A DNA stretch of 45,702 nucleotides, from the IMG/VR virus record IMGVR_UViG_3300020202_000025, positions 1 through 45,702 of that record; one strand, given 5' to 3'. The notes under the pieces are model-generated. The model saw nothing but the letters and a program-made list of their open reading frames with translations. It had not been told where the DNA came from and made no database searches. Each line of letters opens with the position of its first letter. Positions within the stretch are counted from its first letter, which is position 1. The position numbers were made by a program, and so were the translations under genes. The DNA comes from a virus. Shown piece after piece: positions 1 to 45,702 of the stretch.

Positions 1-123
1 GCAGCGCTCGACTACACCGTGTTGCGCGATCAGGTTCTCGACCATCTGCTGAGCGATACGCGGGTGGCACTCAACGCCCTGGTACGACACTACGGGCTTA
101 ACGGACAACGGAGAGCAGCATGA
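1..123 (+). CDS. 3' end of the gene at 45108-45698 (duplicate, partial)
   Basis: This is the last 40 codons and TGA stop of the 196-residue protein that begins at 45108. It appears here only because the contig ends overlap. The stop TGA (121-123) overlaps the ATG at 120 of the next gene, so the early-right operon continues across the contig junction. Confidence 0.9.
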   Translation, partial: AALDYTVLRDQVLDHLLSDTRVALNALVRHYGLNGQRRAA

Positions 124-127
124 CCGA
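1..127. repeat. Direct terminal copy, left end of contig
   Basis: These 127 bases are identical to the last 127 bases (45576-45702). The length equals a common largest k-mer of de Bruijn assemblers, which suggests a circular assembly graph cut open and not a true packaged terminal repeat. The unique genome is therefore 45,575 bp and genes run across the junction. Confidence 0.95.
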
Positions 128-317
128 GGCACTGACGGCATTTGTGCTTGTGTTCGCCAACATGTGGACAGGGGCGGTCGTGGTGATCCCTATCCCCTAC
201 TCAAGCGAGGAGCTGTGCGTGGCAGCGATGCACGAGATAGCCCCCAAGCGCGAACGCGACACGTTCTTGTGCGTCCCGGTTGAAGACCAGAAGCGCAACC
301 GTGGAGTTGCCTATTGA
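120..317 (+). CDS. Small hypothetical protein with hydrophobic N-terminus
   Basis: It encodes 65 residues starting in a 4-bp ATGA overlap with the preceding gene, which supports both start and reality. Residues 6-25 are hydrophobic and could be a membrane anchor or weak signal peptide. The remainder is short and charged with two cysteines. It is the last gene before the terminator-like hairpin at 375. No family is recognised. Confidence 0.65.
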   Translation: MTEALTAFVLVFANMWTGAVVVIPIPYSSEELCVAAMHEIAPKRERDTFLCVPVEDQKRNRGVAY

Positions 318-374
318 CGCCCCGAATCAAATCACTTAGTGTTGGTTTTGAGGATGGCGCTTTGCGCCTCACCG

Positions 375-397
375 CCCCGGCTTCGGTCGGGGTTTTT
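375..397 (+). terminator. Rho-independent terminator
   Basis: The stem CCCCG/CGGGG (375-379 with 388-392) encloses an 8-nt loop and is followed by five T. It lies 58 bases after the small gene ending at 317 and before the tRNA pair, so it probably ends or attenuates early-right transcription. The interval 318-462 holds no gene that can be supported. Confidence 0.7.
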
Positions 398-462
398 GAT
401 TCAGAGGTTTCGCATGATCGTTCTTCTCTCCCGCAGGCGGCGCAGACAGTAACCAAAGGTTA

Positions 463-539
463 CTCTGCGTAGCTCAATGGAGAAGAGCACCGCGCTTCGG
501 ACGCGGGGGTTGTGGGTTCGAGTCCTACCGCAGAGGCCA
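463..539 (+). tRNA. tRNA-Arg(UCG)
   Basis: A full cloverleaf is visible. The acceptor stem CTCTGCG/CGCAGAG pairs perfectly. The anticodon stem CCGCG/CGCGG closes the loop CTTCGGA, giving anticodon TCG, which reads CGA arginine codons. The T-arm contains TTCGAGT, and the 3' CCA is encoded (537-539). It is 77 nt long and lies 3 nt from the next tRNA. Confidence 0.93.
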
Positions 540-542
540 TCT

Positions 543-619
543 GGCCTCCTAGCTCAACTGGACAGAGCGCGAGACTTCTAATCCCGATGTTGCCGGTTCG
601 AGTCCGGCGGAGGTCGCCA
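543..619 (+). tRNA. tRNA-Arg(UCU)
   Basis: The acceptor GGCCTCC/GGAGGTC pairs with one G-U. The anticodon loop CTTCTAA gives anticodon TCT, which reads AGA. The T-stem GCCGG/CCGGC is perfect and CCA is encoded (617-619). The anticodon stem CGAGA/TCCCG has one A-C mismatch in its middle, which is unusual but tolerated in some phage tRNAs. Both phage tRNAs read arginine codons that are generally rare in GC-rich hosts. Confidence 0.9.
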
Positions 620-747
620 ATTTCGTATTCCCCCTTCGGGGCTTCGGCGTCGGAGAAGTGCTAACGGGCGAAAGCCGCGCGAGGCACGTCCGGGACAAAA
701 CAGGCAGGATCGCGAACACCGCCTGACAAAAAACCCGGCACCAATTC

Positions 748-779
748 AAGGCTCATAGCTTAACCGCTGTGGGCCTTTT
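748..779 (+). terminator. Strong terminator-like hairpin before the late block
   Basis: A 12-bp stem (748-759 with 766-777) contains two G-U pairs and no mismatch, encloses a 6-nt loop and ends in CCTTTT. It sits between the tRNA pair and the first late gene, 9 bases before the Shine-Dalgarno of the gene at 801. Stretch 620-800 otherwise holds only a small CCCCTTCGGGG hairpin near 630 and no supported gene. Confidence 0.65.
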
Positions 780-800
780 CCCATTTCGGAGGCACGTTCA

Positions 801-950
801 ATGGACCTCCTCTCCCGCATCATAGAAGCACTAGAACAGGACGGCGGTCTTGTCCTCTCTGCTGACGATGTGCGCGAACTGGCTGATCTGCTCAGCGAAA
901 CCGATAACGAAGACGGCGCAATCCTGTTCGAGATGGAAGCGCTGAACTGA
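801..950 (+). CDS. Small acidic hypothetical protein
   Basis: This gene encodes 49 residues. A clean Shine-Dalgarno GGAGG (788-792) lies 8 bases before the ATG. The product is acidic and mostly helical (repeated Leu, Glu and Asp). Its TGA overlaps the ATG of the next gene by one base. It is the first gene after the hairpin at 748. No family is recognised. Confidence 0.75.
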   Translation: MDLLSRIIEALEQDGGLVLSADDVRELADLLSETDNEDGAILFEMEALN

Positions 951-1042
951 TGTCCACTGACGCGCTGATATGGGTTCTCGCTGTTCTCAGCCCCATTGTG
1001 CTGGTCATGTTGATCGGCGCGTGCCTCTCGATGCTCGACTAG
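950..1042 (+). CDS. Single-span membrane microprotein
   Basis: It encodes 30 residues, and its ATG shares a base with the upstream TGA. Residues 6-27 form one uninterrupted hydrophobic segment, so this is a predicted inner-membrane microprotein. A Shine-Dalgarno (AAGGG) for the next gene begins 2 bases after its stop. Function is unknown. Confidence 0.6.
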   Translation: MSTDALIWVLAVLSPIVLVMLIGACLSMLD

Positions 1043-1053
1043 AAGGGTAGCGC

Positions 1054-1386
1054 ATGAACCTGCCAAAGAGCATCAGGGTCGGCTATCGCGATTACGCGGT
1101 AGAGGACTGGCCTGTAGCTCTGGCGAACGCCAACGCTCGATGGGGCGAATGCGACCGGCTCAATTGCGTGATCCGCGTCCGCGACGATCTGTTGCCAAAG
1201 GTGAAGGCTGAAGTGTTGCTGCACGAGGTTCTGCATGCGGCCTACGATATGGGCTGCTGCGACAATTCCGACGAAGAGAAACTGGTCAACATACTCGGCA
1301 ATCAGCTCACGCAGATATGGCGCGACAACCCCGAATTCGTGAGCTTCATGAGCGAAAGCCTGACAGCCACACCAACCCAAAGCTGA
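1054..1386 (+). CDS. HExxH putative zinc metallopeptidase (ImmA/IrrE- or SprT-like)
   Basis: The protein has 110 residues. Residues 55-62 read LLHEVLHA, which contains the HExxH zinc-binding and catalytic motif on a predicted helix, as in ImmA/IrrE and SprT minimal peptidases. Such small phage peptidases often sit just before terminase genes. The start has AGAAGGG about 8 bases upstream. Family membership is inferred from the motif and size. The third zinc ligand cannot be assigned by eye, so activity is not certain. Confidence 0.65.
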   Translation: MNLPKSIRVGYRDYAVEDWPVALANANARWGECDRLNCVIRVRDDLLPKVKAEVLLHEVLHAAYDMGCCDNSDEEKLVNILGNQLTQIWRDNPEFVSFMSESLTATPTQS

Positions 1387-1439
1387 TCTGCCGGTAACGG
1401 CCCCAGCGAGGCCCGTCTCAAAACAGACGGAAAACAGAA

Positions 1440-1775
1440 ATGATCCCCAACGCAAAGAAGTTTCAGCCCGGCGTGTCCGGCAATCCAGGCGGTCGCCCTA
1501 AAGGCATCGCAGCAAAAGCCCGCGAACATACCGACAAAGCGCTTGAGGTGCTGGTTGAGGGAATGGCCGACCAAGACCCACGCGTTCGCGTGTCAGCCGC
1601 CAAAGAGGTTCTGGACCGTGGCTGGGGCAAGCCTCTCACGATGACAGCCGATGTGACCAAGAGGCTCGATGAGTTCACCGATGACGATCTCGATGCCGGA
1701 ATCGCCTTCCTCCGATCAGTTATCAGCGCTGCTAGCTCGGATGGAGAGGGAGAAGGCGCATCGACTAAACACTAA
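1440..1775 (+). CDS. terS: Terminase small subunit-like protein (DUF5681 type)
   Basis: It encodes 111 residues. The N-terminal motif FQPGVSGNPGGRPKG (residues 8-22) is the hallmark of DUF5681 proteins, which lie directly before large terminase genes and are taken as small subunits. A helical region with a basic patch follows and may be the DNA-recognition part. Its 3' end overlaps the large-subunit gene by 107 bases in another frame. DNA recognition for packaging is inferred from position and family. Confidence 0.75.
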   Translation: MIPNAKKFQPGVSGNPGGRPKGIAAKAREHTDKALEVLVEGMADQDPRVRVSAAKEVLDRGWGKPLTMTADVTKRLDEFTDDDLDAGIAFLRSVISAASSDGEGEGASTKH

Positions 1776-3141
1776 CCGGCTCAAGTTCTACAAGCCGTAT
1801 ACCAAACAGCGAGAGTTTCACGCGGCCGGGGCAGCGTTTAGCGAGCGCCTGTTCATGGCAGGCAATCAGCTCGGTAAGACCGTGGCTGGTGGCGCTGAGT
1901 GGGCAATGCACCTCACTGGCCGCTACCCTGACTGGTGGGACGGCGCGACGTTCGACAAGCCGCCTCTGCTCTGGGCGGGGTCGGTAACGGGCGAAAGCAC
2001 CAGGGACAACCCTCAGCGCATCTTGGTTGGTCCGCCGGCCAAGGAGGAGGAATGGGGCACCGGGTTCATCCCCGCTGAGTGTATCCTTAGCCGCACTCGT
2101 GCAATGGGCGTTCCTAACCTGCTCGATAGCGTGGTTGTTCGCTGGGGCGGCGGCGGTGATGTGCAGGCGGGCGAAAGCGTGCTGGCTTTCAAGGCTTACG
2201 AGAAGGGCCGTGAGAAGTGGCAGGGGCCAACTGTCGATGGCGTCTGGTTTGACGAGGAGCCGGACGAGGACATTTACAGCGAGGGCATGACGCGCACCAA
2301 CAACGGGCAGCGCGGACAGTTCGGGCAACTCACGTTCACGCCGCTGCTCGGCATGTCGGAAGTCGTGAGGCGCTACACCATGCCGGGCGAAGATGATGTT
2401 GGCGCTCAGTACCGCCACGTCACGCAGATGACGATAGATGACGCGGAGCACTACACCCAGGAGCAGCGGGCGCAGATCATCGCCAGCTATCCGCTGCACG
2501 AACGGGAAGCGCGGGCAAAGGGCATCCCGACCTTAGGCTCCGGGCTGATCTTCCCTGTTGCGGAAGAGGACATCATTTGCGACCCGTTCGAGATTCCTCG
2601 TGAATTCTCGCAGATCATCGGCATCGACTTTGGTTACGACCACCCGTTCGGCGCCACTCGCCTAGCCTACGACCACGACAACGACACCATCTATGTGACA
2701 GCGGATTACCGCAAGCGCATGGCAGGCCCAGTCATCCACTCGGCAGCGATTAAGCCTTGGGGTGCATGGATACCGGTGGCGTGGCCGCATGACGGGCTGC
2801 GCAAGGACAAAGACCCGAGCGGCAAGGAATTCAAGGCGCTCTACGAAGACCAGGGCCTCAACATGCTGCCTGACAAGGCAGAGTTCGAGGATGGCGGTTA
2901 CGGTCGCGAAGCGGGTCTTATGGACATGCTGGACCGCATGGAGACCGGACGGTGGAAGGTCTTCAAGACCTGCACATCATGGCTTGAAGAGCGTCGGCTC
3001 TACCATCGCAAGGACGGCGTGGTGGTGGACGAGCACGACGATGTGCTCTGCGCTTCACGATACGCACTGATGATGCTGCGTTTCGCTGAGAAGAAACCGA
3101 CTGGCCACATGCCGCAGATCGACAACGATTGGGTAAGATAG
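1669..3141 (+). CDS. terL: Terminase large subunit
   Basis: This 490-residue ATPase-nuclease drives DNA packaging into the procapsid through the portal. Walker A is GNQLGKT at residues 65-71. The Walker B-like DGVWFDEE lies near residue 190. The RuvC-like nuclease begins with IIGIDFGYDHPFG near residue 317, and a late acidic motif DEHDDVLCASRY lies near 465. The ATG at 1669 has AAGAGG just upstream and overlaps the small-subunit gene. ATGs at 1681 or 1693 are alternatives. It is followed by portal with a 2-bp gap. Confidence 0.92.
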   Translation: MSSPMTISMPESPSSDQLSALLARMEREKAHRLNTNRLKFYKPYTKQREFHAAGAAFSERLFMAGNQLGKTVAGGAEWAMHLTGRYPDWWDGATFDKPPLLWAGSVTGESTRDNPQRILVGPPAKEEEWGTGFIPAECILSRTRAMGVPNLLDSVVVRWGGGGDVQAGESVLAFKAYEKGREKWQGPTVDGVWFDEEPDEDIYSEGMTRTNNGQRGQFGQLTFTPLLGMSEVVRRYTMPGEDDVGAQYRHVTQMTIDDAEHYTQEQRAQIIASYPLHEREARAKGIPTLGSGLIFPVAEEDIICDPFEIPREFSQIIGIDFGYDHPFGATRLAYDHDNDTIYVTADYRKRMAGPVIHSAAIKPWGAWIPVAWPHDGLRKDKDPSGKEFKALYEDQGLNMLPDKAEFEDGGYGREAGLMDMLDRMETGRWKVFKTCTSWLEERRLYHRKDGVVVDEHDDVLCASRYALMMLRFAEKKPTGHMPQIDNDWVR

Positions 3142-3143
3142 CG

Positions 3144-5387
3144 ATGGCTGATACCGAGATCGAAGAAAGCGACCTGTCGGCTGTCATCGCGTCCGAAATC
3201 CGTCAGGCCCAGACCTTCGACCAGACCAAGCGCACCTACGCCATCGAATACATGCGCGGCGAAATGAACGATGTTCCGGCGCGGGTTAATGGCTCATCGC
3301 AGACCAGCCGCGACGTGGCCGATACTCTGTCATGGATACTGCCGGGCGTCGTCCGCGTGTTCACCGCATCGGACCAGATGGTTGAGTTCGAGGCCACCCA
3401 GGAAGGCGGCGAGCAGGGCGCCGAGGAAGCCAGCGAATACACCAATTACAGCTTCTTCCGCGAGAATGACGGCTACCGCATCCTCTACAATGCGACCTAT
3501 GACAGTCTGCTCATGGGCAATGGGGCCGTCTGCGCCTACTGGTGCCCCGAGGAGAGCAAGACCAAGCTCTTCCGTGACAAGACCGAGGAAGAACTTGCGG
3601 TTCTCCTGGACGAAGGCTGGCAGGGCATGGGCGTGCCTCCCAAGCCGGGCAAGCCAACGATGGGCCAGATCGAAGACCCGGCAACGGGGCAGGTGATCGA
3701 GGTCGAGGTTCCGACCTTCAGCGTGCGGCTGCAGATGGTCACTGAGCGCGGCCAGATCAAGGCGATGTCGCTCAAGCCAGAGAACCTGTTGCTGAATGCA
3801 GCGGCAGTCGAGATCGGCGGGCGCTTCACCGCTTACCTGCATGACGACAAGACCCGTTCCGATCTGCTCGAAATGGCCGATGAGTACGGTTGGGACAAAG
3901 AGGCCATCGAGAACCTGCCGGCATATTCGCTGCGCAGTGAGAACATGGTGGCGACCGCGCGCCGTTCGGACTCCACGGTCATCAATGACAGTTCGACCGT
4001 TAAGTCGGGCGATCCGATTGACCTCTACGAATGCTATCTCCGCGCTGATCGCGACGGGGACGGCATCGCGGAGCTGTTGCAGGTTTGGTACGCTGGCAAT
4101 GCCGGCTCGGGCCTCGTCCTGAGCGTTGACGAATGGGAGGATGATGTCCCCTTCACCGACATCCCCTGCTATCCGGTGCCGCACCGCTGGGAAGCCGAGA
4201 GCATATACGACCGGACGGCGGACATTCAGCGGGCAAAGACGGTCTTCCTGCGCCAATTGGCCGATAACATCTACGCTGTCGGCATGCCGATGCGCGAAGT
4301 GGAAGAGGGCAGCGTTCTCAACCCGGATATCCTGGTCAACCCCAAGTTTGGTGGGCTGATCTGGAAGAAGAAGCAATCCGCGCCAATCGTCCCGCACGTC
4401 ATCCCGTTCATTGGCGACAAGCTGATGCTGGGCCTCGAATACATGGACTCGCTGATCACCAAACGCACGGGCGTCAGCAAGACCACAATGGCCCTCGACC
4501 CCGAGGCGCTACAGAACCAGACCGCCACTAGTTCGCAGCTCCAGCACGACGCAGGCTATTCGCAGATCGAGCTTATCGCCCGCAATATGGCGGAACTTGG
4601 CTGGACCAAGTTCTTTGCCAAGTGGCGCAACCTCGCCAAGAAATACATCAAGACCCCGGTCAAAATCCCGTCCCGCAATGGCGATGTGCAGGAGGGGCAG
4701 GAAGGCCAACCTGGCGAGACGAGCAAGTACCGCACCATCCAGCCCGAGCAGTGGTCGGACAACATGGCCTGCACCATCAATGTTGGGCTGGGCACCGGCT
4801 CGCGCGACCGCGACATGTCGATGCTGAACGTCATCCTCAATGGGCAGATCGGCATGGCTGATAGGCTTGCGGCCAATGGCATGAACGCCAAGGCCATCGA
4901 GTTCATGCCCAAGATCAGAAAAGCCGCTGTGCAGATCGCAGAGGCCAGCGGGCTCAAGAACCCCGATGATTACTATCCCGAGATCACTGACGAAGAAATC
5001 GCGCAGTACAAGGAGCAGGCCAGCCAGCCCAAGCCCGATCCGGCATTGGCGCTGGAGCAGGCCAAAGGTGAGGTTGCCAAGGAACTGAAGCAGGTGGATG
5101 CGCAGGTGTCCATCCACGAGGCCGAGCTGAAGGCCCAAGGCGACATTGCCAAGAACCAGGCCGAGCTACAGGCCGACCTACAGACCAAGGAAGCCGACCG
5201 TCAGAACGCACTTGTTCTTGAGCAGCAGCGCCAGCAGTTCGAGCTTCAGAAGCAGGACCGCGAACTGGCCTTCCGCGCCATTGAATTGCAGGCCAAGAAC
5301 GACCTCGAGCGCGAGAAGATGGCGAGCGCCGCCACTATTGCAGCAATGAAGCCAAAGCCCGAGCCGGGCAAACCTGCGGGCAAATAG
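3144..5387 (+). CDS. Portal protein
   Basis: The 747-residue protein follows terminase directly. It is the dodecameric ring at the capsid vertex through which DNA passes. The size and long N-terminal alpha/beta region fit podovirus portals of the P22/SU10 kind. The last about 110 residues are Gln-, Glu- and Lys-rich coiled coil, like the P22 portal barrel. I prefer the ATG at 3144 (MADTEIEES) over an in-frame TTG at 3129 that would overlap terminase. Confidence 0.88.
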   Translation: MADTEIEESDLSAVIASEIRQAQTFDQTKRTYAIEYMRGEMNDVPARVNGSSQTSRDVADTLSWILPGVVRVFTASDQMVEFEATQEGGEQGAEEASEYTNYSFFRENDGYRILYNATYDSLLMGNGAVCAYWCPEESKTKLFRDKTEEELAVLLDEGWQGMGVPPKPGKPTMGQIEDPATGQVIEVEVPTFSVRLQMVTERGQIKAMSLKPENLLLNAAAVEIGGRFTAYLHDDKTRSDLLEMADEYGWDKEAIENLPAYSLRSENMVATARRSDSTVINDSSTVKSGDPIDLYECYLRADRDGDGIAELLQVWYAGNAGSGLVLSVDEWEDDVPFTDIPCYPVPHRWEAESIYDRTADIQRAKTVFLRQLADNIYAVGMPMREVEEGSVLNPDILVNPKFGGLIWKKKQSAPIVPHVIPFIGDKLMLGLEYMDSLITKRTGVSKTTMALDPEALQNQTATSSQLQHDAGYSQIELIARNMAELGWTKFFAKWRNLAKKYIKTPVKIPSRNGDVQEGQEGQPGETSKYRTIQPEQWSDNMACTINVGLGTGSRDRDMSMLNVILNGQIGMADRLAANGMNAKAIEFMPKIRKAAVQIAEASGLKNPDDYYPEITDEEIAQYKEQASQPKPDPALALEQAKGEVAKELKQVDAQVSIHEAELKAQGDIAKNQAELQADLQTKEADRQNALVLEQQRQQFELQKQDRELAFRAIELQAKNDLEREKMASAATIAAMKPKPEPGKPAGK

Positions 5388-5396
5388 GAGCCATCC

Positions 5397-5669
5397 ATGC
5401 AAGTCACTCGCGTCACCGCTGATGCCCTGGTCAGGACCGGCGCCGGCAAGCTGCACACCATCTCCATTGCGCCCACTACCGGGGCACACACTGCCGGGCT
5501 GATCACGGTCTATGACAATACAGCCGAGAGCGGCACGGCGATCTATTCGGAGTGGGTGTTCGCCGGGATGCACGGCCACTCCATCCACCTCGACTGCGAC
5601 GTGCAGGTCGGCATCTACGTTGGCTATACCACTGTGGACAACGTGGCAGTCTCGGTGACGCACCGCTGA
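5397..5669 (+). CDS. Hypothetical structural protein, beta-rich
   Basis: It encodes 90 residues with Shine-Dalgarno TAGGAG 6 bases before the ATG. The sequence alternates short Thr/Val/Ile/Gly beta strands without helices or membrane segments. This is typical of small head-surface or decoration proteins. It lies between portal and scaffold, so a virion role is inferred. Its stop overlaps the next start. Confidence 0.65.
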   Translation: MQVTRVTADALVRTGAGKLHTISIAPTTGAHTAGLITVYDNTAESGTAIYSEWVFAGMHGHSIHLDCDVQVGIYVGYTTVDNVAVSVTHR

Positions 5670-5869
5670 TGAGCGCAGAAGCCACCGACATTCATTCCGA
5701 TGCCGAAATCATCGCGGCGGTTCGTGCAGCGCAGACCGTTCCTCGCGGCCAGATCAACTATGACCTTCTGGGGTACGCCCTTTCGGAGTTCGCGTGGGGC
5801 GGGCCGCTAGATGCGCTTCTGGAAGAAGTAGAACGCCTCGGCGGCGTTAAAAAGGCAACCGACCAGTGA
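5669..5869 (+). CDS. Hypothetical small helical protein
   Basis: The 66-residue protein starts at an ATG sharing a base with the upstream TGA. A longer in-frame reading beginning at 5552 would overlap the upstream gene by 118 bases and is not used. The product is acidic and helical. It sits in the head gene cluster and is of unknown function. Confidence 0.65.
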   Translation: MSAEATDIHSDAEIIAAVRAAQTVPRGQINYDLLGYALSEFAWGGPLDALLEEVERLGGVKKATDQ

Positions 5870-6129
5870 CCCCCGCCGAACGCAACGCCGCAGAGGCCGC
5901 GCGGCTGCTCAATGAGCCGCTATTGGCTGAGGCACTAGACGGCATCATGGCCGACGCCTTTGCCGAGTTCAAAGACATCAAGATCAGCGCCGACAACGTG
6001 ACCGAAGTCATTGCGCTTCAGCAGCGCATCGTTGTGACGCAAGAAATTCACGACCGCCTCAAAGCCAAGATCATTGCCTCCGGGCAGAGTGACGGCGGCA
6101 TGGTGGTTGAGAATAAGCGGCCCGAGTAA
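5866..6129 (+). CDS. Hypothetical small helical protein
   Basis: It encodes 87 residues from a GTG in a 4-bp GTGA overlap with the preceding stop. It is almost entirely predicted helix with Ala-rich and Glu-rich heptads, and could be a minor head or morphogenesis factor judged by its place before the scaffold gene. No family is recognised. Confidence 0.65.
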   Translation: MTPAERNAAEAARLLNEPLLAEALDGIMADAFAEFKDIKISADNVTEVIALQQRIVVTQEIHDRLKAKIIASGQSDGGMVVENKRPE

Positions 6130-6187
6130 TCGACCGCCGCTAACCGCGCTGTGAAGCGCCAAGGCCCTTAGAAGGACACTCTCACAC

Positions 6188-7222
6188 ATGGCTGACAACA
6201 ATCTCCCTGGGGAACCGGGGCCTGATGTCACGACTCCTCAAAGCTACGATCAGCAGATTGAGGACATATCCAATCTCCTAGACGACCCGGCAGCGGACCC
6301 CGTTGAAGAGCCTGAGGATAGCGAAGCCGCAAAACCCGAGCCCGAGGATGACGACGATCCTTTGGGCCTTGAGGTGGAAGCGGAAGACGTTGACGAGGCT
6401 GACGCAGAAGACCCGGACGGCTCCGAAGAGCCTGAAATCAAGGGCGGACGCTTTGCACCAGACAGTGCGAAGGTCACTCTTGACGATGGCTCGGTGATCA
6501 CCGTTGCGGAACTGAAGCGCAACAACCTCTTCCAGCGCGATTACACCAAAAAGACCACCGAGTTGAAGGCCGAACGTGAGGCCATCGACACGCGCAAGTC
6601 TGAGGTGGATCAGGACGCTCAACAACTGAGCCAGTTCCGAGAATACGCTACTTGGTACGCCGAAAGTTTCCTCCCCAAACGGCCTGAGCCGTTCGCGGGC
6701 GACCCATCCCGAGACCCCATAGCTTATCAGACTTACCTATGGGCCAAGGAGCAGTGGGAAAACCACGCCCAAGCCTATCAAGCCTTCCAGCAGAGCCGGG
6801 AAGCCGAAGAGCAGAAACGCACAGGCGAGACGCAGAAGCAGGCCGAAGCCCGGCTTGCACGCGAGCGTGACGCCCTGCTCAAGGCCATGCCGGTGCTCAA
6901 AGACCCTGTGAAGGGCAAGGCTACGTGGGACGCCATCGTGTCGGGTGCTTCAGAGCACTACGGCATCACGGCCGAGGAAGTGAACACCGTTGGGGATCAC
7001 CGCATGCTGGTGGCCCTGCGCGATGCGCTCGCATACCGCAGGATCAAGGCAAAGGCCCCCCAGGTGCAGGCACAAGTCGCTCAGAAGCCCGCGATGAAAC
7101 CGGGCAAGCGTGCGGCACCACAGTCGGCCAACTCCAAGGAACAGCAGGTTCGGTCTGAGCGGCTTCGCAACAGCGGCAAGCTCGATGATTTCGTTGCCGC
7201 AGCCTCTCACCTCTTTGAATAG
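6188..7222 (+). CDS. Scaffolding protein
   Basis: The protein has 344 residues. The N-terminal about 95 residues are extremely acidic (runs of Asp/Glu/Pro). A long Gln/Glu/Lys/Arg-rich helical region follows (about 115-240), and the C-terminal tail is basic (PGKRAAPQ region, about 300-315). This acidic-coil-basic plan directly before the capsid gene is typical of phage scaffolding proteins, whose C-terminus binds coat subunits. Assignment rests on composition and position. Confidence 0.8.
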   Translation: MADNNLPGEPGPDVTTPQSYDQQIEDISNLLDDPAADPVEEPEDSEAAKPEPEDDDDPLGLEVEAEDVDEADAEDPDGSEEPEIKGGRFAPDSAKVTLDDGSVITVAELKRNNLFQRDYTKKTTELKAEREAIDTRKSEVDQDAQQLSQFREYATWYAESFLPKRPEPFAGDPSRDPIAYQTYLWAKEQWENHAQAYQAFQQSREAEEQKRTGETQKQAEARLARERDALLKAMPVLKDPVKGKATWDAIVSGASEHYGITAEEVNTVGDHRMLVALRDALAYRRIKAKAPQVQAQVAQKPAMKPGKRAAPQSANSKEQQVRSERLRNSGKLDDFVAAASHLFE

Positions 7223-7234
7223 GGAAAACCCCAA

Positions 7235-8236
7235 ATGGCCCAGGCCGCTAACACCTTCGAGACCTACGATGCCGTAGGCAATCGAGAGGAGCTTGCAGAC
7301 AAAATCTGGATGCTCACTCCCGAGGAAACCCCCTTCCTCTCACTGATCGGGCGCAAGTCCGTCTCGTCTGTCCACCCCGAGTGGCAGACCGACACCCTTG
7401 CTACTCCCGACACCGCCAACAACCAGCCGGAAGGCAACGATTGGTCGTATGACGCCATCGTCCCGACGACCCGGATCGGCAACTACACGCAGATCTCGGA
7501 GAAGTCGTTCCTGATCTCCCGTACCCAGGAACACACCTCCAAGGCCGGCCGCAAATCCGAACTCGGTCGCGAGGGTGGCAAGAAGGCCACTGAACTCAAG
7601 ATCGATATGGAAGTCATCGCCCTGAGCAATCAGGCGGCTTCGGCGGGCACCGGCAACGGCGCCACCAACCGCAAGCTGGCTGGCTTCCGCGCATGGATCG
7701 CCACCAACGACTCGCTGGGTGCTGGCGGTTCGTCCGGTACGTTCTCCGCTGGCATTCAGGGGGCCGCGACTAACGGCACCCAGCGTGCCATGACCAAGGC
7801 CCTCATGGACGAGGTTGTCCTTTCCACCGCGAATGCGGGCGGCAAGGCCAAGGTCTTCATGATGTCCAACTACAACAAGACCGTCGCCAGCCGTTTCCTT
7901 GACGATGCGGACGTTGTTCCGCTGCGCAAGAATGTCGGCAGCGGCGAGGCCATGATCGTCGGTGCGGCTGACTCGTACCTGACGGACTTCGGCCTCGTGA
8001 CCTTTGTTCCGAACGTTCAGATGACCCGTGCCGGTGCCACTATCGCCCGCAACGTGTTCCTGATCGATCCGAGCATGGCCGCGATTGGCATCTTCGATGA
8101 CATCCAGGTCCACAAGCCCGCCAAAACCGGTGACGCTGAGAAGCGTGTCCTGAACGTCGAATATACCCTCATCGTCAACAACGAAGCTGCCCACGGCGTC
8201 ATCGCTGACACCTTCGGCATCTCGGCTTCGGCGTAA
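7235..8236 (+). CDS. Major capsid protein, SU10/DUF5309 type
   Basis: It encodes 333 residues, the size expected for an HK97-fold coat protein. The N-terminal stretch (ANTFETYDAVGNREELADKI, then TPFLSLIGR) matches what I know of the SU10 major capsid (DUF5309) family. It follows scaffold with a 12-bp gap. Codon choice is strongly C-ending, fitting high expression. Confidence 0.88.
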   Translation: MAQAANTFETYDAVGNREELADKIWMLTPEETPFLSLIGRKSVSSVHPEWQTDTLATPDTANNQPEGNDWSYDAIVPTTRIGNYTQISEKSFLISRTQEHTSKAGRKSELGREGGKKATELKIDMEVIALSNQAASAGTGNGATNRKLAGFRAWIATNDSLGAGGSSGTFSAGIQGAATNGTQRAMTKALMDEVVLSTANAGGKAKVFMMSNYNKTVASRFLDDADVVPLRKNVGSGEAMIVGAADSYLTDFGLVTFVPNVQMTRAGATIARNVFLIDPSMAAIGIFDDIQVHKPAKTGDAEKRVLNVEYTLIVNNEAAHGVIADTFGISASA

Positions 8237-8247
8237 GGAGAACGAAA

Positions 8248-8670
8248 ATGGCTTTTACCCTCGTTCCCAAAACCATCGTCGCCGCTACGACTGCCCATAC
8301 GGTGCTTTCGGAAGATGCCGGTGTCATCCATTACGTGGAAGACCTGACCGGCAACTGCACCTTCACCCTGCCGACCCCCAAGGCCGGGCTGTGGTTCGAG
8401 TTCCGCTATGCCGGCGTTGCGGCTGATGCCCAGAACTGGATCATCACCACTGGCTCGAACACGAACTTCTTCATCGGCGGGTTGCAGTTCATCGACAACG
8501 ACACCGATGTTGTTGCTCCGATTGCGGGCAACGGCACCACCAACTCCAAGCTGACCGTGATCACGCCCGATGTGGGCACGATTGTCAGGGTGGAAAGCCT
8601 CAACGGCACGACCTGGTGCGTTTCCGGCTTTGTCGGCAGCGCCACCATCCCGACCTTCGGGGACCAGTAG
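8248..8670 (+). CDS. Head decoration or head-fibre-like protein, copy 1
   Basis: The 140-residue beta-rich protein lies directly after the capsid gene. It is paralogous to the C-terminal two thirds of the next protein: both contain a CTFTLP or CTLTLP strand, DAQNWxI, a TNxFIGG turn, an asparagine-rich loop and a final tryptophan-containing strand ending near P-T/S-F. This points to an internal duplication of a virion surface module. Decoration or head-fibre role is inferred. Confidence 0.7.
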   Translation: MAFTLVPKTIVAATTAHTVLSEDAGVIHYVEDLTGNCTFTLPTPKAGLWFEFRYAGVAADAQNWIITTGSNTNFFIGGLQFIDNDTDVVAPIAGNGTTNSKLTVITPDVGTIVRVESLNGTTWCVSGFVGSATIPTFGDQ

Positions 8671-8680
8671 CTGAACTGAG

Positions 8681-8700
8681 GGGGCGGCTTCGGTCGCCCC
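8681..8700 (+). other. Intergenic hairpin
   Basis: The stem GGGGCG/CGCCCC (8681-8686 with 8695-8700) encloses the loop GCTTCGGT. It has no T tract. It could slow polymerase or protect the 3' end of abundant capsid and decoration mRNA. Confidence 0.5.
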
Positions 8701-8770
8701 TTCCCTCGCCCCGCAGTGATGCGCGGCTTTCCCATGGGCGTTCCCGGCCCTTAATCGAAGGATTCTCATC

Positions 8771-9415
8771 ATGGCTGGCGAAACTGGTCAGACGACCTCT
8801 CGTCTTCTCAACCGACTTGCCTACGACATGGCCAACAAGGCGGGTGCTATCGGCACGGCCGCGACCGGGGACTATTTCCTGGTTGCTGACGTGTCGGATG
8901 ACTACGAAGTCAAGTACGCGGTAGGCACCGATGTTCTGGTTGCTGCCGGCGTCACGGCCTCCGCTGCCCAGATCAACGCGGTTGCCACCCCTGCATCCCG
9001 CTTCGTCAACGTGACGGATGCAGCGACCTACACCGTGCTTGCGGCTGACAGCGGCAAGATCCACATCATGCCTGACTTCACCTCGAGCTGCACACTAACG
9101 CTCCCGGCGGTCGCGGCTGGGCTGGAATACACATTCATCGGCAAGGCCGTCGCGGCCGACGCTCAGAACTGGGTCATCAAGTCCCCCAGCGCCACCAACT
9201 ACTTCATTGGCGGCGTTGCGTTCGCTGACACCGATGCGGGCGCGGGTGCCGATGAAATCCATGCCGGTGTGTGGTCCAACGGCTCGACCAACGACTTCCT
9301 GAATGTCGTCACCCCAGGCGCCGGCACGCGCATCCACGTGATCTGCGACGGCACCAACTGGATCGTCAACGGTCAGGTCTTCTCTGCCACTGTCCCGTCC
9401 TTCAGTGACACCTAA
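8771..9415 (+). CDS. Head decoration or head-fibre-like protein, copy 2
   Basis: It encodes 214 residues. Residues 1-70 form a separate N-terminal domain. Residues about 75-214 align by eye with the 140-residue protein at 8248, with shared DAQNWVIK, TNYFIGG and a closing ATVPSFSDT versus ATIPTFGDQ. The extra N-terminal domain could anchor it to the capsid. Its TAA overlaps the next ATG. Confidence 0.7.
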   Translation: MAGETGQTTSRLLNRLAYDMANKAGAIGTAATGDYFLVADVSDDYEVKYAVGTDVLVAAGVTASAAQINAVATPASRFVNVTDAATYTVLAADSGKIHIMPDFTSSCTLTLPAVAAGLEYTFIGKAVAADAQNWVIKSPSATNYFIGGVAFADTDAGAGADEIHAGVWSNGSTNDFLNVVTPGAGTRIHVICDGTNWIVNGQVFSATVPSFSDT

Positions 9416-9882
9416 TGGCTAGAGGCAAATACCAAAGGCGCGGGCAATCGTCCGCGCCTCCTTCCCCGCAAACTGGAGTTGAACCTGTGACGCAAGTCGC
9501 CCTCAACGAAATTTCTATCGAACCCGCAGCAACCACCGCTGCCATCGAAGCCAACAAGCCCAAGATGGTGCCGGTGAAGCTGCTTAGGAACTACCGCCCG
9601 CAAGAGGCGCTGGACCCCAACGACCAAGCGAAGAAAGCCCGCCTGCCGCCCGTCTATGAGGTTGTCGGCTATTGGAAGCCAGCAATCATAGTCAGGAACA
9701 AGCTGGGCAAGGAAGAAGAGCTGGAGCCCGCCAAGTTCATCGAGGCCGAGGTCGCCCCGCCTCCTCAGGCTGGTGTTGGCTTTGACAACAAGCTCTGGGC
9801 TGGGACGGTCGTCCGCTTCACCACCGAAGAAGCGAAGTACCTCCGCGCCAACGGGATCGGTGAAATTGAAATCGACTACTAA
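9415..9882 (+). CDS. Hypothetical structural-region protein
   Basis: The 155-residue protein starts in a TAATG overlap. The N-terminus is basic and Pro/Ser-rich (residues 1-25). A compact mixed domain carries a YEVVGYWKPAIIV strand pair and ends in acidic EIEIDY. It lies between decoration and adaptor genes. No family is recognised. Confidence 0.65.
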   Translation: MARGKYQRRGQSSAPPSPQTGVEPVTQVALNEISIEPAATTAAIEANKPKMVPVKLLRNYRPQEALDPNDQAKKARLPPVYEVVGYWKPAIIVRNKLGKEEELEPAKFIEAEVAPPPQAGVGFDNKLWAGTVVRFTTEEAKYLRANGIGEIEIDY

Positions 9883-10261
9883 GCTCACCGAAGCCGAGTG
9901 CCAGAATGTCACTTGGCAGGTGGTCGAAGTAACCGACACCTACCGGCGCTCTGTCGGTCACGGCACCCATCCCGTGTCCGGCGTACCCATTCAGGTCATG
10001 CGCACCGAGTTCCTGCAAGACGAGCCCATCCAGGCGCTCAACGCTGAGGAACGCCTGTCGCGTGACAGCAAGTCATGGTCAAGCGGGGCGGGTTCGGACA
10101 AGGGCGGCAACGTCCCTATGGTCCGGGTCGCCCGCACGCCGCTCAACAAGTTCTTTGCCGATCTCGCGCCGCGAATTCAGCAGGGCGACGAGGACTTCAC
10201 GCGCTGGTGGCTCAACCAGGAGCGCAACCAGCCGTTCAGAACGCGCTCCGGGAAGGTGTAG
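9860..10261 (+). CDS. Hypothetical structural-region protein
   Basis: It encodes 133 residues from a GTG at 9860 and overlaps the preceding gene by 23 bases in another frame. An upstream in-frame ATG at 9773 would overlap by 110 bases and translate a Ser/Lys-rich shadow, so it is not preferred. The C-terminal helix includes FTRWWLNQERNQPF. The ACG-rich region lies upstream of the adaptor gene. Function is unknown. Confidence 0.6.
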   Translation: MKLKSTTKLTEAECQNVTWQVVEVTDTYRRSVGHGTHPVSGVPIQVMRTEFLQDEPIQALNAEERLSRDSKSWSSGAGSDKGGNVPMVRVARTPLNKFFADLAPRIQQGDEDFTRWWLNQERNQPFRTRSGKV

Positions 10262-10264
10262 GCC

Positions 10265-10879
10265 ATGGCCCTAGATACCTACGCCAACCTCTCAACGGCC
10301 ATCGGTACGTGGGAGGACCGGACCTTCACGACTGCCGAGACGGATGAGTTCATCCTGCTTGCCGAGGCCAACGCCAACCGCAAGCTGGCCTCTGATTTCC
10401 GCCGCCGCACGACCGCCACCATCAATACCGACGCAACGGGCTTGGGTACGCTGCCAACCGGCTTTGTCGGACTCACCTCGCTCGTGCGTGACGTGCTCGG
10501 TTCGGTTCCGCTCAAGCAGGTGAGTTGGGACGCGCTGATCGAACGCAATCCCTACGAGACATCGGCGGATGCAACCGTGTTCGCCATTCGCGGCACCAGC
10601 CTACAAGTAGCCGAGATCACCGACGACAACTTCCTTGCCGTGTTCTCCGGCTCGGTCACGGCGCTGTCAGGGAGCAATACCACCAACTGGCTGCTGACGC
10701 TGGCGCCTGACTATTACCTGACCTACGGGCAAGCCTGCGCTGCGGCTAAGTTCAAGTCCTACCAGGAAGCCGCGATCCTCCGAGCTGCTGCCAACGACAT
10801 TCTCGATGAGATCGTCTCGCAGGGCAACGTGGCCGAGTACGGCAGCGCTGAAATGACCCTGGCGATGGTCACGCCGTAA
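10265..10879 (+). CDS. Head-tail adaptor protein (SU10 adaptor-like)
   Basis: The 204-residue protein begins with ALDTYANLSTAIGTW and a helical segment ending in NANRKLASDFR. This resembles the adaptor proteins that ring the portal in SU10- and P22-like podoviruses and receive the tail nozzle. It precedes the nozzle-type gene without a gap (TAA followed directly by ATG). The call rests on size, order and N-terminal resemblance. Confidence 0.7.
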   Translation: MALDTYANLSTAIGTWEDRTFTTAETDEFILLAEANANRKLASDFRRRTTATINTDATGLGTLPTGFVGLTSLVRDVLGSVPLKQVSWDALIERNPYETSADATVFAIRGTSLQVAEITDDNFLAVFSGSVTALSGSNTTNWLLTLAPDYYLTYGQACAAAKFKSYQEAAILRAAANDILDEIVSQGNVAEYGSAEMTLAMVTP

Positions 10880-12349
10880 ATGCAGTTCCCCTATGGAGTG
10901 CTCGCCCCGGACCAGACCGACCTGGCCCCCGGCCTCATGCTACAGGCAGACGGCGTGCAACCGCTGGCCGATGGCTTCGGGCCATACCCTGGCCTGTCGG
11001 TCGCTTCTACTGCCGTCGCGCTCAGCGGGGCACCCAGAGGGCTGTTCGGCTATCAGACGGCGGACGGTACATGGGCCATTGTCGCCTTCACCGCCTCGAC
11101 GGCTGAACTGAAGCTGTCCGATGATACCTGGAGTTCGATTGATAGCGGCCTGACCACCACGGCAGGCGACGACTGGTGCGCCGGCAGGTTTGGCACCAAG
11201 CTGCTTTACTCGAACACCACGCAAGGCATGCGCGCCTATGACGTTGAGGCGGGCGGCGCTGCCGCTGCGGTTGCCGCTGCCAAAGCGCCGCGCTGGTTCT
11301 TCGAATGCGGCAATCTGCTGTTCGGCCTTGACTGTCTCGATAATGCGGGGGCGAGGAACAACCGCCTCATCCGATCCTCTGCATTCTCCGATCATACCAA
11401 CTGGACAACCAAGGGCGCCGACTATCAGGCACTCGAAAGCGGCGGTGCGCTGATCTGGGGCGGCAAGCTATCCGATACCACGGCGCTGGTGCTGCAACAG
11501 CGTGCCGTGCGGCTCATCCAGGTTGGCAACGTGGGCAATGCGCTCTGGAGCATTCAATCCGTCTCGGAGGAGTTCGGCTCGGTTGGCGCCAAGGGCTGTG
11601 TCGCCTTCGATGGCACGGTGTTCTGGCTGGCGACAGACGGGTTCCGCAAGTTCACGCTTGGCGGGGGGATCGAGCGCATCGGCGCTGGGCTGATCGACCA
11701 ATGGTTTCTGGACCGCGTTGACCAGTCCGACATGTCGCTGACGCAGGGTTCTATCGACCCGTTCCGCAAAAACGTCATGTGGCGCTGGAAGCGTGCGGCC
11801 AACTCGTCCACGTCCATCTTCGAAGACATCATCGGCTACAACTGGCAGTTCAAGAAGTGGTTCACCCTGACACTGCAAACCACCTATCTCGGCTTTTCTG
11901 CCCAGACCGCCGCGACATGGGACGCCTACGACGCAGCGGCCACATGGGACAGCTTGGGCGATCACGTCATTTGGGACAGCCGTCTGTTGCAAGGTGGGCA
12001 GCCGATTTTCGGGGCGATGAACTCCATATTCAAGTTCGGCTATTTCACGGGCGGCAACATGGCGGCCACACTGGAAACAGCGATCAACCCCAGCCCTGTT
12101 TCAACGCTCATCGCCTTTGCCCGCCCGGAAGACGACAGCCCGGACGGAACGCTGGAACTCGGCATCCGCGATGCACTGGACGATGACACCACATGGAAGA
12201 CTGGTGTCGCCAAACAGACCAGCGGTCGCGCTCCGCTGCGGGGCAGGGGCAAGTACATCGCATTCCGTCGCAACATCACCGCATCGTCGTCATGGACACT
12301 CGCCAAAGGCGTTGACAACGTGCAGGCATCAGGAGGTGGCCCAAGATGA
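10880..12349 (+). CDS. Tail nozzle / DNA stabilisation protein
   Basis: It encodes 489 residues. The sequence is a series of beta-hairpin repeats with Trp/Gly turns (WAIVAF, WDAYDAAATWDSLGD) consistent with a propeller. It follows the adaptor, as in podoviruses where this protein (P22 gp10 or T7 gp12 role) closes the portal and forms the tail tube. An N-terminal PDQTDLAPG strand and a large central beta region fit that family. It overlaps the next gene by 4 bp. Confidence 0.72.
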   Translation: MQFPYGVLAPDQTDLAPGLMLQADGVQPLADGFGPYPGLSVASTAVALSGAPRGLFGYQTADGTWAIVAFTASTAELKLSDDTWSSIDSGLTTTAGDDWCAGRFGTKLLYSNTTQGMRAYDVEAGGAAAAVAAAKAPRWFFECGNLLFGLDCLDNAGARNNRLIRSSAFSDHTNWTTKGADYQALESGGALIWGGKLSDTTALVLQQRAVRLIQVGNVGNALWSIQSVSEEFGSVGAKGCVAFDGTVFWLATDGFRKFTLGGGIERIGAGLIDQWFLDRVDQSDMSLTQGSIDPFRKNVMWRWKRAANSSTSIFEDIIGYNWQFKKWFTLTLQTTYLGFSAQTAATWDAYDAAATWDSLGDHVIWDSRLLQGGQPIFGAMNSIFKFGYFTGGNMAATLETAINPSPVSTLIAFARPEDDSPDGTLELGIRDALDDDTTWKTGVAKQTSGRAPLRGRGKYIAFRRNITASSSWTLAKGVDNVQASGGGPR

Positions 12350-12678
12350 CCGCTCCCGCCTTCCAGGCCGGTATTGTCACAGAGGACGGCACCCTTACCG
12401 GCAATACCGCCACCGTTGTTTTCACGGCCACGGGCGCGACCTACATCCGCGTGATCACTGCGACCGACAATGCGGCGGGTGGCCCTACGGTCACGGTCGA
12501 TAAGTACGATGGGACCAGCGCCTATGTCATGCGCCGCGCGGCTGCGGTCCCGCTGACGCTCGATACGCCGTTTCTGCTTCCTGTCGGCTGGAAGATCCGG
12601 CTGACCTCCAGCAACGCGTCGGGGTTGATCGACTGGTCCATTACCTACGATCCGCCGGCAGCGGCACGCATTCGGTAA
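12346..12678 (+). CDS. Hypothetical small beta-rich protein
   Basis: The 110-residue protein starts in an ATGA overlap with the nozzle gene. Alternating Thr/Val/Ile strands and no helices suggest a small virion protein, perhaps a tail or nozzle accessory. No family is recognised. Confidence 0.6.
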   Translation: MTAPAFQAGIVTEDGTLTGNTATVVFTATGATYIRVITATDNAAGGPTVTVDKYDGTSAYVMRRAAAVPLTLDTPFLLPVGWKIRLTSSNASGLIDWSITYDPPAAARIR

Positions 12679-12978
12679 GTGGAATACGTCACCTTCTGGC
12701 TTCGCCTGCCATATGCGGCGGGGCTGGTCACGCTCCAAATCTTTGACGAGGCCGACTGCCGGGTTTGCGGCATCTACCGCATTGAGGGCCGTGTCGCCCT
12801 TCGGCCCAAGGCATGGCTCGCGGCCATCCGCAGCGAGATACAGACAATCGAACGCATCGCCAAAGATGCCGGGTGCCACGAGCTGCGCGTCTCCGGTCGA
12901 GATTGGAGGCGCGTTCTGACTGACTACGAACCGATGGTCGGCAACGAGCCGAACCTGATACGCAAAAGGTTACTCTGA
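12679..12978 (+). CDS. Hypothetical protein, possibly internal virion protein A-like
   Basis: It encodes 99 residues from a GTG directly after the preceding stop. The C-terminus SGRDWRRVLTDYEP is reminiscent of the GNAT-like small internal proteins found before ejection-protein genes in T7-like phages, but the acetyl-CoA loop is not obvious. The stop overlaps the next ATG. The call is tentative. Confidence 0.6.
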   Translation: MEYVTFWLRLPYAAGLVTLQIFDEADCRVCGIYRIEGRVALRPKAWLAAIRSEIQTIERIAKDAGCHELRVSGRDWRRVLTDYEPMVGNEPNLIRKRLL

Positions 12979-13781
12979 TGGGCGGTTCCGTCGAAACTTC
13001 CTCCAGCTCGTCCACATCGGCTAACCCGCATGTGCAGCCGACTGTTTCCAAGCTGATGCAGGGCTTGCAGGGGCAATACGATTCTGGCGTCAAGGTGTTC
13101 AACAAGTCGCTTTATCCCGGCGTTGGCACAGGCACGCAGAACGCTTGGTCGCGGGGGGCCAGCAACGCCAACAGCCTCTTGGCCGGGGGAGGGTTCAATG
13201 CGCCTCAGTCGGGGGCCATGTCCACACTGGGCGGGGTAAGAAGCGGCTATGCCGGGCTTTCCAATGCCTATGCGCAGGACGCGCCCGGCTATCAGACCAT
13301 GCGCCAAAACCTGATGGACGACGCGGTGAAGAATGTGGGGGCGGGCTTCAATGCATCTGGTCGCTTCGGCGGCGGCAGCTACATCGATAGCGCCACAGAG
13401 AGCGCCGTGAATGCCATAGCACCGCTCGATTACCAGAACTTCCAGAACAACGTGAACAACCAATATCGTTCGCTCGACTCGCAGGCGGGCATCGCCAGCA
13501 GCCTGTTCGGCATGGGCCAGCAGGGGATTGCCAACCGCGCGGGTGCTATCGGGGCCTTGGGCGGGATTGGCGCTTCTCAGGATGCTGACGCTCTGGCGCG
13601 TCGTCAGGCAGAGAACGACCTGCACCGTCGCCAGAACGACGCTGGTTGGGACACCCTGTCCCGTGCCAGCTCCATCCTGAGCGGCACAGCGGGGGCAGGC
13701 GGCACCAACACCTCGCAGCAGGTGCCTTGGTGGGCAATGGCGGCTGGCTTGGGCTCCACCCTCGCCGGCGGCTTTATGTAG
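12978..13781 (+). CDS. Putative DNA-ejection / internal virion protein
   Basis: The 267-residue protein is rich in Gly, Ala, Ser, Asn and Gln. It has a Ser-rich start (residues 3-16), long low-complexity helices (about 100-230) and a hydrophobic C-terminal segment (WWAMAAGLGSTLAGGF). This resembles podovirus ejection proteins that leave the capsid with the DNA and insert into membranes. It is the first of three such genes in series. Confidence 0.62.
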   Translation: MGGSVETSSSSSTSANPHVQPTVSKLMQGLQGQYDSGVKVFNKSLYPGVGTGTQNAWSRGASNANSLLAGGGFNAPQSGAMSTLGGVRSGYAGLSNAYAQDAPGYQTMRQNLMDDAVKNVGAGFNASGRFGGGSYIDSATESAVNAIAPLDYQNFQNNVNNQYRSLDSQAGIASSLFGMGQQGIANRAGAIGALGGIGASQDADALARRQAENDLHRRQNDAGWDTLSRASSILSGTAGAGGTNTSQQVPWWAMAAGLGSTLAGGFM

Positions 13782-13790
13782 GGGGCGGCG

Positions 13791-14750
13791 ATGGTCGGTA
13801 TAGCCAAAACACTCGGCTGGGACGGGGTAGATTCCTGGCTCAGTCCGCGCCGCAATATGCTGCTTGGTCTCGGCGCCGACCTCATGTCTGGAAATCCAGG
13901 CGGCGGCAGGGCGATGCTCGGCAGGCAGGCTGACGACGCTTACGCCACCCAGCAGAAGGCCGAGGCAGAGCGCGTTGCCCAGATCAACCAGACTACCGAA
14001 TGGTTGCGCCAGAACTATCCGCAGTTTGCCGGGCTTCCTCCTGCCGAGGGATTCAAGGCCGCTATGGAGATCATGGGGCAGAAGCCAGTGACACCCGACC
14101 CGTTCACGCTTGGCCCCGGCCAAACGCGGTTCGCCGCTGATGGCACCGAGCTGGCCTCGATACCAGCCGAAGCCCCGAAGCCGCCCGCCGCCCCAAGCGG
14201 CTACCGTTACAAGCCGGATGGGCTTTCCCTTGAAGCCATCCCCGGCGGCAATGAAGACCCTGCGGTCAAGGCAGCTTCGAAGCCCCCGACCGAAGCGCAG
14301 CAGCGCGCCGCCTCCCTGGTTCATGTCGTGACGCCGGAACTCAAGGTTGTCGAGGAGAGTTGGGACCAGCTTGACAACTGGGAAAATCAGGCGATGGGCG
14401 GCAAGGTGCCGGGCACCGATTGGGCGCCACTTCAGGGCTTTACGTCGAGCGGCAATCAGCAGGCGCAGAACGCATTGAAGACGATCATCAGCAGCTATCT
14501 CTATGCAATTTCCGGCGCCACCGCGAACCCCGGCGAAGTAGCAAACAACATCGACATTCTGACACCGAAAATGGGCGACAAACCAGAAGTGGTTGCCGCC
14601 AAGAAAGCCCGCGTCCGCGCCATGGTTGAGGCCATCGCGATGCAGGCCAAGGGCGGCACGGCTCAGCCGGTCCCCGGCGTTGGGGGTGGCGGTGCTCCGG
14701 GCGGCGCTCGCACCACCTCAACCGGCGTCACCTACACTGTGGGGCAGTAA
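13791..14750 (+). CDS. Putative internal virion protein
   Basis: It encodes 319 residues. The N-terminal Gly-rich segment LGLGADLMSGNPGGG resembles phage internal proteins. A Gln-rich helix follows (about 45-75) and the centre and end are Pro/Ala/Gly-rich linkers. Shine-Dalgarno GGGGGCG lies just upstream. Its TAA overlaps the next ATG. Ejection function is inferred from neighbours. Confidence 0.6.
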   Translation: MVGIAKTLGWDGVDSWLSPRRNMLLGLGADLMSGNPGGGRAMLGRQADDAYATQQKAEAERVAQINQTTEWLRQNYPQFAGLPPAEGFKAAMEIMGQKPVTPDPFTLGPGQTRFAADGTELASIPAEAPKPPAAPSGYRYKPDGLSLEAIPGGNEDPAVKAASKPPTEAQQRAASLVHVVTPELKVVEESWDQLDNWENQAMGGKVPGTDWAPLQGFTSSGNQQAQNALKTIISSYLYAISGATANPGEVANNIDILTPKMGDKPEVVAAKKARVRAMVEAIAMQAKGGTAQPVPGVGGGGAPGGARTTSTGVTYTVGQ

Positions 14751-16405
14751 TGGCGAAGCTCACCATTAACGGCCAAACGGTCACGGTTGACGACAGCTTC
14801 TTATCGCTCTCTCCAGAGCAGCAGGATGCCACTGTTGACGAGATCGCGGCGTCGATGGGCGCTAGTGGCACGCCGGGTGAGGTTGCCAGCCCATCGGCAG
14901 CCTACGAAGACGCGCTGGCCGGAGGCTCTGCGGCTTCCCAGCGCTTGCAGGGTGGCCCCGGCGTGCGCCAGCAAGACCTATTGGGTGACTTCCTAGGGTC
15001 AACAGCGGCCACCATCTCTGGCGGCGTCAACAGCATCCCAGTGTTGGGGCCGCTGGCGCAGCGAGCCACGGACAATCTACTTGGGCTTGGCTCGGTCCTA
15101 ACGGGCGGCGACTATGACGCCCCGCAGCAGCGCCGCGAGGAACTGATAGATCGCCATCCAGTCGCTTATGGCGCTGGCAACGTTGCGGGGTCGCTTGCGA
15201 CATTTGGGGCCGGTGCTGCGACCAAACTTGGTGCGGAGGCGCTTGGCGTAACCGGCCCTGTCTGGAAACAAGCGGTCAATTCCGGCGCATCCATGCTCGG
15301 GCTGGGCACCGCAGACAACATGGCCCGAGGGCAGGCCCCTATGGAAGCACTCCAGAACGCCGCCAGCCCCGCCGCCGTGGCGAGCGTCATTCCGTTCGTC
15401 GGACAAGGCGTCAAGGCACTGGGTGGGGCAATTGCCAAGGGGGCAACCAGTGGCGCCCAGCGCAAACTCACCGATGCTGCCATAGCCGGCGCACCTCCTT
15501 CTGGCGACCTGCGTTCGGCGGCTTCGGCTCTCTTTAAGTCGAGCAGGGCATCCGGCGTCGGCATCAAGGCTGATGTGTTCGGCAACTTCGCCCGCGACCT
15601 CGCTCGCAAGGCGAAAGAAGCCGACATTGACCCCGACTTGGATGGCGAAGCATTCAAGGCGTTTGATCGACTGATTGCGCTTGCCCGCGAGGGCATCGAA
15701 AGCGGGCAGGGCGTCAGCCTGAGCCGTCTACACAACCTTCGGCAGATTGCGCAGGACGTTGTGGGGGAGGCAACCAAGGATCGCACCAAGCGCTTTGGCG
15801 GCCAGATAGTTGATGGGCTCGACGCGCTCATCCAGAACCTAAAACCAAACCAAATTCATCTGCCACCGAACAGGCTTGGCGGGAGCAATGACGCGGCCAA
15901 CGACTTGATGCAAGGCATCAGCACCTGGGCACAGGCCAAAAAGCTGGGCGTCATCGAGGAAGCCATTGCCAAAGCTGGGTTCCAGAAATCCGGGGTTGAG
16001 AATGGATTGCGCCTTCAATTCCTAAGCATCCTTCGCGACCCCAAGAAGCGCGCGATTTTCACCAAGGCTGAATTGCAGGCCATTGAGCAGGTAGCGAAGG
16101 GCACGACGATCAGCAACATTACCACGCTGTTGGGCAAGTTCGGCTTTGGCACCAGCAATGGTGGCAATATGGTTGGCGGCTCAATAGGCGCGCTGCTGTT
16201 CGGCGTCCCTGGCGTGCTGGCAGCAACTGGGGCTCGGCAGCTCAGTGAGCGAATGGCCGTTAAGGGAGCAGATCGTGCGGCGAAAGTCGTTGGTTCGCAA
16301 AGCCCAATACCGCAAGCCGCTCTGGCTCCAAACCTGCTGGCACCGTTCGTTCGCCCACTGGAAATTGGCGGAAGGGCGCTGGCCTTTAACCCAGGTGGCC
16401 GTTGA
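14750..16405 (+). CDS. Large putative DNA-ejection / internal virion protein
   Basis: The 551-residue protein opens with a small ubiquitin-like beta region (residues 1-35). Several Ala/Gly-rich hydrophobic helices follow near 85-115, 150-175, 205-230 and 480-505, which could insert in a membrane or form a channel. The region 265-340 is charged and helical. Size and order fit the largest ejection protein of a podovirus. Its last 20 bases overlap the convergent minus-strand gene at 16386. Confidence 0.65.
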   Translation: MAKLTINGQTVTVDDSFLSLSPEQQDATVDEIAASMGASGTPGEVASPSAAYEDALAGGSAASQRLQGGPGVRQQDLLGDFLGSTAATISGGVNSIPVLGPLAQRATDNLLGLGSVLTGGDYDAPQQRREELIDRHPVAYGAGNVAGSLATFGAGAATKLGAEALGVTGPVWKQAVNSGASMLGLGTADNMARGQAPMEALQNAASPAAVASVIPFVGQGVKALGGAIAKGATSGAQRKLTDAAIAGAPPSGDLRSAASALFKSSRASGVGIKADVFGNFARDLARKAKEADIDPDLDGEAFKAFDRLIALAREGIESGQGVSLSRLHNLRQIAQDVVGEATKDRTKRFGGQIVDGLDALIQNLKPNQIHLPPNRLGGSNDAANDLMQGISTWAQAKKLGVIEEAIAKAGFQKSGVENGLRLQFLSILRDPKKRAIFTKAELQAIEQVAKGTTISNITTLLGKFGFGTSNGGNMVGGSIGALLFGVPGVLAATGARQLSERMAVKGADRAAKVVGSQSPIPQAALAPNLLAPFVRPLEIGGRALAFNPGGR

Positions 16406-16607
16406 GCCACAACCCAAGTGTCCACGCGCCGGCTAGACCGATAATGGAAAACCACCATCCCCAGCCGCGCCCGGCAATCTGCCAGTCTTTCACCGGAAGG
16501 TCTTTGATAGCCGTCTTGCTGTCATAGGGGTTGGGGCCGTCTTCGTCGGGCAATCGGACGTGAATCTTGTGAAGGTTCTTCGGGTCGAACAGCTTAGGCT
16601 GGCTCAT
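16386..16607 (-). CDS. Tail-anchored small membrane protein (moron cassette)
   Basis: It encodes 73 residues on the strand opposite to the late genes. Residues 1-50 are soluble and charged. Residues about 51-72 form one C-terminal hydrophobic helix rich in Trp and Leu. I chose the ATG at 16607 because it overlaps the 3' end of the secreted-protein gene, which gives translational coupling. An in-frame ATG at 16628 is possible. It converges on and overlaps the ejection-protein gene by 20 bp. Function is unknown. Placement suggests lysogenic conversion. Confidence 0.6.
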   Translation of the reverse strand: MSQPKLFDPKNLHKIHVRLPDEDGPNPYDSKTAIKDLPVKDWQIAGRGWGWWFSIIGLAGAWTLGLWLNGHLG

Positions 16608-16908
16608 AGCACCGCCGATACCAAACATGGTCCTGGAACACGAGCAACTCGGGCTCTACGCCCCCGTAGTCCTTGCTGGCGAATGAGAACGGGCCACCGT
16701 AACCAGAGGCGCAGACTATCTCGTGACCGTTCTCGTCACCAAGGTTGACGCCGCACAATTCGGCCGGCGCGCCGCTGATCTCGACCCGCGCCAAGTCACC
16801 GTCAAGAAAATGAATCTGGCCCAGGTCAAAGCCTGAGACGTAGTCGCAATCGTCGGCAAGTGCCGGTGATGCGAAAGCGACAAAAAGCGCAACCCATACA
16901 GTTCGCAT
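16594..16908 (-). CDS. Secreted/periplasmic small protein (moron cassette)
   Basis: This gene encodes 104 residues with a textbook signal peptide: MRT, then a hydrophobic core to about residue 17, and a likely cut at SPALA/DD. The mature part is about 85 residues, acidic, with four cysteines that could form two disulfides in the periplasm. It lies on the opposite strand within the late block and is coupled to the membrane-protein gene. A longer in-frame reading upstream of residue 1 has no signal-like start. No family is recognised. Confidence 0.65.
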   Translation of the reverse strand: MRTVWVALFVAFASPALADDCDYVSGFDLGQIHFLDGDLARVEISGAPAELCGVNLGDENGHEIVCASGYGGPFSFASKDYGGVEPELLVFQDHVWYRRCYEPA

Positions 16909-16930
16909 CCAACACAGATAATTCTCCGCC

Positions 16931-16960
16931 GCCCCGTCCGCAAGATGGGGCTTTTCTTTT
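16931..16960 (+). terminator. Rho-independent terminator upstream of the M15-like gene
   Basis: The stem GCCCC/GGGGC (16931-16935 with 16947-16951) is followed by TTTTCTTTT (16952-16960). It would stop plus-strand transcription between the moron cassette and the gene at 16970. It also occupies the 5' region of the minus-strand cassette, where I see only weak promoter boxes. Confidence 0.65.
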
Positions 16961-16969
16961 GAGGTAGCG

Positions 16970-18424
16970 ATGGCTGGCCCTTTCGATGTTGACCAGTATC
17001 TTGAGGACACTGCGGTGGACCTGTCAGCGCTATCGTACAGCGCTAACGGCGTGCGCCGACAGCCGATCAAGGACGAACTAGCCACCAAACTCCGGCAGGC
17101 TGTCACAGCCGTCTATGGGCCAGACTATCGCGTTGACATCATGTCTGCCGCACAGCCGTCAGGCCCGCGTGGCACCAAGGGCACGACCGGTTCGCGCAGG
17201 CACGGAACGGGCGTTGCTGCGGACGTGTGGGTCTATGCCCCCGATGGCCGTAGGCTGGCCGGCGACGAGCTGGTGCCGCTCTCTCAGCACTGGCTAGGGA
17301 CCAAGGCCGGCTCAGTCGGGTTCCCTGCTCGCGCGGGGCAGTCCCTCCACCTTGATCTCATTGGCGGCTCTGGCCCCGGCGCTGTCCCCCTAGGCAAAGG
17401 CGAGGGGCGTCTTTGGTACTATGGCACTCCGTCGCAATCCCAGCGCAGTGCACTGAACCAGTCGCTGACGAAAGGTACAACGCCGAAATACGCGGTTGCG
17501 CCAGAGACGGTCGCCAAAGGGCTGATACCGCCTTCAGGCATGATGACCGACCGGCCCATCCCCTCAGTCATGCCGCCCACGCTGCGGCAGGATTGGGCAA
17601 ACGCCAACGCTCCACGCCCGTCTGTTATCCCTGCCAGCCTGCGCGCACCGGCATCCACCGCGAGCCTGACCGCTCCGAGCATCCCTAGCGCATACGACAG
17701 CCCGTCAACGAAGCAGCAGGTGGCCTCGCTCTACGAGGGTATTTTGCCAGCCCGGAAGTCAGCGCTCCCTTCTTTCCCCGGCTCGTCCGTAGCGCCTCGC
17801 CTCGTCGGCAACACCGCCTTCACCGAGATGGGCGTGCCTGACACGACTAGCGGCTTCGTGCCGTTCAGCCCCACCAACCGCATGGGGACGCCGGGGCGCG
17901 GGGCGTTGCTCGATCAGGGCTCGTTCTCACCGGCTACGCGCAATCCGGTTCCTCAATCAACGCCAGCAGTAAGTGGCAACGCTAACGTTCTCGCTTCGCC
18001 TGGGGTGCGTGGGGGCGGCGCAGTCTCGCTTGCGCCTCGATCATCAGCGCCCATGCCCATGCCGCACAGCGCTCGGCCATTGCCGCCGCTGCCCACGTCC
18101 ATCCCGCAGACCGCTGCCGAGCACACTTGGGCCGGCACCAGCTTCGGCGTGCCCGTTGCTCCCGTACCAGCCACGCCGAGCGCACTAACCCAGCTCAAGC
18201 GCAACCTGCTGCAAGTGCCTGTCGTCCCGGCCCCGTACACACAGGCGCAGATTGCCCGCTCACGCATGCCAGCCTACCGACAGGCCCCCGTCCCGCTGCG
18301 CCTCGTCATTCCAAGCGCAAACCCGCGCCCACCCATCCCGCAAGTCTCACTGCTCGACCGCCTGACCGGAGCCGCCAACTCAGGTGGTTTCAACGGTTCT
18401 GGCGGCGGCGGCTCACTCGTTTAA
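16970..18424 (+). CDS. Virion-associated M15-like peptidase with long Pro/Ser-rich tail
   Basis: It encodes 484 residues. Residues about 30-160 form a D-Ala-D-Ala carboxypeptidase-like domain: RHGTGVAADV gives His78 and Asp85 of the HxxxxxxD zinc motif, and SLHLDL gives His127. Such domains cut peptidoglycan cross-links during infection. Residues 165-484 are low-complexity Pro/Ser/Ala/Thr, probably a flexible linker. Shine-Dalgarno GAGG lies 5 bases before the ATG. It follows the terminator at 16931. Confidence 0.68.
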   Translation: MAGPFDVDQYLEDTAVDLSALSYSANGVRRQPIKDELATKLRQAVTAVYGPDYRVDIMSAAQPSGPRGTKGTTGSRRHGTGVAADVWVYAPDGRRLAGDELVPLSQHWLGTKAGSVGFPARAGQSLHLDLIGGSGPGAVPLGKGEGRLWYYGTPSQSQRSALNQSLTKGTTPKYAVAPETVAKGLIPPSGMMTDRPIPSVMPPTLRQDWANANAPRPSVIPASLRAPASTASLTAPSIPSAYDSPSTKQQVASLYEGILPARKSALPSFPGSSVAPRLVGNTAFTEMGVPDTTSGFVPFSPTNRMGTPGRGALLDQGSFSPATRNPVPQSTPAVSGNANVLASPGVRGGGAVSLAPRSSAPMPMPHSARPLPPLPTSIPQTAAEHTWAGTSFGVPVAPVPATPSALTQLKRNLLQVPVVPAPYTQAQIARSRMPAYRQAPVPLRLVIPSANPRPPIPQVSLLDRLTGAANSGGFNGSGGGGSLV

Positions 18425-18436
18425 GGAGCCTCAAAG

Positions 18437-19669
18437 TTGGCTAAGAACGGCATCTACGATTACAGCACAACCCCCGCCAGCAATAGCGATATTGACGGGA
18501 CCGACAGCACCGGCGCTACCGGCAAGGTCAAGGACGGGGACAACTACGTCCGCTCCATGATGAGCCACCTGAAGGGCTTCGCCAACGACCTCGGCGGCGT
18601 CAACACGGTAGGCGGCACGGCGAACGCGATGACCGTCACGCTGGGGCAGACCGCTTCCGCGATTACAACCGGCATGCGGTTTCAGGCTGTTGTCGCGACG
18701 GCCAACACGACCACCACGCCAACGCTGACGATCACTCCGGCGACGGGCTCGGCCTTTGCGGCCAAGACCATCAAGAAATACGACACCTCTGGCGTACTCG
18801 TGGCGCTTCAGGCGAACGACAACGCGCCTGGCCTGCGCGAGTATGTCTACCTATCCGGGCCAGATTGCGTCGTTCTCCTCAACCCTGCACAGGAAGCCCG
18901 CTACGCCCCGGCGCATCTTTACGGGCTGACGATCTCCAACAATTCCGGGGATGCAACAAACGACATCGACATTACCGTTGGAGCCTGCCGGGACAGCACC
19001 GACATCGCCAACATTGACCTGCTTGCCGCGATCACCGGGAAGCAGTTGGATGCCGTTTGGGCTGTAGGCAGCAATGCTGGAATGCGCGCAAGCGGCGCAG
19101 TAATCGCGAACACCACCTATCATATCTTCATTATTAAGCGCCCGGATACAGGGGTGGTCGATGTGGCGGCTGACACCAGCGCTTCTGGTGCGAATATAGC
19201 GGCCAACACCAACGCTGCCTATACGCTTCTCCGGCGCATCGGCTCAATCGTGCGGACGGGCGGGGCGATAAAGGCGTTCACCCAGACAGGGGATCACTTC
19301 TATTGGGACACGCCCGTACAAGACATAAACGCGGCCAACCCTGGCACGTCTGCCGTCACCCGAGTGTTGACACTGCCGGTTGGCATCAGGGTCAGAGCCA
19401 TAATGTCTATTGGTCTTGTGTCAACTACCACGAGCGTTAGCACGAGATACACCGTCAACGATCTTCGCGGCGCTGATTATTCGCCCAACGGCGCTCAGGA
19501 TATTCAGCTTACTAGCCAATCCACGGCTGGGACCTACGTTGCCTACGGCTACAAGGAGGCGTGGACCGACGCGAGCGCCCAGGTGCGCAGCCGGATAGAT
19601 CGCAGTGATGCTGCCACAAGTGCCCTGATCGTGACGCTGGGATGGGTTGACTACCGCAGCCGACATTGA
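18437..19669 (+). CDS. Tail fibre or tail appendage protein
   Basis: The 410-residue protein starts at TTG with a strong AAGGAG 8 bases upstream. Residues 1-75 are Asp/Gly/Thr-rich and resemble phage fibre N-termini (YDYSTTPASN, DGTDSTGATGKVKDGDNYVR, then a helical piece). The rest is Thr/Ala/Gly/Asn beta-rich sequence typical of trimeric fibres. Host-surface binding is inferred from this and from its place before the propeller tail protein. Confidence 0.7.
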   Translation: MAKNGIYDYSTTPASNSDIDGTDSTGATGKVKDGDNYVRSMMSHLKGFANDLGGVNTVGGTANAMTVTLGQTASAITTGMRFQAVVATANTTTTPTLTITPATGSAFAAKTIKKYDTSGVLVALQANDNAPGLREYVYLSGPDCVVLLNPAQEARYAPAHLYGLTISNNSGDATNDIDITVGACRDSTDIANIDLLAAITGKQLDAVWAVGSNAGMRASGAVIANTTYHIFIIKRPDTGVVDVAADTSASGANIAANTNAAYTLLRRIGSIVRTGGAIKAFTQTGDHFYWDTPVQDINAANPGTSAVTRVLTLPVGIRVRAIMSIGLVSTTTSVSTRYTVNDLRGADYSPNGAQDIQLTSQSTAGTYVAYGYKEAWTDASAQVRSRIDRSDAATSALIVTLGWVDYRSRH

Positions 19670-19687
19670 CGGGCGTAACGTCTTGAT

Positions 19688-19705
19688 ACATGAAGTAATT
19701 CATGT
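19688..19705 (+). promoter_or_regulatory. Inverted repeat over the start codon of the tail propeller gene
   Basis: The arms ACATGAA/TTCATGT form a perfect 7-bp stem with a 4-nt GTAA loop. The right arm contains the ATG at 19702, so the RNA hairpin could hide this start and favour the internal start at 19789. Confidence 0.45.
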
Positions 19706-20931
19706 GGCGCCCTTCCAGAAGACTGCTTCTTTCCTCAATTGCCGCCGCCTCCCTATGGCCGCGCGGCGCATTCTCATTGGAAGCGCGCATGTCTTACATC
19801 GGGTTCTATAACGGCAACAACGGCAGCGACGGGTACAATATCTACTCGGCGGCTGGTGCCAGCCCCACCGTATTTGGCCGCACAGGTATGGTGACCCCTC
19901 GCGCCGACTACGCGACAACGTACAAGGACAGCGGGGGGAAGGTTTGCCCATGCCCTGTGCTCGTAGGGGACGAAATCTACCTATACTATGAGGGCTATGA
20001 CGGCACCCGCTACCGGATATTTCTGGAGGTGTACGACCTTCACGGCAATCTCCGGTTCAAGCCAATCGAACCGCTCATCCTCGAAACCGACATTCCGGGG
20101 AGCCATTCTGTGCGAAGGCCGGAAGTCCTCTATGAACCCTGGGACATTGGCGCCGAGTTCAAAATGGTTGGCACGCGCGGCACCGTTCAAAAAGAGGGCT
20201 CGCATCTCTTTGCCGCTACATCCCGCGACGGCGCTACGTGGACGATACTGGGCGACATTCTCGCGACCCAGGGGACTGGCTGGGAAAGCAACTATATCGC
20301 CTGCACCGGCAGGCTTGTGAATGACGATGGTGTCTACCGGATTTTCTACGAGGGTCATGACGGGACGGTGTGGCGCGCAGGCGAAGCCATGAGCGCGATC
20401 TGGGCCGCAGGAATTTGGACGCGAAACCCCGCCAACCCGCTGTTGCAAGCGCGGGGTGGGTACAATATCGCTCTGACTGCCGACGCCCTGTCCGGTTCCA
20501 AGGTGCTGCGCGTCCCGGATTCGTCGCTGTTCGATGTCGGCGCCCCTGTGATGCTGCACCTCCCCACCGGCCAGAACAGCAACGAGATGCACATCGTTGC
20601 TGAGATTCCGGACGCGACGACCATCAAGATAAAGTTCGCTGTCCAAGGCGCCTATACAGTGGCCAGCGGCGCGGCATTGTCGCAGATACACTCGCGCTCT
20701 GTGTGCTTCTCCCAAGTCTGGAAGGAGGGTGGCAAGTGGCGGGCGATCTTTACGGCTTTCCAGTTCAGGCCGGGAAACTTCCTGCGGGAAACGACCGGCT
20801 ACGCGGAGGCCGCAGACCTCGCTAGCGGCTTCACCATCAAGCCGGATGTTTGGCCTCTCCCGCTCAATCTGAAGCAGACGACCGGGGGTCAGTTCTCGTC
20901 AGAGAACCTAAAGTTCGTCTTGGTCCCCTAG
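19702..20931 (+). CDS. Tail protein with GH43/GH32-like five-bladed beta-propeller
   Basis: It encodes 409 residues from 19702. Repeated strands such as EIYLYYEGYDG, SVRRPEVLYEP and VYRIFYEGHDGTVW resemble blades of five-bladed propeller glycosidases (GH43/GH32/GH130). Position after a fibre gene suggests a polysaccharide-binding or depolymerising tail component. Residues 1-27 look like a bacterial signal peptide (twin Arg, then Leu/Ala core), odd for a virion protein. An internal ATG at 19789 with GGAAG 5 bases upstream would give 380 residues without it. Catalytic acids cannot be assigned by eye. Confidence 0.62.
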   Translation: MWRPSRRLLLSSIAAASLWPRGAFSLEARMSYIGFYNGNNGSDGYNIYSAAGASPTVFGRTGMVTPRADYATTYKDSGGKVCPCPVLVGDEIYLYYEGYDGTRYRIFLEVYDLHGNLRFKPIEPLILETDIPGSHSVRRPEVLYEPWDIGAEFKMVGTRGTVQKEGSHLFAATSRDGATWTILGDILATQGTGWESNYIACTGRLVNDDGVYRIFYEGHDGTVWRAGEAMSAIWAAGIWTRNPANPLLQARGGYNIALTADALSGSKVLRVPDSSLFDVGAPVMLHLPTGQNSNEMHIVAEIPDATTIKIKFAVQGAYTVASGAALSQIHSRSVCFSQVWKEGGKWRAIFTAFQFRPGNFLRETTGYAEAADLASGFTIKPDVWPLPLNLKQTTGGQFSSENLKFVLVP

Positions 20932-20963
20932 CCGACCCCATCTGACATCAAGGAATACCGAGA

Positions 20964-21566
20964 ATGTCCCTGAAAGACATGATCGTCTCCCGCTGCAAGG
21001 CGGAGGGACTGCTGCGCAATGAGGCGGCATACGTCCTAGCGACCGCTGATTGGGAGACTGCCCATACCTTCGAGCCGGTGGAGGAAGCTTTCTACCTCGG
21101 GGATAAGGCGGAGGCGTATCGCAAGAAGCTCCGCTACTACCCGTGGCATGGCAGAGGTCTGGTCCAGCTCACGTGGGAAGACAACTACATCAAGGCCGGG
21201 TGGAAGATCGGGGCGAACCTGACCAAGAACCCAGACGCGGCGATGGAGCCAAAGAACGCCGTTGCCATCCTGGTTCTCGGAATGAAAGAGGGCTGGTTCA
21301 CCGGGGCTAAGCTCTCCGACTATTTCGACCTCAAGCGCTCTGAGTTCATTGGCGCTCGCAAGATCGTCAATGGGCGCGACAAGGCTCAAGAAATCGCCAG
21401 CCTAGCCATGAAATACAACGCTGAGCTTAAAGCCGCTGGCTACGGTCTCACCACACCATCAAAGCCGTCTTTGCCTCCTACGGAGAAGCCTGGAGAGAAT
21501 GGCGGGTGGTTGGCTGTGCTCGTGCGGCTGCTGGTCGAGTTCTTCAAGAGGCTTGGGAAGAAGTAG
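20964..21566 (+). CDS. Endolysin, GH19 (chitinase-like) lysozyme
   Basis: The 200-residue muramidase-type enzyme cleaves peptidoglycan glycan strands. Residues 28-35 contain DWETAHTF with the probable catalytic Glu31. Residues 62-71 contain GRGLVQLTW, the GH19 signature. The C-terminus (about 180-200) is a short amphipathic basic helix ending FFKRLGKK, which could engage membrane or lipopolysaccharide. There is no N-terminal signal, so release depends on holin. AAGGA lies 9 bases before the ATG. Confidence 0.85.
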   Translation: MSLKDMIVSRCKAEGLLRNEAAYVLATADWETAHTFEPVEEAFYLGDKAEAYRKKLRYYPWHGRGLVQLTWEDNYIKAGWKIGANLTKNPDAAMEPKNAVAILVLGMKEGWFTGAKLSDYFDLKRSEFIGARKIVNGRDKAQEIASLAMKYNAELKAAGYGLTTPSKPSLPPTEKPGENGGWLAVLVRLLVEFFKRLGKK

Positions 21567-21677
21567 CTGGCGGGACACGTGGTCTCGTGTCGGCTGCACA
21601 TCACATGCAGCGGGTTGACCCGCCGCCAGCCCAAGAAATCTAGCACAAATTGTTGAATCTGCAAAGGAAATCATGCT

Positions 21678-21836
21678 ATGATCTACCTGATCTTAGGCGT
21701 CGTTCTCGCGGCCGCTGTCGCGTGGTTCTTCTACCCAGCCGCTCGTCCGAAAATCGCTTGGGTAGTCGTCGGCGTTGCTGGCTGGCTCACCGTCGCCCTT
21801 GACTGGATCGTCAAGGCTGTAGGCGGAGGTGCGTGA
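21678..21836 (+). CDS. Small two-span membrane protein, holin candidate
   Basis: It encodes 52 residues with AAGGA 9 bases upstream. Residues 2-19 and about 26-46 are hydrophobic and separated by a short basic turn (ARPK), giving two predicted spans. It follows endolysin and overlaps the next membrane-protein gene by one base. Holin or antiholin role is inferred from size and place. Confidence 0.65.
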   Translation: MIYLILGVVLAAAVAWFFYPAARPKIAWVVVGVAGWLTVALDWIVKAVGGGA

Positions 21837-22033
21837 TGCTGCCTCGTTTCCTCAAGCCCTACGGCAAGGCCGTGGTGGCAGTCGGCGGCGTCGGCCTGCT
21901 GATCTGGCTCAACGCGGCTGACATTCGCATTCCCGGCATTGACACGCTGGTCATGGAACTGATCGTCGGGGCGCTTACTGCCTTTGGCGTCTATCAGGTC
22001 CGCAACGCTCCGACCGGGCCGGTGAAGAAATGA
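21836..22033 (+). CDS. Holin-like membrane protein
   Basis: The 65-residue protein begins at an ATG sharing its A with the upstream TGA. Residues 11-28 and 36-55 are hydrophobic, with a charged ADIRIPGID link and a basic C-terminus (GPVKK). This two-helix plan and the LIVGALTAFGVYQVRN segment resemble class II phage holins. A GTG one codon earlier is possible. Confidence 0.68.
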   Translation: MLPRFLKPYGKAVVAVGGVGLLIWLNAADIRIPGIDTLVMELIVGALTAFGVYQVRNAPTGPVKK

Positions 22034-22368
22034 AGTGCCTGTTCAATCCCGGCCAGTGCTTCGCTGACGGCGTTGACAGCCTGCTCTCGATATTTCCGTT
22101 CGGGGCCTATGGCGTTGTATTCATCGCCGCGCTCATCATCGGGGCAATCCTCGGCAAGTGGGGCGTTGCTGCTCTCATCGCTGCAATCGTTGCGGTGAAG
22201 GTTGGTTCCAGTCGCAATACCCCAGAGCCGGATTGGGAAACAGGGGAGGCGCGGGAGACATTCACGGCAGGCAAGCCCGTCTTCCAGTTTGACGTTCCCA
22301 GAAAGCCCAAGCGCACCGCAAAGCGTACACCAGTTAAGCCGTATGAGCCGCCAAAGGGGCTGACTTAG
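22030..22368 (+). CDS. Membrane protein of the lysis module
   Basis: It encodes 112 residues from an ATGA overlap. Residues 20-58 form two close hydrophobic spans. The C-terminal half is soluble, Pro/Lys-rich and ends with a basic tail. It could be a third lysis protein, such as an antiholin or spanin-like linker, but no lipobox or spanin coiled coil is seen. Function is uncertain. Confidence 0.6.
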   Translation: MKCLFNPGQCFADGVDSLLSIFPFGAYGVVFIAALIIGAILGKWGVAALIAAIVAVKVGSSRNTPEPDWETGEARETFTAGKPVFQFDVPRKPKRTAKRTPVKPYEPPKGLT

Positions 22369-22476
22369 ACGCTGGTTAGGGGTCGCATACCGTCATTGAC
22401 ATCTGCGGTTTTCGGTCGAGCGCCCTTCTAGGGAGCACCCACCCCGTCAGCCCCAGAACCATAGCAAATTTCAGCA

Positions 22477-22508
22477 GCCCCAGCAAGCGTTTGCGCACTT
22501 GCCGGGGC
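22477..22508 (+). other. Structured RNA hairpin in the 22369-22580 gap
   Basis: The stem GCCCC-A-GCAAG pairs with CTTGC-C-GGGGC around one A-C mismatch, with a further CG/CG pair in the loop. The surrounding 212-base gap has no convincing gene. A weaker GCGCCCTTCTAGGGAGC-like hairpin lies near 22420. It may be an attenuator or mRNA 3' end after the lysis genes, though there is no long T tract. Confidence 0.5.
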
Positions 22509-22545
22509 CTAGTCCTCCCCTGATTTTCCCAGGAGCCGACCGACC

Positions 22546-22584
22546 ATGAGCCTATCAACACAAAAGTTTCGAGGCCATGAATGA
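22546..22584 (+). CDS. Possible 12-residue leader peptide
   Basis: An ATG at 22546 has AGGAG about 10 bases upstream and reads 12 codons to a TGA at 22582-22584, which overlaps the ATG of the next gene at 22581. This good ribosome site would deliver ribosomes by coupling to the downstream gene, which lacks its own clear Shine-Dalgarno. The peptide itself may be irrelevant. Confidence 0.35.
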   Translation: MSLSTQKFRGHE

Positions 22585-22832
22585 GCGGCTTCACAAATGA
22601 GCAACTTAATCAGCTCCGCGCAGTATTCCGGGAAGAGCTTGCCGACGCAGGATTGCGCATCGACGGCGCCGATCATGTGGACGAGGCACGCAGGGACTTC
22701 ATGTTTCTTCGCTCACTCCGCAAGGGGGTCAACGGCACGGCGTCAAAGATCGGATGGACGGTGATAGCCGCAATCCTGGGGGCGCTCATCTGGATCGTCA
22801 CGAATGGGTTGAATTTCTGGAAGGGGCACTAG
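22581..22832 (+). CDS. Small C-terminal membrane-anchored protein
   Basis: It encodes 83 residues. Residues 1-50 are charged and helical (HVDEARRDFMFLRSLRKG). Residues about 57-76 form one hydrophobic span. The plan resembles small phage membrane proteins found next to lysis cassettes (XhlA- or DUF6127-like in form). The stop TAG is followed directly by the next ATG. Confidence 0.6.
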   Translation: MSGFTNEQLNQLRAVFREELADAGLRIDGADHVDEARRDFMFLRSLRKGVNGTASKIGWTVIAAILGALIWIVTNGLNFWKGH

Positions 22833-23972
22833 ATGCCCACCCCGTCGCTCTCCCCAGAACTCATGCGGGAAGCGGTCGAAGCCTTCAAGGCAAATGGGTT
22901 CGACAAAACCGCCGCAGCTCGCGCGCTCAACCTTCCTCCCGGCACATTCAATCATCGCTACAAGAAGGGCATCGCTGCCGGGTTCGATGATGCGATAGTT
23001 GCCCAAGCCCCTGCCGGGCACGTCATCAAGGGCGTTTCGACGCTGGTCGATGGCGACGGGCAAGTGATCCAGCAATGGATCAAGACCCGCACCGATCAAC
23101 TCCCCCTCGAAGACATCATAGAGGCCGTGCAGGGCGCTCTAGAGGCCCACAGCGGGCATTCCGCACCCATCCTGCCACCCGATCACGCCGAACCGGAACT
23201 GGTGACAGTGTACCCCCTAGCCGACTGGCATATAGGCTTGCTGGCATGGGGTAGGGAGACTGGCGAGGACTGGGACTTAGCCATAGCCCAAGACGTGATC
23301 CGCAGGGCCATGACGCGGCTGGTGGGCGGCACCCCGAACTCATCCCATGCCGTGATCCTGGGGCTGGGCGATCTCCTCCACAGCGACGGCTACGAAGGCG
23401 TAACGGCCAGATCAAAGAACCGGCTGGACGTTGACGGGCGCTGGCCCAAGGTGCTGCGCGTTGCGGTCGAACTGGTAATCTACACCATCGACCTTGCGCT
23501 GCAGAAGCACGAAAGCGTGCTGGTGCGGCTTATCCCCGGCAACCATGACGACCAGTCGGCCATCGCCGTCTCGCTCGCCCTCGCCATGTTCTACAGCAAC
23601 AACCCGCGCGTGACCGTGGACGATGATCCGGGCCCGTTCTGGTGGTGGCGCTGGGGCAAGGTGTTCCTCGGGGCCGCTCACGGCGATCAAGCCAAAATGG
23701 CTCAACTGCCGCTCATCATGGCTGGCGACCGCCCGGAGGACTGGGGCGCGTCCGAATACCGGATGATCCTTACAGGTCACATTCACCACCGCGAAAAGCT
23801 CAACGCCAACGAGTTCGGCGGCGTGGACGTAGAGAGCTTCAACACCCCTGTTTCCAAAGACGCCTACCACCACCGCAAAGCCTACCGGGCGAAGCGTTCC
23901 GTTCACGCCCTGACGTTCCACAATGTCGATGGTGAGATTACCCGCAACCGCGTGTCAATCGTTACGCGCTAA
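22833..23972 (+). CDS. HTH-metallophosphoesterase fusion
   Basis: The 379-residue protein has an N-terminal helix-turn-helix of about 50 residues (FDKTAAARALNLPPGTFNHR), a linker, and a calcineurin-like phosphoesterase. Metal motifs are in order: ADWHIG near 130, GDLLHSD near 178, IPGNHDD near 233, AAHGDQ near 284 and LTGHIHHR near 314. The full set suggests an active phosphodiesterase or nuclease. The HTH suggests DNA targeting. Known phage relatives lack defined roles. It begins directly after the membrane-protein gene. Confidence 0.8.
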   Translation: MPTPSLSPELMREAVEAFKANGFDKTAAARALNLPPGTFNHRYKKGIAAGFDDAIVAQAPAGHVIKGVSTLVDGDGQVIQQWIKTRTDQLPLEDIIEAVQGALEAHSGHSAPILPPDHAEPELVTVYPLADWHIGLLAWGRETGEDWDLAIAQDVIRRAMTRLVGGTPNSSHAVILGLGDLLHSDGYEGVTARSKNRLDVDGRWPKVLRVAVELVIYTIDLALQKHESVLVRLIPGNHDDQSAIAVSLALAMFYSNNPRVTVDDDPGPFWWWRWGKVFLGAAHGDQAKMAQLPLIMAGDRPEDWGASEYRMILTGHIHHREKLNANEFGGVDVESFNTPVSKDAYHHRKAYRAKRSVHALTFHNVDGEITRNRVSIVTR

Positions 23973-23993
23973 CCCCCGAAAGGCTACCCCATC

Positions 23994-24647
23994 ATGTCCC
24001 TCAAATGGCTCGGCATTGCCGGGGCTGTCATCGTTGCCGTGCTCGCTTTAACGTGGCAGGCGTCAGGCAATATCCCAACCAAGTTCATGGGCGAGGCGTC
24101 CACCTTCAAAACCGCTACTCCCCACGTGGCGCTCAAGAGCGGCCTTGGCAGTGGGTCCGGCGTCCATATCGGCAACGGCTACATCGTCTCTGCTGCCCAC
24201 GTTGTCGGCACGGCCACCCAGATGGTACTGACCGACTCGGAAAAGCGCTCCACGCCAGCGACAGTGCTCAGGGTAAACAAAGAGTACGACATCGCCCTCC
24301 TGCACGTTGAGAGCATGCACTTCCATTACACCGCCACAGCCCCGCTCAACTGCGCGCCCAACTATGTCGGCCAGAAAGTCATCGCCTACGGCAATCCAAT
24401 GGGAATTGAGTTCCTGTATACCAGGGGCGAGGTCAACGGCGCTTCTCGCAAGCACATGATCTGGAAAGAGGTGGTCCCGCTGGATGGCACCATCGTCTAT
24501 GGGCAGTCGGGCGGCGGCGTCATTGACAGCGTGGACGGTTCGGTTGTCGGCATTACCGTTGGGCTGGTGCCTACGCCTTACGGGATCGCGGCAATCGGCT
24601 TTGCCGTGCCGGCGAGGGTCGTGTGCCATCTGCTGGGGCGTGCCTGA
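23994..24647 (+). CDS. Trypsin-like (Deg-type) serine protease with signal anchor
   Basis: It encodes 217 residues. Residues 5-22 are a hydrophobic signal or anchor. The chymotrypsin-fold triad is complete: His69 in SAAHVV, Asp99 in EYDIALL and Ser172 in GQSGGG. There is no PDZ domain, so it is shorter than DegP. It would act in the periplasm, either in the envelope during late infection or on host targets. It follows the phosphoesterase and overlaps the next ATG. Cellular substrate is unknown. Confidence 0.8.
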   Translation: MSLKWLGIAGAVIVAVLALTWQASGNIPTKFMGEASTFKTATPHVALKSGLGSGSGVHIGNGYIVSAAHVVGTATQMVLTDSEKRSTPATVLRVNKEYDIALLHVESMHFHYTATAPLNCAPNYVGQKVIAYGNPMGIEFLYTRGEVNGASRKHMIWKEVVPLDGTIVYGQSGGGVIDSVDGSVVGITVGLVPTPYGIAAIGFAVPARVVCHLLGRA

Positions 24648-24892
24648 TGCGCAGCGTCGAAGGCAAAAGCTGGGCTCTCCATCACGAGGAAGGCGAGTTC
24701 TACATAGAGGTATCGTGCGTCATTGACGGAGAGGCTTTCGCTGTGCGGACGCCCTGTGGGGATGGACGATACCTTGCAGAGATCGTGGTGGAGCGGATCG
24801 TTGCCCCAGCTATAGCTTCAAGGCCGCTTGATATGCATCAGTTCGAGTTGGGGCCAGCGCATCCGGGCGGGGAAGATATACGTATCGACTAG
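24647..24892 (+). CDS. Hypothetical protein at the end of the late block
   Basis: The 81-residue acidic mixed alpha/beta protein starts at an ATG sharing a base with the protease TGA. Its TAG stop forms the palindrome CTAG (24889-24892), which also holds the TAG stop of the convergent minus-strand gene. Thus the two opposite transcripts meet without an intergenic terminator. No family is recognised. Confidence 0.6.
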   Translation: MRSVEGKSWALHHEEGEFYIEVSCVIDGEAFAVRTPCGDGRYLAEIVVERIVAPAIASRPLDMHQFELGPAHPGGEDIRID

Positions 24893-25188
24893 TGCTTGGG
24901 GTCCGGCGAACCGATTGCCTCGATCTCAGCGAGCAGTAGTTCGCGAGCATTGGCACTGTCTTGCCCCGGCGGGTTTGGCAGAGGCATCCAGTGGGTGATG
25001 CCCCCGCTTTCGTATCCGAACTCGTCTGAGTGCGGCCCATACTCCCCGTCTACCTGCACCGGCCTAACGTAGGCTCCGCTCGGTTCTCTCGACGCGTAGC
25101 AAACATCCATCTTCCGGGCGCGCGCGTCCCAAGCCAGAAACTCGCTCAAGTCTGTCGGGCACGTCTCAATTGGCTGCCACTCGCTCAT
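24889..25188 (-). CDS. DUF551-like protein
   Basis: It encodes 99 residues, beginning MSEWQPIETCP and containing THWMPLPNPP near residue 75, the two hallmarks of DUF551 phage proteins. Function of the family is unknown. It is the last gene of the early-left operon and starts in an ATGA overlap with the microprotein gene upstream. A longer reading from 25296 is a shadow of the upstream gene. Confidence 0.75.
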   Translation of the reverse strand: MSEWQPIETCPTDLSEFLAWDARARKMDVCYASREPSGAYVRPVQVDGEYGPHSDEFGYESGGITHWMPLPNPPGQDSANARELLLAEIEAIGSPDPKH

Positions 25189-25289
25189 GCGCACATCCAC
25201 ATGGCTAGGGTCAGCGCGACGAATGGAAGCGCCGCCATCCACCAAATCCATAACGTCAACGCCCGCTCGTTCGGTTCGTACTCGCTCAT
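25185..25289 (-). CDS. Single-span membrane microprotein
   Basis: This encodes 34 residues. A polar start (MSEYEPNE) is followed by a Trp/Leu/Ala-rich span from about residue 11 to 33. It is joined at both ends by 4-bp ATGA overlaps to the genes at 25286 and 24889, which supports its reality despite its length. Function is unknown. Confidence 0.6.
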   Translation of the reverse strand: MSEYEPNERALTLWIWWMAALPFVALTLAMWMCA

Positions 25290-25471
25290 GCTTCACCTTT
25301 ACGGATGGCGGCTAGTTCGGCTTTGAAGTCCTCGTAGCGGACGCCGCCCTTGGCGCGAAACTCAGTAAGGGCTAATATCGCCAATCCTGCCTCATCCTCT
25401 GGGAACCCTAGGTCTAGGAACACGTTGCCAGACCCCTCGATTACACTCTCATTGTCGTTCGCGGCGTTCAA
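25286..25471 (-). CDS. Hypothetical small protein with HigA-like N-terminal segment
   Basis: It encodes 61 residues. The segment GNVFLDLGFPEDEA near 16-29 resembles the conserved start of XRE-type HigA antitoxins, but the helix-turn-helix that should follow is absent and no toxin gene adjoins. It may be a remnant, or the resemblance may be chance. It overlaps the next gene by 4 bp. Confidence 0.55.
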   Translation of the reverse strand: MNAANDNESVIEGSGNVFLDLGFPEDEAGLAILALTEFRAKGGVRYEDFKAELAAIRKGEA

Positions 25472-25474
25472 CGC

Positions 25475-25503
25475 TTGTCTCCGTATCCGTTTTGTTCTAT
25501 CAT
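25475..25503 (+). promoter_or_regulatory. Sigma70-type promoter of the inserted plus-strand gene
   Basis: The boxes TTGTCT (25475-25480) and TATCAT (25498-25503) are separated by exactly 17 bases. They match the consensus at 4 of 6 and 5 of 6 positions. Transcription would start near 25510, about 68 bases before the ATG at 25578. Confidence 0.6.
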
Positions 25504-25528
25504 CTTCTGACGCTCAACACTAGGTAAA

Positions 25529-25564
25529 CCGTGGGTCGGCCTCTGCTTTTGCAAGCTCCCACGG
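25529..25564 (+). other. Leader hairpin between promoter and gene
   Basis: A perfect 7-bp stem CCGTGGG/CCCACGG (25529-25535 with 25558-25564) surrounds a 22-nt loop that contains a smaller GCTT/AAGC hairpin. TCAGTTTTCCCCC leads to the ATG at 25578. It may be an attenuator or translation control element, because no Shine-Dalgarno is visible. On the other strand it could weakly terminate the early-left transcript. Confidence 0.5.
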
Positions 25565-25577
25565 TCAGTTTTCCCCC

Positions 25578-25868
25578 ATGCCTGACGATAGCGAAAACCA
25601 GTCTTGGACCCTCGCTGAAATCAAGGCTTGCGGCTATATCCTCTGGGCCAGTTGCTCGCTCGACCACACCTGCACCCACTACGCGCTCCTCGACATGGAC
25701 GAGCTAATCTCCCGTCTCGGCCCTGACTTCGACACCATAGGCAGGCGCCAGGAACTCCTTGACCATCTGGTATGCTCTTCCTGTGGAAGAAAGGGAGTAG
25801 AGACACGTATTGCCATACAGGATGCTCCTACGTCAGGACGGGGGCATAGTCGGAGTGTGACGGGCTAG
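25578..25868 (+). CDS. Moron-like zinc-finger-type small protein
   Basis: It encodes 96 residues and is the only plus-strand gene inside the early-left operon. Residues about 24-36 hold paired cysteines and a histidine (CSLDHTC), and CSSCG near 67 completes a possible zinc site. The last 15 residues look unstructured. It has its own promoter at 25475, so it could be expressed from the prophage. Its stop shares the palindrome CTAG with the convergent gene at 25865. No family is recognised. Confidence 0.65.
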   Translation: MPDDSENQSWTLAEIKACGYILWASCSLDHTCTHYALLDMDELISRLGPDFDTIGRRQELLDHLVCSSCGRKGVETRIAIQDAPTSGRGHSRSVTG

Positions 25869-26200
25869 GCGTCTTGCTGGGCAGGAGGCGGAGCGGGCTG
25901 AGAAGAAGCGTTGAGGGCGGCACGAATGCGCGACCACAGCCCAGCCCCCATTTCGTATTCGACCTTGTACGGGATAGCATCCGAGCCAAGTTGGCGCTGC
26001 ATCCCCTTGCCGATGTTGCAATCATCCGGGAACCTCGCCGCTCGGCTAAGATACATGAGCACGCGCGGCGGCGGCACTTCCGGCAGGTCGCGCAAGGCCT
26101 TTGTGAGGCCGTTTTGCTCGTCCCAGACGCGCCGAACCTCCCGCCTCAGCTCTTCGAGGGAAAACGTGTTTTCATAAGGCATGTTGTCGTCCTCATCCAT
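25865..26200 (-). CDS. Hypothetical early-left protein
   Basis: The 111-residue protein has a charged helical N-terminal half (SLEELRREVRRVWDEQ) and a Pro/Gln/Ala-rich C-terminal tail. It overlaps the preceding DUF551-like gene by 8 bases. No family is recognised. Confidence 0.6.
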   Translation of the reverse strand: MDEDDNMPYENTFSLEELRREVRRVWDEQNGLTKALRDLPEVPPPRVLMYLSRAARFPDDCNIGKGMQRQLGSDAIPYKVEYEMGAGLWSRIRAALNASSQPAPPPAQQDA

Positions 26201-26405
26201 TTTCCATCCCCTTAGAACACGTGTTGGGCGGGGCCGGGAGTGACATCCAATGGGTGGCGCGGAAAATCTGATAGCCGTCCGGAGTGCACCAGCCGGGGCC
26301 GTGTTCGCCTCGCACCCGCTTGGCTACGAACGTCTCCGGGGCGCGATAAAGTAACACCGCAGGCCCTTCCCACGGCGCCGTCTCAATTGGCCGCCACTCA
26401 TCCAT
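26193..26405 (-). CDS. DUF551-like protein
   Basis: It encodes 70 residues, begins MDEWRPIETAPW and has ATHWMSLPAPP near residue 50. This is the same pair of signatures as the proteins at 24889 and 44005. It is one of three DUF551-type genes in this genome. Role unknown. Confidence 0.7.
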   Translation of the reverse strand: MDEWRPIETAPWEGPAVLLYRAPETFVAKRVRGEHGPGWCTPDGYQIFRATHWMSLPAPPNTCSKGMENG

Positions 26406-26436
26406 TTCTCTCCCCTCTCCAGTATCTAGGGTTGGG

Positions 26437-26628
26437 CTAACGCGCCTTCAGCAATCCCGCTAAGTCACGCAACACTTTAGCCTGTGCCTCGAAAGCCCTG
26501 GCGGACATCCGGGTTGGCAAAAGGCCGTCATCCCATGTTTTGGTCGCTTGTGCCTTGCAATTTTCGGCCATCTGCTCAGCAAATGCCACGGCCTCGTTGA
26601 TGCCGTCTTCATACGTTTTTGGCGTCAT
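26437..26628 (-). CDS. Hypothetical small helical protein
   Basis: It encodes 63 residues, nearly all predicted helix with Ala/Glu/Lys periodicity. Its ATG directly abuts the stop of the gene at 26629. No family is recognised. Confidence 0.55.
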   Translation of the reverse strand: MTPKTYEDGINEAVAFAEQMAENCKAQATKTWDDGLLPTRMSARAFEAQAKVLRDLAGLLKAR

Positions 26629-26853
26629 TTACATTTCTCCGGTTCTGGTGGCCTTTTCCGCCACGATTGTGCTGGACACTTCTGCAATCTTCATCAGGAG
26701 CCAGTTGAACTGCTCCTTATGGGTGAGCGCGTCCGCCAGCCATAGGTCGCCGTCACCGTTGTCATAGATGCTGATCTGGGCCATGAGCGTTCGCGGCTCT
26801 TCTGGCTTTGGGCGGTGATCGTCCAGAAGGATGATTTTGCCATCATTGCTCAT
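26629..26853 (-). CDS. Hypothetical small protein
   Basis: The 74-residue protein opens with an acidic ILLDDHRPKPEEP segment common at the N-terminus of small phage proteins. A beta pair and a Trp-containing helix follow (HKEQFNWLLMKIAEV). It overlaps the gene at 26843 by 11 bases. Function is unknown. Confidence 0.58.
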   Translation of the reverse strand: MSNDGKIILLDDHRPKPEEPRTLMAQISIYDNGDGDLWLADALTHKEQFNWLLMKIAEVSSTIVAEKATRTGEM

Positions 26854-27067
26854 ATCTTATCTGCGCCTCCAGAACCTTTCGAGCCTCTATGAAATCACCC
26901 ACCGTGATTTCAACGGAGCCATCCACAGACTTGATAACAATTGCGTCAGGATCGGCATTCGCCGGGAAGGCGCTAGCCATGTTGGCGAACTTGTGGAGCG
27001 CACTGCCAAGAAGGCGGTTGAGAGCTTCTGCGTGTTCAACCCTGCTATATTCTATGGTCATAGGCAT
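26843..27067 (-). CDS. Hypothetical small protein
   Basis: It encodes 74 residues with AGGAG upstream of the ATG at 27067. A second ATG two codons later is also possible. It is helix followed by beta and helix, with no recognised family. It lies downstream of integrase across the attP gap, so it may be cotranscribed with integrase or fed by PL read-through. Confidence 0.58.
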   Translation of the reverse strand: MPMTIEYSRVEHAEALNRLLGSALHKFANMASAFPANADPDAIVIKSVDGSVEITVGDFIEARKVLEAQIRYEQ

Positions 27068-27241
27068 CTTTCTCTCCTAGAACAAAGCGCGACTGCGCTG
27101 TGCCAGATTTGTACCAACGTTCACTGCACGTTCACGCACACAGGCTGCGGTGAGGCGCAAAATTCGCATCGTTAGCAAGAGGCCCGGAAGGCAGATAAAG
27201 TGCTTGCGCTCTAAGGCGTTTCGCATGTATCAGCCCGTCCC

Positions 27242-27287
27242 GGAGAGGTGGCCGAGTGGTCGAAGGCACGCCCCTGCTAACGGGGTA
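27242..27287 (+). other. attP: attP candidate: 5' half of tRNA-Ser(GCU)
   Basis: These 46 bases match the 5' half of an alphaproteobacterial tRNA-Ser(GCU): the acceptor strand GGAGAGG, the D-arm GCCGAGTGGTCGAAGGC and the anticodon loop containing TGCTAA. They then diverge, with no variable arm, T-arm or CCA. The fragment ends 26 bases from the integrase stop. Tyrosine integrases commonly cross over in the anticodon loop of such genes. The direct repeat ACGTTCAC near 27119-27135 could be an arm-binding site. The rest of 27068-27313 holds no gene. Confidence 0.7.
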
Positions 27288-27313
27288 GAATATAGCCGAT
27301 TTCGCCTTTTGAC

Positions 27314-28303
27314 TCAAGACTTTACCGCCTTGGTATCTGACGATTGTGACTCGGACTTGCCAAAAACCCGCCGCACAGCCTCTCTCGTGTCAGCCGGTTG
27401 GGCATAGACATCGACCACCATCCGAACGCTCTTCCAGCCACCGGCCTTGGCTACAGTCACGGGGTCAACGCCAGACTGGATCATGTAGGTGGCGAAGAGC
27501 CGGCGCCCTGCATCATGGGCGGGTATGTGCTCGATGCCAGCCCGCTTCTCCGCAGTCTCCCACGGGCGCTGCGGGCCGAACCGATTTGGATAGCCAAATA
27601 CTCTCCCCTCACGTTTCCCTGGCAGGTTTGCCAGTGTCGCCACAAGGGCCTCCGGCAGCTCTGCTGTGCGCGGGTGGCCGTTCTTGGTTGTGCGCAGATA
27701 TGCGGTCCCGGCGGTTAGGTCCACGTCGCGCCAGTCAAGCCGCGTGGCCTCGCTGATCCTGGTCCCAGTCATTGCCATGAACTGCGCCAGCGCCCCGAGC
27801 TGCGGCTTTGCTGCGGCCATGAACTTACCCAGCCATTCCATCGTTGCCACCTTGCGCTCGGGCGTCGGGACAAAAAAGCGCTCAACCCGGATCGGGGAGC
27901 ACATGCCGCGTTTGGCGCTGTGATTTATGATGGCCTGCACGGGCGAAATTACCTGCCTATTCCTTGTCGCTGGCCCCGCTTTGGGGTATAGTTCGCGGGC
28001 TAGGTCGTGGACGTGTCCCGGCTTGATTTCACGAACTAATTTGTGTTCCCACTTCTGGAAAATCGGGGTCAGGTAGCGGTCTGATTTTCCGGCGTCGAGA
28101 TAGAACCCGGTTGCCGCGCCGAACGTAAGGACCGCCTCGTCTCCGAACTCTGCTCGCTTGCGCTCTTCGACTTCCCTGCGGCTGGCGTAAGCCGCTGCTT
28201 CTTCCCGAACAGTTTCTCGCGTGCTCTCGCGGACGCGCCTGCCAGAGACGGTGCCGTCGATCCACCAGATTTTGCCGCGTTGGTAGAGCCTGAGCCGTGC
28301 CAT
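27314..28303 (-). CDS. int: Tyrosine recombinase integrase
   Basis: The 329-residue enzyme integrates and excises the phage at att sites. An N-terminal arm and core-binding region (1-155) precedes the catalytic domain. The catalytic residues are visible: Arg182 in GTRISEA, Lys207, His263 and Arg267 in HDAGR, Trp290 in GGW in place of the usual His, and nucleophile Tyr300. All are intact. The attP half-tRNA lies directly beyond its 3' end. Its 5' end overlaps excisionase by 235 bases. Confidence 0.93.
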   Translation of the reverse strand: MARLRLYQRGKIWWIDGTVSGRRVRESTRETVREEAAAYASRREVEERKRAEFGDEAVLTFGAATGFYLDAGKSDRYLTPIFQKWEHKLVREIKPGHVHDLARELYPKAGPATRNRQVISPVQAIINHSAKRGMCSPIRVERFFVPTPERKVATMEWLGKFMAAAKPQLGALAQFMAMTGTRISEATRLDWRDVDLTAGTAYLRTTKNGHPRTAELPEALVATLANLPGKREGRVFGYPNRFGPQRPWETAEKRAGIEHIPAHDAGRRLFATYMIQSGVDPVTVAKAGGWKSVRMVVDVYAQPADTREAVRRVFGKSESQSSDTKAVKS

Positions 28304-28464
28304 AGTTTATCTAGCGCCTCAATGTCGGCTTCGGTGAAGTATAGGCTTCTGCCCGCCCGCCCGCACAGCTTCTTCCGCCGGGCCGTTTCGCTCAAGTAGC
28401 GCTCGGAAACCGCGAAGTGAGCAGCCACCTCAGCGACCGAGAATTTCGTCAGCGGTACACTCAA
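28069..28464 (-). CDS. xis: Excisionase-like MerR/HTH protein, long overlap with integrase
   Basis: It encodes 131 residues from TTG at 28464. GGGAG lies 9 bases upstream and the TTGA overlap with the microprotein stop supports this start. Residues 8-50 form a winged HTH with SVAEVAAHFAVSERYLSE and LYFTEADIEALDKL, as in DNA-bending excisionases. Residues 55-131 are Ser/Ala/Arg-rich low complexity and lie entirely over integrase in another frame. The tail could therefore be a nonessential shadow. Another TTG at 28473 is less likely. Confidence 0.65.
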   Translation of the reverse strand: MSVPLTKFSVAEVAAHFAVSERYLSETARRKKLCGRAGRSLYFTEADIEALDKLWHGSGSTNAAKSGGSTAPSLAGASARAREKLFGKKQRLTPAAGKSKSASEQSSETRRSLRSARQPGSISTPENQTAT

Positions 28465-28562
28465 TGGAACCAACTCCCGTCAAAGAACACCAGATTCCCC
28501 AGCATCAGAATAGGCACAACCACTACTAAGCCTATGAAGAAATTACGTCCGAGGCGGTTCAT
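28461..28562 (-). CDS. Single-span membrane microprotein
   Basis: It encodes 33 residues. Residues 7-27 form one hydrophobic span (FFIGLVVVVPILMLG). It is coupled by ATGA to the gene at 28559 and by TTGA to excisionase. Its position just before xis and int is notable. Function is unknown. Confidence 0.58.
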   Translation of the reverse strand: MNRLGRNFFIGLVVVVPILMLGNLVFFDGSWFH

Positions 28563-28795
28563 GGCTTCACCTGGGCGAGCGCGGCGCGACCGGCGTCACT
28601 GATGCGAAAAGTGTTGTTGGCACCGCCGTATGCTACTAGACCAGCGTCGTGCAGTTTCGACAGCATCCGCTCCACCCTGCGCGAGTAAACGCTTAGGTTC
28701 GGATGCAGTTTGCGCCTCCGATCTGCCACTTCGTAGGGCGCCGACCAGTCCATGCAGAGGGTCAGCGTCTCGCGCTCTGCCTTCGTCAGTTTCAC
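28559..28795 (-). CDS. Small winged-helix protein
   Basis: The 78-residue protein is rich in helices with a wing-like end: MLSKLHDAGLVAYGGANNTFRISDAG resembles the recognition helix and wing of compact winged-HTH domains. It precedes the excisionase and could regulate the operon or bind DNA. The family cannot be named. Confidence 0.6.
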   Translation of the reverse strand: MKLTKAERETLTLCMDWSAPYEVADRRRKLHPNLSVYSRRVERMLSKLHDAGLVAYGGANNTFRISDAGRAALAQVKP

Positions 28796-29103
28796 GACTC
28801 CCCTCCTTCTGGCTTTACCGAGGAGAGGGCGGCGGCAGCGATTTCCCGTACGTCCCGCGCCAGGAGGGATAGGACGTATTCGGACTTTTCGGGGACGCGC
28901 GAAATGTCGTCTTTTGCGGTGTCGATGTAGCGAACGATATGCGTCAGCGCCTCTATCAGCCCCTTGTCAGCGGGGGAGCGGGCAAGATCGGCGCGAACGT
29001 ACTCCGTTGCCTCGTCGCCCCACACGTTGTCTTGGCACCACATCTGCCCACATTCCTTGTCGGCGCCGGGTGCAGGCTCAAGCCAAATGCGCTCATGATC
29101 CAT
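28792..29103 (-). CDS. Hypothetical early-left protein
   Basis: It encodes 103 residues. The N-terminal half is acidic with Trp/Cys residues (WLEPAPGAD, MWCQDNVWG) of a type common in small phage hypothetical proteins. The C-terminal half is a long helix. ATGA overlap joins it to the winged-helix gene. Function is unknown. Confidence 0.6.
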   Translation of the reverse strand: MDHERIWLEPAPGADKECGQMWCQDNVWGDEATEYVRADLARSPADKGLIEALTHIVRYIDTAKDDISRVPEKSEYVLSLLARDVREIAAAALSSVKPEGGES

Positions 29104-29772
29104 CTATTTCGTATCCTGTAGAGTGATAACTGCGCGGAGGGCTGCGCGCATGTGCTTTCGCGAGAATGATGGATGTTTGTGAGCGTTCATCGCAGCATCA
29201 ACCATCTCCTCCGTCACCTCTCCCCAACTTGCAGGGGTGGCTTTGAGGCTGAGTGTCTTGTCGGCGTAGTCGCGAGCTGCCTTGACGCCATACTCCAGAT
29301 CGAACGGGTTTTCGTCAGCCCATTCGATGCCACGGACATAGGCGTCGACCAGCATTTGCTCTGTCACAGCATCCCTGCTCTCGGCGTTACCTGCGGGGAC
29401 TGAGGATAGGTATTTGATCCAGTCAGCTTCGAAGCGCTTCCAGTCGCCGTTGACCCGCAGCATAACGTCCGTCATGTGGGCGTGCTTTGCCAACTCGATG
29501 ACATCGGCAAGCGCCGCTCGTGCTGGCTCCGACAGCGACTTGGCCGCAAGAAACCATCCGTCCTGCACCTCTCCCGCTGCTGGGGAGGGCGGAGAGGCGG
29601 CGAGTCGCAGAGCGACTACATCGTTGGCGATGGCGTCAATCACCCTGTTGCCAACTTTGTGCGCCTGGTAGGCGTCAAGAGACACGCCAAAACTACCAGA
29701 GGCAGCAAGGATAGCGGCGTCGATCTTGTTCTGCATCTCGTCCAGCAGCCGTTCGTCGGTCAGGTCACTCAT
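29104..29772 (-). CDS. Hypothetical early-left protein
   Basis: The 222-residue, mainly helical protein contains two TEEM/TEQM-type repeats followed by VDA: VTEQMLVDAYVRG near 135 and VTEEMVDAAMNAH near 190. This suggests an internal duplication of a short helical unit also seen in phage hypothetical proteins. It overlaps the ligase-like gene by 8 bases. No enzyme motif is seen. Confidence 0.62.
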   Translation of the reverse strand: MSDLTDERLLDEMQNKIDAAILAASGSFGVSLDAYQAHKVGNRVIDAIANDVVALRLAASPPSPAAGEVQDGWFLAAKSLSEPARAALADVIELAKHAHMTDVMLRVNGDWKRFEADWIKYLSSVPAGNAESRDAVTEQMLVDAYVRGIEWADENPFDLEYGVKAARDYADKTLSLKATPASWGEVTEEMVDAAMNAHKHPSFSRKHMRAALRAVITLQDTK

Positions 29773-30370
29773 CTGTGGTGCCTATGGTTAGAGTGGAGCG
29801 CTTGAGGCCGAAGTCTTTGCCCTTGATTTTCGCCATGCGTCCGTCAGGGTGGTGGAAGACGATGCCCTCCATGTCGTTGCCGTCGAGAAAAGCGCGGATG
29901 CCTTCAAAGGTGCGGGGGAAGACGACGCCGATCTGCAATCTGGCGTCATGGGCGACGAGGCGGTGCCGCTGATCGCCTTCGGGGTTACCCTGGATTTTGG
30001 GGCCAACGAGTTCGTAGGTGCAATCGGCCAGCGATTGGTTCTCTGCCTCTGCGGTGCGCAGCGCTTCGTTGTGCCAGCGGTCCTCTGGGCCGTCCATGAC
30101 AGGCACCCAGCCGACAACTTTGCCGGTTTCGATGTCGTGATCCGCGAGTTCAAACCCATCTGGCGCTGCGCCGTTGGCGTAGTCCGATTCACGCAACTCC
30201 CGGCGCTTGAACAGCTTCAGGTCGCGGACCATGCAGCACGTTCCGTCGAGCTTTTGAGTGGCTACGCCCTCGCCATCGAAAACCCACTGCGCAGCCGGAT
30301 TGATTTGGTCGAGAACGCGGCTTCTGTCGCCGTTCCAATCGCGCTCAAAGATGGTCGGAATTTTCTTCAT
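29765..30370 (-). CDS. RNA-ligase-like nucleotidyltransferase
   Basis: It encodes 201 residues. The covalent nucleotidyltransferase motifs are in order: motif I K-L-D-G-T at 40-44 with Lys40 as the AMP-accepting nucleophile, a motif III-like TYELVGP with Glu120, motif IV EGIVF at 168-172, and motif V KIKGKDF at 181-187. This is the core fold of ATP-dependent RNA/DNA ligases, without extra domains. Repair of host-cleaved tRNA or RNA is a plausible role. GGAG lies 9 bases before the ATG. Confidence 0.75.
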   Translation of the reverse strand: MKKIPTIFERDWNGDRSRVLDQINPAAQWVFDGEGVATQKLDGTCCMVRDLKLFKRRELRESDYANGAAPDGFELADHDIETGKVVGWVPVMDGPEDRWHNEALRTAEAENQSLADCTYELVGPKIQGNPEGDQRHRLVAHDARLQIGVVFPRTFEGIRAFLDGNDMEGIVFHHPDGRMAKIKGKDFGLKRSTLTIGTTDE

Positions 30371-30437
30371 TTCAGTTGCTCCAAATCATCAAAAAGTGTA
30401 GCATTTCCGGGCGTTTGAGGCTATCGGAAAGGGCGAA

Positions 30438-30791
30438 TTATTCCCCGATATGACAGGGATTTGGCTGTCTCCAAGCTGGGGCACATGCAGGGTCCGCCCA
30501 AGTGCCAGGCTCGAACGCTGGGATCACGGGTTCTGGCGGCGGCACATACACAGGTTCGGGCTCGATAACCGCCACCACTTCGGCAACGGGCTCAGCTTCA
30601 ACCGGAGCCGGAACCACAGCAGCGGCCAATACTGGTGCTGGTAATTCGGCCTGTCGGGAGATCGGATCTGAAATCCCAAGGCTTGCCATGAGGGAATTGC
30701 CGGATTGCAGCTCGGCTTCGGAGCACGCGCTCAGGCTCAACACGGCAACGCCGGTTGCGAGGGTAGGGAGGATAATTCCAATACGGATCAT
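30438..30791 (-). CDS. Proline-rich outer-membrane lipoprotein
   Basis: The 117-residue protein has a hydrophobic signal (about 5-20) ending in a lipobox LSAC, so Cys23 would be lipidated. Residue 24 is Ser, which favours the outer membrane. The mature chain is dominated by Pro, Ala, Val and Glu (about 50-95), and four Cys/Trp residues lie near the end. It starts in an ATGA overlap with the HNH gene. Superinfection exclusion or an Rz1-like role is possible, but position in the early operon favours the former. Confidence 0.68.
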   Translation of the reverse strand: MIRIGIILPTLATGVAVLSLSACSEAELQSGNSLMASLGISDPISRQAELPAPVLAAAVVPAPVEAEPVAEVVAVIEPEPVYVPPPEPVIPAFEPGTWADPACAPAWRQPNPCHIGE

Positions 30792-31192
30792 GACGCTTCG
30801 TTTCCTTCTTCGATGTCGCCGTAAAGCTGGCGAACGTTGGGTTGGTAGGGCTTGCGTTTAGGGAAGGGTGTCTTGGACTTCTTGAGCCCATAGACGCCCA
30901 TCATCTGCGCCCGTTCCTCGGCGCGGTTGTGAGCTTCGCGCGCTGTCTTGATCGCGTGGCACGGCTTCTGGTGGATGGCCCGCAGGTTCTCCTCCGAGTG
31001 CTTGCCGCCGTCGATCAGCGGAAGGGCGTGGTCGTATTCGATGGCCTGACTTGGCCGGATTTGGTTGGTGCAATCTGGGCAAATGGGGATGCCGTCTGCA
31101 TTGCGTTGCCGATCCAGAACCCGCCGCTTCACCTTGTCGGGGATGGCTTGGTCGTCGTGCTTGGCTACCCAAGATTCGATGGCGCGGCTCAT
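30788..31192 (-). CDS. HNH endonuclease
   Basis: It encodes 134 residues. Residues about 40-100 form an HNH domain: CPDC zinc pair near 47-50, IEYDHALPLIDGG with the catalytic His, NLRAIHQKPCH with the second histidine and a zinc ligand. The C-terminus is basic and could bind DNA. The ATG at 31192 overlaps the membrane microprotein stop. It probably acts in recombination or packaging-end processing rather than homing, since it lies in an ordered operon. Confidence 0.78.
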   Translation of the reverse strand: MSRAIESWVAKHDDQAIPDKVKRRVLDRQRNADGIPICPDCTNQIRPSQAIEYDHALPLIDGGKHSEENLRAIHQKPCHAIKTAREAHNRAEERAQMMGVYGLKKSKTPFPKRKPYQPNVRQLYGDIEEGNEAS

Positions 31193-31353
31193 ACCCGCCA
31201 CTTCCAGCAAAGCAGGACCATCAGGAGCGTTATCCCGAACCCCATCCCGGCAACGAAACCAAGCCATGTATTGAAGCCGGTAAAGAAGAACAGCCCGAAG
31301 CTTGCGACAGTGGCGACGGCTGATTGAGCAGCAACCCAGCGGTGATATGTCAT
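31189..31353 (-). CDS. Two-span membrane microprotein
   Basis: It encodes 54 residues with hydrophobic segments at about 8-24 and 30-50, the second Gly/Phe/Leu-rich. ATGA overlaps at both ends tie it to NinB and HNH genes. No family is recognised. Confidence 0.6.
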   Translation of the reverse strand: MTYHRWVAAQSAVATVASFGLFFFTGFNTWLGFVAGMGFGITLLMVLLCWKWRV

Positions 31354-31745
31354 GCTGCTGCCTCCGCTTCATGGAACGTGACGTTGTGCTCGGCACCGAA
31401 CTTCTCGATGACCAAGAACAGGTCGGACATTTCCTCAACGGTGAGGTCAGAAGACGAGCGCCCCAGGTTCACAAAGCCGGTGCCGTCAACGTTCGGGACC
31501 ATGCGAACTTCACGCTTCAGGGCATCGAGGAAAACCAGCTTCCAATCATCGGTGCTGAGTTTGATGCCGTGCCACGAAAGCTGGGTGGCGATGTCTGACA
31601 GCATTGCCCAGAGCCGCGCATTCTGAGGAACGGTTCGCTGAGGCGCTTTCACCTCCATGCGACTGCCTTTGGGGGCAGCGTCAATCCACCGCTTAGCTTC
31701 CGCGCGATCCTTGTCGCTCCAGAGCGTTCTGGTGAGCCGGCTCAT
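31350..31745 (-). CDS. ninB: NinB-like recombination protein
   Basis: The 130-residue protein matches the NinB/Orf family pattern: a KAPQRTVPQNARLWAMLSDIA segment near 34-54, then SWHGIKLSTDDWKLVFLDAL, and SDLFLVIEKFGAEHNV near the end. NinB binds single-stranded DNA and helps recombinational replication. I use ATG 31745, which overlaps the upstream stop, over one four codons earlier. Confidence 0.82.
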   Translation of the reverse strand: MSRLTRTLWSDKDRAEAKRWIDAAPKGSRMEVKAPQRTVPQNARLWAMLSDIATQLSWHGIKLSTDDWKLVFLDALKREVRMVPNVDGTGFVNLGRSSSDLTVEEMSDLFLVIEKFGAEHNVTFHEAEAAA

Positions 31746-31951
31746 AGCGCACCCCATCCCGTGATGATCTGGAGCCGATGCGAGTAGAGGACGCCTAGAT
31801 CCAGCCTTGCACCTTCTGGCAGGGCGTTGAACTCGGGCTGGTCAAGGAGCGTGGCCGCTTTCTCAAGTTCAGCCGCGTTGCGCGCCGCCTTGAGCCGCTG
31901 CTGTGCGTAGGTGAAGAAGGCTGATTGAGCGTTGAGGGTTTCGGGTGTCAT
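31742..31951 (-). CDS. Hypothetical small helical protein
   Basis: It encodes 69 residues and is helical with many Ala and Leu. It is linked by 4-bp ATGA overlaps to NinB and to the gene at 31948. It may assist recombination, judged only by position. Confidence 0.58.
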   Translation of the reverse strand: MTPETLNAQSAFFTYAQQRLKAARNAAELEKAATLLDQPEFNALPEGARLDLGVLYSHRLQIITGWGAL

Positions 31952-32202
31952 GGCGCAGCCTCAATGGCGCGGTCGAATAGCTCCATGATGGCCCGGTAGT
32001 GTTCTGGCGTTGACACGTTGCTGAGAAGGTTCGTCACTTCCCAATTGTTGTGCTCAACAAGGATGTTGAACATTGCGAGGTAGCGCTTTCCGGGCGACCC
32101 CATTCCATCCCTGACAGCCGCGTGACATGCGCGGTGAACTGATGTTGGCGCATCCTTGTCGATCAGGGCCTTCGCGGCGATCAGGTCATCTTTCAACGTC
32201 AT
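31948..32202 (-). CDS. Hypothetical small protein
   Basis: This encodes 84 residues with a helical fold predicted throughout. It is the first gene after the hairpin at 32229 that separates it from SSB. No family is recognised. Confidence 0.6.
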   Translation of the reverse strand: MTLKDDLIAAKALIDKDAPTSVHRACHAAVRDGMGSPGKRYLAMFNILVEHNNWEVTNLLSNVSTPEHYRAIMELFDRAIEAAP

Positions 32203-32228
32203 TTCATGTCCCCTTTAGTCTCGCTCCC

Positions 32229-32254
32229 GGCCAGCCCCGGCGAAAGGGCTGGCC
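32229..32254 (-). terminator. Hairpin downstream of ssb
   Basis: A perfect 9-bp stem GGCCAGCCC/GGGCTGGCC encloses an 8-nt loop. On the minus strand it follows ssb by 17 bases but lacks a T tract. It is likely an mRNA-stabilising or partial termination structure between the recombination genes and the rest of the operon. Confidence 0.45.
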
Positions 32255-32271
32255 TTACTGGTGAGCGGAAA

Positions 32272-32763
32272 TCAGATGCGCCACTCAGGCGCGAACGGGA
32301 TGTCATCATCCATGCCGCCGCCCTCGAATGCTGGCGGGTGAGCGGCGGCTGGACGGCGCTTGCTGGCCCCGTAGCCTGTCCCTGTGGAAGCTGGCGCCTC
32401 GCCGCCCTGCGATGGCCCATCCAGCATCGTCAGGCTGCTGTTGAAGCCCTGTAGGACGATCTCGGTTGAGTACTTGTCTTGCCCGGATTGATCCTGCCAC
32501 TTGCGGGTTTGCAGTTGGCCTTCCAGATAGACCTTGCTGCCCTTGCGCAGGTAGGCTTCGGCCACCTTTGCCAGGCCATCGGAGAAGATGACAACGCGGT
32601 GCCATTCGGTCTTCTCCTTTCGCTCGCCGCTGTTTTTATCGCGCCAGCTTTCGGACGTGGCGACGGTCATATTGACCACCTTGCCGCCGTTGGGCAGCGA
32701 GCGGACCTCTGGGTCTGCGCCCAGATTGCCAACCAAAATCACCTTGCAAACTGATCCGCTCAT
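32272..32763 (-). CDS. ssb: Single-stranded DNA-binding protein
   Basis: The 163-residue protein has a full OB-fold domain (1-110): [16 protein letters not shown], then TEWHRVV and [19 protein letters not shown] Gly/Ala linker precedes an acidic tail. The tip [12 protein letters not shown] differs from the cellular DDDIPF end by six extra residues, which could alter docking of host partner proteins. It overlaps the exonuclease gene by 4 bp. Confidence 0.92.
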
Positions 32764-33392
32764 GCTGCTGCCTGTCCTTTGAAATCCTGATAGGTGCGGA
32801 TGGCATCGACCACCGACGCCAATTCCTCATTGAAGGCATCGACGGCCTTGGAAAGCTGTCCGATGTAGGGTTCGTCGCGATAGGCGCGCTTTACGAAAAC
32901 AGGGACGCGCGGCCAGTAGACAACAAGGTCGATCCACTCGCGCTCAGCCACCCAAAGCGCGCCCTGGCACTGAGCCTTATGCTCTGGCGGAAACTCACCG
33001 TTGAGCAGGCACGCAATGGCGAGATGCGGGAGCTTGGTTTTGATCTCCAGCATCCCAGCATCGCCTAGCAGCGAGTCCGGCGAGCAGCCTTTGGAGCCGT
33101 TGCGGATGAAGCCGACTTGCTCCGGGTCTGCATCGTGGAGAAACGAGTAGTACTTGCGCGCCTCGTCCTCCATGACCTTGCCGCGTTCCATGTGAGCATT
33201 GCTGAATGTCTCAGCCGGTACGCCAGTGATGATCTCGCCAGCGAGCAGCAGCATGTAGTCGCGCCGCGTCACCGATGAGCCGCCGTCCTTGCCCTTCGCC
33301 ATGACGGTGTGGAACCTGGAAGCTGTTGGAATGCCGGACCTGGCCGCGTGCCACTCGGGCGTCCCTTGCTCGCATGTGATGATGTCGATCAT
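32760..33392 (-). CDS. Lambda-type exonuclease (YqaJ/PD-(D/E)XK)
   Basis: It encodes 210 residues and degrades one strand from double-strand ends to feed the annealing protein. The N-terminal [15 protein letters not shown], an [11 protein letters not shown] helix, SPDSLLGD with a catalytic Asp near 108 and LEIKTK with the ExK pair form the YqaJ active site. It lies between Erf and SSB in one operon with ATGA overlaps, forming a complete recombination cassette. Confidence 0.88.
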
Positions 33393-34171
33393 GACTTGGC
33401 CTTCTTGGCTTCGAGGGCACGCTTGGCATCGCTGAACCGTGCGGCTGGCAAGTCGCTCAGGGCGTCGATTTCGAGGAAGCCGCAGAAGCGGGCGATGTCC
33501 ACGCCCTTAGCCTCAATCAGCTTTTGCAGTTCATTTCGCTGCTCTTCGGTGATCTTGGCAGGCTCTCCGGCGGCTCTCCCGTCATCGTCCCCGCCGCGAC
33601 TAGTGAGGTTGAGCAGTGCCGCAGCGGTGTAGCGCTTGCCGTAGGACGTGCTTGAACCAATCGCCTGCACGGCGTTTTTGCTGCCGGTGCTGTCATGCTG
33701 GAGGACCATTGTCGTTTCCTCCTGGTGGCCCTCGCGATGGCTCAGGATGCCGGTGACCGTGACCCTGCCGTCTGCCGACTGTCCGGTGCGGAAGCTGAGC
33801 GCGAAGCCGAACTTGGCGAGAACGGGCTTGATAGCCTCGTTGATGTCCTCCCAGAGTGCATAGGACGTTGACTGAATGACCCTGCCGTTGCGCTCGCCTT
33901 TGGCGTCCTTTTCGCGAATTTCGATAGCGCCGCGTTCGGTCACTTCCGGCAGCTCGGCCTGCATCTCAGAAAGTGCTTTTGAGTAGGCTGCGCGGGCGCT
34001 TCGTGCTATGATCCGCTCGTGCATTTCCATGAGCTTTTCGAGTTTGTCGATGTCGATGTCTGGGTTGACCGCCATGCGTTCAATGACGCTCAAAACAGCG
34101 GCTCCTTCCGACGCTGCCGGCGCAATCGGCAACTGATCGACGGGCGTGGCAGTGGCAACAGCGTTTGTCAT
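33389..34171 (-). CDS. erf: Erf-family single-strand annealing protein
   Basis: The 260-residue annealing protein has the Erf core at about 50-200: FGFALSFRTGQ, then VTGILSHREGHQEETTM and the family signature GSSTSYGKRYTAAALLNL with GGDDDG. It pairs complementary strands made by the neighbouring exonuclease. The C-terminal part is a helical coil. It is the first recombination gene of the operon. Confidence 0.9.
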   Translation of the reverse strand: MTNAVATATPVDQLPIAPAASEGAAVLSVIERMAVNPDIDIDKLEKLMEMHERIIARSARAAYSKALSEMQAELPEVTERGAIEIREKDAKGERNGRVIQSTSYALWEDINEAIKPVLAKFGFALSFRTGQSADGRVTVTGILSHREGHQEETTMVLQHDSTGSKNAVQAIGSSTSYGKRYTAAALLNLTSRGGDDDGRAAGEPAKITEEQRNELQKLIEAKGVDIARFCGFLEIDALSDLPAARFSDAKRALEAKKAKS

Positions 34172-34173
34172 TT

Positions 34174-34503
34174 TCAGCTCCTATTATTTCGGGCCATATC
34201 GAGGTGCCATCGCGCAGCGCGCCACAGCCGTTTCGCCTCGGCGGCGTAGCTTCGATATTTCGCCAGGTTGCCCTTGGCTTCTTCTTCCAAAGCCCATCTC
34301 CGAGGCACCCAGCTCAGGCGCTTTAGAGTGAGCGCGGCACGGATGAATGCCTCCCGCTCGTCAGCCATTCGTTCGGCCTTGAGTGCAGCCTGGGCATCTC
34401 GTGCGATACGCAAGCCCTTGCTGTCTGTCGGCTCTCGCCAGTAGGGCTGGGGAGTAGCGGCCTCGCAGTCGGCGCGGAGGTCGGAAACGGTGAGCGTGGT
34501 CAT
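34174..34503 (-). CDS. Hypothetical early-left protein
   Basis: It encodes 109 residues, basic and helical with many Ala/Arg (ARDAQAALKAERMADEREAF, AEAKRLWRAARWHL). The ATG at 34503 overlaps the upstream stop; an ATG at 34560 is a shadow. It could bind nucleic acid, but no family is seen. Confidence 0.58.
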   Translation of the reverse strand: MTTLTVSDLRADCEAATPQPYWREPTDSKGLRIARDAQAALKAERMADEREAFIRAALTLKRLSWVPRRWALEEEAKGNLAKYRSYAAEAKRLWRAARWHLDMARNNRS

Positions 34504-34694
34504 GACGCTGCCTCGGGCAAAATGGTAGTTTTGCGAAGCATCTGAGCGGCCTCCAGCCACGCGGATTTGCGCCCGAACTCGAACTGCTTTGCGCGCTGCG
34601 TCGGCGCGTGTTTGGCCTGAGCGTCGGCAGTTTTGGCGAAGCGCTCGAACATCTCTGCGATGTCCTCCAACGATCCGGCTTCGTACTGGCTCAT
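34500..34694 (-). CDS. Hypothetical small helical protein
   Basis: The 64-residue protein has an ATGA link to the next gene. It is acidic at the N-terminus, then basic (FGRKSAWLEAAQMLRKT). It is one of several helical small proteins of this operon. No family is recognised. Confidence 0.57.
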   Translation of the reverse strand: MSQYEAGSLEDIAEMFERFAKTADAQAKHAPTQRAKQFEFGRKSAWLEAAQMLRKTTILPEAAS

Positions 34695-34738
34695 CTCAAT
34701 CCTTCCCGGCTCATAATGGCCGTATGAAACTGTGGGTG

Positions 34739-34987
34739 TTATTTGGAGCGCTCGGCCAACATGGCGTCAGCAACCACGTAGGCAGATGCCGCCCACAACT
34801 TGATGCGGTCTGCGTCTGTCGGGAGATGATCCCATGACCGATTGATGAGCCCGCGCAGTGCCTGCCCAGCAAACCAGTCGCGTAGGCTTCGCTGTTCGAG
34901 CAGGTACGCCACGTCCTCATATGCAACCCACGTGCCGTCCTCGGCGGGTTCCATAGTGTCCTGTTCAAAATTGTACCGCGTGACCAT
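34739..34987 (-). CDS. Hypothetical early-left protein
   Basis: It encodes 82 residues. GGGAG lies 6 bases before the ATG at 34987. A TTG five codons earlier is less likely. Residues 20-55 include DVAYLLEQRSLRDWFAGQAL, a form common in phage hypothetical proteins with a DWFAGQAL box. Function is unknown. Confidence 0.62.
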   Translation of the reverse strand: MVTRYNFEQDTMEPAEDGTWVAYEDVAYLLEQRSLRDWFAGQALRGLINRSWDHLPTDADRIKLWAASAYVVADAMLAERSK

Positions 34988-34988
34988 C

Positions 34989-35021
34989 TCACACTCCCTC
35001 AAGCCAGCTATCGGCGCTCAT
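34989..35021 (-). CDS. Possible 10-residue linking peptide
   Basis: An ATG overlapping the upstream TGA reads ten codons and stops 1 base before the ATG at 34987. Its codons contain the Shine-Dalgarno of the next gene. It may simply carry ribosomes across the gap. Confidence 0.3.
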   Translation of the reverse strand: MSADSWLEGV

Positions 35022-35338
35022 GCTGCCCTCCGATCCGCTGCGTGTTCCTGCGCCAGCAATTCCCTTGCCTGCGCGAGACGCTTGCGGGCTTCCTGTACGT
35101 TCCTTTGGATGGGCTCCTCGCCCCAGCCGTCCTGCTTGCGCATCACGGCGGCACGGCTGCGATACCAGCCAGCCCAGATGAGGAGCTGAGCGACTTGGCC
35201 ACGCAGGGCTGTCGGCGCTCCGTAGCGGGCATTGCGACGGGCAGTAGGCTCGATAGGCCGACGCAGCTTGGCGAGGGTGCGGTCTAGCTTCGCGCCCCTG
35301 GCCTCGACTTCGCGGATGATGGTGTGGAGGGGGCTCAT
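35018..35338 (-). CDS. Hypothetical basic helical protein
   Basis: The 106-residue, Arg- and Ala-rich helical protein has a likely central hydrophobic face (VAQLLIWAGWYRSRAAV) and is strongly basic, so nucleic-acid binding is possible. The ATG at 35338 shares a base with the upstream TGA. A different-frame ORF over the same DNA (34989-35423) is Pro/Ser/Arg-rich and was rejected. Confidence 0.6.
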   Translation of the reverse strand: MSPLHTIIREVEARGAKLDRTLAKLRRPIEPTARRNARYGAPTALRGQVAQLLIWAGWYRSRAAVMRKQDGWGEEPIQRNVQEARKRLAQARELLAQEHAADRRAA

Positions 35339-35625
35339 CACGCACCTGCCTTGGCGAGGGCGGCGTTGATCCGTGCGTAGGTTTCGGGGCAGGCGTCTGA
35401 GTCAATATCGACCCGCGCATCAAGTAGTGCCGCCAGCATTTCGGGCGCGGCTTCGCGGACCCGTTCCCGGCGCTGAAGAGCCTTTTGGTTCTCTGCTATA
35501 CTGCGGAAGAACTCGTCACGGTGTCCTGTGCAGGCATCGTTTGGGCAATAGTCCTCCCACAAGGGAGCCCCGCAATTGACCATTTGCGTGTCACAATAGG
35601 GGCACGGCCCCGGTGTGTGTGTCAT
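35338..35625 (-). CDS. Zinc-ribbon-like small protein
   Basis: It encodes 95 residues. CPYC at 8-11 and later Cys near 18, 27 and 32 with His suggest a small zinc ribbon like those in Lar-type or other phage accessory proteins. A helical C-terminal half holds EAAPEMLAALLDA, a box repeated in the next two genes. Function is unknown. Confidence 0.62.
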   Translation of the reverse strand: MTHTPGPCPYCDTQMVNCGAPLWEDYCPNDACTGHRDEFFRSIAENQKALQRRERVREAAPEMLAALLDARVDIDSDACPETYARINAALAKAGA

Positions 35626-35852
35626 TTCCCAGCCTTCTCAATAGGGGGTGATGGGGGGGCATCTTTGGCGAGCGCGGCTTTGCGCAACTCGCGCGCTACT
35701 TGGCGCCGTTCCAGTGCGAAGGCCCCAGCATGTTCGATGATGTGTTCGTCAGCTTCCGTCAGCCCGGAGCAGAGGCGCTCGTAATTTCGCTCGGCGCGTT
35801 TCGCTGCCTTTTCGGCCTTCGCTGCCGCCAGCATTTCAGGCGCGGCGGTCAT
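35622..35852 (-). CDS. Hypothetical helical protein
   Basis: It encodes 76 residues, starts TAAPEMLAAAK and is Lys/Arg/Glu-rich helix. It shares the APEMLAA box with the gene at 35338 and a similar APDLLEAAL with the one at 35849, hinting at tandem duplication or module exchange. ATGA overlaps both sides. Confidence 0.57.
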   Translation of the reverse strand: MTAAPEMLAAAKAEKAAKRAERNYERLCSGLTEADEHIIEHAGAFALERRQVARELRKAALAKDAPPSPPIEKAGK

Positions 35853-36217
35853 GCTGCACCAGTCCGGGTGTCAGAATTTTGTATAGATTTTTCTGACATT
35901 CCCGCAGCGCCTGCCTTGGCTATTGCTGCGCGGCGCATTTCGCGAACCTTAACGATGTTGCTCGTCGGGTCGCCCGGCATCCGTAGTGACGCCAATTCTT
36001 CCTGCGCCAAGGCGGCTTCCAGCAAATCGGGCGCGGCGGCGATCAGGCAAGGGTCAAGCGGCTCGGACCACGAAGAAACCAGCCCGCGCTCGTATGCTTG
36101 CTGGAGGGCGTGGTGAACGGCTTCCTCTGGCGAGTTCTCATAGTCGCCAGAGGCCGTGATCGTTACGGTGACTTCTTTGTCACCTTGCGCGAGGCTTTGC
36201 CCGATAAGGGTGCTCAT
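35849..36217 (-). CDS. Hypothetical early-left protein
   Basis: The 122-residue protein starts at the ATG at 36217 that overlaps the upstream stop. The N-terminal half is beta-rich with EVTVTITASGDYENSPEEAVHHAL. The C-terminal half is helical with an APDLLEAALAQEEL box. No family is recognised. Confidence 0.6.
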   Translation of the reverse strand: MSTLIGQSLAQGDKEVTVTITASGDYENSPEEAVHHALQQAYERGLVSSWSEPLDPCLIAAAPDLLEAALAQEELASLRMPGDPTSNIVKVREMRRAAIAKAGAAGMSEKSIQNSDTRTGAA

Positions 36218-36426
36218 GCGGCACCTTGCCACTCGAGCAGCGCGGCCTCAGCGGCCTCGCGGGTCTGGAACGGTCCCTCGAGGTCGGATGCCTGCTCGTC
36301 CCATGCGGGTATCGCCCACATCGGCTCGCGCTGATTGAAATAGGCAAAGCGTTCGATGACGTAGCCAGAGCGGTCGTCGCCGTACTCGGCGTAATCCGCT
36401 ACCCGAAGTGTCCCGATGCGTTCCAT
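36214..36426 (-). CDS. First gene of the early-left operon, hypothetical
   Basis: It encodes 70 acidic residues with a beta-rich centre and a final helix (TREAAEAALLEWQGAA). GGGGA lies 6 bases before the ATG, and the predicted PL transcript starts about 31 bases upstream. Lambda N is encoded in this place, but no Arg-rich RNA-binding motif is present, so an antiterminator role is not supported. Confidence 0.6.
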   Translation of the reverse strand: MERIGTLRVADYAEYGDDRSGYVIERFAYFNQREPMWAIPAWDEQASDLEGPFQTREAAEAALLEWQGAA

Positions 36427-36463
36427 CTCTCAGTCCCCATGTGGCTTGTTCGTCTATGGGGAT

Positions 36464-36492
36464 GTTGTAACGTACAACGTGACAGGCGTCAA
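36464..36492 (-). promoter_or_regulatory. PL promoter of the early-left operon
   Basis: On the minus strand TTGACG (36492-36487), a 17-base spacer and TACAAC (36469-36464) form a sigma70-type promoter. The start would be near 36457. Its architecture matches PR (TTGACT-N17-TACAAG). A complete operator fills most of the spacer. Confidence 0.75.
36466..36484. promoter_or_regulatory. Operator OL1
   Basis: The inverted repeat TGTAACG-TACAA-CGTGACA (7+5+7) lies inside PL, between and into the -35 and -10 boxes. Bound repressor or Cro would block polymerase. It is 32 bases from OL2, about three helical turns. Confidence 0.75.
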
Positions 36493-36497
36493 CAGGT

Positions 36498-36516
36498 TGT
36501 AACGGCCAACGTGACA
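36498..36516. promoter_or_regulatory. Operator OL2
   Basis: The inverted repeat TGTAACG-GCCAA-CGTGACA has identical half-sites to OL1 and only the spacer differs. It lies just upstream of the PL -35 box, allowing cooperative binding. Confidence 0.75.
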
Positions 36517-36542
36517 ATTATTTTGCCGGCCGGAATCGCGGG

Positions 36543-36571
36543 CAAAGAAAAACCCCGCACAATGGCGGGGC
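36543..36571 (-). terminator. Rho-independent terminator of the repressor operon
   Basis: On the minus strand a CCCCGC/GCGGGG stem with a 6-nt loop (36553-36570) is followed by TTTTTCTTT. It ends the repressor transcript after the gene at 36596 and before PL, so the prophage message is insulated from the early operon. Confidence 0.82.
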
Positions 36572-36595
36572 TGAGTTACGCTTTGGAGGCTCGCT

Positions 36596-37045
36596 TTAGT
36601 TGGCTGAGCGGCTTATGGCTGCTGCCAGTTTGGCCAGGAATATCGGCAGCTCCTCCGCCGAAATGCGAATGGTGATCGGCTGGTGTCCCGCGAAGTGATG
36701 GATGAAAACGCGGTCATGGGTGACCGGATCTACTATCACCTCGATTGCGGCCGGTCGCATGGCCGTCTCGCACATTTCCAGAAGTTTGCTGGCGCCCTTG
36801 TCCAGCTTGAAGCTCTGACGCTGCACCATCAAGGCGGTGGCGGCGTTGAGTTCCGTCATGACCTCTGCCGCTTGCGTGATAGGCACGTAAACGCGAAAAG
36901 CGGGCTGGTTGGTGAATTGAACGGCTACGCTTGCACTATCGCCGTCAGGATGCACCTCTGCATGTAGTCCTACTAGATGTTCATGCACTATTGATTTTGG
37001 CTCTGGCTGTTCTAGCCCTTTGATGGCCCTATGGAAATACCCCAC
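36596..37045 (-). CDS. Gene cotranscribed with the repressor, unknown
   Basis: It encodes 149 residues from a GTG 10 bases after the repressor stop, with GAGG 5 bases upstream. The product is mixed alpha/beta without membrane segments. The middle contains a helix-rich MQRQ/KLDKGASKLLEM region and the end a short hydrophobic helix. It occupies the place of lambda rexA, so it would be expressed in lysogens. Immunity or superinfection exclusion is an inference from place only. Confidence 0.65.
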   Translation of the reverse strand: MGYFHRAIKGLEQPEPKSIVHEHLVGLHAEVHPDGDSASVAVQFTNQPAFRVYVPITQAAEVMTELNAATALMVQRQSFKLDKGASKLLEMCETAMRPAAIEVIVDPVTHDRVFIHHFAGHQPITIRISAEELPIFLAKLAAAISRSAN

Positions 37046-37055
37046 AACTCCCTCA

Positions 37056-37502
37056 CTAACGCTTGCGTGTTAAGTCACTGCGCTGCTCGGAGTTACTGCC
37101 ACGCCCGACATCTTGCGAGCGTTCGTCGAAGTCTTCGGACTGGTAGAAACCCTTGGAGCCGCCAGTGCCAGATTGCAGTAAAGTCTTGACGACTGCAAAG
37201 GCCCGTTGACGTTCCATTGGGGAAACTCCGCGCAACAGCGCCGTGAAATCCACAACGTCGCCTTCCTTGAGCGGGTTTACCGTAAGCAAGTCAGCCACTT
37301 CGGTCTGAAGGGCGTCCGCCAGGGCCTCGAGTATCTCTTGTGTATAAGGTTGCTCAAAGGTTTCGATGCGACCGAGATTTGCATGTGACGTGAGCTGCTC
37401 GCCCGGCGCCTTTTCCATCATGGCCGCAAGTTTGCGTAGCGAGTAGCCGCGATGCTGTCGCCACTCGCGAATGTAGTGCTTGCCTAGGTGTCTCTGGCCC
37501 AT
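37056..37502 (-). CDS. cI: CI-type repressor without peptidase domain
   Basis: The 148-residue protein has an XRE-type HTH at about 10-65 (YIREWRQHRGYSLRKLAAMM, then SHANLGRIE and the TQEILEALADAL helix). The C-terminal 70 residues are helical. They lack the Ala-Gly cleavage site and Ser/Lys dyad of LexA/S24 repressors. I use ATG 37502 because a TATGAT -10 box sits exactly 7 bases upstream; a GTG at 37529 would lie in an operator region and has no ribosome site. It represses PR and PL and probably activates its own PRM. Confidence 0.82.
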   Translation of the reverse strand: MGQRHLGKHYIREWRQHRGYSLRKLAAMMEKAPGEQLTSHANLGRIETFEQPYTQEILEALADALQTEVADLLTVNPLKEGDVVDFTALLRGVSPMERQRAFAVVKTLLQSGTGGSKGFYQSEDFDERSQDVGRGSNSEQRSDLTRKR

Positions 37503-37508
37503 GGCTTG

Positions 37509-37514
37509 ATCATA
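37509..37514 (-). promoter_or_regulatory. PRM -10 box, leaderless repressor message predicted
   Basis: TATGAT on the minus strand is followed by six bases and the repressor ATG, so the message would begin at or next to the A of the ATG. The -35 region (ACCACG) is poor. The operator at 37535-37553 is centred at -42, where lambda CI activates PRM. Confidence 0.6.
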
Positions 37515-37534
37515 GACCTTCCCTGTCACGCCGT

Positions 37535-37553
37535 GGTCACGGCAGACGTGACA
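37535..37553. promoter_or_regulatory. Operator OR, PRM-proximal
   Basis: The inverted repeat GGTCACG-GCAGA-CGTGACA fits the TGTMACG-N5-CGTKACA pattern with one base changed in the left arm. An extra half-site TGTCACG lies at 37524-37530. Its centre is 42 bases before the predicted PRM start. Confidence 0.72.
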
Positions 37554-37561
37554 GAATTCAT

Positions 37562-37590
37562 TTGACTGCCGTCACGTCTAGCGTTACAAG
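37562..37590 (+). promoter_or_regulatory. PR promoter
   Basis: TTGACT (37562-37567), 17 bases, then TACAAG (37585-37590). The start would be at 37596-37597, coinciding with the cro ATG, so cro would be translated from a leaderless message. No Shine-Dalgarno precedes the ATG, which agrees. Confidence 0.75.
37570..37588. promoter_or_regulatory. Operator OR inside PR
   Basis: The inverted repeat CGTCACG-TCTAG-CGTTACA fills the PR spacer and part of the -10 box. It is 35 bases from the other OR site. Binding would shut the early-right operon, matching the design at PL. Confidence 0.75.
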
Positions 37591-37595
37591 ACGCC

Positions 37596-37814
37596 ATGAC
37601 CGAACAGCCGCACCCTCTGACAGCATACGCCAAAAGCTCTGGCAAATCACTGGAGGAGATAGCGAAAGCCGCCAAGTGCAGCCGCATGACGTTGTATCGC
37701 GTGATGCGGGGAGAGAACGCCACAACCGACCTCGTGCAGCGCATCAGTGACGCGACCGGGGGGAGGGTGCCGGTGTCGGCCCTGTTTCCCAAGCGTGAAG
37801 GCGCGTTGCCATGA
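37596..37814 (+). CDS. cro: Cro-like HTH regulator
   Basis: It encodes 72 residues. An HTH spans about 16-50 (KSLEEIAKAAKCSRMTLYRVMRGENAT), as in YdaS/Cro-type proteins, and a short C-terminal arm may dimerise it. It is divergent from the repressor and shares its operators. As the first gene of the right operon it would turn down repressor synthesis in the lytic route. GTGA-type coupling to the next gene. Confidence 0.85.
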   Translation: MTEQPHPLTAYAKSSGKSLEEIAKAAKCSRMTLYRVMRGENATTDLVQRISDATGGRVPVSALFPKREGALP

Positions 37815-38053
37815 GACGTGTGTCATTCCCAGCCGATATTCTAGACGCCGCCCGCGAGACGATTGCCGCGCTCGCTGCTGTCGGCATCGCCATTGACCCT
37901 GCCAATCATCCCAAGGCGGTGGCCGTCATAGCGGCATCGCTCCACGCAGAGCGCGTCAACCTCCAGAACGATGTTGTTGCTGCTGTCGCTGAAGAAAGCG
38001 AGGCGTGCCAAGCCAAGGTCTTCCTCGCTCTTAAAAGGGCTGCACAGCAATGA
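37811..38053 (+). CDS. Hypothetical early-right protein
   Basis: It encodes 80 residues, Ala- and Val-rich helix with a central acidic part, starting in an ATGA overlap with cro. The position is that of lambda cII, but no HTH is apparent. Function is unknown. Confidence 0.62.
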   Translation: MRRVSFPADILDAARETIAALAAVGIAIDPANHPKAVAVIAASLHAERVNLQNDVVAAVAEESEACQAKVFLALKRAAQQ

Positions 38054-38319
38054 GTGACGCCGCTTTGACCGCTGCATTGATGATGCTCGCGCAGGCCAAC
38101 ATTCCGCCTGATGTGCAGGAGTTGCTGATGTGGGGCGACCCTATGCGCAGCATCCCTCCGTCCGCCCTTGGCAAGGCAATCTCCCATGCCATTCTCGCCG
38201 CCAAAGCTGAACAGAAAGAGGCGGATGCAGAGGCCGTTCGCGGCTGCGGTTCTCTCGATGAGAACGGGTACATCTGCGAAAAGTCCGCCGCTGTCGCTGC
38301 CATCCGGTCGGGAGCCTAA
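38050..38319 (+). CDS. Hypothetical early-right protein
   Basis: The 89-residue helical protein contains three cysteines late in the chain and an ALTAALMMLAQANIPPDVQELL start. ATGA coupling supports the call. No family is recognised. Confidence 0.6.
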   Translation: MSDAALTAALMMLAQANIPPDVQELLMWGDPMRSIPPSALGKAISHAILAAKAEQKEADAEAVRGCGSLDENGYICEKSAAVAAIRSGA

Positions 38320-38323
38320 CACC

Positions 38324-38449
38324 ATGCGTCTCCCACGCCGTTCTGCCGCCCCTCCAGATGAAGTCAGCCGTCTCGCCTATTGGGCGGTCATGGGGATTTT
38401 GGGGGCAGGGGTCATCATAGCATTCGCGTTAGCCTGGGGCGTCCTATGA
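38324..38449 (+). CDS. Single-span membrane microprotein
   Basis: It encodes 41 residues: a basic, Pro-rich start (RLPRRSAAPPDE) and one hydrophobic span (about 19-40). Positive-inside rule suggests the N-terminus faces the cytoplasm. It overlaps the 3' part of the minus-strand gene at 38377. Confidence 0.58.
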   Translation: MRLPRRSAAPPDEVSRLAYWAVMGILGAGVIIAFALAWGVL

Positions 38450-38802
38450 CGCTCAGCATTCCACACGATGCGCATCGGAAAGACCGTGACGGAGGGGATG
38501 GGCCGGGGACTGCCCGTTATCCCCGCCACGATCTTTCCGATGCGCATGGTGCTCAGCAACTTGTCAGCAATCAGAAGCCAATCCCGCTTCTGCATCTTGT
38601 TGATCTTCCCGACTACCCGATCCGCATTGCCAACCTCCCTAAGCGGGTTGGAGGACTTGGCGAGGCCGTAACTGGCCTTGCCCTTTTCCATTCTCATCGC
38701 GCTCACGCCCCTCACGTTGAGCGCGGGCCGATACGCCGCTGTAGCTTCGATGCCAGCAAGCGTGTCGGCCTCAATCATAGGAGGGTTGAGCTGTGAGACC
38801 AT
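38377..38802 (-). CDS. Minus-strand gene opposing the early-right operon
   Basis: It encodes 141 residues. The ATG at 38802 has GGGGAG 5 bases upstream. Third codon positions are visibly richer in G/C than in the plus-strand frame over the same DNA, as in this phage's certain genes. The protein has amphipathic helices (VVGKINKMQKRDWLLIADKLL) and a Pro/Thr-rich tail. It covers the 80-nt palindrome at 38468. Its promoter is not clear. No family is recognised. It could act as an antisense brake on the operon. Confidence 0.5.
   Translation of the reverse strand: MVSQLNPPMIEADTLAGIEATAAYRPALNVRGVSAMRMEKGKASYGLAKSSNPLREVGNADRVVGKINKMQKRDWLLIADKLLSTMRIGKIVAGITGSPRPIPSVTVFPMRIVWNAERHRTPQANANAMMTPAPKIPMTAQ
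38446..38796 (+). CDS. Competing plus-strand reading frame (low support)
   Basis: A 116-codon frame starts in an ATGA overlap with the membrane microprotein and ends in a GTGA overlap with the HNH gene, which fits the operon style. Against it, the product is unusually rich in His, Arg and Pro, third positions are A/T-rich for this phage, and the opposite strand looks more coding. Only one of the two is likely translated. Confidence 0.3.
   Translation: MTLSIPHDAHRKDRDGGDGPGTARYPRHDLSDAHGAQQLVSNQKPIPLLHLVDLPDYPIRIANLPKRVGGLGEAVTGLALFHSHRAHAPHVERGPIRRCSFDASKRVGLNHRRVEL
38468..38547. repeat. Nested palindrome with perfect 16-bp outer arms
   Basis: The arms 38468-38483 and 38532-38547 are exact inverse copies. 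Inside them CGTG/CACG (38485-38488 with 38527-38530), GGGGAT/ATCCCC (38494-38499 with 38519-38524) and GGGC/GCCC (38500-38503 with 38512-38515) pair in order, leaving an 8-nt loop. About 30 of 80 bases pair on each folded strand. It could be a structured RNA, cruciform replication element or operator-like site. Confidence 0.85.
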
Positions 38803-39275
38803 TACCGCTCCCCCCCGGCCTTGCCGAAGTGTTCGCCTACAACCCTGAGACTGGCGCGATAACGTACAAGGTCGATCACAACGGCCATGTTGCCGGGAGC
38901 GCTGCGGGGCGCCTCAACAACTTCGGATACGTGTTGCTGCCGTTTAAAGGCAAGTCGTATGTCGCTCACCGCGTCGCCTGGCTTCTGCACACCGGCGAGG
39001 ATGCGCATCTGCTCGTTGATCACATCAACGGCACGAAGACCGACAACAGGTTTTCCAATCTCCGTCTCGCGGACAAGAGCCAAAACGGGTGCAACCGTCG
39101 CGGAACCAGTCAGTGGGGGAAGGGGGTCAGCAAATCCGGCTGCAAGTTCAAGGCGTCCATCAAGATAGATGGCCGCACTATCTACCTCGGGCGCTTCCCA
39201 GAGGTCGTTCAGGCGCGCGACGCTTTCCGAGCTGCCGCCATCAAATACCACGGCGAATTCGCGAGGTTCGAATGA
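38793..39275 (+). CDS. HNH endonuclease with AP2 DNA-binding domain
   Basis: The 160-residue protein starts at GTG with AGGAGG 8 bases upstream. Residues 45-95 form an HNH_3 domain (YVAHRVAWLLHTG, then VDHINGTKTDNRFSNLRL). Residues about 108-158 form an AP2 domain (GVSKSGCKFKASI, TIYLGRFPEVVQARDAF). This fusion is typical of free-standing phage homing nucleases. It may be mobile independent of the phage. Confidence 0.85.
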   Translation: MRPLPLPPGLAEVFAYNPETGAITYKVDHNGHVAGSAAGRLNNFGYVLLPFKGKSYVAHRVAWLLHTGEDAHLLVDHINGTKTDNRFSNLRLADKSQNGCNRRGTSQWGKGVSKSGCKFKASIKIDGRTIYLGRFPEVVQARDAFRAAAIKYHGEFARFE

Positions 39276-39442
39276 GCCCCGCGTCGCCAAATCGCTTTCA
39301 AGACGAGCAATCACGTCCCTGCAAAGTTCGCCGATTGCTCGCAATGTCCGTCTCCAAAATGGGTCGTTCCTACGAGGATCAACCTAGCGATGGAGTTTTC
39401 GTAAATGTCCGACAAAGAAGCGGAGAAGTCCGAAATGTCTGA
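39272..39442 (+). CDS. Possible small gene after the HNH nuclease
   Basis: A 56-codon frame starts in an ATGA overlap with the nuclease stop and overlaps the next gene by 38 bases. The product is basic and Ser-rich without family features, and third positions are weakly biased. It may be a short gene or a coupling frame. Confidence 0.35.
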   Translation: MSPASPNRFQDEQSRPCKVRRLLAMSVSKMGRSYEDQPSDGVFVNVRQRSGEVRNV

Positions 39443-39809
39443 ACTGACTTGGGCATCAGAAGCCTTGCAGTCGCGCATCGCGCCTACGGGCAGTGCGCAA
39501 TACGTCGAAACCCGCATTCGCCTAGCCGCCAATGCCTTGCGATGGAAATTCAGCCGCGCTCGGGACGTTTGGTACGCGGACCCTCGGGTGTCCATCAAGC
39601 CGCGCGAGCTGCGCAAAATCGAGGAAGTTGCGGGGATCAGGTATGGCCAGCAAGAAATCAGAGACATCAACTCCATCATCAACCAAGCCGACGCTCTCCT
39701 GGATGGCCCGGAGGCGGATTTCTATCGCCCGTTCGTTGTTGCGGTCCGCGCGATGGCTAGCGCTTTTTATCGCCCCGGAACTCCGAGAGACGGAGGACAC
39801 GGACAATGA
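39405..39809 (+). CDS. Hypothetical early-right protein
   Basis: It encodes 134 residues with GGAG 9 bases before the ATG at 39405; an ATG ten codons later is possible. The product is helical: residues 30-80 (RIRLAANALRWKFSRARDVWYAD, KPRELRKIEEVAG) are basic and could bind DNA. It ends in an ATGA overlap with the membrane gene. Confidence 0.62.
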   Translation: MSDKEAEKSEMSELTWASEALQSRIAPTGSAQYVETRIRLAANALRWKFSRARDVWYADPRVSIKPRELRKIEEVAGIRYGQQEIRDINSIINQADALLDGPEADFYRPFVVAVRAMASAFYRPGTPRDGGHGQ

Positions 39810-39964
39810 TTAGGCTCGTGGCTCTGTTGCTTTCGATTGGTGTCGGCACGGCTTCTGCTGCATTGGCCGTGTGGATGGGCAACCCTTTCGGCGCGTGGAC
39901 CGTGGGGCTGCTGGCGGGCTGCTTCGTCGCGCTCGCGAGTGTTCTGACGATGGAGTCGTCATGA
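39806..39964 (+). CDS. Two-span membrane microprotein
   Basis: It encodes 52 residues with spans at about 3-23 and 32-48 and little outside them. It is fixed by ATGA overlaps on both sides. It could be a signal-like or holin-like protein, but its early position argues against lysis. Confidence 0.58.
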   Translation: MIRLVALLLSIGVGTASAALAVWMGNPFGAWTVGLLAGCFVALASVLTMESS

Positions 39965-40062
39965 CCAAGCCCTCTCACAGCATCCAAACCCGCCTGCCGA
40001 AGAAATGCGCCCTCGTGGCAGCACAGCTTCGTCGCGCTCTCTCTATGGCAGGGAAGAAGTAG
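39961..40062 (+). CDS. Small basic peptide
   Basis: This encodes 33 residues with about eight Lys/Arg and one Cys, read from an ATGA overlap. It lies just before the methyltransferase. The size and charge suggest nucleic-acid or partner binding. No family is known to me. Confidence 0.5.
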   Translation: MTKPSHSIQTRLPKKCALVAAQLRRALSMAGKK

Positions 40063-40063
40063 G

Positions 40064-40921
40064 GTGGGGAAGCTGCGCGTGCTCGATCTTTTCAGCGGCA
40101 TCGGCGGGTTCAGCCTGGGGCTGGAACGCACGGGCGGATTTGAGACGGTCGCGTTTTGCGAGATCGAGGAATTCCCCCGCCGCGTGTTGGCGAAGCACTG
40201 GCCCCAGGTGAGGCAATACGATGATGTCAGAACTCTCACCGCCGAGCGATTGGCGGCAGATGGAATTGCCGTCGATGCCATCTGCGGAGGCTTCCCCTGC
40301 CAAGACATATCGCACGCAGGCGCTGGCGCTGGTATTGGCGGGGCCAGGTCCGGGCTCTGGGCTCAATATGCCAGACTCATTGGCGAGTTACGACCCGGCG
40401 TCGTCATCGTGGAGAACGTCGCAGCTCTCCTTGGTCGAGGGCTTGACCGTGTTCTCGGAGACTTGGCCGCGCTCAGGTATGACGCGGAGTGGCATTGCAT
40501 ACCCGCTGCCGCCATTGGCGCCCCTCACATTCGGGACCGGGTTTGGGTCGTCGCCCACCCACAGCGTCCCGACGCCGACAGCGTCAGATCATATCGAGCG
40601 CAAATGCACCTCGTCGGAAGCGCTGAACTTCGAGACGAACAAGTCAGTGAGCCTGGATCGTTGGGTGAGGCGTTGGCCCACCCCGACAGCGCGAGACTGG
40701 AAGGACGGTCGCAGCATCGGGAGCGCTCCAAAGAACGGCCTGCTGGGGAGGGTAGTAGATCCGTCCCCGGAAGATGGATCGCTGAACCCAACGTGGGTCG
40801 AGTGGCTAATGGGGTTCCCAATAGGGTGGACAGACTTAAGGCCCTCGGAAACGCGGTAGTTCCCCAGATACCCGAAATAATCGGTCGCGCCATCCTCGAA
40901 AGCATGAGGCAGGCAGCATGA
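40064..40921 (+). CDS. dcm: C5 cytosine-specific DNA methyltransferase
   Basis: The 285-residue enzyme transfers methyl from S-adenosylmethionine to cytosine C5. Motif I DLFSGIGGF is at 8-16, motif IV GGFPCQ with nucleophile Cys79, motif VI ENV at 117-119, motif VIII IRDRVWVVA near 157 and motif X LKALGNAVVPQ near 258. The target-recognition region (170-250) is short and polar. It starts at GTG 1 base after the previous stop. Likely it protects phage DNA from restriction. A 212-codon frame lies wholly within it. Confidence 0.92.
   Translation: MGKLRVLDLFSGIGGFSLGLERTGGFETVAFCEIEEFPRRVLAKHWPQVRQYDDVRTLTAERLAADGIAVDAICGGFPCQDISHAGAGAGIGGARSGLWAQYARLIGELRPGVVIVENVAALLGRGLDRVLGDLAALRYDAEWHCIPAAAIGAPHIRDRVWVVAHPQRPDADSVRSYRAQMHLVGSAELRDEQVSEPGSLGEALAHPDSARLEGRSQHRERSKERPAGEGSRSVPGRWIAEPNVGRVANGVPNRVDRLKALGNAVVPQIPEIIGRAILESMRQAA
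40221..40859 (+). CDS. ORF overprinted inside the methyltransferase gene
   Basis: It would encode 212 residues in the +1 frame, wholly inside the methyltransferase gene. GAGG lies 7 bases before ATGATG. The product contains WRTSQLSLVEGLTVFSETW, SGMTRSG, two PTPTAxD boxes and LNPTWVEWLMGFPIGWTDL. From memory these match separately deposited phage proteins annotated beside or over phage cytosine methyltransferases. That makes a meaningless shadow less likely, though conservation could be forced by the enzyme frame. The motif WLMGFP also occurs near methyltransferase C-termini. Function is unknown. Confidence 0.45.
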   Translation: MMSELSPPSDWRQMELPSMPSAEASPAKTYRTQALALVLAGPGPGSGLNMPDSLASYDPASSSWRTSQLSLVEGLTVFSETWPRSGMTRSGIAYPLPPLAPLTFGTGFGSSPTHSVPTPTASDHIERKCTSSEALNFETNKSVSLDRWVRRWPTPTARDWKDGRSIGSAPKNGLLGRVVDPSPEDGSLNPTWVEWLMGFPIGWTDLRPSETR

Positions 40922-41142
40922 CCAAGCGCGCGTGTCACTTCCACGATGGCTGTGTCTGGCCCGACGAATACGGCGGTCAGCACTGCACTTGCAGGCGGCT
41001 CAACTTTGGGGAGTTCGGCAAGGGCGCGGCATGGCTTCAACAGCCTGCCAGTCGCACCGAGAAAGCATGGGGGTTGGTGCTTATGGCCTGGACCCCCTTG
41101 TTGGTGGTTATCGGGGCCGTGATTTGGGGGGCGTTGGCATGA
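40918..41142 (+). CDS. Cys/His-rich protein with C-terminal membrane span
   Basis: The 74-residue protein starts in an ATGA overlap with the methyltransferase. Residues 6-26 contain CHFHDGC and HCTC, a possible zinc knuckle. Residues about 50-72 form one hydrophobic span. A zinc finger tethered to the membrane is unusual for so small a protein. No family is recognised. Confidence 0.6.
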   Translation: MTKRACHFHDGCVWPDEYGGQHCTCRRLNFGEFGKGAAWLQQPASRTEKAWGLVLMAWTPLLVVIGAVIWGALA

Positions 41143-41483
41143 CCAAGGGCATCGTCCTGCCGTTTCCGGTTTCAACGCATCAGGCGTTCCGCAAGCACAA
41201 CGGGCGCTATCTCTCGGCCAAATATCGCGCATGGAGGGATGAAGCGGGCTGGATGGTGAAACACCAGCGGCCAGCGGCTTGTCATGGCCCTGTGTCGACC
41301 CTCATCGAATTGAAAGCCCCCGATAGGCGGCTCCGCGATGGGGACAATTACAAAAAAGGCCCGATCGATCTCTTGGTCGCTCACGGCATCATCGAGGCCG
41401 ACAACAATCGGATCGTGAAGCAATCAACGGTTCGCTGGGTCGATGCCGGCGAGCCATGCACCGTCTTTGTAATGCCATCTTAG
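41139..41483 (+). CDS. rusA: RusA-like Holliday junction resolvase
   Basis: It encodes 114 residues. FPVSTHQAFRKHNGRYLSAKYRAW at the start and RRLRDGDNYKKGPIDLLVAHGIIEADN near 66-92, with the catalytic aspartates, are the RusA pattern. It cuts four-way junctions made by the Erf/Exo pathway before packaging. ATGA overlap to the previous gene. Confidence 0.87.
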   Translation: MTKGIVLPFPVSTHQAFRKHNGRYLSAKYRAWRDEAGWMVKHQRPAACHGPVSTLIELKAPDRRLRDGDNYKKGPIDLLVAHGIIEADNNRIVKQSTVRWVDAGEPCTVFVMPS

Positions 41484-41503
41484 TTCTAGTTCAGGGGGAC
41501 CAT

Positions 41504-42109
41504 ATGACGCGTAACCTTCCCACCTCGATCAGCCGATCAGCATGGCCCCCAGAGCGGGTGGCTTTACTCACTCAGCTTTGGGACCAGGGCAAGAGCGCCG
41601 GGCAGATTGCGATGGCCATGAATGACGGGCTGACGCGAATGGCAGTGCTCGGCAAGGTTCATCGCCTTGGGCTTCCGGGGCGCCGGCAGGGCCAGCAGCC
41701 GAAGCGGGATAAGGTGCAACGTGCACCAAGGGCCAAGAAGGAAAAGCACGGTCGCTCCAACAAGTACGGCCAGTCCCCCTTTTACAAGCAGGGGCAGTCC
41801 GAAGCCGAGGCCAAGGTTCTCATCATGGCGGCGCGGGAGCGCGCCCAACAGTTCATGGAAGCGAAGCCGGTGTTGGCTCCCAATTCCAATCCCACGTCCT
41901 TGCTCGATATAGAGCCCCACCAGTGCCGGTTCCCGCTTTGGGCGGGGGATGCCCCCAGGGGCAGCGCCAAGCTGTTCTGCGGGGCTCCTGTTGGCGAGGG
42001 CGCATGGTGTGAGTTCCACCGGCCGGTCATCTACCGCGACGTCAACGGCATGGAAGTCCGCGACGAGAAAGCGGCGATCAAGATCTCGAATGTGGAGCTT
42101 GCCGCGTGA
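41504..42109 (+). CDS. gcrA: GcrA family cell-cycle regulator
   Basis: The 201-residue protein has the GcrA N-terminal DNA-binding domain at about 13-60 (WPPERVALLTQLWDQGKSAGQIA, then VLGKVHRLGLPGR). A basic linker follows, then the C-terminal Cys-rich sigma70-contacting domain (CRFPLW, LFCGAPV, WCEFHRP). In Caulobacter GcrA binds methylated promoters with RNA polymerase. I chose ATG 41504; a longer start at 41456 would reach over rusA. The phage copy may redirect host transcription. Confidence 0.88.
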   Translation: MTRNLPTSISRSAWPPERVALLTQLWDQGKSAGQIAMAMNDGLTRMAVLGKVHRLGLPGRRQGQQPKRDKVQRAPRAKKEKHGRSNKYGQSPFYKQGQSEAEAKVLIMAARERAQQFMEAKPVLAPNSNPTSLLDIEPHQCRFPLWAGDAPRGSAKLFCGAPVGEGAWCEFHRPVIYRDVNGMEVRDEKAAIKISNVELAA

Positions 42110-42438
42110 GCTTGGAAAACCACACTTCCATCTGGGAAATGGACGAAGACGAGCGGCGCATCGCCATAGCCAAATTTGCGTCCAGCAGAGCCGCCAAACA
42201 GCGCCGGATAAACAACCCGCACACGTTCAATGTTCCATCGCCCCGCGTCCTGCCAGAGAAGGGCAACGCCGATGAACTGCACTGGACTGACAAGGCAACA
42301 GCGGAGGTGCTTCGCTTCCGCGCAGAGGGGCACAGCTTCGCTGAGATCGGCATGGCGATGGGATGCTCCAGGAGCGCTGTGCATGGGCTGGTGACACGGC
42401 TGAAGCGCAAGAAGGCCGCACTGGATGTGGCTGCATGA
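42106..42438 (+). CDS. GcrA-like HTH protein
   Basis: It encodes 110 residues from a GTGA overlap with gcrA. Residues 58-100 (LHWTDKATAEVLRFRAEGHSF, then AIGMAMGCSRSAVHGLV-type recognition helix) resemble the GcrA/sigma-like HTH, but the Cys-rich domain is absent. It may modulate the GcrA above or act on phage promoters. Confidence 0.7.
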   Translation: MSLENHTSIWEMDEDERRIAIAKFASSRAAKQRRINNPHTFNVPSPRVLPEKGNADELHWTDKATAEVLRFRAEGHSFAEIGMAMGCSRSAVHGLVTRLKRKKAALDVAA

Positions 42439-43079
42439 GCGACGTTGCCGCCCTTATCGCTGACATGGTGCGAGCTGGCGTTGACCCCGAGATAATCGGG
42501 CGCACGGCTGATGCCTTGTCGCAGCGGGAGGCCGTACTGGTCCCGGACCAGAGCGCCGAACGTCGCAGGGCAAAGGACAGAGAGCGCAAGCGTCTGCGGA
42601 ATTCCGCGGAAAGCGGTGGATTCCAGATGGAGGGGCCTCCCCCTAAAGAAACGTCCCCCACACCCCCTAAAGAAATAACCCCTACCGAACCCACCACTCC
42701 CAAAGAAAACCCCCTACGGGGTCAAAAGAAAGCGGTTCGCCTCCCAAGCGACTTCGCCCCCGATATCGAATGGGCGGTTGCCGAGGGGCTGCCCCACGCT
42801 CAAGCGGTGATCGAAGCCGCCAAGTTCCGGGACTACTGGACCGGCAAGGGCCGTGACGCGACCAAGCGGGATTGGCCGGCGACGTGGCGCAACTGGGTTC
42901 GCTCAGCGCTTGAACGCCTGCCATCAGCTCGCGGCTCTCCAACGCAGCAAGCGCCGAGCATGTCGCAACTCCTCCAGGTCATCAGGGACCACCCAAATGA
43001 AAACCAACCAGAGCCACAAGAGGATCGCAGCAGCCTTCGACCGGCTATTCCGTACCTACGGGCCGCAGGGTCAGGGTAG
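42435..43079 (+). CDS. O-like replication protein with DnaT-type domain
   Basis: The 214-residue protein starts in an ATGA overlap. The N-terminal helical region (1-65) is basic at RRRAKDRERKRLRN. A Pro/Lys/Thr-rich linker follows (about 72-100). The segment FRDYWTGKGRDATKRDWPATWRNW (about 133-156) is the DnaT/replication-domain signature. Like lambda O it may bind origin repeats lying within its own gene, at the linker. It overlaps the next gene by 83 bp. Confidence 0.7.
   Translation: MSDVAALIADMVRAGVDPEIIGRTADALSQREAVLVPDQSAERRRAKDRERKRLRNSAESGGFQMEGPPPKETSPTPPKEITPTEPTTPKENPLRGQKKAVRLPSDFAPDIEWAVAEGLPHAQAVIEAAKFRDYWTGKGRDATKRDWPATWRNWVRSALERLPSARGSPTQQAPSMSQLLQVIRDHPNENQPEPQEDRSSLRPAIPYLRAAGSG
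42639..42731 (+). repeat. Possible origin iterons inside the O-like gene
   Basis: Two exact CCCCCTAAAGAAA copies lie 24 bases apart (42639-42651, 42663-42675). Two weaker copies with AAAGAAA follow at 42702 and 42725. Lambda and many relatives place their origin iterons in the O gene. The repeats also encode Pro-Lys-Glu motifs, so protein-level repetition is an alternative cause. Confidence 0.5.
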
Positions 43080-43557
43080 CACACCGGAGGAAGTGGCGCG
43101 GGACAGGATCGAGCGCATCAAGGTCTATTTCGATGCCGTTGCTCTGTACGACGAACAGGACGTTGAGAGCGCCGTCGATGCCTTCCTCTCGGGGACTGCG
43201 CCCGGCGTCAATCCAGCTTTCGCGCCACCAGCCCCTGCTGTTGGGGCAGAGTGCCGGCGCCAGATGAACCTGCGCCTTGATCGTGAGCGTGACACACGCC
43301 CAGCGCTTCCACCGCCCGACATTGAGCACACTGCCGACAGCCAGGAGCGCGTCAGGGCAATGATGGCCTCGATCACGCAGAAGCTTGCGGAGCCGGTCAC
43401 TGCTGAGAGCGCGGAAGCCGCCCAGCGCAGCAAGGACCATTGGGCCAAGGTCAACCAGCGCTTTGCCCCCGACATGTCTGAGAAGGCATTGGCCGAAAGA
43501 CTGCATCTTGTTCAGGACCACTACTGGACTGCTGGGGATGAGGGAGAGGCAGCGTGA
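42997..43557 (+). CDS. Hypothetical replication-region protein
   Basis: It encodes 186 residues from an ATG 83 bases inside the previous gene; an upstream reading from 42853 is a shadow of the O-like gene. It is helical with a Pro/Ala-rich centre and contains KRIAAAFDRLFRTYG and VDAFLSG segments. It sits where lambda P lies, but no AAA+ or helicase-loader motif is visible. Function unknown. Confidence 0.62.
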   Translation: MKTNQSHKRIAAAFDRLFRTYGPQGQGSTPEEVARDRIERIKVYFDAVALYDEQDVESAVDAFLSGTAPGVNPAFAPPAPAVGAECRRQMNLRLDRERDTRPALPPPDIEHTADSQERVRAMMASITQKLAEPVTAESAEAAQRSKDHWAKVNQRFAPDMSEKALAERLHLVQDHYWTAGDEGEAA

Positions 43558-43763
43558 AACCGAAAGTCCGCAGGTTGCTCGAGTGGCTGGATCGCACGGC
43601 TCTGCTCGAGAGCCAGATTGTCGGCAGCGGCCTTGGCGGTGCCCTGAACGAAGCTCTGGTCAACGGCTGGGTAGAGCTTGCGGATGTCGGCATCAAAGAG
43701 CGCAGCGGCATCCCAGCTACCGCCTTCGCAATTTCCCAGAAGGGCAGGGAAGCGCTCAAGTGA
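43554..43763 (+). CDS. Small winged-helix protein
   Basis: The 69-residue protein starts in a GTGA overlap. It has helix-helix-wing form: RLLEWLDRTALL, LNEALVNGWVELAD, then a hairpin and FAISQKGREALK. It is probably a DNA-binding regulator. The family cannot be named. Confidence 0.6.
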   Translation: MKPKVRRLLEWLDRTALLESQIVGSGLGGALNEALVNGWVELADVGIKERSGIPATAFAISQKGREALK

Positions 43764-43957
43764 ACCAGGCTTGTCCCTACTGTTCTCGCAACCCTTGTTC
43801 AACACCATCTCAATGTTTGGAATGGCTAAGGAAGATAAGGGCACAGGATGCAGCAGGACTGCGGGCGCATTTCAAAGACTTGCCGGTGCGACTGCCGGAA
43901 AAATCCGAGGAAATCGGGCCGGAAATGCTTGAAAACCGCAGCGAGAACTTTGCTTAG
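43760..43957 (+). CDS. Small zinc-finger-like protein
   Basis: It encodes 65 residues from a GTGA overlap with the winged-helix gene. Four cysteines near the N-terminus (CPYCSRNPC, then C at about 18) suggest a zinc site. The remainder is a charged helix. No family is recognised. Confidence 0.6.
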   Translation: MNQACPYCSRNPCSTPSQCLEWLRKIRAQDAAGLRAHFKDLPVRLPEKSEEIGPEMLENRSENFA

Positions 43958-44004
43958 CGACTTGAATATGCTACTGTTTCTTCAACAAATCAAGGACATT
44001 CGGC

Positions 44005-44337
44005 ATGAACATTGAGGAAGCGATACGCCGCGCGATAGCATTAGCCGACAGCCTCGGTGGAGACGACGCCGACACCATCATGGCCCTGGTGGAAACGTTT
44101 GCCGGTCAGGAATGGAAAGACATCAGCAGTGCGCCGAGAAATGGTGAGGCGTTCCTTGGGTACAATGACGGTCGCCCTTGGCTCGACAGGCCCGCCTCCC
44201 AGCCGCGCCACTTCCTGATTACAGGGTTGCATATGGCGTATGCGACCCACACGACATGGAACGGGCAGAGCGGATCATACGGCATTGTGCTGACACACTG
44301 GATGCCGCTTCCCAAGCCTCCCCACCAACCCCAATGA
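44005..44337 (+). CDS. DUF551-like protein
   Basis: The 110-residue protein carries EWKDISSAPRNGEAFLGYND near 35-54 and LTHWMPLPKPP near the end, the DUF551 signatures. It is the third such gene in this genome and the only one on the plus strand. AAGGA lies 9 bases upstream. The preceding 47-base gap contains TTGAAT and no strong -10 box. Confidence 0.72.
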   Translation: MNIEEAIRRAIALADSLGGDDADTIMALVETFAGQEWKDISSAPRNGEAFLGYNDGRPWLDRPASQPRHFLITGLHMAYATHTTWNGQSGSYGIVLTHWMPLPKPPHQPQ

Positions 44338-44355
44338 TGTCAGAGAGAGCGAAAA

Positions 44356-44562
44356 ATGAGTGAATTGGACAAAGAAACGCTGAAGGCTTTTGCCGTGCTG
44401 GCGCTCTGCGAAAAGTTCATCCGCACGCAGGAAATCAGTTGCCCGGAAGCCATCGCCCAGACGGATCGGGTGATCGAAAACGCCTACGCCTTCATCGAGG
44501 AAATCTGCAACGAGGTCGGCTACTTCGCCTATCCCGACGACTACGGTCCAGAGGAAGCATAG
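44356..44562 (+). CDS. Hypothetical small acidic helical protein
   Basis: It encodes 68 residues, mostly acidic helix (TLKAFAVLALCEKFIRTQE and VIENAYAFIEEI). No family is recognised. It is separated by 3 bases from the next gene. Confidence 0.6.
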   Translation: MSELDKETLKAFAVLALCEKFIRTQEISCPEAIAQTDRVIENAYAFIEEICNEVGYFAYPDDYGPEEA

Positions 44563-44565
44563 ATA

Positions 44566-44739
44566 ATGGCTGAGACACGGATCGAAGTCGCAGAAAAGGC
44601 GATCAGCGAAAATCTGGCGTTTCGCATGGCAATCGCGCTGGCGAACCCAAAGGCATACGAGCAAAACCGGGATGAGCTTGCGCGCATTTTGGCTGAGGCT
44701 GTCGTCGCCGCTCTCTCTCAGCAAGGAGAAGGGAAGTGA
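44566..44739 (+). CDS. Hypothetical small helical protein
   Basis: It encodes 57 residues, Ala/Glu-rich helix throughout. It begins 3 bases after the preceding stop and ends in a GTGA overlap with the next gene, both of which support it. Function is unknown. Confidence 0.6.
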   Translation: MAETRIEVAEKAISENLAFRMAIALANPKAYEQNRDELARILAEAVVAALSQQGEGK

Positions 44740-45062
44740 GCGACACTGTAACGAAGGTCGATTTCGGCAAGGGGAGAAACGAGGCTCGAAGGGCGTTCGC
44801 TCGGTTGGCGGGGATAGTCGAAAAGCAAGAGGCGGATTTCCTCAACGACCCAACCGTGTTCTTCAAGCGGGCTTCTGAGGAGATAGCCAAGAGAGATGCT
44901 GTGATCCGTGCGGCTCGCGATGCCTTGCGCCCGACGCTGGATCTTCGGCCATACGATTCCGGGCCGGTCGAATACACGCCCATCAAAACGATTGTCGTAG
45001 ACAGCGCTTACCTGGAGCGGCTGAACAGGTGCGCAGCGATCATCAGGGACTACGAACAATAG
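44736..45062 (+). CDS. Hypothetical early-right protein
   Basis: The 108-residue protein starts at GTG overlapping the upstream TGA. It is helical and charged, with ARRAFARLAGIVEKQEADFL near 18-37 as a likely coiled segment. No family is recognised. Confidence 0.6.
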   Translation: MSDTVTKVDFGKGRNEARRAFARLAGIVEKQEADFLNDPTVFFKRASEEIAKRDAVIRAARDALRPTLDLRPYDSGPVEYTPIKTIVVDSAYLERLNRCAAIIRDYEQ

Positions 45063-45107
45063 CCGCGTAGAGCCGAATTAGCAAGCGTTTTCAAGGGGAA
45101 ATGGAAT

Positions 45108-45698
45108 ATGGGACGCAGGGGACCGAAGAAGCAGAACGGCAAGCGCGAGCCCAACGGGCAGATTTCCCGCAAGGTCGCTGACGTAGCTTCGCGCCATTAC
45201 GAAAAGCTCGAGCGCGAAGAGGTGATGACCATTGCTGTAGCCGTTGCAGCTCGCGAGCATCTGTTCGGGGTCAGCATAGGCCACAGCCGCGACCAGAAGG
45301 CCGGCAGCTACGTGGGCCGGCTCTGCCTACAGGGCAGCATCAACAATGCCCAGTATGATGCGGCCATGACGTTCCTCGCCCAGAAGCATGGATACGACAT
45401 CGCTATGCGAACGCCTCGCCAACCAGGAGCGATAGACCTCAACGCCACCAAGGGCGGCAACGGCGATTATGAGAACGTGGCGCTGACCCTTCGCACCAAA
45501 GCCCAATACGAGGCGGCGCTGAAGGCCATCATGGTTGCCAACTGCGAACCATCCAACCGAGGCTGCAACCTCTATGCAGCGCTCGACTACACCGTGTTGC
45601 GCGATCAGGTTCTCGACCATCTGCTGAGCGATACGCGGGTGGCACTCAACGCCCTGGTACGACACTACGGGCTTAACGGACAACGGAGAGCAGCATGA
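45108..45698 (+). CDS. Last gene of the early-right operon, candidate late regulator
   Basis: The 196-residue protein begins with a strongly basic tail (about 2-22, GRRGPKKQNGKREPNGQ) that could bind DNA or RNA. A compact helical domain follows with two cysteines. AAGGGGAA lies 8 bases before the ATG. Its place, just ahead of the hairpins at 375 and 748 and the late genes, is that of lambda Q, so late antitermination is a testable idea. No Q motif is recognised. Its 3' end is repeated at 1-123. Confidence 0.65.
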   Translation: MGRRGPKKQNGKREPNGQISRKVADVASRHYEKLEREEVMTIAVAVAAREHLFGVSIGHSRDQKAGSYVGRLCLQGSINNAQYDAAMTFLAQKHGYDIAMRTPRQPGAIDLNATKGGNGDYENVALTLRTKAQYEAALKAIMVANCEPSNRGCNLYAALDYTVLRDQVLDHLLSDTRVALNALVRHYGLNGQRRAA

Positions 45699-45702
45699 CC
45701 GA
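45576..45702. repeat. Direct terminal copy, right end of contig
   Basis: Exact copy of bases 1-127, covering the 3' end of the gene at 45108 and the start of the gene at 120. Confidence 0.95.

Follow-up and report, generated by a model that had tools for sequence, protein, structure and literature searches.

A cytosine methyltransferase gene of a phage with an overprinted +1 frame that probably encodes the second chain of the enzyme

The single-chain C5-cytosine methyltransferases M.HhaI and M.HaeIII carry their conserved motifs in a canonical order within one polypeptide. In M.EcoHK31I, by comparison, the small chain is encoded in another frame inside the gene for the large chain. The motif-level account of this enzyme (YGGCCR; Lee et al. 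1995, cited in PMC3404938) assigns motifs I–VIII and X to the large chain and motif IX to the small chain, and the recognition domain is predicted there to reside in the large subunit. M.AquI, as summarized in the same source, is divided into a catalytic half and a recognition/motif IX half on two chains.

The locus considered here sits in a 45.7-kb virus record (the window, 45,702 nt, is the whole stretch of DNA that was analysed), and its canonical motif order, which M.HhaI and M.HaeIII keep in one chain, is cut between two reading frames. Compared by motif description with M.EcoHK31I as presented in that source, the split in the window is identical, with motifs I–VIII and X in the large chain and motif IX in the small one; the recognition domain, by contrast, appears to lie in the small, overprinted chain rather than in the large chain as predicted for M.EcoHK31I. 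The present family also differs from that enzyme in being mostly phage-borne and in having a frame division that moves. Motifs IX and X of M.AquI, as described, are together on the second chain, an arrangement shared by phages Samy and Anthony (see below), whereas motif X stays in the large chain in the window.

Throughout, alpha denotes the outer-frame dcm product and beta the product of the inner +1 frame. A preliminary description of this DNA had reported a 212-codon +1 ORF inside dcm at 40221–40859, and this ORF is present as described. The features referred to in the text are the following.

40064..40921, + strand: alpha chain, C5-cytosine methyltransferase ORF (dcm), 285 aa, GTG start, motifs I–VIII and X
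40221..40859, + strand: inner ORF, putative beta chain, 212 aa, +1 relative to dcm and fully nested in the dcm ORF
40260..40277, + strand: alternative candidate beta starts M14 (40260) and M19 (40275), from GAT enrichment at the matching alpha Asp codons
40286..40303, + strand: alpha motif IV GGFPCQ with the catalytic Cys, from the sequence and invariant in the alignment
40404..40517, + strand: beta N-terminal segment SSWRTSQLSL..ETWPRSGM..AYPLPP, overprinted on alpha motifs V–VIII
40412..40420, + strand: alpha motif VI ENV, from the sequence
40566..40673, + strand: beta recognition-type unit 1 (VPTPTASDHIERK...SVSLDRWVRR), from alignment and unit clustering
40574..40783, + strand: alpha linker opposite the beta units, open and hardly constrained as protein
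40674..40781, + strand: beta recognition-type unit 2 (WPTPTARDWKDG...), from alignment and unit clustering
40782..40829, + strand: beta motif IX LNPTWVEWLMGFPIGW, aligned with motif IX of single-chain relatives (hhalign 96.9%)
40835..40867, + strand: alpha motif X LKALGNAVVPQ, from the sequence, with GNAVVPQ conserved

With respect to motif content, alpha is a clear but incomplete match to the methyltransferase family. It carries motifs I, IV (PCQ), VI (ENV), VIII and X, and the PF00145 match (E 4.7e-39) covers residues 5–172 only. TIGR00675 also matches alpha, and the Pfam, NCBIfam, PADLOC and PDB matches span residues 3 to about 165–180, with the PDB matches covering M.HhaI residues 12–170. 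In motif order and fold, alpha is thus like M.HhaI and M.HaeIII. Between the end of the profile matches and motif X, the outer frame contains no motif IX, and the target-recognition domain and motif IX that a PF00145 enzyme would hold in one chain with the catalytic motifs are absent from alpha. The outer frame had previously been credited with all of the C5-methyltransferase motifs; this is incorrect, as motif IX and the probable target-recognition region are located in the inner frame, and their absence from the outer frame explains the overlap.

The inner frame of this one gene, taken alone, is suggestive but not decisive evidence of a second protein. The +1 open run of dcm is 215 codons, against a mean of 106 in 20,000 trials in which the dcm codons were shuffled among their synonyms, and a run this long arose in 0.3% of them (p 0.003). 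In GC-rich genes the +1 frame is open above chance, and dcm is overlapped by nearly all matches to the inner protein, both of which fit the view that the inner frame is forced open, and made to look conserved, by GC-rich codon usage and by conserved dcm codons, the latter an alternative raised in the preliminary description. Since the one-gene permutation was suggestive only, the inner frame was tested across relatives. One set of 80 viral loci was collected with the inner protein as query, and a second set of 80 loci was collected independently with dcm residues 1–99 only, which precede the conserved stretch of the overlap; each set comprises the best 80 of at least 600 candidates. Of the second set, 71 loci were scorable over a span that opens five codons ahead of motif VI and closes eight codons short of motif X. 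The +1 frame was without a stop in 68 of these 71 loci, versus 6.2 expected from permuting dcm codons among synonyms, and the +2 frame was open in none of them. Stops accumulating in the inner frame among dcm relatives, which would have spoken for an artefact, were therefore not what we observed. In the reverse test, in which inner codons were redrawn among synonyms, frame 0 was open over the recognition region in 71/71 loci against 8.3 expected. The +1 frame is also kept open in the AT-rich loci L183 and L202 (42% GC), which argues against an artefact.

Substitution patterns point in the same direction. Synonymous sites of dcm, where the preliminary description had proposed looking for excess constraint, are indeed strongly constrained in the overlap. 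Specifically, dcm third-position diversity in 74 loci selected with the inner protein (a selection that biases these values, and part of the 69 pairs below, to inner conservation, and of which the outer-picked set is free) is 0.64 before the overlap, 0.59–0.60 over codons 53–100, 0.37 over codons 101–140 (motifs V–VII) and 0.32 over codons 236–265, which cover motif IX, with about 0.1 at codons 241–252; past the inner stop it is back to 0.67. Among 69 independent pairs, substitution rates over motifs V–VIII were 0.96 where a change was silent in both frames, 0.31 where it was silent in the outer frame only, 0.17 where it was silent in the inner frame only and 0.11 where it was silent in neither. 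The corresponding rates over motif IX were 0.97, 0.19, 0.36 and 0.16, and upstream of the overlap the inner frame had no effect on the rates. Changes that are synonymous in dcm but alter the inner protein are thus suppressed. From the substitution classes and the open-frame tests together, both frames are therefore selected as protein in the DNA that they share, as is required of an overprinted pair, and the inner ORF very probably encodes a real, selected protein.

The identity of this protein is suggested by its C-terminal half. Its end is LNPTWVEWLMGFPIGWTDL, in which M197, G198 and P200 are invariant in a 57-sequence alignment, and a variant of this sequence occurs in almost every outer-selected relative (the set drawn from the best 80 of at least 600). 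On the basis of these alignments, we identify it as motif IX. In sequence and order, motifs IX and X are like those of M.HhaI and M.HaeIII. With hhalign, inner residues 107–206 aligned at 96.9% (E 1.9e-10) with the C-termini of single-chain relatives from Streptomyces, and a control comparison of the inner alignment with the N-termini of the single-chain relatives gave 0.2%. The actinobacterial single-frame relatives contain the same PTPxAxD units together with LSPAFAEWLMGLPTGW, matching motif IX of beta, and PF00145 covers one such relative, L102, through position 316 of 324. HMMER places LSPAF..LMGLP..GNGVV of the single-chain Streptomyces relative L100 onto M.HhaI 272–309 (RKLHPRECARVMGYPDSY...FGNSVV), with a low score, and an AlphaFold2 model of L100 superimposes on M.HhaI with a TM of 0.57–0.60 over its length, the linker and unit region being disordered. 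The inner ORF also matches PHROG 1008 ('DNA methyltransferase', 329 positions; E 2.9e-27), a label that says nothing of its members being overprinted second chains.

The inner protein yielded no match in Pfam or NCBIfam, a PDB profile search with its alignment returned chance kelch-repeat matches only, and the AlphaFold2 model of beta by itself, made with 52 homologues, was of low confidence (pLDDT 55.6). The lack of a Pfam or NCBIfam match, as well as an N-terminal segment that is without a known counterpart in the methyltransferase fold, would suit a protein with a role of its own, in regulation or anti-restriction, that happens to share its DNA with dcm. We consider such a protein very unlikely, given that the C-terminal half of beta holds the very motif IX that the alpha frame lacks and that in Streptomyces this half forms a single chain with alpha.

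Ahead of motif IX, the probable target-recognition region of beta is made up of units of about 30–40 residues that open with (W/L)PTPxAxD. Among the matches listed, most proteins have 1–3 units and some have up to 5. Closely similar dcm genes carry different recognition units, so that pairing loci by dcm similarity gave saturated rates in this region, and pairs were hence picked by DNA identity. In these pairs the inner protein was more identical than the outer in 36 cases and less identical in 3, from which the recognition region is placed in beta; when pairs were picked by outer similarity, the inner protein was still the more identical in 7/7. The rate for changes silent in the inner frame (and altering the outer) was 0.44, versus 0.205 for changes silent in the outer frame (and altering the inner). 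Opposite the units, alpha is an open linker with little protein constraint. Unit types recur in differing positions and beside differing neighbours across loci, and certain types that phages carry in +1 are found in frame 0 in Streptomyces (for example, LPTPTARDWKSGASNLHGRNSRPLNEVV in Samy and LPTPAARDWKSGASNLLGRNARPLNEVV in L102). The PTPxAxD units are thus candidates for exchangeable recognition modules.

Conservation of this region as the inner and not the outer protein runs counter to the artefact explanation, as does the occurrence of homologous units and motif IX in the dcm frame of Streptomyces. With TPT units and motifs IX and X in their dcm frame, these relatives show that beta is not a by-product of dcm codons, and in light of the open frames and synonymous constraint described above we regard an artefact as extremely unlikely. 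The evidence supports the other alternative contemplated at the outset, namely that the overprinted protein is real and linked to the methyltransferase.

The N-terminal part of beta is a further shared element. Purifying selection acts on both frames over this segment, which has no counterpart that we could identify in M.HhaI, and SSWRTSQ–WPRSGM lies in +1 over motifs V–VIII in every architecture seen, Streptomyces included. We expect that this segment docks beta on alpha. The conserved core of beta begins near residue 47, and residues 1–46 are under weak constraint. The proposed start of the inner ORF held up in part: the ATGATG with GAGG 7 nt upstream exists in the sequence, but it is not conserved among relatives in a test of GAT codons. 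GAT codons, where they give rise to an ATG in +1, are over-represented at inner M14 (p 0.003) and M19 (p 1e-4) but not at 40221. Because the enrichment falls at these positions and is absent at ATGATG, the true start of beta is uncertain, M14 and M19 appearing to be better conserved in the family than the ATGATG at 40221.

Across relatives, the DNA order of the parts is constant and the point of frame division shifts (examples are the Streptomyces loci L102, L107 and L118, and phages Samy and Anthony). In the window and in most phages among the matches listed, alpha holds motifs I–VIII and X, and beta consists of the N-terminal segment, the units and motif IX. In phages Samy (L005) and Anthony (L008), alpha ends soon after motif VIII and beta continues in +1 through motifs IX and X; the second ORF begins inside the first and extends 640–810 nt past alpha. 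In Streptomyces and other actinobacteria, motifs I–VIII, the units, IX and X are all in frame 0, and the +1 frame holds only the SSWRTSQ–WPRSGM segment and the first unit. Substitution rates agree with this last arrangement, from smaller counts (11 pairs). In the open-licence papers searched, such an overlap is not described for the dcm genes of phages. To that extent, what is new is a frame overlap that occurs widely in phages and also in actinobacteria, with the recognition region as variable PTPxAxD units in the overlapped frame, and the fact that related loci divide one ordered set of parts between two chains at differing points.

Annotators keep alpha, beta or both, at times with a late beta start. 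In the Streptomyces phage Samy (L005 2001–3116), the annotated beta start is at 2370, yet an open, conserved frame runs from 2001 inside alpha, and the annotated product probably lacks the N-terminal segment.

The DNA order of the parts is the canonical single-chain order and the frame of each part varies among relatives, as might be seen if ribosomes shifted from frame 0 to +1 and back to make one fused chain in place of two separately initiated ones. The +1 frame is nonetheless under protein-level selection over motifs V–VIII, where frame 0 is essential too, and so both frames are made from the same DNA. Moreover, the frame-0 linker is open through to motif X (71/71), which would be needless had ribosomes left that frame. 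We therefore judge programmed frameshifting to be unlikely, although a minor frameshift product may be made.

The preliminary description had also counted it against the idea if hits occurred only as overlaps, and this is largely the case: essentially every member among the matches listed overlaps dcm in +1, and no standalone inner member was found among 80 + 56 viral loci (matches listed) or in the actinobacterial loci. L267, an alphaproteobacterial fragment (about 1090–1330), contains a motif IX-like LNPEFVCWLMGFPKEW and one unit, with no dcm detectable in any frame; it is probably a remnant, or else the only non-overlapping member seen. A more distant inner protein (for example, GSTLYKRTWKLRDTPSGRQICALRASALRISGNGSG) overlaps dcm-like sequence in the alphaproteobacterial genomes L264, L266, L268 and L269.

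The location of motif IX and the recognition region in the inner frame argues for reading the two ORFs as subunits of one enzyme, and we put the probability that one C5-cytosine methyltransferase is built from alpha and beta as its two chains at about 0.87, with translation, assembly and activity predicted from sequence. Alpha would bind AdoMet and contribute the catalytic Cys with motifs I–VIII and X. Beta, from its own start in +1, would bring the target-recognition region and motif IX, and in this way supply most of the small DNA-recognising domain. The two would assemble into a putative heterodimer of the HhaI/HaeIII type, with the units presumably setting sequence specificity, and the overlap would hold the halves together and keep them co-expressed. 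Protection against host restriction is an established role of phage methyltransferases, and the enzyme of the window probably shields the phage's own DNA in this manner. A broader proposal, to which we assign roughly even odds, is that the DNA order (I–VIII; SSWRTSQ–WPRSGM; PTPxAxD units; IX; X) is fixed across a large family of C5 methyltransferases from phages and actinobacteria, that indels can move the frame division because the parts assemble without a covalent link, and that the units are exchangeable, such that specificity may evolve by shuffling in the overprinted frame.

If the two-chain reading is correct, many complete-looking phage dcm genes encode half an enzyme only, the DNA-recognising half being in a frame that annotation drops or mislabels, and cloning or specificity prediction from the annotated ORF alone would fail. 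The family would also offer a large and testable collection of gene pairs that overlap on the same strand and jointly encode one enzyme, as well as a natural series that illustrates the division of an enzyme between chains at differing points. As naturally split C5 methyltransferases are already in use to target DNA methylation (PMC3439449), new pairs with varied recognition units would be practically useful.

In terms of genomic surroundings, an HNH_3 endonuclease (PF13392) is encoded upstream of the pair at 38793–39275 and a RusA-type resolvase (PF05866) downstream at 40932–41483. A GcrA-like regulator (PF07750, E 1e-23) lies at 41456–42109, just downstream of the methyltransferase pair, and is followed by a second, weak GcrA/HTH-like ORF at 42106–42438; a phage-borne GcrA suggests an alphaproteobacterial host.
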